Below, in pieces: positions 1 to 22,936 of a stretch of 22,936 nucleotides of DNA. The translations under genes and the position numbers were made by a program. Position 1 is the first letter of the stretch, and each line of letters begins with the position of its first letter. Under the pieces are notes generated by a model. The model saw nothing but the letters and a program-made list of their open reading frames with translations. It was not told the DNA's origin and did not search any database. The DNA comes from a virus: the IMG/VR virus record IMGVR_UViG_3300027573_000682, positions 1-22,936 of that record; one strand, 5' to 3'.

Positions 1-1440
1 CAGGAACAACGGCCTTGTCGGGTCGTGCTCGAGGTCGGGCACGATGTGGTCGGCGCCGAAGCCCTCGTAGACCGGGAGACCCGGCCGCATCTGGAGCGCA
101 TAGGCGAGGGCGTTCGGGGCGTCGATCTTGCCGGTCGGGTAGTTCAGGAGCTGCTCGGTGAGGGCGGGGAGCGGCTGGGCGAATTCGCACTCGCGGGCCG
201 CGAAGAAGGGCTGGAGACCCCGAATGAAGTCGAGCTTGCCGCGCGGGGCGCGGACGCCGCGTACGGGTAAATACGTACCGCGCCGGACCATCTCATGGCG
301 GAGAGGCTGTAAGAGGAACTGCTCTAAGCCATCCAATTCCACCCCGACCCAGACCGGGTCGTACCGCTCGGCAATATCGAAGGCCAAAGCGACGATTTCG
401 TCGGGGAGGAGGAATTGTGCGTCCGCCGCCCACACCACCAATCGGTTGCTGATCCACGACCAGACGGCCCAGCCGGTCGTGGCGGACGTGCTCCCCACCG
501 TGCGGGCCGGGTCGATCATCGCGTAGCACGCCTGCCAGGTCCGCTCGCGCGGGGCGACGCGGATCATTTCCCGGCTGAAAATCCGGTCGGACTCGCTGAA
601 CGCCCGGCACAGCATCTCGCGTTCCCAGACCGCCAATTCGCCGACCCGCTCGTAGCCCTGCCGCTCCCGGTCGATTTTCGCCAGCGGCCAGACTTCGGGC
701 CAGCTGGCCTTCCGCTTGCCATCCTCCCCCAGATACTCCACCGGGTAGGTCTGGCACGGCCAGCCCCATTCTTTCTCCAGTTTGACCGGCAGGCTCTCGG
801 CGTCCATCGGCGTGGCGCGGATGCGGACCTTGCGGTTGGGGGCACAGGCCGGCAGCAGTTCGGAGAGGAACCAGCGCAGCGTTTTTCGCCGCTGGTCGGG
901 TGTCTGGACGCTGTCCGGGCTTTCCACGTCATCGACGAAGATGAAATCGGGCCGGTGGTCGAGGTGCTTGATGCCGCGGATATCCTGGTCGCGGCCGATC
1001 GCCTGGACGCACACCCCGGTCGTGGTCACCAGCTTGGTCTGGGTCCAGGCGTCGCCCTTGAGGTCGCCGAAGGCGGCCTGAATCCAGGGGTTGTTCATCA
1101 GTTCGTAGGCCACGGCGGCAAGGCGTTCCGCCGCCCTGGTCTCATTGCTGCTGATAATCACGATGTTGCGGTGCGCCATCAGGCAGGCCGCCAGCACGAT
1201 GTCCTCCTCGCCGAGGGTGGATTTGGCGCTGCCGCGGAAGGCGAGGCGGATCGAGTATTGATCCTCGCTCCAAAAGTCGGAAACTAAGTCTTGATGAAAT
1301 GAAGCCGGAGGAGTTGCCACCCCATCATACTGATGGCGGTGCGCAAACAAGACCTCGTGACTAGACCACTTATCTTCCGATAGGATTTTTATTATCTGCG
1401 ATCTTGCAGCAAGGGCCGCTACGGCATCAACGTCTGCCAC
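1..1440 (-). CDS. terL: Large terminase subunit (TerL), 3' end outside window
   Basis: This is the packaging motor that pumps DNA into proheads and cuts it. The minus-strand frame is open from a GTG at 1440 to the window edge, giving 480 visible residues and no stop. Walker A reads FRGSAKST (about residues 68-75) and Walker B reads FIFVDDVE (166-173). The RNase H-like nuclease domain shows MIDPART (Asp about 310), GVELDG (about 366-371) and KIDAPNALAY (Asp about 440). The GTG start is preceded by GAGG and overlaps the end of the upstream HNH gene by 14 bases, which suggests translational coupling. The motif set and order are those of known large terminases. No frameshift was seen in the codons read. 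Only the C-terminal tail is missing. Confidence 0.93.
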   Translation of the reverse strand, partial: MADVDAVAALAARSQIIKILSEDKWSSHEVLFAHRHQYDGVATPPASFHQDLVSDFWSEDQYSIRLAFRGSAKSTLGEEDIVLAACLMAHRNIVIISSNETRAAERLAAVAYELMNNPWIQAAFGDLKGDAWTQTKLVTTTGVCVQAIGRDQDIRGIKHLDHRPDFIFVDDVESPDSVQTPDQRRKTLRWFLSELLPACAPNRKVRIRATPMDAESLPVKLEKEWGWPCQTYPVEYLGEDGKRKASWPEVWPLAKIDRERQGYERVGELAVWEREMLCRAFSESDRIFSREMIRVAPRERTWQACYAMIDPARTVGSTSATTGWAVWSWISNRLVVWAADAQFLLPDEIVALAFDIAERYDPVWVGVELDGLEQFLLQPLRHEMVRRGTYLPVRGVRAPRGKLDFIRGLQPFFAARECEFAQPLPALTEQLLNYPTGKIDAPNALAYALQMRPGLPVYEGFGADHIVPDLEHDPTRPLFL

Positions 1441-1876
1441 GATACCTCAAATCGTTGCGGGTTTTCTGGCATATCGAGCAGGTTCTGCTCCACTTATTGG
1501 CGCCATCGTATGGGTGCCCTCTTGGGCACGTCGTCTTCTTCCCGTTCTTGCTTTTGGCCCCAGAGGGAGGCCGCAGCTCCCCTCTCGCCATGTTCACCTT
1601 ACGGGTCACCGCTTCTAGGTGCTCGGGATTACAACACCCGCGGTTGCGGCAGAGATGGTCCACGTCGTGGCCGGCAGGAATGTCGCCCACAAAAACGATA
1701 TACGAGAATCTGTGGGCATTGGTCATCTCTCCGTCCGCCCAGAAACTCCCGTAGCCGTTGGTCTTGCCGCCAAGCCAATTCCAACAGCCTGTCACCGGAT
1801 GCGGCAATATCCGCCCGAAGAACCGCTCGGCAAGCGTGCGCGTCAGAAACCGTTCAAAAGGCTCGGCCGTCTTCAC
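1427..1876 (-). CDS. HNH endonuclease upstream of terminase
   Basis: A 149-residue HNH endonuclease. The core contains AHRFSYIVFVGDIP followed by DVDHLCRNRGCCNPEHLEAV (about residues 57-90), which carries the His-Asn-His set and a CxxxxCC zinc-binding pattern. A second Cys/His module (CPRGH ... CSIC) lies near the C-terminus. The start is GTG at 1876 with GGAG five bases upstream. It lies between a short HTH gene and terL and overlaps terL by 14 bases. HNH proteins beside terminases are known to take part in cos cleavage and packaging in HK97-like phages. A free-standing homing endonuclease is the alternative. A relative is encoded at 8826-9272 in this window. The family call is firm; the role is inferred from position. 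Confidence 0.88.
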   Translation of the reverse strand: MKTAEPFERFLTRTLAERFFGRILPHPVTGCWNWLGGKTNGYGSFWADGEMTNAHRFSYIVFVGDIPAGHDVDHLCRNRGCCNPEHLEAVTRKVNMARGELRPPSGAKSKNGKKTTCPRGHPYDGANKWSRTCSICQKTRNDLRYRGRR

Positions 1877-1892
1877 TGCCGCTCCGGCTCGC

Positions 1893-2087
1893 TCACGGCG
1901 TCGCCTCGCGGGCCCTGGCTAGCCGGTCGCGGATCACGCTGCGGGCGACGCCGTAGCGTTTCGCCAGCGTCGCCAGCGACATGCCGGCGGCGTGCAGCTT
2001 GGCGATCTTCTCGACGGGCAGATCGATCCGGCGCGGGCCGACCAGCCGCTCCTCGGGCCGCCGCTCGGGTGCCGGCGGCGCGCTCAT
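1893..2087 (-). CDS. Small helix-turn-helix protein, candidate small terminase
   Basis: A 64-residue protein with a clear HTH in its C-terminal half: LPVEKIAKLHAAGMSLATLA followed by KRYGVARSVIRDRL, a resolvase/Hin-like 'recognise, turn, recognise' pattern. The ATG at 2087 overlaps the stop of the upstream gene as ATGA, so this start is preferred over an in-frame ATG at 2126. It is followed by the HNH gene and terL. A DNA-binding protein just before TerL would fit a small terminase subunit, but it is much shorter than typical TerS (about 130-200 residues) and lacks an obvious oligomerisation region. It may instead be a regulator. DNA binding is well supported; the packaging role is a guess. 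Confidence 0.72.
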   Translation of the reverse strand: MSAPPAPERRPEERLVGPRRIDLPVEKIAKLHAAGMSLATLAKRYGVARSVIRDRLARAREATP

Positions 2088-2371
2088 AGCGGATCGATGC
2101 CCAAGCGCTCGGCCCGCTTGAGCCAATCGGCAATGGCAAAGCGGCTGCCCAGCCCGTCTATGCCCGCGCGCAGCTCATCGATACCCTCGCCCATCCATAC
2201 CGGCGCGCCGATCCATTGCCGCAGATACGCCCGGATTGCCGAAACTTGCGTGGCCGTTAGAGGTTCGCCATGCAAGTAGGCTTCGACGGCGGGCCGCAGC
2301 ACGCCGCTCGTCTCGTCCTGCCAATAGCCCGGGGGACGGTAGCCGGGGACCCACACGCGACCGTCGCTCAT
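2084..2371 (-). CDS. Hypothetical phage protein (95 aa)
   Basis: Not recognised. It encodes 95 residues beginning MSDGRVWVPGYRPPGYW. A helical middle part (LTATQVSAIRAYLRQWI) is followed by a second helical part ending in AERLGIDPL. The start at 2371 forms an ATGA overlap with the upstream gene, and its end overlaps the next start by ATGA. The in-frame ATG at 2440 would overlap the neighbour by 70 bases and is rejected. It sits in the packaging operon. Soluble, no membrane segment or Cys cluster. Confidence 0.72.
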   Translation of the reverse strand: MSDGRVWVPGYRPPGYWQDETSGVLRPAVEAYLHGEPLTATQVSAIRAYLRQWIGAPVWMGEGIDELRAGIDGLGSRFAIADWLKRAERLGIDPL

Positions 2372-2766
2372 GGCGCGCCCCGCTTCGGCTCGGTGCGGGC
2401 GGCGAGCGCTTCCCGCACTTGCAGCGATTTCAGCCGCCACCAGATCCGCTGGTCATCGTCGGCGGTGTCCCAGTCGGTGGCGTAGACCTGCGCCATCAGC
2501 TCGGTCACGGGGTCGGCTCGTTCGCCGCGCTTGATGCGGTCTACCAGATCTGCATCCCACGGCCCGGTGCGGGCGGCCTCGCGCTGGCGGCGAGCGAGCA
2601 CGCGGTCCATGGCGGCATTCGCTACAACGTCGAGTAGCGTGCGCATGCGATCCCACCCGCGGAGCGCGGACTCGTTCCAGATTTCGAGCGCATCATCGAC
2701 GAGTTCGGGCGAGATGATCTCGGCGTAGATCGCCTCGGCGAGGTCGCGCTCGCGGTCGTCGCTCAA
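2368..2766 (-). CDS. Hypothetical phage protein (132 aa), TTG start
   Basis: Not recognised. A 132-residue, strongly charged, mostly helical protein starting MSDDRERDLAEAIYAEII. The start codon is TTG at 2766, overlapping the upstream TGA (TTGA). No ATG lies nearby and the N-terminal sequence after this TTG looks like a genuine protein start. Its 3' end overlaps the next gene by ATGA. It is part of the leftward packaging operon; there is no motif that gives a function. Confidence 0.72.
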   Translation of the reverse strand: MSDDRERDLAEAIYAEIISPELVDDALEIWNESALRGWDRMRTLLDVVANAAMDRVLARRQREAARTGPWDADLVDRIKRGERADPVTELMAQVYATDWDTADDDQRIWWRLKSLQVREALAARTEPKRGAP

Positions 2767-2993
2767 TCCGCCTCCAGGCTCAGGCTGCGCAATTCATAGT
2801 GCAGCCGCTCGGCCTGCCGCAGGAAATCCAGGAGGGCGGCGTAATCCCTGGCGGTGGCCAGCATCGTGCCGCCATCGACATGCTCGAGGGTGAGGCGGTA
2901 GCGGCGGCCACCCTCCGGCACCACCTCCACCCGGCCGCCCCGCAGCTGCGCCTTCTGCCCGCTGCTCAGCCGAATCTCGGTCATCGGCGACAC
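2763..2993 (-). CDS. Hypothetical phage protein (76 aa)
   Basis: Not recognised. A small protein with a beta-rich N-terminal half (RLSSGQKAQLRGGRVEVVPE, then RRYRLTLEHVDGG) and a helical C-terminal half. The start could be GTG at 2993 or ATG at 2984, and neither has a good Shine-Dalgarno sequence. An A/T-rich stretch (TATATATAAT on the minus strand, 2995-3004) lies immediately upstream of the GTG and is unusual in this GC-rich operon. It resembles a -10 box but no -35 is visible. The gene overlaps the next one by TTGA. Confidence 0.62.
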   Translation of the reverse strand: MSPMTEIRLSSGQKAQLRGGRVEVVPEGGRRYRLTLEHVDGGTMLATARDYAALLDFLRQAERLHYELRSLSLEAD

Positions 2994-3014
2994 ATTATAT
3001 ATAGGCCGCAGCGC

Positions 3015-3263
3015 TCACTCGGCCGCGTCCCGGTCGGCCGGCTCCACCGCCTCCTGCAATTTCAGCCGGCCCGGCCCCCGGTGCTTCACCATCTTCCGCA
3101 CAATGCGCCCCGTTACCGTGGCATCAAACTGCAAATTACGCAGAACAGACTGCAACTCGGCAATGGCATCCCCAACCTCCCGGGAACCCAGTATCTTGGC
3201 GCGCTCCAATTCGCTGTCCGGCGCGTCTCCGACGAAGAGGATCTCGATCCGGTGGGTGGTCAC
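3015..3263 (-). CDS. Hypothetical phage protein (82 aa), first gene of packaging operon
   Basis: Not recognised. 82 residues starting MTTHRIEILFVGDAPDSELE, acidic then basic, with a helical centre (VGDAIAELQSVLRNLQFDA). The start is GTG at 3263, supported by a strong purine-rich ribosome site (AAGGAGAGGCC just upstream). It is the first gene of the leftward run that ends in terL. A 15-bp element shared with the region upstream of the AAA ATPase gene (10846) lies at 3290-3304. Confidence 0.68.
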   Translation of the reverse strand: MTTHRIEILFVGDAPDSELERAKILGSREVGDAIAELQSVLRNLQFDATVTGRIVRKMVKHRGPGRLKLQEAVEPADRDAAE

Positions 3264-3289
3264 GGCCTCTCCTTCTCTGCCTTCCGCAG

Positions 3290-3304
3290 AAGTTAGTTCG
3301 GATT
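3290..3304 (-). promoter_or_regulatory. 15-bp element upstream of packaging operon, shared with 10865-10879
   Basis: The minus strand reads AATCCGAACTAACTT here and AATCCGAACATATTT at 10879-10865, 12 of 15 bases identical. Both sites lie 15-30 bases upstream of the first codon of a leftward gene. It could be an operator or promoter part. No convincing sigma70 -35/-10 pair is visible at this site. Confidence 0.3.
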
Positions 3305-3321
3305 ACCTGAGGGCACAAATG

Positions 3322-3358
3322 GAAAGGCCCGCGGCAGGGGAGCTGCGACGGGCCTTTC
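3322..3358. terminator. Strong hairpin, probable terminator
   Basis: A perfect 10-bp stem (GAAAGGCCCG at 3322-3331 with CGGGCCTTTC at 3349-3358) encloses a loop that contains a smaller GCAG/CTGC stem. The AAA/TTT ends of the stem would supply a short U run on either strand, so it may work in both directions. It separates the leftward packaging operon from the rightward gene at 3430. Confidence 0.6.
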
Positions 3359-3400
3359 ACGTGCGCCCTTGATCTTAGGGGGGATCTGGCGCGTGGTGTC

Positions 3401-3415
3401 GACCAACCACGGAGA
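3401..3415 (+). promoter_or_regulatory. Leader motif GACCAACCACGGAGA, copy A
   Basis: Copy A of a leader also found at 8067-8081, 9321-9330 (shorter) and on the minus strand at 7970-7985. Here it lies 14 bases before the ATG at 3430 and is bracketed by GTGTC and GACAC, a 5-bp inverted repeat. The GGAGA inside it may serve as ribosome site, though the spacing to this ATG is long. No promoter was recognised upstream. Confidence 0.5.
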
Positions 3416-3429
3416 CACAGGCGTCAAAT

Positions 3430-3780
3430 ATGTTAGATTCAGCCGAAAAGCAAGAAGTCGCCGAGGATGGGGTCTTTAGCTGTCAGGAAGCCTACTTCTG
3501 GGCCGAGACGCTCGACGCAGAGGGCCGCGAAGCCGTCGATCGGTGGCTACGGCAGAAATACGGACTCCCGGCCCCAAAAAGAAAGGGAATTATATATTTG
3601 ACTCCCCAGATGCTCGGTGCGGCGTCGGTCGAGCACGCCTCCTGCCCCCGGTCCGAGAGCTTCCCGGGACACTCCGCATCTCATTCCGGCAACGCTGGGA
3701 GTGCCGCCCAGTGCGTTGGCCGCGCGTTGCTGTGTATCGACAAGCCATCTTCAAGCATTTCATCTACCCCCACCCAATGA
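3430..3780 (+). CDS. Small phage gene with its 3' end replaced by an IS
   Basis: The first 51 codons are phage sequence; the rest is read from the left end of the IS1595 element, ending at a chance stop at 3780. Removing the IS and one copy of the 8-bp target duplication joins codon 51 to ...AAA GCC CCG AAG and restores a 63-residue protein ending in LPGLSSA, with the stop at 5431-5433. The native part is acidic and helical (AEKQEVAEDGVFS, EAYFWAETLDAEGREAVDRW) and of unknown function. The present product carries a 65-residue unrelated tail. Leader motif copy A lies upstream. Confidence 0.6.
   Translation: MLDSAEKQEVAEDGVFSCQEAYFWAETLDAEGREAVDRWLRQKYGLPAPKRKGIIYLTPQMLGAASVEHASCPRSESFPGHSASHSGNAGSAAQCVGRALLCIDKPSSSISSTPTQ
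3577..3584. repeat. Left target-site duplication AAAAGAAA
   Basis: This 8-bp copy directly abuts the left inverted repeat and is identical to 5389-5396. Confidence 0.9.
3585..3607 (+). repeat. Left terminal inverted repeat of IS1595 element
   Basis: These 23 bases are the exact reverse complement of 5366-5388. The A/T-rich centre differs sharply from the surrounding GC-rich DNA. Confidence 0.9.
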
Positions 3781-3983
3781 GTTCCGTCTGGAAATCGAAA
3801 GAAAAAAAGAGCCTCGGTTCGCAGCGGTGCAGTCTCTATTGGTTGCCACATCGGCGGCAGAAATCTTGTGAGGTTCAAAAGAAAACGGATGTCTTCTTCG
3901 TATCCCGTCACGAACCGCTCGGCCTCTTGATAGGCGAAACGCCCGCGAATTTCGGCGAGGGTTTTTACATCTTCCGGTGTCAT
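3681..3983 (-). CDS. DUF551-like passenger protein of the IS
   Basis: A 100-residue protein. Its C-terminal two thirds (about residues 44-100) starts MWQPIETAPLRTEALFFF and ends THWAALPALPE, the usual start and end of DUF551-like domains of phage proteins; their function is unknown. The N-terminal 40 residues are helical (TPEDVKTLAEIRGRFAYQEA). It is the last gene of the transposase transcript and overlaps the preceding gene by ATGA (3980-3983). It lies inside the inverted repeats, so it is cargo. A phage-type gene as IS cargo suggests it was picked up from a phage. Confidence 0.72.
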   Translation of the reverse strand: MTPEDVKTLAEIRGRFAYQEAERFVTGYEEDIRFLLNLTRFLPPMWQPIETAPLRTEALFFFRFPDGTHWVGVDEMLEDGLSIHSNARPTHWAALPALPE

Positions 3984-4204
3984 GCTAAACCACTCTCAGT
4001 CCGCCTTAGGATAACTCGTAATCCACAACACTCTGGGCATACACTCTCCCGTCCGCTGGAACCGCTGCCTTGGCAGGTGCCGCACGTATCGAATGGGCAT
4101 TCCTTTTTTAGTGATAAATGTCCGCACCATCTGCACCGCCAATGCGGCATGACGCCCGCTCGTGCGAGATTTATCAAATCACAGCGCAATGCGGCGTCCG
4201 TCAT
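3980..4204 (-). CDS. Zinc-ribbon-like passenger protein of the IS
   Basis: A 74-residue cysteine-rich protein with CRWC, CPFDTCGTCQGSG and CPECCG, i.e. three CxxC-type pairs resembling the zinc modules of DnaJ. It probably binds one or two zinc ions. ATGA overlaps join it to both neighbours, so it is translated in series with the transposase. Function unknown; an RNA- or DNA-binding or adaptor role would fit but is not shown. Confidence 0.66.
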   Translation of the reverse strand: MTDAALRCDLINLARAGVMPHWRCRWCGHLSLKKECPFDTCGTCQGSGSSGRESVCPECCGLRVILRRTESGLA

Positions 4205-4407
4205 GTGGGCGAGCCTTTCGCAATCTTTGCCGCCCGCCTCTTACGTGCCTTTGCCGGCTTCGATTTTGGTTTTGGTTTATAGGACAGAACCTTGCCCGCA
4301 ATCGCATCAAGCTCCGGCGGGACGCGATACGGGCAGCACTCGCAACGCGTTACACCGGCCCCGCGATGCCACGGCAGGGGGCAGTCCGCGCACAAATCGC
4401 CGCTCAT
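4201..4407 (-). CDS. Small Cys-rich basic passenger protein of the IS
   Basis: A 68-residue protein with two cysteine pairs (CADC at 6-9, CECC at 23-26) and a very basic C-terminal tail (KPKPKSKPAKARKRRAAKI). Its start overlaps the transposase stop by ATGA (4404-4407). A metal-binding head with a Lys/Arg tail would suit nucleic-acid binding, perhaps acting with the transposase. No family was recognised. Confidence 0.66.
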   Translation of the reverse strand: MSGDLCADCPLPWHRGAGVTRCECCPYRVPPELDAIAGKVLSYKPKPKSKPAKARKRRAAKIAKGSPT

Positions 4408-5321
4408 GCGATGTACGCCTTGTAGGTCAGCCGCTTGCCGGCAATGCCTTTGACGAAGCTCTCCAGCCGGTCCAGCGTGTGCCGTTTCACGTCGCCTTCG
4501 TTCAGCCGGAAGGCGAACTCGTCAACGTAGCGGTGCAGGTGCTTCGGGCTGGCGTGGTGGTAGACGCCGATCAGCCCGCGCTTGAGAACCGCGAATACGC
4601 TTTCGATGCTGTTGGTCGTCACGTTGTCGCGGACGAACTCGGCTGCGCCGTGGTTGATCGTCTCGTGATCGAAGAACAGCCCGCCGAGGCCGCGATAGGC
4701 GGCGAACTCGTCAGTGTTCAGCGTCGAGCGGACCTCGACATTCTCGTGAATGACGCGGTGCACCGTCTCCTGATCGGTGTTGCCGACCACCTTGGCCTTG
4801 GTGCGCCCACCGCGCTCGCGCATGCCGATGACGGCAGTCTTGCCGACCGAGCCGCGCCCCATCTTGAGCTTCTTATTCTCGTGCTTGTTGGCCTCGATCC
4901 CGCCGACGTAGGTCTCGTCGATTTCCACAACGCCGGCCAGCTTGCCGAAGTCGGAACCGCAAGCCTCGCGCAACCGACCAAGGATGAACCACGCGGTTTT
5001 CTGCGTGACGCCGATTTCCTTGGCGAGTTGCATGCTGCTGATGCCCTTGCGAGCGGTGACGAGCAGGTACATCGCGTAAACCCACTTGTGCAGCGGGACA
5101 TGGGACCGCTCGAACACCGTCCCAGTGCGAACGGTGAAATCCTCCTGGCACTGCCGGCAGCGGTAATAGCCGCCCTTGCGAGTCGTGATCTTGTCGCCAG
5201 TCCCACAAACTGGGCAGCGCGGACCCTGCGGCCAGAGCAGCCCTTCGAGGTAAACGCGGGCGCTGTCCTGGTCGGGAAACATGGCGAAAAGCTGGAAGGT
5301 GGAAATGGTGCTGCGCGACAT
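4404..5321 (-). CDS. IS1595-family transposase
   Basis: A 305-residue DDE-type transposase. An N-terminal zinc ribbon (CPVC at 36-39, CRQC at 55-58) is followed by an HTH-like region (MQLAKEIGVTQKTAWFILGR) and the catalytic core: EIDET (Asp 135), NTDEF (Asp 204) and the TNSIESVFAVLKRG block (about 236-249) carrying the third acidic or polar position. Length and domain order match complete family members. The ATG at 5321 has AAGGGG upstream. An in-frame TTG at 5390 lies in the target duplication and is not used as the start. It catalyses cutting and joining of the terminal repeats at 3585-3607 and 5366-5388. Confidence 0.92.
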   Translation of the reverse strand: MSRSTISTFQLFAMFPDQDSARVYLEGLLWPQGPRCPVCGTGDKITTRKGGYYRCRQCQEDFTVRTGTVFERSHVPLHKWVYAMYLLVTARKGISSMQLAKEIGVTQKTAWFILGRLREACGSDFGKLAGVVEIDETYVGGIEANKHENKKLKMGRGSVGKTAVIGMRERGGRTKAKVVGNTDQETVHRVIHENVEVRSTLNTDEFAAYRGLGGLFFDHETINHGAAEFVRDNVTTNSIESVFAVLKRGLIGVYHHASPKHLHRYVDEFAFRLNEGDVKRHTLDRLESFVKGIAGKRLTYKAYIA

Positions 5322-5365
5322 CGGAAACCCCTTATTTCGTGCCAGAAATATAGGGATTTTGGCGC

Positions 5366-5388
5366 GGGGAGTCAAATATATAATTCCC
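5366..5388 (-). repeat. Right terminal inverted repeat of IS1595 element
   Basis: A perfect 23-bp reverse complement of 3585-3607. It lies 45 bases upstream of the transposase start. Confidence 0.9.
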
Positions 5389-5396
5389 AAAAGAAA
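5389..5396. repeat. Right target-site duplication AAAAGAAA
   Basis: Identical to 3577-3584. Its last two bases form the foot of the hairpin at 5395-5422. Confidence 0.9.
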
Positions 5397-5422
5397 AGCC
5401 CCGAAGCTCTTGCCGGGGCTTT
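5395..5422 (+). terminator. Hairpin terminator at the 3' end of the disrupted gene
   Basis: A 9-bp perfect stem (AAAGCCCCG at 5395-5403, CGGGGCTTT at 5414-5422) with a 10-base loop. This is the common phage 'AAAGCCCC...GGGGCTTT' terminator form. Before the insertion it overlapped the last codons of the gene starting at 3430. The IS entered at its 5' foot, so that gene is now parted from its terminator. Confidence 0.65.
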
Positions 5423-5501
5423 CCTCCGCTTGACCTGTCGCGGCGGCAGGGTCTAAGCTGAAATCCGCTCAATCGGCGTTAGCGCGCCATCGCGGACCCG
5501 C

Positions 5502-5834
5502 ATGTCAGATAACCCGCCCTTCCCGAGAAGACAAGCCCCCAGCAACGTAACGTCGCTGCCGTCCGAGGGGCGGATGTTCGCGCGCGAGCTGAGGCGCATC
5601 AACAAAGGGGCGCTGGTCGGCTTCTTCGAGCTGCACATTCCCGAGTGGGGCGTGATTTTTCACGACTGCAAGTGGTTCCGCACCAACAAAGGTGAGTGGA
5701 TCGGCTTGCCCTCGACCAGCTTCACGACCCGCGAGGGCGTGAAAGCCTGGAAGAACCTCGTCGAGTTTCCCGATCGGGAAGCCGGCAGCCGCTTTCAGGA
5801 GGCCGCGATGGCAGCTGTAAGGCGGCTGTCGTGA
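5502..5834 (+). CDS. Phage SpoVG-like conserved protein
   Basis: A 110-residue protein. The conserved part is RRINKGALVGFFELHIPEWG, then a GVIFHDCKWF strand, IGLPS, and VEFPDREAGSRFQEAAMAAV. This is a pattern common in phages and mobile elements and reminiscent of the SpoVG fold ('functions with cell division/RNA binding' in the bacterial family; unknown in phages). The start at 5502 gives the full N-terminus but has a weak ribosome site. An internal ATG at 5574 follows GAGGGGCGG and could be the true start. It overlaps the following small ORF by GTGA. Confidence 0.75.
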   Translation: MSDNPPFPRRQAPSNVTSLPSEGRMFARELRRINKGALVGFFELHIPEWGVIFHDCKWFRTNKGEWIGLPSTSFTTREGVKAWKNLVEFPDREAGSRFQEAAMAAVRRLS

Positions 5835-6013
5835 GAAAGCGTGCCGGCAGGATCGGCAGGGTCCACACCTCGTTGCATAACCCGCGGCAGACCCGCAATC
5901 TACGCAAATCGAAGCAGCCCGAGTGGGGGCAGCTTACCAACCGGGAACTCCTCTTTCCCGGGCTATCCGAGCGAGGAAAGCCTCAACCGAGGAAGACGCC
6001 GCTCGGCACATAG
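5831..6013 (+). CDS. Small basic ORF downstream of the SpoVG-like gene
   Basis: A possible 60-residue product, very basic and without a known motif (RKRAGRIGRVHTSLHN, then TRNLRKSKQPEWGQL). The GTG at 5831 overlaps the previous stop as GTGA, the arrangement used widely in this phage. This context is the main support. A 7-bp hairpin with loop CTCCTCT (5941-5961) lies inside it, so the second half may belong to the structured block downstream rather than be selected as protein. Confidence 0.4.
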   Translation: MRKRAGRIGRVHTSLHNPRQTRNLRKSKQPEWGQLTNRELLFPGLSERGKPQPRKTPLGT

Positions 6014-6220
6014 CGGCCAGGATAGCCGCAGCAGTTGAACTCGACCACGGCGGTAGTAGGGGATGACGCCCGAAAACGAGCCATGGCGGCAGCAGACGCG
6101 CGAGGTGGATACCTACCGCAGCCGCACCGTGAGTTGATGCCGGAGCAGACCGCACGTCGGGCAGGTGCCCGATAGAATAGGCGCAGGCCGGATAGCCGGT
6201 ACAATCCTCGCGGCAGCGTC

Positions 6221-6252
6221 GCGAGAAACCCGGCCGAGTTGTAAGCGTGCGG
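6221..6252 (+). repeat. Diverged copy R0 of the GAAACC...GTTGT repeat
   Basis: It reads GAGAAACC, then CGGCCGA, then GTTGTAAGCGTGCGG. Aligned with R1 it keeps the GAAACCCG...GTTGT...GCGG frame with a few substitutions and single-base gaps. It lies about 350 bp before R1. Confidence 0.35.
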
Positions 6253-6260
6253 TCCCCTTA

Positions 6261-6274
6261 CGCGCGCGCGCGCG
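6261..6274. repeat. (CG)7 alternating tract
   Basis: Seven CG dinucleotides in a row between A and T. Alternating CG can adopt Z-DNA under supercoiling; here it is only a compositional note. Confidence 0.6.
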
Positions 6275-6571
6275 TCCCTATTTACGGTCGTATGAAGCAA
6301 ACAGGCAGCATCTTCCCTTGCGATCAGCAAGGGAAGAGGCATCCAAGAAGTCGATGATGTGTGGCGACTCGCCTTCCCGCCCTTCGGGCTAGGGACCGCA
6401 CCACCGCACGCCACACAACCCGATGGCCGCAATCGCCGGAAAGGGCTGCCGAGAAGGCTACCCCGCTGCCACCGTCCGGTGACAGTCCCCAACCACCCCA
6501 ACTGGTGGTGCGGCCGGTAGCGCAAAGCGCGGCGTGCCAGACCCCCACAACTCCCACACCAATCGACGGTC

Positions 6572-6597
6572 TCGAAAACCCGCCCAGGTTGTGACGG
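6572..6597 (+). repeat. Stem-loop repeat R1
   Basis: TCGAAAACC, six bases (CGCCCA), GGTT, GTGACGG. AACC and GGTT can pair around the six-base loop. Alternatively CCGCCC pairs with GGGCGG reaching 6601. It matches R2 in every flanking position except one inserted T. Confidence 0.5.
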
Positions 6598-6622
6598 GCG
6601 GCCGTACCGACAGCGCCCGATT

Positions 6623-6649
6623 TCGAAAACCGTCTCCGGTTTGTGACGG
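6623..6649 (+). repeat. Stem-loop repeat R2
   Basis: TCGAAAACC, six bases (GTCTCC), GGTTT, GTGACGG, 51 bp after R1. The six loop bases differ from R1 while both flanks are kept. The alternative CCGTC/GACGG pairing replaces CCGCCC/GGGCGG of R1, a compensatory change. Confidence 0.5.
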
Positions 6650-6767
6650 ATGTCTCAATTTTCCCTCCGCGGCCCGGCGGCTGGGTGAGATTCCCGAACG
6701 GAACGAGCCGACGACGGGCGGCGGAAGCCCGGCGGTAGCCCGAGCAGCTGCGAGCGCTCGAAACTGG

Positions 6768-6792
6768 CGGAAACGCTGGGGTTTGTGGCCGG
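6768..6792 (+). repeat. Diverged stem-loop repeat R3
   Basis: CGGAAAC, six bases (GCTGGG), GTTTGTGGCCGG. AAAC and GTTT pair around a six-base loop, as in R1 and R2, and GTG..CGG follows. It is the least certain member with R0. Confidence 0.35.
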
Positions 6793-6938
6793 TAGCTACC
6801 GCTAACGAGGCGATAGCTGCGCCCGCGCGAGGGCTGGGAACGGACAGGGAAGCTGACCTATTCGGCGACGTCGGACTTGACGGTTTCCATGCCGCAGCGG
6901 CATGACTAGCCATGCGTCCCCGACATGAGGCTTCCAAG

Positions 6939-7523
6939 ATGTGCGGTGCACGCACACGCTCCGGCGCGGCGTGCATGCAATACCGGCTTCGCGGAGAAAA
7001 GCGGTGTTTGCGGCATGGCGGAAAGTGGCGATCTGGCGATCACGAGCGTTCGACTGGCAAGTCGCACGCTGCGATACGGTCGCGTCAGGCGGTATTTCGG
7101 GCGTTGGGGTTGCCGTGGTATGGCGGTCGGCTGCCGGGTGCGGCTAAGCTGGCATCGCGGATAGATCGGGCGGTGGTTGTGGCTGATGAGTTGATTGAGT
7201 TAGGGGAGCGAGGGGAGTTGGAGCCGTTGCCGTCGACGACCTCGATTGGCGGTCGTCTTCACTCGGAGACGCTGCACGATGGGTCGTTGCGGGGTTTGGT
7301 GTTGCAGCGGGATATAGTGGTAGGGGTACAGGGTCAGCTAGCGGCTGTGGGGATAGAGAATATTGATGCGAAGCTGCTGCGGGCGGGGAATGAGGCGGCG
7401 CGGGATTTGACCCGGCTGGCGGTACGGGTGGCGGAGGGGGCATTCAAAGCGCAGCAAGGCAACCAACTGGTTGCCTTACTTGAAGCGCTTAAAGCGGCGC
7501 AGGAGAGGAAGAGGGGGGGATAG
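6939..7523 (+). CDS. Cys/His 'HGG' phage protein
   Basis: A 194-residue protein. The N-terminus holds CGARTRSGAAC, then KRCLRHGG (Cys 2, Cys 12, Cys 23, His 26), a zinc-knuckle-like motif seen in phage proteins often found near packaging or regulatory genes. The rest is helical and basic, with a conserved-looking RALGLPWYGG and a C-terminal helix (NQLVALLEALKAAQERK). The ATG at 6939 has GAGG eight bases upstream, so it is preferred over the ATG at 6912, which has none. The function is unknown. Its stop codon lies inside the terminator stem at 7518-7539. Confidence 0.7.
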   Translation: MCGARTRSGAACMQYRLRGEKRCLRHGGKWRSGDHERSTGKSHAAIRSRQAVFRALGLPWYGGRLPGAAKLASRIDRAVVVADELIELGERGELEPLPSTTSIGGRLHSETLHDGSLRGLVLQRDIVVGVQGQLAAVGIENIDAKLLRAGNEAARDLTRLAVRVAEGAFKAQQGNQLVALLEALKAAQERKRGG

Positions 7524-7539
7524 CCCCGCGGGGCTATCC
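7518..7539. terminator. Bidirectional terminator between convergent genes
   Basis: A perfect palindrome: GGATAGCCCC at 7518-7527 and GGGGCTATCC at 7530-7539. The stop codons of the two convergent genes (TAG 7521-7523 on plus; end at 7534 on minus) both lie within the stem. Confidence 0.6.
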
Positions 7540-7764
7540 TAGGGAAGAACCTGCCTTGTAGGCAGCTGCGGCTTTCTGGCCGGCGGCATTAGCTTTCGCG
7601 ATAGTGCGGCTATAGGCATCGGCGGTTCTGCCGGAATAGAGCGTTCCGGTGTTATAGCCGCGCTGGTATTCCAGTCTGTAGGCATTTGTCTTTGGGCTCT
7701 GTGGCGGTGCGTAGGCGCGGCCGTTGATGGCGTCTTGATAGCCGTCCATCTCGAATGTCGTCAT
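7534..7764 (-). CDS. Rmf-like small protein
   Basis: 76 residues. The motif GYQDAINGRAYAPPQS, followed after a gap by YRLEYQRGYN, matches the 'GY..A..G....P.......Y..GY..G' pattern of ribosome modulation factor (Rmf)-like proteins, which are common in phages. Bacterial Rmf dimerises and silences 70S ribosomes; whether the phage version does so is unknown. The C-terminal part is Ala/Lys-rich and helical. The ATG at 7764 has a strong GGAGGAATAAACC leader. It is the second gene of a leftward pair with only 3 bp between them. Confidence 0.66.
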   Translation of the reverse strand: MTTFEMDGYQDAINGRAYAPPQSPKTNAYRLEYQRGYNTGTLYSGRTADAYSRTIAKANAAGQKAAAAYKAGSSLG

Positions 7765-7767
7765 GGT

Positions 7768-7962
7768 TTATTCCTCCCCAGTGAGGGCGCGCCAGTCGTA
7801 GATGGCGACGCATTGGCCGTTGCGGCGAAGCGCGATCGAGCGCACCCGCGGATCGGCCAAGCGCTCTAGGACGAACTGCACGGCGAGGGCGAGGTCGGCG
7901 CCAAGATGGAAGGGGTGCTGGTGCACTCCGCCCGCCGTCTCGATATCCATTGTGTAGGTCAT
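7768..7962 (-). CDS. Hypothetical small protein (64 aa)
   Basis: Not recognised. It reads MTYTMDIETAGGVHQHPFHL, then an amphipathic helix (ADLALAVQFVLERLADPR) and a strand-rich end (VRSIALRRNGQCVAIYDW), i.e. an alpha/beta mini-domain. The ATG at 7962 follows CGGAGACGCAACC within leader copy D, so it is chosen over an upstream start at 8022, which would lie inside the promoter. First gene of a leftward pair transcribed divergently from the GP88 gene. Confidence 0.7.
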   Translation of the reverse strand: MTYTMDIETAGGVHQHPFHLGADLALAVQFVLERLADPRVRSIALRRNGQCVAIYDWRALTGEE

Positions 7963-7969
7963 GGTTGCG

Positions 7970-7985
7970 TCTCCGTTGGTTGGTG
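7970..7985 (-). promoter_or_regulatory. Leader motif copy D (CACCAACCAACGGAGA)
   Basis: On the minus strand it begins about 6-7 bases after the -10 hexamer at 7996-7991, so the mRNA 5' end would lie at its first bases. It ends in GGAGA, the ribosome site of the gene at 7962. One inserted base separates it from copies A and B. Confidence 0.5.
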
Positions 7986-7990
7986 CATGC

Positions 7991-8019
7991 AATATGGCCG
8001 CGAGATTCTCTGCTGTCAA
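7991..8019 (-). promoter_or_regulatory. Sigma70-like promoter for the leftward Rmf operon
   Basis: Minus strand: TTGACA (8019-8014), 17-base spacer, CATATT (7996-7991). The -35 is perfect and the -10 matches 4 of 6. The expected start falls at the first bases of leader copy D. Confidence 0.62.
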
Positions 8020-8032
8020 CACAAATTATCTC

Positions 8033-8061
8033 TTGACGCATCGTTTCGTGATGGCTATCTC
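8033..8061 (+). promoter_or_regulatory. Sigma70-like promoter for the GP88 operon
   Basis: Plus strand: TTGACG (8033-8038), 17-base spacer, TATCTC (8056-8061). The expected start is about 8068, the first bases of leader copy B. It diverges from the promoter at 7991-8019, with 13 bases between the two -35 boxes. Confidence 0.6.
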
Positions 8062-8066
8062 AGGGA

Positions 8067-8081
8067 GACCAACCACGGAGA
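8067..8081 (+). promoter_or_regulatory. Leader motif GACCAACCACGGAGA, copy B
   Basis: Identical over 15 bases to copy A. It spans the predicted mRNA 5' end to the ribosome site (GGAGAGACGCC before ATG 8088). Confidence 0.55.
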
Positions 8082-8087
8082 GACGCC

Positions 8088-8822
8088 ATGAACAAGCGGG
8101 AAGCGCTGGCAGTGGCGGGAAGCTTAGGCTTCCCCTCGAAAATGCCAGGCACGAGTTACGGGTTGCCGGCGAGTGCGTGCATCACGGGCCGCATTCTGGC
8201 GACGGTTGCAGGCAGCACCTGCGCCTCTTGCTATGCGCTGGACCGCGGCAACTACCGCTATAGCAGCGTACGGATTGCGCAGGCACGGCGGCTGGAGGCG
8301 GTGCGCCACGACAGCTTTGTTGAGGCGATGGTTGAGCTGTTGGAGCGGGCTCACGGTCGCGGTCCTGGCGGGCTCGTGATCAATCCGGCACCGCTCAATC
8401 CCAAGACCCGCGAAGCGCTCTCGCCGCATCACCGCTGGCACGATTCGGGCGATTTGCAGAGCCGGGATCATCTGGCGCGGATTTGCGCGGTGGCCAGAGC
8501 CACCCCTTGGCTCGATCACTGGCTACCGACGCGCGAGGGGAGGATCGTGAAGGCGTTTGTGCGGGATGGCAGGACCATTCCGGGCAATCTGACGATCCGG
8601 CTCTCCGCCACGATGGTGGATGGCGCGGCGCCGTCGGCCTGGCCGCAGACCTCGACGGTGCACAGCGGCCGCAAGCGCGACAAGCGCGGTCGGTTTATCC
8701 GCCAGCCGCGCGGCCATATCTGCCCGGCCAATTTGCAGGGCGGCAAGTGCTCGGGTGAATTGGTGGATTGCCGGGCGTGCTGGTCGCCGGGCGTCGCGAA
8801 TGTGAGTTATTGCATTCATTAG
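8088..8822 (+). CDS. GP88-family phage protein
   Basis: 244 residues matching the phage 'gene product 88' family. In order: PSKMPGTSYGLPASACITG, a CASCYA cysteine pair (Cys 45, 48), RWHDSGDLQS, the WLPTREG strand, NLTIRLS, and a C-terminal Cys block (CPANLQGGKC, VDCRACWS) ending NVSYCIH. The many conserved cysteines suggest a metal or Fe-S site, but no function is established for the family. The start at 8088 has a good GGAGA site within leader copy B. Its TAG stop lies in the loop of a hairpin that also holds the next start codon. Confidence 0.85.
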   Translation: MNKREALAVAGSLGFPSKMPGTSYGLPASACITGRILATVAGSTCASCYALDRGNYRYSSVRIAQARRLEAVRHDSFVEAMVELLERAHGRGPGGLVINPAPLNPKTREALSPHHRWHDSGDLQSRDHLARICAVARATPWLDHWLPTREGRIVKAFVRDGRTIPGNLTIRLSATMVDGAAPSAWPQTSTVHSGRKRDKRGRFIRQPRGHICPANLQGGKCSGELVDCRACWSPGVANVSYCIH

Positions 8823-8828
8823 TGAATG
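8813..8828 (+). promoter_or_regulatory. Hairpin covering the stop of GP88 gene and start of HNH gene
   Basis: CATTCA (8813-8818), loop TTAG, TGAATG (8823-8828), extendable by G-U pairs. The GP88 stop (TAG 8820-8822) sits in the loop and the candidate HNH start ATG (8826-8828) sits in the stem, so translation of the second gene could depend on ribosomes finishing the first. Confidence 0.45.
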
Positions 8829-9272
8829 TGTGGCATATACGTTCGCATGCCCGGTTTGCAGCGTACCCCGATGGCAATCCGCCTCGACCGGTTAAGCATG
8901 CCGGGCGAGGGCGGATGCCGCATCTGGACCGGCAATTGCCTGCCAAAAAAGGGCTACCCGATCGTGGGAAAGGGCGGGCATGGCAACGGCAACGCATACG
9001 CACACCGCGTTGCCTACGTGCTGGCATTCGGGCCGATTCCTGATGGATTCGATATTCACCATGCCTGCGGCAATGTGAAATGCATCAATCCGGAGCATTT
9101 GCAGGCACTGGACCGCAAGCTTCATCGGGCGATGCATCATCCGGCGGCATGCCCGCATGGCCACGAGTACACTGCAGAAAACAGTTATTACCGCCCCGCT
9201 GACGGAATCAGAATGTGCAAGCAATGCCGCAAGCTGTACATGCGGGAATACTACCTGCGGCACAAACGATAG
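8826..9272 (+). CDS. Second HNH endonuclease
   Basis: A 148-residue relative of the HNH protein at 1427-1876. The core is AHRVAYVLAFGPIPDGFDIH with HACGNVKCINPEHLQAL, and the C-terminal zinc module is CPHGHEY ... CKQC. An N-terminal CRIWTG strand matches the CWNWLG of the first copy. It probably acts as a free-standing homing or nicking endonuclease. The start is uncertain: the ATG at 8826 lies in a hairpin, and ATGs at 8847 and 8871 are possible. None has a strong ribosome site. It sits as an insertion-like unit between the GP88 gene and the small genes that follow. Confidence 0.85.
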   Translation: MCGIYVRMPGLQRTPMAIRLDRLSMPGEGGCRIWTGNCLPKKGYPIVGKGGHGNGNAYAHRVAYVLAFGPIPDGFDIHHACGNVKCINPEHLQALDRKLHRAMHHPAACPHGHEYTAENSYYRPADGIRMCKQCRKLYMREYYLRHKR

Positions 9273-9320
9273 GTCGAAACGGGGCTCGGCCCCGTCGCGG
9301 CGTAGGGCGCCGCCTGACGA

Positions 9321-9330
9321 GACCAACCAC
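9321..9330 (+). promoter_or_regulatory. Leader motif GACCAACCAC, copy C
   Basis: An exact 10-base match to copies A and B, followed by AAGGA instead of GGAGA. It lies 14 bases before the ATG at 9345. No promoter is evident upstream, so here it may act only at the RNA level. Confidence 0.45.
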
Positions 9331-9344
9331 AAGGATCACGGATC

Positions 9345-9497
9345 ATGACGTACGATGAGACGACTAAAGCTGAAATGGTGGAATTGCTGCGGTTGGCGGC
9401 GGACATGCTGACCGGCTGTCCCGACGACGAGGACGCGGACGCGGTAGCGGATAAACTCCTCGACGCAGCGCACCGCTTGGAAAGCGGCGCGCGATGA
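9345..9497 (+). CDS. Small acidic protein (50 aa)
   Basis: It reads MTYDETTKAEMVELLRLAAD, then MLTGCPDDEDADAVADKL and a final helix ending LESGAR. Acidic and helical; not recognised. The ribosome site is AAGGATCACGGATC within leader copy C. It overlaps the next gene by ATGA, which supports it as a real gene although it is short. Confidence 0.62.
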   Translation: MTYDETTKAEMVELLRLAADMLTGCPDDEDADAVADKLLDAAHRLESGAR

Positions 9498-9730
9498 CCA
9501 GCGGGATGGACCGGCGGCGGCATGCGGAGGCCGCCTATGCACTGTTAGCGCGATCGATGGACGGCACCGTCGCGGACGGCGAATGGTGTCTGGAGCTGGC
9601 GGCGCAGCGTCTGGAGCAGTGGGGCGATCCGGGGCTGGCGAATCAGGTGCGGGCGCTCTGCGAAGGGTGGTACCCGGTGGATTCGGAGATTCGGGGAATG
9701 ATGGCGCGGGTCGAGGAGCTGCTGCGATGA
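9494..9730 (+). CDS. Hypothetical small helical protein (78 aa)
   Basis: Not recognised. A helical protein (HAEAAYALLARSMDGTVADG, then a Trp-containing stretch WCLELAAQRLEQWGD) coupled to both neighbours by ATGA overlaps at 9494-9497 and 9727-9730. No membrane segment or metal site. Confidence 0.68.
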   Translation: MTSGMDRRRHAEAAYALLARSMDGTVADGEWCLELAAQRLEQWGDPGLANQVRALCEGWYPVDSEIRGMMARVEELLR

Positions 9731-9966
9731 CGATGGCTGACCTGACGCGGGAGGAAGCCTTTGATGCGATCTGCAACATGATGACCGAGTTGCACCTGGC
9801 CGGTGCCCTGAGCTTGGAACAGCGCCGCCTCCTCGACGCGCTGATTTGCGCCTATGGGGCGGCGGCGGCGCGCGAGGCACGCGAGCGCACGCTTGCCGGG
9901 GTGCGGCCGGGGCGGCCGCCGGTGCGCATCGTGCGCCAGATCGATGGCGTGGAGTGGCTCGAATAA
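9727..9966 (+). CDS. Hypothetical small protein (79 aa)
   Basis: Not recognised. It starts MTMADLTREEAFDAICNMMT, helical, and ends with a basic linker (RPGRPPVRIVRQIDGVEWLE). The ATG at 9727 overlaps the previous stop (ATGA) and is preferred over the longer frame starting at 9583, which would run through the upstream gene. It ends 22 bp from the stop of the convergent ATPase gene; no terminator hairpin was seen between them. Confidence 0.68.
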   Translation: MTMADLTREEAFDAICNMMTELHLAGALSLEQRRLLDALICAYGAAAAREARERTLAGVRPGRPPVRIVRQIDGVEWLE

Positions 9967-9988
9967 CCTCAGTGCAGCGTCGGCACGC

Positions 9989-10846
9989 CTAGTCGGTGTA
10001 GCCATAGCGCGCGCTGGCGGCGGCGACTTCCGGGGCGTTCATTTGATAGACCCCACGCTCCCAGCGAATCGGCAATTCGAGGTCGGCCGGGCCGTAATTC
10101 GATTTCCGCGACGACAGCGTGAGGCCCAGCGCCTTGTCTTTGTGCAGGTAGAGGCGTGAGCGCACGCCGTTGTGCCAGGCCACCGAGCCGGATTCGCCGG
10201 TGCCCAGCGCCTGCCCGGCGGCTGAGGGGTGCTTCACCAGGATGACGACGCCCTGGATCGCCACGGCGAGCCGGCGCAATTGGTTGAGGAACTGCACAAC
10301 CTGCTGCTCGTCGTTTTGATTGCCGCCAAATGTTTGCGTCGCGGTATCGACTACGAGATAGGTGATCCCCTCCTCCAGGCACTTATGTAAGAGCCGCTCG
10401 AACAGGGTCGTCGGCTGCATCCGCCACTCTTTCTTATCGAGGCGGGACAGCGTGTTGTCGAACCCGACCCGCGGCGCCAGCCACAGCCCAGCCTCCGCTA
10501 TATCCGTCATCGTCAATCCGGCCGCCCGGTTGATGTCATGCTGCCGCCGCCACAGTTCATCTTGATCATCCTCGGCGCCAAAGAAAAGCGCTCGCCCCGG
10601 CTGACAGGCGAGCCCCAGAAACGGCCAGCCGAGCACGGCGGAGGTTAGCAGCTGCTGCATCAGGAGCGACTTGCCGGCCCCGCCCGGCCCGGTCAGCAGC
10701 ATCACGCTGCCGCGCACAAAGCACTTCTCGACCAGCCAGTCGCGCCGGGGCGGGGTCTTCCCCTCCCAGCGCATCGGCGACAAGAGATCGAAGGAATCGG
10801 ACGGACGCGCCTCCCGCAGCCGCTCGACATCGGCCCTCGCCAGCAT
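9989..10846 (-). CDS. RepA-like AAA ATPase
   Basis: A 285-residue AAA/RecA-fold ATPase of the plasmid RepA (RSF1010-type helicase) kind. Walker A is LLTGPGGAGKS (50-60) and Walker B is TYLVVDTATQTFGG (162-175). A sensor-like VVILVKHPSA (200-209) and the family's SGSVAWHNGVRSRLYL signature (219-234) follow. It probably acts as a hexameric replicative helicase or loader in phage DNA replication. The ATG at 10846 is preceded by GAGGGGGG. The longer frame to 10981 runs through the upstream gene and is rejected. Last gene of the leftward early operon that starts at the switch near 12130. Confidence 0.88.
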   Translation of the reverse strand: MLARADVERLREARPSDSFDLLSPMRWEGKTPPRRDWLVEKCFVRGSVMLLTGPGGAGKSLLMQQLLTSAVLGWPFLGLACQPGRALFFGAEDDQDELWRRQHDINRAAGLTMTDIAEAGLWLAPRVGFDNTLSRLDKKEWRMQPTTLFERLLHKCLEEGITYLVVDTATQTFGGNQNDEQQVVQFLNQLRRLAVAIQGVVILVKHPSAAGQALGTGESGSVAWHNGVRSRLYLHKDKALGLTLSSRKSNYGPADLELPIRWERGVYQMNAPEVAAASARYGYTD

Positions 10847-10858
10847 GTTGCCCCCCTC

Positions 10859-10887
10859 AACATGAAATATGTTCGGATTTTGTTCGG
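10859..10887 (-). promoter_or_regulatory. Operator-like repeats upstream of the ATPase gene
   Basis: An inverted repeat AACAT-GAAAT-ATGTT (10859-10873) overlaps two direct TGTTCGG copies (10870-10876 and 10881-10887) spaced 11 bp, one helical turn. The element shared with 3290-3304 lies within it (10865-10879). It is the only A/T-rich stretch between two leftward genes and a good place for separate control of the ATPase gene. Confidence 0.42.
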
Positions 10888-10905
10888 TAACGCCCCTCGC
10901 CGAGC

Positions 10906-11145
10906 CTATTCCCCCCTCAGGTAGCTCCGCAAGACGCCCTCCAGCGCCTCCTCCTCGGTCAGCGCCGGCGGCCGGAACCACTCGTCATAGCCGGCCAGCG
11001 CCCGCTCCCGCCAGGCGAGCGCCAGGACCGCCCAGCCGATCCCCAGGGTCAGGTAGCCCTCCAGAATCGGCTCGTGGCACGACACCCGGGCACGCACCAG
11101 AATCGTCAGTAACCCCTTCTCCAACTCGGTCAGGTCAGCCGCCAC
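10906..11145 (-). CDS. Hypothetical small protein (79 aa), GTG start
   Basis: Not recognised. It is helical, starting (V)AADLTELEKGLLTILVRAR and continuing with ILEGYLTLGIGWAVLALAW, and an acidic end (TEEEALEGVLRSYLRGE). The GTG at 11145 has GGAGG five bases upstream and overlaps the end of the rusA-like gene by 11 bases. The longer frame to 11223 has no such support. The middle stretch is hydrophobic enough for membrane contact, but the charge pattern suits a soluble helical bundle. Confidence 0.66.
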   Translation of the reverse strand: MAADLTELEKGLLTILVRARVSCHEPILEGYLTLGIGWAVLALAWRERALAGYDEWFRPPALTEEEALEGVLRSYLRGE

Positions 11146-11515
11146 CGAGCCTCCAAACCGCGACCTCGAGCGCCTCGCCCACGGCCACCCGGCGCACCTC
11201 GTACTCGTCGACCCAGCGATCATCCTCGATCACGTTCATCGCGGCCAGCACATCGAAAATCGGTTTCAGGTTGTCGATGTCGCGCTGGTAATTGAGCGGC
11301 GCCTGCACCTCGACCCGGACGTGCCGCCAGCCCTCGCGCGGGCAGCCGGATATCATGATGAGTTGTTGTGCTTCGCGCTGCCACGCGGCGTAGCTTGATG
11401 TTTTAGCACGGCCTTTGCCGTCGCGCCGGGTGACGTACAAATTGTTCGTCGTCGGTGGCACAGGGAGCTGCAGACGCAGGTCCGGCTCACTCGGCCAGGG
11501 CCCCATCGCCGTCAA
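11135..11515 (-). CDS. rusA: RusA-family Holliday junction resolvase
   Basis: A protein of about 123-126 residues matching RusA: LPVPPTTNNLYVTRRDG near the N-terminus, RDIDNLKPIFDVL with the catalytic Asp pair, and VIEDDRWVDE carrying the third Asp. RusA dimers cut four-way junctions that form during replication and recombination, and many phages use one in place of RuvC. The start is TTG at 11515 (TTGA overlap with the upstream stop, AAGG nearby) or ATG at 11506. It forms one operon with the genes on both sides and fits with the ERF/YqaJ pair encoded divergently. Confidence 0.9.
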   Translation of the reverse strand: MTAMGPWPSEPDLRLQLPVPPTTNNLYVTRRDGKGRAKTSSYAAWQREAQQLIMISGCPREGWRHVRVEVQAPLNYQRDIDNLKPIFDVLAAMNVIEDDRWVDEYEVRRVAVGEALEVAVWRLGGG

Positions 11516-11832
11516 TCGACCTTGTGCATGTGCGTGCCGTTGCCGGACTGATCGTACATCGTGCGGACGACGCAGGTTGTACGCGCACAGAACTGCCGCA
11601 TGTCGCTGATGGAGCCAATATCCAGCGCGGTGCCGTCGTCTCGCTGCACCCGGGCGAGGGGCCCGTTATATGAATCGTTCATTCGGCGCAAACCGTAGAG
11701 CCCGGCAGCTGCGCCGCGTATGTCCTGCAGCTTTGCCTCGGATTGCCCACGCTCGTACCCCTCGACCGCAAACCATATTGCGGCGACCCAGACCGCTGCC
11801 AGCAGCGGCACGATAAAGCCCTTGCCGCTCAC
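11512..11832 (-). CDS. Membrane-anchored protein with arabinofuranosidase-like fragment
   Basis: 106 residues. Residues 6-23 (FIVPLLAAVWVAAIWFAV) form one membrane helix or an uncleaved signal anchor. The rest contains GLYGLRRMNDSYNGPLARV, a DIG turn, an FC...C pair and RTMYDQSGNG. This is the start of the catalytic-type module of alpha-L-arabinofuranosidase B proteins (usual form YSLRRL..AY.G...RVRR, DIG, TWYDQSGNG), which is often found in phage virion proteins but is normally about 300 residues. Only the first 60 or so residues are present. It overlaps the regulator upstream and rusA downstream. A remnant, or a small binding module displayed at the membrane, are both possible. Confidence 0.62.
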   Translation of the reverse strand: MSGKGFIVPLLAAVWVAAIWFAVEGYERGQSEAKLQDIRGAAAGLYGLRRMNDSYNGPLARVQRDDGTALDIGSISDMRQFCARTTCVVRTMYDQSGNGTHMHKVD

Positions 11833-12125
11833 TCGGCCGCGACTCGCTCGCCCTTCGGTTTCCGCCCGGTTGCGCGTCCGGGGGGCCTGCCGACCCGGCT
11901 CGGGACCGGCTCGACCTCGGCCCAGTCGGAATACAGCCGGCGCACCGGAATGCCCGTCTCAATCGAGATTTTTTCCAAGGTCGAGGTCTTGAAAAACGCG
12001 CGCGGCTGCGCCGACCGCAGACCGCAGAGCGCGTAGATGCTCTGCGCGTTCATGCCCAAGCGGAGAGCGAACATCCGGGGCTTCTCGCCCCTGTCCGCCA
12101 GCCATATAGCCAATTTCGTTGTCAT
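11829..12125 (-). CDS. HTH transcriptional regulator (Cro/CI-like)
   Basis: A 98-residue DNA-binding protein. The HTH reads MFALRLGMNAQSIYALCG, followed by LEKISIETGIPVRRLYSDW, the usual shape of XRE/Cro-type phage regulators. A basic Pro/Arg tail (VGRPPGRATGRKPKGERVAAE) follows. The ATG at 12125 lacks a ribosome site and lies seven bases after a -10-like hexamer, so its mRNA may be leaderless, as for lambda cI from PRM. It is the first gene of the leftward early operon and faces the palindrome at 12147-12162, its likely operator. It has no peptidase domain, so it is more like Cro than a RecA-cleaved CI. Confidence 0.82.
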   Translation of the reverse strand: MTTKLAIWLADRGEKPRMFALRLGMNAQSIYALCGLRSAQPRAFFKTSTLEKISIETGIPVRRLYSDWAEVEPVPSRVGRPPGRATGRKPKGERVAAE

Positions 12126-12132
12126 GGACAGC

Positions 12133-12161
12133 AATGTATCTTTTTAATTGACAGCCGTCAA
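12133..12161 (-). promoter_or_regulatory. Leftward promoter of the regulator gene
   Basis: Minus strand: TTGACG (12161-12156), 17-base spacer, TACATT (12138-12133). The ATG follows after seven bases (12125), which places transcription start at or next to the first codon. Confidence 0.6.
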
Positions 12162-12162
12162 T
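12147..12162. promoter_or_regulatory. Palindromic operator ATTGAC-AGCC-GTCAAT
   Basis: A perfect 6-bp-arm inverted repeat around a 4-bp centre. Each arm is the -35 box of one of two divergent promoters, so one bound dimer would cover both. It is the only such palindrome between the regulator and the rightward early operon. Confidence 0.6.
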
Positions 12163-12176
12163 CATGCACGTAGACG
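12148..12176 (+). promoter_or_regulatory. Rightward early promoter, weak -10
   Basis: Plus strand: TTGACA (12148-12153), 17-base spacer, TAGACG (12171-12176). The -35 is perfect but the -10 matches only 3 of 6. It leads to the operon starting at 12204. Confidence 0.48.
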
Positions 12177-12203
12177 TACACAGCCGACAGCGGAGAGAGG
12201 CAC

Positions 12204-12371
12204 ATGAGCAGGCTGGACAAGATCGCGATCAGGCACGCCAAGGCCCTCGGTCGGGCCGAGGCCGCGTTGGCGTACATCGCGGCGATTGCCGACCGGCCGG
12301 ACGAGGTGCGGGCGGCGGTGGCCGAGGTGCAGACCGCGATTCAGCGGATCATCGCAGAGGAGAATAAGTGA
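12204..12371 (+). CDS. Small helical protein (55 aa), first early gene
   Basis: MSRLDKIAIRHAKALGRAEA, then AALAYIAAIADRPDEVRAAV and a final helix ending AEENK. It is all-helical and not recognised. The ribosome site CGGAGAGAGGCAC resembles the leader of the GP88 gene. The TGA stop shares its A with the next ATG (TGATG). Too short for automatic detection but supported by ribosome site, coupling and position just after the early promoter. Confidence 0.62.
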   Translation: MSRLDKIAIRHAKALGRAEAALAYIAAIADRPDEVRAAVAEVQTAIQRIIAEENK

Positions 12372-12556
12372 TGCCGCGCTTGGCGAAGGAAGGCTTTGCC
12401 TTTTACTCGGTCGTGACCCCGAGCGTGGCGCTCGAATACGAGCTGCCGATCTGGGGCAACCTGGAAGGCGACGAGTTGGTCTGCATGGATGAACTGGACG
12501 AGCTGGCGCACGAGTACGGCACCAATGTCCGCATGAGCCGCTACGAGGTGCTGTGA
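12371..12556 (+). CDS. Hypothetical small protein (61 aa)
   Basis: Not recognised. It reads MPRLAKEGFAFYSVVTPSVA, then LEYELPIWGNLEGDELVCMD and an acidic helix. A GTG three bases upstream (12368) is an alternative start; GAGGAG lies at a suitable distance for either. It is coupled by TGATG to both neighbours and placed directly before the exonuclease gene. Confidence 0.66.
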   Translation: MPRLAKEGFAFYSVVTPSVALEYELPIWGNLEGDELVCMDELDELAHEYGTNVRMSRYEVL

Positions 12557-13449
12557 TGCACGCTCTGGGTCTCAGTGAGGGGCAGCTAGCCGAACGCAAG
12601 CTGCACCTGCACGCCGGTGACGCGGCGCCGATCATGGCGGGCGACTATCGCTCGGTCTGGGCGCGCTTTCAGCCGGATTATCAGCCGGAAGACTTGTCAG
12701 GCGAGTTCCGCGTGCAGCTCGGCTCCTACACCGAGCCGTTCGGGCTGTGGTGGACCGAGAAGACGACCGGCCGCGAGGTGAAATACTACAGCGACAATCC
12801 GTTGGCCCGACACATCTGGCAGGCGCTGACCGGGCGCGAGGCTGGTGCGGAGCTATTCGCCGACCCCTATCGCCCGTTCATGGCGTGCAATATGGACGCG
12901 CTGACGACGACCCCACTGGGCGACTGGGCCGCCCTCGATGCAAAGCACGTGGCCCGGGCCGGCGATGCGGAAGTGCTGCGGTATACGCCCGCCGGGATCT
13001 GGCAGGCGACGGTCGTCGGGCTCGATTGGTGGGGCATCGCGCCGATCGTCGGGAACCGCTGGGAACAGCCGATCTTTCAGGAGGTGGACCCGCTCTACCA
13101 GGCCGAGCTGATCGCCCGCGCTCGCGAGTGCTGGGGCTATATCGAGCGCGGCGAGGAGCCGCTAGACCGCACCGAGCCGGTGCCGCCGCCGACGCCGCAG
13201 CCAAAGCTGCGCCAGATCAACCTCGATCTGCTGGCCCACGAAGATCGCCCCAATTGGGCGGGGGAATTTCAGCGGCTGGCACGCGACTTTGCGGAAACCA
13301 AATCGGCTTTCGACAAACACGCGATCACCAGGGAGAACTTGAAGCAGCTTGTCCCCGAGGACATCGGCTTGGTGAAGCTCGGCTTGGTACGATTCAAACG
13401 CGACAATCGCGGGGTGAGCATCGCTTTGGATAAGGGGGTAGGCCAGTGA
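12556..13449 (+). CDS. YqaJ-like phage recombination exonuclease
   Basis: A 297-residue protein of the YqaJ/lambda-exonuclease type. Visible signature: QLGSYTEPFGLWWTEKTTGR (54-73, with Glu 60), PFMACNMDAL (107-116, Asp 114), WAALDAKHV (124-132, the D-x-K pair Asp 128/Lys 130) and IWQATVVG (148-155, Gln 150). These are the metal-binding and helix positions of the PD-(D/E)xK core. It should resect double-stranded ends to expose the strand used by the ERF protein encoded at 13883. A Pro-rich linker at about 208-217 separates a helical C-terminal part of unknown role. The ATG at 12556 overlaps the previous stop (TGATG); a GTG at 12553 is possible. Confidence 0.78.
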   Translation: MHALGLSEGQLAERKLHLHAGDAAPIMAGDYRSVWARFQPDYQPEDLSGEFRVQLGSYTEPFGLWWTEKTTGREVKYYSDNPLARHIWQALTGREAGAELFADPYRPFMACNMDALTTTPLGDWAALDAKHVARAGDAEVLRYTPAGIWQATVVGLDWWGIAPIVGNRWEQPIFQEVDPLYQAELIARARECWGYIERGEEPLDRTEPVPPPTPQPKLRQINLDLLAHEDRPNWAGEFQRLARDFAETKSAFDKHAITRENLKQLVPEDIGLVKLGLVRFKRDNRGVSIALDKGVGQ

Positions 13450-13670
13450 TGAACGACAGCGACAACGACGTTGTACTAAGACCGTCGTTCAACTCAATCG
13501 ATATGGCGTGGCGCTCGTTCGTCCGGGACATCCCGGAAATGAACAACCCGACTACAATGGCGGCTTTTGTTGCCGGCGCTTCGTTCGCGCTGTCGATCAT
13601 CTACCGGAATGGTTTCGCGAACCTCTCTCGCGAGCTATCACAAATTCAAGAGGAGTTGGAACATGGCTGA
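13449..13670 (+). CDS. Hypothetical small protein (73 aa)
   Basis: Not recognised. The N-terminal half is polar (MNDSDNDVVLRPSFNSIDMA); the middle (TTMAAFVAGASFALSIIY) is a moderately hydrophobic helix that might touch a membrane. The end is a charged helix (NLSRELSQIQEELEHG). The ATG at 13449 overlaps the previous stop (TGATG). It overlaps the KTSC gene by 8 bases. Confidence 0.64.
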   Translation: MNDSDNDVVLRPSFNSIDMAWRSFVRDIPEMNNPTTMAAFVAGASFALSIIYRNGFANLSRELSQIQEELEHG

Positions 13671-13881
13671 GATACAGTGGACTGAGGTGAAGAGCAGCAA
13701 CCTATCTAAGGTCGCGTATGACAGCGAGGCGGACGAGCTGTTAATAGAATTTCGATCAGGAAGTATTTATTCTTATCCGAGTGCCGGCGAGGCGGCGTAT
13801 CAGGACATTATCAACAACCCGTCTCCTGGAAGCTATGTAAATCGCTGGTTGAAAGGCCAGCCTTCGAGAAGGGTGAAGTAG
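13663..13881 (+). CDS. KTSC-domain protein
   Basis: 72 residues, nearly all of it one KTSC domain: SSNLSKVAYDSEADELLIEF, then RSGSIYSYPSAGEAAYQDII and GSYVNRWLKGQPSRRV. The domain is named from lysyl-tRNA synthetase C-termini, also occurs alone in phages, and has no settled function. The ATG at 13663 has AGAGGAG at good spacing; the longer frame from 13567 runs through the upstream gene. It lies between the exonuclease and annealing genes, so it may assist recombination or translation. Confidence 0.8.
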   Translation: MAEIQWTEVKSSNLSKVAYDSEADELLIEFRSGSIYSYPSAGEAAYQDIINNPSPGSYVNRWLKGQPSRRVK

Positions 13882-13882
13882 C

Positions 13883-14638
13883 ATGAGCGACGCAGTCAAT
13901 CCAGGAACCGGCGAGATCGGCGGGTTCAGCCATCGTTGGAGCGATCCGGCAAACGAGATATTCGGGGCGCTGGCAAAGGCGCAGGCGGGCATTAAGAACG
14001 CCATCAGGGAAAGCACCAATCCGCATTTCCGTTCGCGCTACGCCGACCTCGCCTCGGTCAAAGAGGCGTGCTGGGAGAGCCTCACCGCGGCCGGGATCGC
14101 GGTCGTGCAGATGCCGATCAACGACGGCCCGAATATTGGCGTCGTCACGCTGTTCGCGCACGGCTCGGGCCAGTGGATCGAGGGCACGGTGTACGTCGCC
14201 CCGACCAAGTACGACGCGCAGGGCGTCGGCAGCGTCATAACGTATTTGAGGCGGTACGCCCTGGCGGCGATGGCTGGGGTGGCCCCGGACGACGACGACG
14301 GGGAAGCGGCTGTGGGGCGCCCCGCCGAGCGTGCAGCGCCTGCAAGTGGCAACGGGGCTACCCGTGCCCCGCAGCGTCAACAGGCCGCCCCAGCGCCCTC
14401 GGACGCCGCCGCTGAGGTATCGAAGCGGTGGCGGGAGCTGGCCCGCGACATCGACCTCGAGGAGGACACGGGGATGCTCACCCGGGTCGGCGAGTGGGGA
14501 GCCTTCCAGACCCTCGACCGGATGAGCGCGGACCTCGGGCCGCCGGAGGTGCACGCCGAGCGGATGGGGATGCTGCAGACGCGGGCCGCCAAACGCCGCG
14601 AGCGTCTGGTCGGATCGCTCGAGCCGTTCGACCGATGA
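13883..14638 (+). CDS. erf: ERF-family single-strand annealing protein
   Basis: A 251-residue ERF-superfamily recombinase. The N-terminal domain shows PHFRSRYADLASV (48-60), GIAVVQMP (71-78), the SGQWI strand and the hallmark AQGVGSVITYLRRYALAAMAGVA (112-134) followed by an acidic DDDDG. The C-terminal half is a low-complexity Ala/Pro/Gln linker and a charged tail. ERF (phage P22) anneals complementary single strands and supports genome circularisation. Together with the YqaJ-like nuclease upstream it forms a Red-like pair. The start has GAAGGGTGAAGTAGC upstream. It overlaps the next gene by ATGA. Confidence 0.9.
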   Translation: MSDAVNPGTGEIGGFSHRWSDPANEIFGALAKAQAGIKNAIRESTNPHFRSRYADLASVKEACWESLTAAGIAVVQMPINDGPNIGVVTLFAHGSGQWIEGTVYVAPTKYDAQGVGSVITYLRRYALAAMAGVAPDDDDGEAAVGRPAERAAPASGNGATRAPQRQQAAPAPSDAAAEVSKRWRELARDIDLEEDTGMLTRVGEWGAFQTLDRMSADLGPPEVHAERMGMLQTRAAKRRERLVGSLEPFDR

Positions 14639-14874
14639 AAGCGAACATAGCGGGCGACCTCGCCCGGGCCGAGAAAGTGGATCTCGGCCCCGAGCCGAAC
14701 AGCATCCGGGCCCAGTATCAGGATGGCTCGGAGGTCACGTTCACTGATGTCGAGATTTATTACCCTGGCCTCATCAGGGCGATGTTTCGGCGGGGCCTGA
14801 TGCCGAAAGCTGTTGCCATTCAAGAACTGAAGAAGCTGGGTCTTAGACTGAAGCCATCCGCTGAGGAACCCTAA
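14635..14874 (+). CDS. Hypothetical small protein (79 aa)
   Basis: Not recognised. It starts MKANIAGDLARAEKVDLGPE, then a beta-rich middle (RAQYQDGSEVTFTDVEIYY) and a basic helix (MPKAVAIQELKKLGLRLK). The ATG at 14635 overlaps the erf stop (ATGA); the longer frame from 14428 is the shadow of erf. Coupled by TAATG to the micro-ORF that follows. Confidence 0.68.
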   Translation: MKANIAGDLARAEKVDLGPEPNSIRAQYQDGSEVTFTDVEIYYPGLIRAMFRRGLMPKAVAIQELKKLGLRLKPSAEEP

Positions 14875-14945
14875 TGAGCACGCGCCTGGAAGCCCTGCTG
14901 GCCGGGCTGGTCCTGCTCGGCATCGCCATCGGCTTGGCGATCTGA
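14874..14945 (+). CDS. Tiny membrane peptide (23 aa)
   Basis: A 23-codon ORF: MSTRLEALLAGLVLLGIAIG then LAI. It is a single hydrophobic helix with a positively charged N-terminus. It begins in the previous stop (TAATG) and ends one base before the next ATG (TGA ATG), so it is locked into the operon. Short membrane peptides of this kind occur in phage early operons, but no function can be assigned. Confidence 0.5.
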   Translation: MSTRLEALLAGLVLLGIAIGLAI

Positions 14946-15452
14946 ATGACCGCCTTCCTCGCCGCCGCGCACTTCGACACCTTCGACCTGATCGCCAGCC
15001 TCAGAATCAAGATGGGCCTGTTCAAGCGCAACAACCGGATCGAGGTGCGGGCGCCAAAGACCGAGGGCGACCAGGAGCGTTTCGTGCTGCGCCAGCACGC
15101 CGCGCGCTGGCCGGAATTGACGAACCTCTTGCAGCGCATTCGTCGCCTCGGCGAGCAGATGGGCGGCATCGAGTTCGGCCGGATCGACCTGGAGATGCTG
15201 CCCGCCGGCGCCTGCATGGACTGGCGCCTCGACCAGGGCGAGGAGATCCTGCGCTACGAGCACGCGATCATGCTGCTGCGCACCTCGCCGGCGGTGACGT
15301 TCTTTGCCGGCTCCGAGGTTGCGGCCCCAGGGATCGGATTCCTGACGATCGTTTCGAGGCGGTTGCCGCGCAGCGCCATCAATTTGGGCGAGAGCGCGGC
15401 GATCTGGCTGGCGCTCGATTTCCGTAAACGCGGGGAGAAGGCGGATGGATGA
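14946..15452 (+). CDS. Aspartyl-hydroxylase-fold-like phage protein, iron ligands apparently lost
   Basis: 168 residues. The C-terminal half has the spacing of an aspartyl/asparaginyl beta-hydroxylase double-stranded beta-helix: IDLEMLPAGACMDWRLDQGE (80-99), YEHAIMLLRTSP (104-115), VTFFAGSEV, GFLTIVSRRL and SAINLGES then WLALDF. In active members the first block carries His (W/P-H-x-D) and the later block His-x-x-x-Asn; here Arg 94 and Arg 142 stand at those places. It may keep the fold for binding rather than catalysis. The N-terminal half (RIEVRAPKTEGDQERFVLRQ) is helical. The start follows the previous stop directly. The assignment rests on pattern only. Confidence 0.5.
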   Translation: MTAFLAAAHFDTFDLIASLRIKMGLFKRNNRIEVRAPKTEGDQERFVLRQHAARWPELTNLLQRIRRLGEQMGGIEFGRIDLEMLPAGACMDWRLDQGEEILRYEHAIMLLRTSPAVTFFAGSEVAAPGIGFLTIVSRRLPRSAINLGESAAIWLALDFRKRGEKADG

Positions 15453-15711
15453 GCGGCTGGACGCTGACGCCTGCATCGCCATCGCCACCGAGATGATCGA
15501 CGACCGCGACGCCATAATCGCCCGCCTTATTTCAGAGGTCGCAAGCGAGCGCGAACTCTGCGCCAGGCACATCGAGGCGCTCGCTTGTCACATCCGCGAC
15601 CACGGCACGGTGAGCCACCAGGGGCCGTTCGTCAGCCTGGCCGGCGCGATAGTGGGGGCGCTCTTAGATGCCGCGGCCTCGCTGCGGGCTGCCCGAGGTG
15701 AACCGTCGTGA
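15445..15711 (+). CDS. Hypothetical small helical protein (88 aa)
   Basis: Not recognised. An acidic helical protein (MDERLDADACIAIATEMIDD, then RDAIIARLISEVASERELCA) with a Gly/Ala-rich second half (LAGAIVGALLDAAASL). The ATG at 15445 overlaps the upstream gene by 8 bases. Last gene before a 129-bp gap with small hairpins (CGCCA-GTT-TGGCG at 15723-15735). Confidence 0.64.
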   Translation: MDERLDADACIAIATEMIDDRDAIIARLISEVASERELCARHIEALACHIRDHGTVSHQGPFVSLAGAIVGALLDAAASLRAARGEPS

Positions 15712-15840
15712 TACGGCAATAACGCCAGTTTGGCGCGCGACCGTGCCGAAGATGCAAAAATGACCGTTTGACTCGCGATATTGACCTCGGATAGGACCCG
15801 TGTGCCGGCAATCTCGCCGGTCATGCAGAGGACGACGATT

Positions 15841-16551
15841 ATGAAGGACTATAACGTCCACCACATCCCGCTGGAGGAGATCGACAAGAACCCGCTCAAC
15901 CCGACCGCGCGGGGCGAGGCCGCCGACATCAAGGGCCTCCTGCACTCGATCGTCGAGCGCGGCCTGTACTACCCGATCCTGGTGAATCTGAAGCCGAACG
16001 GGCGCTACATGATCGTGGAGGGTCACCGCCGCTATGCGGTGTTCGAGTGGAAGAAGCAGGAGAACCCTGACTTCGCCAAGATCCCGGCGCTGGTGATCAA
16101 TGTCGGCGACGAGTACGTCACCGCGATCTTCCGCGAGATCAACGAGACCTCGAAGAAGCTCACCGGCAAGCAGTGGCTCGAGGTGTTCGCGCTCGGCGGC
16201 AAGGCCAAGGATCTGCCGACCCGCTTGGCTGGCGGCATCGAGGCGCTCGGCGAGATGTTCAGCGCCGCCGAGCTGATGAAGATTGCGCGGCGGCAGGGGC
16301 CGAGCGTGTACGGCTTGGCGCGCCGCGTAGCCAAGTTCACCGATGTCGATGCAGATAACCACACCAAGCTGCGCGAGATCGTGGCCTGGCTGGTGAACTC
16401 GGGTGACAGCGTCAACGTGCGCGTGGCGATGAACGAGCAGCACCTCGAGAAGGTGAAGGCGGCGATCGCCGGCAAGCACAAGATCGACGGCGGCCCGTTC
16501 CCGGACGGTGAGATCGTCTCCTACCAGAAGACGACCCTCGCGGCGGCGTAG
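15841..16551 (+). CDS. ParB/Srx-like nuclease-domain protein
   Basis: A 236-residue protein with an N-terminal ParB-like domain: IPLEEIDKNPLNPTARGEAA (9-28), ILVNLKPNGRYMIVEGHRRY (46-65, the GHRRY box), and LVINVGDEYVTAIFREINET. The central and C-terminal parts are helical without an obvious centromere-binding HTH, so it is more like phage 'ParB-N' proteins than chromosomal ParB. Such domains bind CTP or DNA and some act as nucleases; the role here is unknown. The ATG at 15841 with AGAGG upstream is preferred; ATG 15823 is an alternative. It is followed by two hairpins, the second a good terminator. Confidence 0.82.
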   Translation: MKDYNVHHIPLEEIDKNPLNPTARGEAADIKGLLHSIVERGLYYPILVNLKPNGRYMIVEGHRRYAVFEWKKQENPDFAKIPALVINVGDEYVTAIFREINETSKKLTGKQWLEVFALGGKAKDLPTRLAGGIEALGEMFSAAELMKIARRQGPSVYGLARRVAKFTDVDADNHTKLREIVAWLVNSGDSVNVRVAMNEQHLEKVKAAIAGKHKIDGGPFPDGEIVSYQKTTLAAA

Positions 16552-16555
16552 TCGA

Positions 16556-16577
16556 GGTTTACGAACGCTCGTAAACC
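16556..16577 (+). terminator. Hairpin after the ParB-like gene
   Basis: GGTTTACGA (16556-16564), loop ACGC, TCGTAAACC (16569-16577). A perfect 9-bp stem without a T run; it may stabilise the 3' end or pause transcription. Confidence 0.4.
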
Positions 16578-16591
16578 CTAGGAAGTGACTT

Positions 16592-16620
16592 GGGGCGGCT
16601 GTCGGGGCCGCCCCTTCTTT
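16592..16620 (+). terminator. Intrinsic terminator
   Basis: GGGGCGGC (16592-16599), 7-base loop, GCCGCCCC (16607-16614), then TTCTTT. This is a GC-rich stem with a T-rich tail, the standard form. It separates the ParB-like gene from the methyltransferase gene, which starts 12 bases later. Confidence 0.65.
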
Positions 16621-16632
16621 CAGGGGAGAATT

Positions 16633-17445
16633 ATGGCGGAATTGGTTTTGCTGGCCCACCACAATCGGGACCAGGACGCGATCGAGATCGGCGCGCTCTA
16701 CCGACGAGCGATCTCCTCAGCGGCGGACAGCGTTAAGTACTTAGCCGAGGCCGGGCAACGGCTGATCGAGAAAAAGGCCGGCATGCCACGCGGTGAATGG
16801 CTGCCGTGGCTGGAAGCAAATCAAGACCTTCTTGAGTTCAAGACGCGCAGGACGGCCGCCCGGCTAATGAAGGCAGCGACCGAATGGGACGTTGACGTCC
16901 CCTTAGACGAAGCTCGCGCGGTCAAGGCCAATCGGGCGATCTGGGGCAACGCGCCCGTCCGCGGCACCGCCGGCACCGGCGACAACGAGTGGTTCACGCC
17001 GCCGGTGTTTATCGAGGCGGCTCGCCATGTCCTCGGCGGCACGATCGACCTCGATCCCGCCAGCCACGCGCTGGCCCCGCGGATCGCCGAGCGGCGCTAC
17101 ACCCGCGAGGATGACGGTCTCGCCCAGGCGTGGCGCGGCACGGTCTGGCTCAACCCGCCCTATGCGCGCGACGAGATCGGGCCGTTCATCGACAAGCTGC
17201 TCGCCGAGATCGGCTGCGGCAACACCACCGCCGCTATCATGCTCACCCACAACTACACCGACACCGACTGGTTTCACCGCGCCGAGGCGAGGGCAGCGCT
17301 GCTCTGCTTCACGCTGGGCCGGATCAAGTTCATCGATGACGCCGGCGACAAGTGCAATCCGACGCAGGGGCAGGCTTTCTTCTACTACGGGCAAGAGCGT
17401 GGGCTGTTCCGCGACGTGTTCGGCCGGTTCGGGTTCGTCCGGTGA
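16633..17445 (+). CDS. dam: Phage DNA N6-adenine methyltransferase (Dam-like)
   Basis: 270 residues. The C-terminal two thirds is a phage Dam-type methyltransferase: DNEWFTPPVFIEAARHVLGG (117-136), IDLDPAS (138-144), and the catalytic VWLNPPYAR (171-179, NPPY motif), then a LTHNYTDTDWFH strand. It transfers a methyl group from S-adenosylmethionine to adenine and may guard the phage DNA against host restriction. The first 100 residues form a separate helical domain (YLAEAGQRLIEKKAGMPRGE, then WLPWLEANQDLLEFKTRRTA) resembling DUF3102-type segments found in phage proteins. The ATG at 16633 has GGGGAG upstream; the longer frame from 16585 reads through the terminator and is rejected. Confidence 0.9.
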   Translation: MAELVLLAHHNRDQDAIEIGALYRRAISSAADSVKYLAEAGQRLIEKKAGMPRGEWLPWLEANQDLLEFKTRRTAARLMKAATEWDVDVPLDEARAVKANRAIWGNAPVRGTAGTGDNEWFTPPVFIEAARHVLGGTIDLDPASHALAPRIAERRYTREDDGLAQAWRGTVWLNPPYARDEIGPFIDKLLAEIGCGNTTAAIMLTHNYTDTDWFHRAEARAALLCFTLGRIKFIDDAGDKCNPTQGQAFFYYGQERGLFRDVFGRFGFVR

Positions 17446-17461
17446 GCAGGGGGGCTAGCTG

Positions 17462-17623
17462 ATGTTCTGGCTGTTCTGGCAACTGGTCGGCGTGATCGTC
17501 GCGCTGTCCGCGATAGGATTGGCATGCTTTGCCGTTGTTGCGGTTTTCCACATAATCGTTGAGGCTTGGGAGCTGCTTGCCCTTACCGGGCTGTTCGTTG
17601 CCGCCGCCTATCTGTTGTCTTAA
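17462..17623 (+). CDS. Small two-helix membrane protein (53 aa)
   Basis: It reads MFWLFWQLVGVIVALSAIGL, then ACFAVVAVFHIIVEAW and ELLALTGLFVAAAYLL. Almost entirely hydrophobic, with one long or two short membrane helices. A purine-rich GCAGGGGGG lies upstream. It could be a holin-like or superinfection protein, but it lacks charged ends and is too short to say. Its stop codon overlaps the stop of the convergent gene at 17620 (shared TTAA). Confidence 0.62.
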   Translation: MFWLFWQLVGVIVALSAIGLACFAVVAVFHIIVEAWELLALTGLFVAAAYLLS

Positions 17624-20600
17624 GGACCGCTGACGCTGGGGCGCAGATCGCGCGCCGGCCGCAACCCGGTCGGGATCGGCGGTCTGGATCTGGCCGGCAG
17701 CAACGCCCGCTGTCCCGCCTCGGTAGACGCCTCGTCCCACGACATCACCCCAGGCTCCGGTTCCTCGTCCGGGCTCGGCAGCTGCCCCGCAGCCTCTGCC
17801 CGGAACAGCATGCGGATCGTCTCGCGCGTCTCGGCCCGGGTCGGTGCGGCGGCAGTTGCGAGGCCCAGCAGGGACTTCCCGACCGCCGCGGGAATGCGGC
17901 CCTGATTCATCATCTCGATGACTTCCTGGCCGGCTTGGTCGAGGATCTCGCGACGGCCCCGGCTCGGCGCTAGACCGTTGGCGATTATCCGGGTCACGGC
18001 CGGCCGGGTCATGATCCAGGCCGGCACGGCGAACGGAATCGAAGCCACGATGCGGGCCGGTGCTGGCAATCCACTGATGACCCCAGCCGCTATGCCACCA
18101 CCAAACTCCTCCCCGCGCCTGGGGAACATAAAGCGGATCTCTCGCGCCAGACTCTTCATGTCGCTCGCCAACCCGTCAGGAAACATGATTTCCTGCTGTC
18201 GCGGCGTCCACGGCTTCAAAGCGTCTTCAAGCGATTTGCCGGCAATGGTGGTTCCGCCACTGTCGGCTTGCACCACCGCCTTGCCCATGACCTCCTTTAG
18301 GGCTTGGGTCTGGATGGCGTGCATCTGCGGCGAGTCCTGCCCAAAGAACCGCAGCGCCTGCTCAAGGCGCTCCTCCTTGCCGGGCCGCAGCACGAAATTC
18401 ACGGCGTCGTCAGGCATCTTCTTAGGGTCAGTCAGCGCCGACAGATAGTTCTTCTCCAGGAAAGTATCGCGCTCCAGGTTGGCTCTCTCCAGCTGCCGCA
18501 TGGTCTGACCGAAATTGTCCGGGGTCAGCTTCTCGGCCGGGATCGTGCCGCCGCGCGCGTCGAGGCGCTGGCTATAGAGCCGCATCTCGCGGGCAATGCG
18601 GGGACCGTAGGTCAACTCCAGCATGCCGCTCTTGTCTTTGGCAGCGATCAGTGTCGCGAACTTCTGAGCCAACACCTGGCCGGTCTGCGGATCGATCGCC
18701 GAGCCGCCAGGCCCGAGCATATTGTCCATGTCGGCCGAGGCGACGCGCCGCCAGACATCGGGGCCGACCATCTGGCGCATCGTCCGAGCGCGGGAGAGGT
18801 TGCCGGGCGCTAACACCTTCTCGGCTATGACGCCGGGGTCGGGCATGATCCCGGTCTTCGCCTGCGCCACCATCTGGTTGATCTCGGCATCGCCGAACTT
18901 GCGGATGCCTTCGTGATAAGCCGCGTCCATCTTGCGGAGCAGCCGGAGCGCCGGCGCCGCGGCCGGATCTAATTCGGCCGCTTTGATCGAGCCGTTGACG
19001 GCGTGACGCAAATCGTTGAAATCGCGCTTTGCGACCCCGGGCATCATGTCAGTGAACTCGCCCATCTCACCGAGGATCGTGCGGATGCGTTGAGTGTGCC
19101 CGAGCTGCATCTTTGGTCCGGCATCGCGCAACTGATGCAACGCCTTCAGCACGCGCCCGTCGCTGAAAATAGGATTGCCCGCAGCATCAGGCGGCAGTGC
19201 ATCCAGCACCCGGGCCGCCGCCCTCCTCATCGTGCCGGTTGGAACGATGCCGGGGAACTGGCGCACTGGCGGCTCGTAGTCGCGCACAGAAGGCACTCCA
19301 AACAGCGCCTCCTCGCGGGCCTCCGGGTTGGGGCCAAGCGGGCCTCGCGGCTGCGGCTGTTCTAGCGGCGCGACAAGCCGATCGACCTGCGAGTAGCCCT
19401 TCTCCATTGATCGGCTGAAATCCGATCTGGCCTGGCTTAGACCGGCGGCGTGGGCGAGGCCAAGTTCTCCGCCCGTTCCGGCCGGTGCCCGGCGTGAAAA
19501 CGCAGCAAACTGACTCAGCTGCTGGTTCAGCATGCGGTCGGCGTCGCGCGTCAGGTTATCGACCTCGGCCTCCAGCTGCGCCGCGTGCTGCCGCACATTG
19601 CCGAGGATCGGCACGCCGGCCTCGCGGGACGAGACGCGGGAGGCAGGGTCGAGGATCTCCTCTATTGCCCCGGCGCGCCCGCTTGGCGGGAACACCTCAT
19701 CGACCATCCCGCGCAGCCGCCGCTGCACCGCAGCCAAGTTCGGATCGTCCGTGTAGTCGTAGCCTAGTCGTTTAGCCACGTTCTCGCTGAACTGGGCTGG
19801 TTTGAGACCGGGTGCCACCGAGCCGATCGGCACAATGCCGCCGGAGCGCAGCGTTTGGCCCGCCAGCTCGCGCGATTCCGGGGTGACTTTCGCCACCCTG
19901 TCGCGGAAGAACCTGCCAGCCATCCCCGGCAGCCTGGTAAACAGCTGCCCCGCGCCCTCGCCGCCCGCCTCGTAAAGCCCGGCCATCCCGATGGACGACG
20001 CTAACTCCGGCACTGTCTTGCGCATACCGCCGGCGGCGTACTTGACCGCCTCCTGTAGCGCCTTGCCGCCGGCACCGCCCGCAGCGGCGCCCGCCACAGC
20101 ACCGGGTGGCCCGGCCGCGGCACCAAGAACGCCCCCGATCGTAGCCCCCGCGGTGACCGCTGGCTGCGCCACCAGCTGCGCGCCACTCTGCATCAGGATG
20201 TTGGAAACGTCGCCACCCTCGACCGCTCGGATCTTGCCGTCCTCGGGACTGCGCACCACGAACCGCCCGCCGCGATCGGTGAAGACGTTCTCGGGACCGT
20301 ACTTCTTGGCGAGATAGGCTTGCTTCTCCCGCGGATTGTCCGACTGGTACATCGTGATGATGTCGTTCCAGCCGGTGCCGGTGTCGTAATCGACACTCGG
20401 GTCGTAGCCCTGCAGCAGCCGTGTGTCTTGCTCTTGGTTTAGGGCAAGATCGCTGCCTATTTCGAGTGCCCGCATGGCGGAGCGCCCCGGCTGCGGTGCC
20501 GGGCTTTCAGGCTGCAACGCGCCACCCGGCTGCATAACCCCACTTGGCCTCGCGGCTGGACTGCCGAACAGCCCGCGTCTCTCGCCCTCCTCCCAAAGCT

Positions 20601-20706
20601 TGGCCTTTTCTGGGGACAGAAGGCCGCGCCGATAGGCTTCGCGATAAAGGTCGTACCGCTTATCCGCATCGGGAGCTGCCGGAAGGGTCGTCGGATCGTC
20701 TGACAT
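17620..20706 (-). CDS. Very large probable internal virion / DNA-ejection protein
   Basis: 1028 residues. No catalytic family was recognised. The N-terminus (KRYDLYREAYRRGLLSPEKA, about 16-35) is a charged helix common at the start of such phage proteins, followed by a Pro-rich linker. Residues about 180-226 form a Gly/Ala-rich hydrophobic stretch (TAGATIGGVLGAAAGPPGAV, then AGAAAGGAGG), suited to membrane insertion. The rest is helical and charged. Large helical proteins with such a segment, placed after other virion genes, are typical of ejection proteins in podoviruses (compare T7 gp15/gp16 by type, not by sequence). AGGAA lies upstream of the ATG at 20706, which directly follows the stop of the previous gene. 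Confidence 0.66.
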   Translation of the reverse strand: MSDDPTTLPAAPDADKRYDLYREAYRRGLLSPEKAKLWEEGERRGLFGSPAARPSGVMQPGGALQPESPAPQPGRSAMRALEIGSDLALNQEQDTRLLQGYDPSVDYDTGTGWNDIITMYQSDNPREKQAYLAKKYGPENVFTDRGGRFVVRSPEDGKIRAVEGGDVSNILMQSGAQLVAQPAVTAGATIGGVLGAAAGPPGAVAGAAAGGAGGKALQEAVKYAAGGMRKTVPELASSIGMAGLYEAGGEGAGQLFTRLPGMAGRFFRDRVAKVTPESRELAGQTLRSGGIVPIGSVAPGLKPAQFSENVAKRLGYDYTDDPNLAAVQRRLRGMVDEVFPPSGRAGAIEEILDPASRVSSREAGVPILGNVRQHAAQLEAEVDNLTRDADRMLNQQLSQFAAFSRRAPAGTGGELGLAHAAGLSQARSDFSRSMEKGYSQVDRLVAPLEQPQPRGPLGPNPEAREEALFGVPSVRDYEPPVRQFPGIVPTGTMRRAAARVLDALPPDAAGNPIFSDGRVLKALHQLRDAGPKMQLGHTQRIRTILGEMGEFTDMMPGVAKRDFNDLRHAVNGSIKAAELDPAAAPALRLLRKMDAAYHEGIRKFGDAEINQMVAQAKTGIMPDPGVIAEKVLAPGNLSRARTMRQMVGPDVWRRVASADMDNMLGPGGSAIDPQTGQVLAQKFATLIAAKDKSGMLELTYGPRIAREMRLYSQRLDARGGTIPAEKLTPDNFGQTMRQLERANLERDTFLEKNYLSALTDPKKMPDDAVNFVLRPGKEERLEQALRFFGQDSPQMHAIQTQALKEVMGKAVVQADSGGTTIAGKSLEDALKPWTPRQQEIMFPDGLASDMKSLAREIRFMFPRRGEEFGGGIAAGVISGLPAPARIVASIPFAVPAWIMTRPAVTRIIANGLAPSRGRREILDQAGQEVIEMMNQGRIPAAVGKSLLGLATAAAPTRAETRETIRMLFRAEAAGQLPSPDEEPEPGVMSWDEASTEAGQRALLPARSRPPIPTGLRPARDLRPSVSGP

Positions 20707-22398
20707 CTATTGCGGTTCCTGTCCGGCAGACGCGGCCCCCGGGCCGATGCCCCTCAGGATTTCGTCATCTGTCAGTTTCGACACGTCATCCGCCACGGCA
20801 CCAGACGCCGCTTCCATATTGTGGAGCCTCTCCTGCAGCGCCCGGGAGATGTTGCGCAGCGCCCCGGCTACCTGGCTTGGGCTATCGAGCACCCCAAGGG
20901 TCGGAACGAGCTTTTGCAGCTGTTCGGTTGCGTGCTTGCTCGCATAGCGCTGGCTCTGCAGCGGCTTTTGCAGCGCCTCCCGCAAGATGCGTATCTCGCT
21001 CTCGAATTTGTCGGCCTCCTTGCCGCCCCAAACGCCGGGCAGCCTCCCGCCAGTAATCTGCTCGGTCACCCCGCCGACCGTGCGGCCAGCCGTTCCGCGC
21101 ATGCCGACTAGGTTCGGGTTGGTTTGCGCCAAGGCAGCGAGCCGCTCCGCCTCGTTGATAAGGCTCTTCAGTTCCAGCGCCGCCAGGTCGGTCTTTTGCT
21201 TCGTCTTGTCAACCGCAGCCCGCGCCCGCGCCGTCGAGGTGTTGGCCTGCTGCTGGGAGACCTCCAGCCTTCCCTTCTCAAGAATACGCTGCAACCTCCG
21301 ATCTTCATCCTGGGAGGCCGCCGTGTTTGCCTCGACCTTCTGCCTCATGTGCGCCAGAAAAGACTTGTCCCTCTGATCTTCTACCGTCGCCTCGCCTGCC
21401 CTTTCCCTTTCGTCCACCTCCCGAATCCGCTGAGTAATCTCGTCGTAGCGCAATCGGTTGGATGCAGCATTTTGTCTCGCCGTCTCGGCCCTAGCTTCCG
21501 CGCTGCCGGCCAAATCTTGCTTCTTTGCCCAGAGATCTATCTCGGTCTTGTAGCGATCATTCTCGACCTTGTATTGCCCCTGCAACCCCGCCGCCCTGGC
21601 CTTCGCTGCCTCAGCGAGGAGGCGGCGGCGAGACATCGGCACGGCCACGCCCGGATTCTTCGCCTGCTCATTCGCCAACGCACGCTGGTAGAGTTGCTGC
21701 TCGGTCGGCGGCTGGATGGGCGCTACAGGCTCAGGCCCGGCCTGCGCCATCTGAGGGCCGGCTGTGGGAGCCCCAGGGGATGCTGGCGCTCCGGGTTGAA
21801 AGGCTCGCGGTGTGCCGCCAGCGGGGACCGGCTGCCCCGGCGTCGCCTGCGGGAACGAGGTTGTGGCCGTCGAGGCCGAGGTCAGCAGAGGCGAGGGTGC
21901 TCCGCCGCTCGGCGGTGGGATGGCGGGGCCAGCTTGGGACGAACCGATCTGAGACGGGTAACCGGGACCGCTAGTTACGTTTCCGGCTGTTGTGTCAGTC
22001 GGCAGCGCCGGGAATGCAGAGCTTTCTCCTTGGGTCGGGAACGGATATCCCGTGTAGCGCCATCCTGTTTGAGGCTGCGACTGCCGCCATTGTGACGGGG
22101 GCGGCCCGGTGAGCGCTGACGGACCTCCAGCCCCCTGTTGCGGTTGCATAAAGCCGGTGGACTCTTGTCGCGGCAAACTTTGGACCGGAGCCGGCTGCGT
22201 ACCGGGAACCGCCCACAAGCTAGGGTCGCCAGCAGCATCCCCAACCCCCTCCGCCCGTTTGTCGGCATCCAGCTTTCGCTGATACTCGGCCAGCTGCATC
22301 TGCAGCATCAAGGTGCGGATCTGATCCTGCTGCTGCTGCCGATAGTCCTGCGCGAACTGGCCGATGCCGGCGCCGATGGCTGCTAGCGGGAATGCCAT
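20707..22398 (-). CDS. Probable virion-associated coiled-coil protein
   Basis: 563 residues. A short hydrophobic N-terminus (MAFPLAAIGAGIGQFAQ) leads into a Gln-rich helix (DYRQQQQDQIRTLMLQMQLA). Then comes a long Pro/Gly/Ser-rich low-complexity region (about 65-235), followed by a long charged coiled coil (about 240-420) and a compact helical C-terminus. Unrecognised by family. Its place between the 165-residue protein and the 1028-residue protein, in the same frame of transcription, makes it a likely partner in the internal core or ejection apparatus. GAGGTAAGCG precedes the ATG at 22398. The gap to the next gene downstream is zero bases (TAG then ATG). Confidence 0.66.
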   Translation of the reverse strand: MAFPLAAIGAGIGQFAQDYRQQQQDQIRTLMLQMQLAEYQRKLDADKRAEGVGDAAGDPSLWAVPGTQPAPVQSLPRQESTGFMQPQQGAGGPSALTGPPPSQWRQSQPQTGWRYTGYPFPTQGESSAFPALPTDTTAGNVTSGPGYPSQIGSSQAGPAIPPPSGGAPSPLLTSASTATTSFPQATPGQPVPAGGTPRAFQPGAPASPGAPTAGPQMAQAGPEPVAPIQPPTEQQLYQRALANEQAKNPGVAVPMSRRRLLAEAAKARAAGLQGQYKVENDRYKTEIDLWAKKQDLAGSAEARAETARQNAASNRLRYDEITQRIREVDERERAGEATVEDQRDKSFLAHMRQKVEANTAASQDEDRRLQRILEKGRLEVSQQQANTSTARARAAVDKTKQKTDLAALELKSLINEAERLAALAQTNPNLVGMRGTAGRTVGGVTEQITGGRLPGVWGGKEADKFESEIRILREALQKPLQSQRYASKHATEQLQKLVPTLGVLDSPSQVAGALRNISRALQERLHNMEAASGAVADDVSKLTDDEILRGIGPGAASAGQEPQ

Positions 22399-22406
22399 CG
22401 CTTACC

Positions 22407-22936
22407 TCACTTGAACAGGCTTGTTATGCCGCCGATCGCGCCGGGGAACCATCCGCTGGTCGGGTTGAACAGCATGTTGGCCCCCGACAAGAGGCCGCCA
22501 ATCCCTTGGGCCTGCTGATTGAAGCCGGCGTTGGTGAGCTGGCCGCTGAGCTGCGCTGCGTCCCGGCCGCCGCTCAGGTAATTCTGCAGCTGGGTCATTA
22601 CCGACAAGGGCAGAGTGTACTGCTGGTTGCCGAGGCTGCTGGTCCCGGTCAGCTGCTGCAGCAAACTGGCGAGGCTCGACTGCGCGTTACTGCCGATCGT
22701 CGCGCCGGTAGAGTAGGGCAAGCCTCCGAACTGCGCGGTGTTGGCCGCGATGTTCTTCCCGAGCGTATCGGCCTGCCCAATCGCGTTGCCGGCCCCCTGA
22801 AGCAAGCCGCTGCCCTGCGTCACACCGAGCCCCGCGGCGCTGATCTGCTGGTTCAGCGCCTTCAGTAGCGCATCGATCTGCCCCATGTAGGTGGCAGACG
22901 GCATCGCGGCTGAGGTCGCGGCGAGTTCGGGCGCGG
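22407..22936 (-). CDS. Probable virion protein, 5' end outside window
   Basis: The frame is open to the right edge. An internal ATG at 22904 would give 165 residues, but ten more in-frame codons (APELAATSAA) precede it without a stop, so the true start probably lies beyond the window. The protein is Gly/Ala/Gln/Ser-rich: MGQIDALLKALNQQI, GSGLLQGAGNAIGQADTLGK and LTNAGFNQQAQGIGGLLSGA. This low-complexity helical style resembles small ejection or tail-assembly proteins of podoviruses. It ends eight bases before the next gene, as in a single late operon. Confidence 0.62.
   Translation of the reverse strand, partial: APELAATSAAMPSATYMGQIDALLKALNQQISAAGLGVTQGSGLLQGAGNAIGQADTLGKNIAANTAQFGGLPYSTGATIGSNAQSSLASLLQQLTGTSSLGNQQYTLPLSVMTQLQNYLSGGRDAAQLSGQLTNAGFNQQAQGIGGLLSGANMLFNPTSGWFPGAIGGITSLFK

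Follow-up and report, generated by a model that had tools for sequence, protein, structure and literature searches.

The question raised by the DNA at positions 3585-5388 of IMG/VR virus record IMGVR_UViG_3300027573_000682 is why an insertion sequence residing in a phage genome should carry three small genes behind its transposase. The window, meaning the whole 22,936-nucleotide stretch that was analysed, is a 22.9-kb linear record that encodes a terminase large subunit, Erf, a RecE-like exonuclease, HNH and a DNA methyltransferase, and is a tailed-phage contig; throughout, the data are metagenomic contigs, and their virus status is as classed by IMG/VR. The named groups of the IS1595 family are IS1016, ISPna2, ISH4, ISSod11, ISNwi and ISNha5, and its transporter IS members (tIS) are the accepted exceptions to the single-gene rule of the family. 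IS elements are regarded as unusual in phages (PMC8631192), and those of the IS1595 family usually have a single gene (PMC8101967). Passenger-bearing tIS such as tISCpe8 and tISSag10/MTnSag1 are attributed to Siguier et al. 2009 in PMC3129680 and PMC5704250, and mobile insertion cassettes (MICs), exemplified by MIC231 of Bacillus cereus, appear in PMC6542083 and PMC3129680.

The element at 3585-5388 is a complete one of the IS1595 family, with perfect terminal inverted repeats (TIRs), a target-site duplication (TSD), an intact DDE transposase and three genes coupled by ATGA. The 23-nt TIRs, with the 3' (cargo-end) copy at 3585-3607 on the plus strand and the 5' (transposase-end) copy at 5366-5388 on the minus strand, are 100% complementary and form the longest inverted repeat of the region; their motif occurs at only two places in the window, the element ends, against a chance expectation of 0.00, and among relatives both TIRs are conserved as GGGAATTATATAC(A/T)TGACTCCC. 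Direct reading places the two 8-bp TSD copies, each AAAAGAAA, at 3577-3584 and 5389-5396. TSDs of this length are typical of the IS1595 family (PMC8101967, PMC12561309), and exact 8-bp TSDs flank 76 of 80 unique relatives, where they are 82% A/T versus 43% in the nearby flank. A sequence-only reading had already called an IS1595-family element with perfect 23-bp ends and an exact 8-bp duplication, which inverted-repeat comparison and direct reading bear out; the span it gave, 3585-5388, has the element boundaries right and leaves the two TSD copies outside.

Three element-free relatives (L251-L253) encode a neighbouring protein 87% identical to that of the window, and their DNA matches the window at 85% identity beginning exactly at base 5389; upstream of 5389 they differ, so the empty site is clean on one side only. 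One further contig (L004) has the element of the window in the same position; the two copies agree at all 1804 bases, although the shared flank is only about 86% identical, and L004 is possibly a chimeric assembly around an identical element.

A candidate promoter overlaps the 5' TIR. A -35 box, TTGACT, lies inside the repeat at 5370-5375 (minus strand), 17 bp from a -10 box, TATATT, at 5347-5352 (minus strand); both are assigned by consensus, with 10 of 12 positions matching. TTGACT stands at this position of the 5' TIR in 41 of 80 relatives, the 3' TIR consensus being ATGACT, and the mean promoter score at the 5' TIR is 7.85 versus 7.14 for shuffled sequence and 6.09 at the 3' end. These values are suggestive of a promoter within the 5' TIR.

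All four genes of the element lie on the minus strand. The transposase (P0001, 305 aa, 4404-5321) matches the IS1595 DDE domain PF12762 (E 5e-46), the zinc-ribbon domain PF12760 (E 5.7e-10) and NF033547 (200.6 bits, cut-off 75); its catalytic residues D135, D204 and E240 are conserved in 100, 100 and 98% of 105 relatives, and C36, C39, C55 and C58 of the ribbon in 99-100%. An N-terminal zinc ribbon is found in the transposases of all IS1595 groups but IS1016 (PMC8101967). Here the transposase is not the sole gene, as three further ORFs follow, each of whose starts overlaps the preceding stop as ATGA. P0002 (68 aa, 4201-4407) overlaps the transposase stop and consists of a Cys-rich N-terminus fused to a small basic module, hereafter KPK, which occupies its C-terminal half at 4210-4320 (PPELDAIAGKVLSYKPKPKSKPAKARKRRAAKIAKG), scores E 4e-16 with the KPK HMM and is conserved clade-wide. 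P0003 (cargo gene 1, 74 aa, 3980-4204) has several CxxC pairs and a CxxCxGxG motif and is a putative zinc-binding protein; its relatives were sought in phages and viral contigs, and none besides the identical copy in L004 was found. P0004 (cargo gene 2, 100 aa, 3681-3983) has a DUF551-like C-terminal half. ORF positions agree with the earlier description of a transposase and three small ATGA-joined genes in one transcript-like array, and its count of two Cys-rich products among the three is also right. The DUF551-like label given to the third gene stands in part: P0004 alone has no Pfam match and does not reach the gathering score of DUF551 (PF04448), but over about 60 residues it is 35% identical to a Sulfitobacter phage protein with a sub-threshold DUF551 match and 34% identical to an ORF of DUF551-like appearance situated just beyond another element (L159), which points through intermediates to a weak DUF551 relation.

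That an IS1595-family element carries passengers in this phage is thus confirmed; the further idea, that a coupled Zn-Zn-DUF551 trio forms a unit, fails. A search for further elements with the same three genes returned a single copy, the 100% identical one in L004, and a recurring cassette is rejected, as outside the window only L004 has P0003, P0004 and the Cys-rich segment of P0002. The KPK half of P0002 is not cargo at all, because this small basic protein belongs to the core shared by the whole clade of elements. The sister element L005 has a transposase 97% identical to that of the window and different cargo; the two elements are 93.9% identical as far as the transposase stop, beyond which the KPK segment alone is common to both. 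The refutation proposed at the outset had two parts, of which one came about, since close full-length relatives lack these genes, and the other did not, as no uninterrupted phage was found that has the genes together.

The wider family was collected by scanning viral contigs with the transposase of the window; this identified 128 relatives, and 80 of them were retained. Most relatives are complete elements with conserved ends and exact, A/T-rich 8-bp TSDs. The 85 complete relatives with transposases at least 56% identical, which include a few duplicates of one insertion and number 80 unique by their first 200 bp, contain no bare (cargo-free) element, and neither do 21 further complete loci, partly overlapping the 85 and including some duplicates. 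Cargo is found at three positions: slot A, 5' of the transposase; slot B, between transposase and KPK; and slot C, between KPK and the 3' TIR. Among the 85, slot A alone is used in 41, C in 22, AB in 9, B in 7, and BC and AC in three each. Between near-identical cores the cargo is swapped sharply at gene boundaries (L079/L080, L014/L019, L033/L038, L025/L026, window/L005): L079 and L080 have in common 994 bp at 90.8% and 149 bp at 91.9% identity around unrelated middles, and the 3' ~1.08 kb is common to L014, L019, L009 and L012, whose slot-A cargo differs. Mapped on the transposase tree, slot-A cargo is gained or lost at least 14 times. Transposase remnants were considered as the source of the 5' leaders of slot-A elements and rejected (0 of 53).

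Loaded elements are also found in unrelated surroundings. L164 and L201 are 99.7% identical, and L190 and L198 96.4%; in each pair the TSDs differ and the flanks are without similarity, the first pair residing in unrelated phages. Such comparisons show phage-type cargo to have been exchanged in the slots and, to judge from the alignments, to move with the element as a unit into A/T-rich 8-bp sites. With passengers unrelated to transposition inside their TIRs, and cargo differing between near-identical cores, these elements are transporter ISs. In one locus (L031) an element with its own TSD is inserted within slot A of another, and such insertion may be a route of cargo gain. Pfam matches in the cargo of full elements include six C5 methyltransferases and three PAPS reductase proteins, and HNH genes are found too; four cargo proteins match SspD models (PADLOC), and one element (L061) carries a C5 methyltransferase with a type II restriction enzyme match, the one type II restriction-modification pair. 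The second gene of L045, a restriction enzyme candidate, had no PADLOC match.

KPK is the constant companion of this transposase. It is a small basic protein of 35-60 aa with a conserved part of about 42 aa, encoded in most elements immediately 3' of the transposase, and its consensus is PPKxLDAIADxVLAYRPKPKxKxAKKRKRxxxK. The window's P0002 has the defining LDxIxDxVLxYRPKxK helix and basic second helix beside the IS1595 transposase of the clade, here fused behind the Cys-rich segment. The HMM finds KPK in 85 of 85 complete relatives with transposases at least 56% identical, and in 70 of the 99 loci that bear KPK, its start and the transposase stop share an ATGA. There is no match in relatives at 53% transposase identity or below, or in L115 (58% over a 216-residue segment, no TSD). 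KPK as a general feature of IS1595 was rejected, as other IS1595 copies have no obvious recurring equivalent beside them; a possible remote analogue is the coupled 60-aa ORF, rich in K and P, of one Methylocystis plasmid element. Plasmid relatives of the transposase are at most 47% identical. KPK members match nothing in Pfam or PHROGs, and the four single-module members scanned against NCBIfam have no match there.

Over 29 independent pairs dN/dS is about 0.19 for KPK and 0.10 for the transposase, and by this estimate KPK is under purifying selection. An AlphaFold2 model of one related member has helices at 9-20 and 28-42, with a mean pLDDT of 89.6. A cis-acting role for the region, as a 3'-end DNA site, is unlikely, because KPK lies anywhere from 11 bp to well over 1 kb away from the 3' TIR and it is the protein that is under selection. 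KPK forms the N-terminal part of a cargo protein in four elements (L045, L061, L074, L111), its fusion partner being a C5 methyltransferase in three and a P63C protein in one. The KPK-based locus search, which used a DNA pattern, also returned transposase-less elements that retain it (L151, L165, L182, L195); a pure transposase helper would be unneeded there, an observation that counts against a helper role. That KPK is always kept after transposase loss proved to be an ascertainment artefact of that search, as the TIR-based sample of such elements is mostly without KPK.

For this sample, the TIR itself served as the query against viral contigs, to avoid selection by transposase or KPK, and 80 loci are among the matches listed. 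The same listed matches include 37 complete elements, 16 with transposase and KPK and 16 with neither; KPK is present in 16 of 16 transposase-bearing elements and is kept in three loci (two unique elements) with no transposase or only a C-terminal fragment of it. KPK therefore goes with the transposase and not with cargo. The 16 with neither make up at least 13 unique cassettes of 253-1155 bp, which have the TIRs and an exact TSD, no transposase, and one or two phage-type genes each; in structure these, and not the element of the window, are MICs, having IS ends, a TSD and coding cargo alone. Eight among the 13 listed encode a DNA- or base-modification-type enzyme: an N6/N4 methyltransferase in four (L291, L313, L331, L332), a Dam-type methyltransferase in L298, a C5 methyltransferase in L309, Mom in L326 (PDB 8bv8, E 4e-4, and phage Mom proteins), and in L292 a PTPS/QueD-family protein that may be used in DNA modification. 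The L294 cargo was considered as Mom-like and not confirmed. In several of these cassettes a start codon (ATGACTCCC, read as MTP, in L294, L309 and L313) or a stop codon comes from the TIR.

Accessory proteins encoded with a transposase are exemplified by TnpB/TnpC of IS66 and IstB of IS21. The present elements are like these in that a small conserved protein is encoded with the transposase; on a comparison by description only, KPK is unlike them in being a ~42-aa basic two-helix protein without Pfam, PHROGs or NCBIfam match. Phage anti-restriction genes (Dam/Dcm-type methyltransferases, Mom) are normally fixed in phage genomes, and the same gene families recur in the slots and cassettes described here, but as copies inside transposable units with TIRs and TSDs. 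With the tIS of the IS1595 family the lineage has in common a zinc-ribbon DDE transposase, A/T-rich 8-bp TSDs and passengers between TIRs; it differs from the named tIS in that every copy seen is loaded, the ATGA-coupled KPK is always present, three slots turn over fast and the carriers are mostly phages. The named tIS examples have resistance or mobilisation genes and reside on plasmids or chromosomes. The cassettes resemble MICs in having IS ends around a non-transposase gene, presumably mobilised in trans by a related IS, and are unlike them in their phage genomes, IS1595-type ends, TIR-supplied start and/or stop codons and largely DNA-modification enzymes. In the literature outside subscription papers and preprints, no description of KPK, of the phage-associated IS1595 lineage or of IS1595-ended phage cassettes was found; tIS and MICs are established kinds, and these three are apparently undescribed.

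Several other accounts of the same data must be weighed. The element may be an ordinary transporter IS that picked up neighbouring phage genes by chance, with KPK riding along neutrally or being a second passenger that plays no part in transposition. Passenger-bearing IS1595 tIS are already known (PMC3129680, PMC5704250), and most cargo is without assigned function and is found mostly as singletons. However, every complete element of the clade has KPK under purifying selection while other slot content turns over, complete relatives examined include no bare copies, and DNA-modification genes recur, so chance acquisition is an unlikely account. It is distinctly improbable that bacterial chromosomes are the main home of the elements, with copies in viral contigs being stray prophage insertions or mis-binned contigs. 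The element type does occur in bacterial contigs, both metagenome-assembled genomes and isolates and including chromosome-like contexts of isolates (e.g., Novosphingobium marinum, Pelagerythrobacter marinus), from which it follows that the lineage is not exclusive to phages. Against a bacterial home, the same transposase query found 36 relatives in 257 Gb of bacterial and archaeal genomes versus the 128 close relatives in viral contigs, of 296 order-mates only two, both known beforehand, have KPK, and terminases are encoded in the window and in 17 of 38 larger relative-bearing contigs sampled (phrog_2).

The role of KPK allows two further readings. The main alternative to a helper of transposition is a repressor, of transposition itself or of transcription from the TIR promoter, that would limit damage to the carrier phage. 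A DNA-binding repressor is equally compatible with the translational coupling, the small basic two-helix fold and the candidate promoter of the 5' TIR, but KPK belongs to no recognisable helix-turn-helix family in Pfam, PHROGs or NCBIfam, and a repressor is judged rather unlikely on balance. KPK could instead be a payload acting on the host cell or the phage (e.g., by nucleic-acid binding or as an anti-host protein) and carried for the benefit of the phage, in line with its retention in some transposase-less elements and its N-terminal fusions to methyltransferases or the P63C protein. Its distribution in the TIR-based sample, as set out above for the matches listed, speaks the other way (absent from 16 elements lacking transposase, present in all 16 that have one), and a payload is considered highly improbable.

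The reading preferred here, and thought probable from the sequence comparisons, is that of a phage-associated IS1595 cargo-vehicle lineage with a conserved transposase-KPK core, exchangeable cargo and cassettes mobilised in trans. The element of the window would be an autonomous member of this lineage, which would have the layout 5' TIR (probably with the promoter -35), slot A, transposase, slot B, KPK, slot C, 3' TIR. Its whole operon may be transcribed from the TTGACT-N17-TATATT promoter that begins in the 5' TIR, and its slot content consists of the two small genes and the Cys-rich extension on KPK. Transposase and the translationally coupled basic KPK constitute the conserved core, with KPK most likely binding DNA and/or the transposase and assisting synapsis or end recognition. 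As the comparisons show, phage-type genes are inserted and exchanged in the slots and the loaded unit moves whole; transposase-less cassettes with the same TIRs would presumably be mobilised in trans. DNA-modification enzymes abound among the known cargo, so the carrier phage would probably gain escape from restriction in return, and DNA modification may be the benefit that keeps loaded copies in phages.

A broader proposal is put forward more tentatively, as possible though in some doubt: a phage gene-cassette economy, in which the KPK-equipped IS1595 lineage would power exchangeable, TIR-bounded and often single-gene cassettes across unrelated phages and spread chiefly anti-restriction genes, in a manner integron-cassette-like in function and driven by a DDE transposase. 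KPK is an unannotated conserved protein whose role would be assignable by a simple transposition assay. If the proposal is true, these elements would provide a concrete, testable route by which anti-restriction genes pass between unrelated phages.

Some cargo genes are fused to KPK, the small basic two-helix protein that is coupled to the transposase and conserved in this IS1595 clade. On the viral contig L061, a C5 methyltransferase with KPK fused to it is followed by a match to an HNH type II restriction enzyme (4915-6488), apparently a complete R-M system carried by a transposon. The cargo at L111 (5421-7167) consists of a P63C-domain protein, again with KPK fused, and a 246-aa gene without assigned function.

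Elements that have lost transposase sequence were also found. Four of them (L151, L165, L182 and L195) lack the transposase except for about its last 20 codons, which lie directly behind the 5' terminal inverted repeat (TIR) and are followed by KPK and/or cargo; the L195 element is 457 bp in length and holds KPK and one further small ORF. At L307 (8301-9447), an internal deletion with an in-frame junction at about transposase residue 148 has left a fusion of the transposase N-terminus to KPK between the TIRs.

Nested and adjoining elements were observed as well. In the 4344-bp element of L031 (target-site duplication TAAAAAAG), slot A, between the 5' TIR and the transposase, contains a second IS1595 element in antisense orientation (element coordinates 898-3058), having a 70% identical transposase and a separate duplication, ATCGAAAG. 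The copy at L004, 100% identical to the window element, is adjoined by an additional 22-bp TIR and then AAAAGAAAA (3903-3933), with small ORFs upstream, one of which terminates within this extra TIR. The layout resembles a head-to-tail junction with the right end of a further cargo element. The two octamers that flank the L004 copy are in opposite orientations.

At L159, some 65 bp separate an IS1595 element from a DUF551-like phage gene outside it (4573-4749); the gene type carried as cargo in the window and in its sister element L005 thus also occurs as a resident neighbor. Away from the element, the window has two HNH-type genes, one matching HNH endonuclease PHROGs (1430-1876) and the other assigned by eye (8826-9272), possibly further selfish genes in the same phage genome.

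Outside the KPK clade, two IS1595 relatives at 52-53% (L112 and L118) lack KPK and have methyltransferase-like ORFs, judged by eye only, directly after the transposase; methyltransferase-like cargo may therefore predate the clade. IS1595 transposases at 41% on a Roseomonas plasmid (L130) and a Methylobacterium plasmid (L132) are followed by a common three-gene order (hypothetical, PIN/VapC, hypothetical), possibly marking another IS1595 lineage that travels loaded, its passengers being of toxin type.
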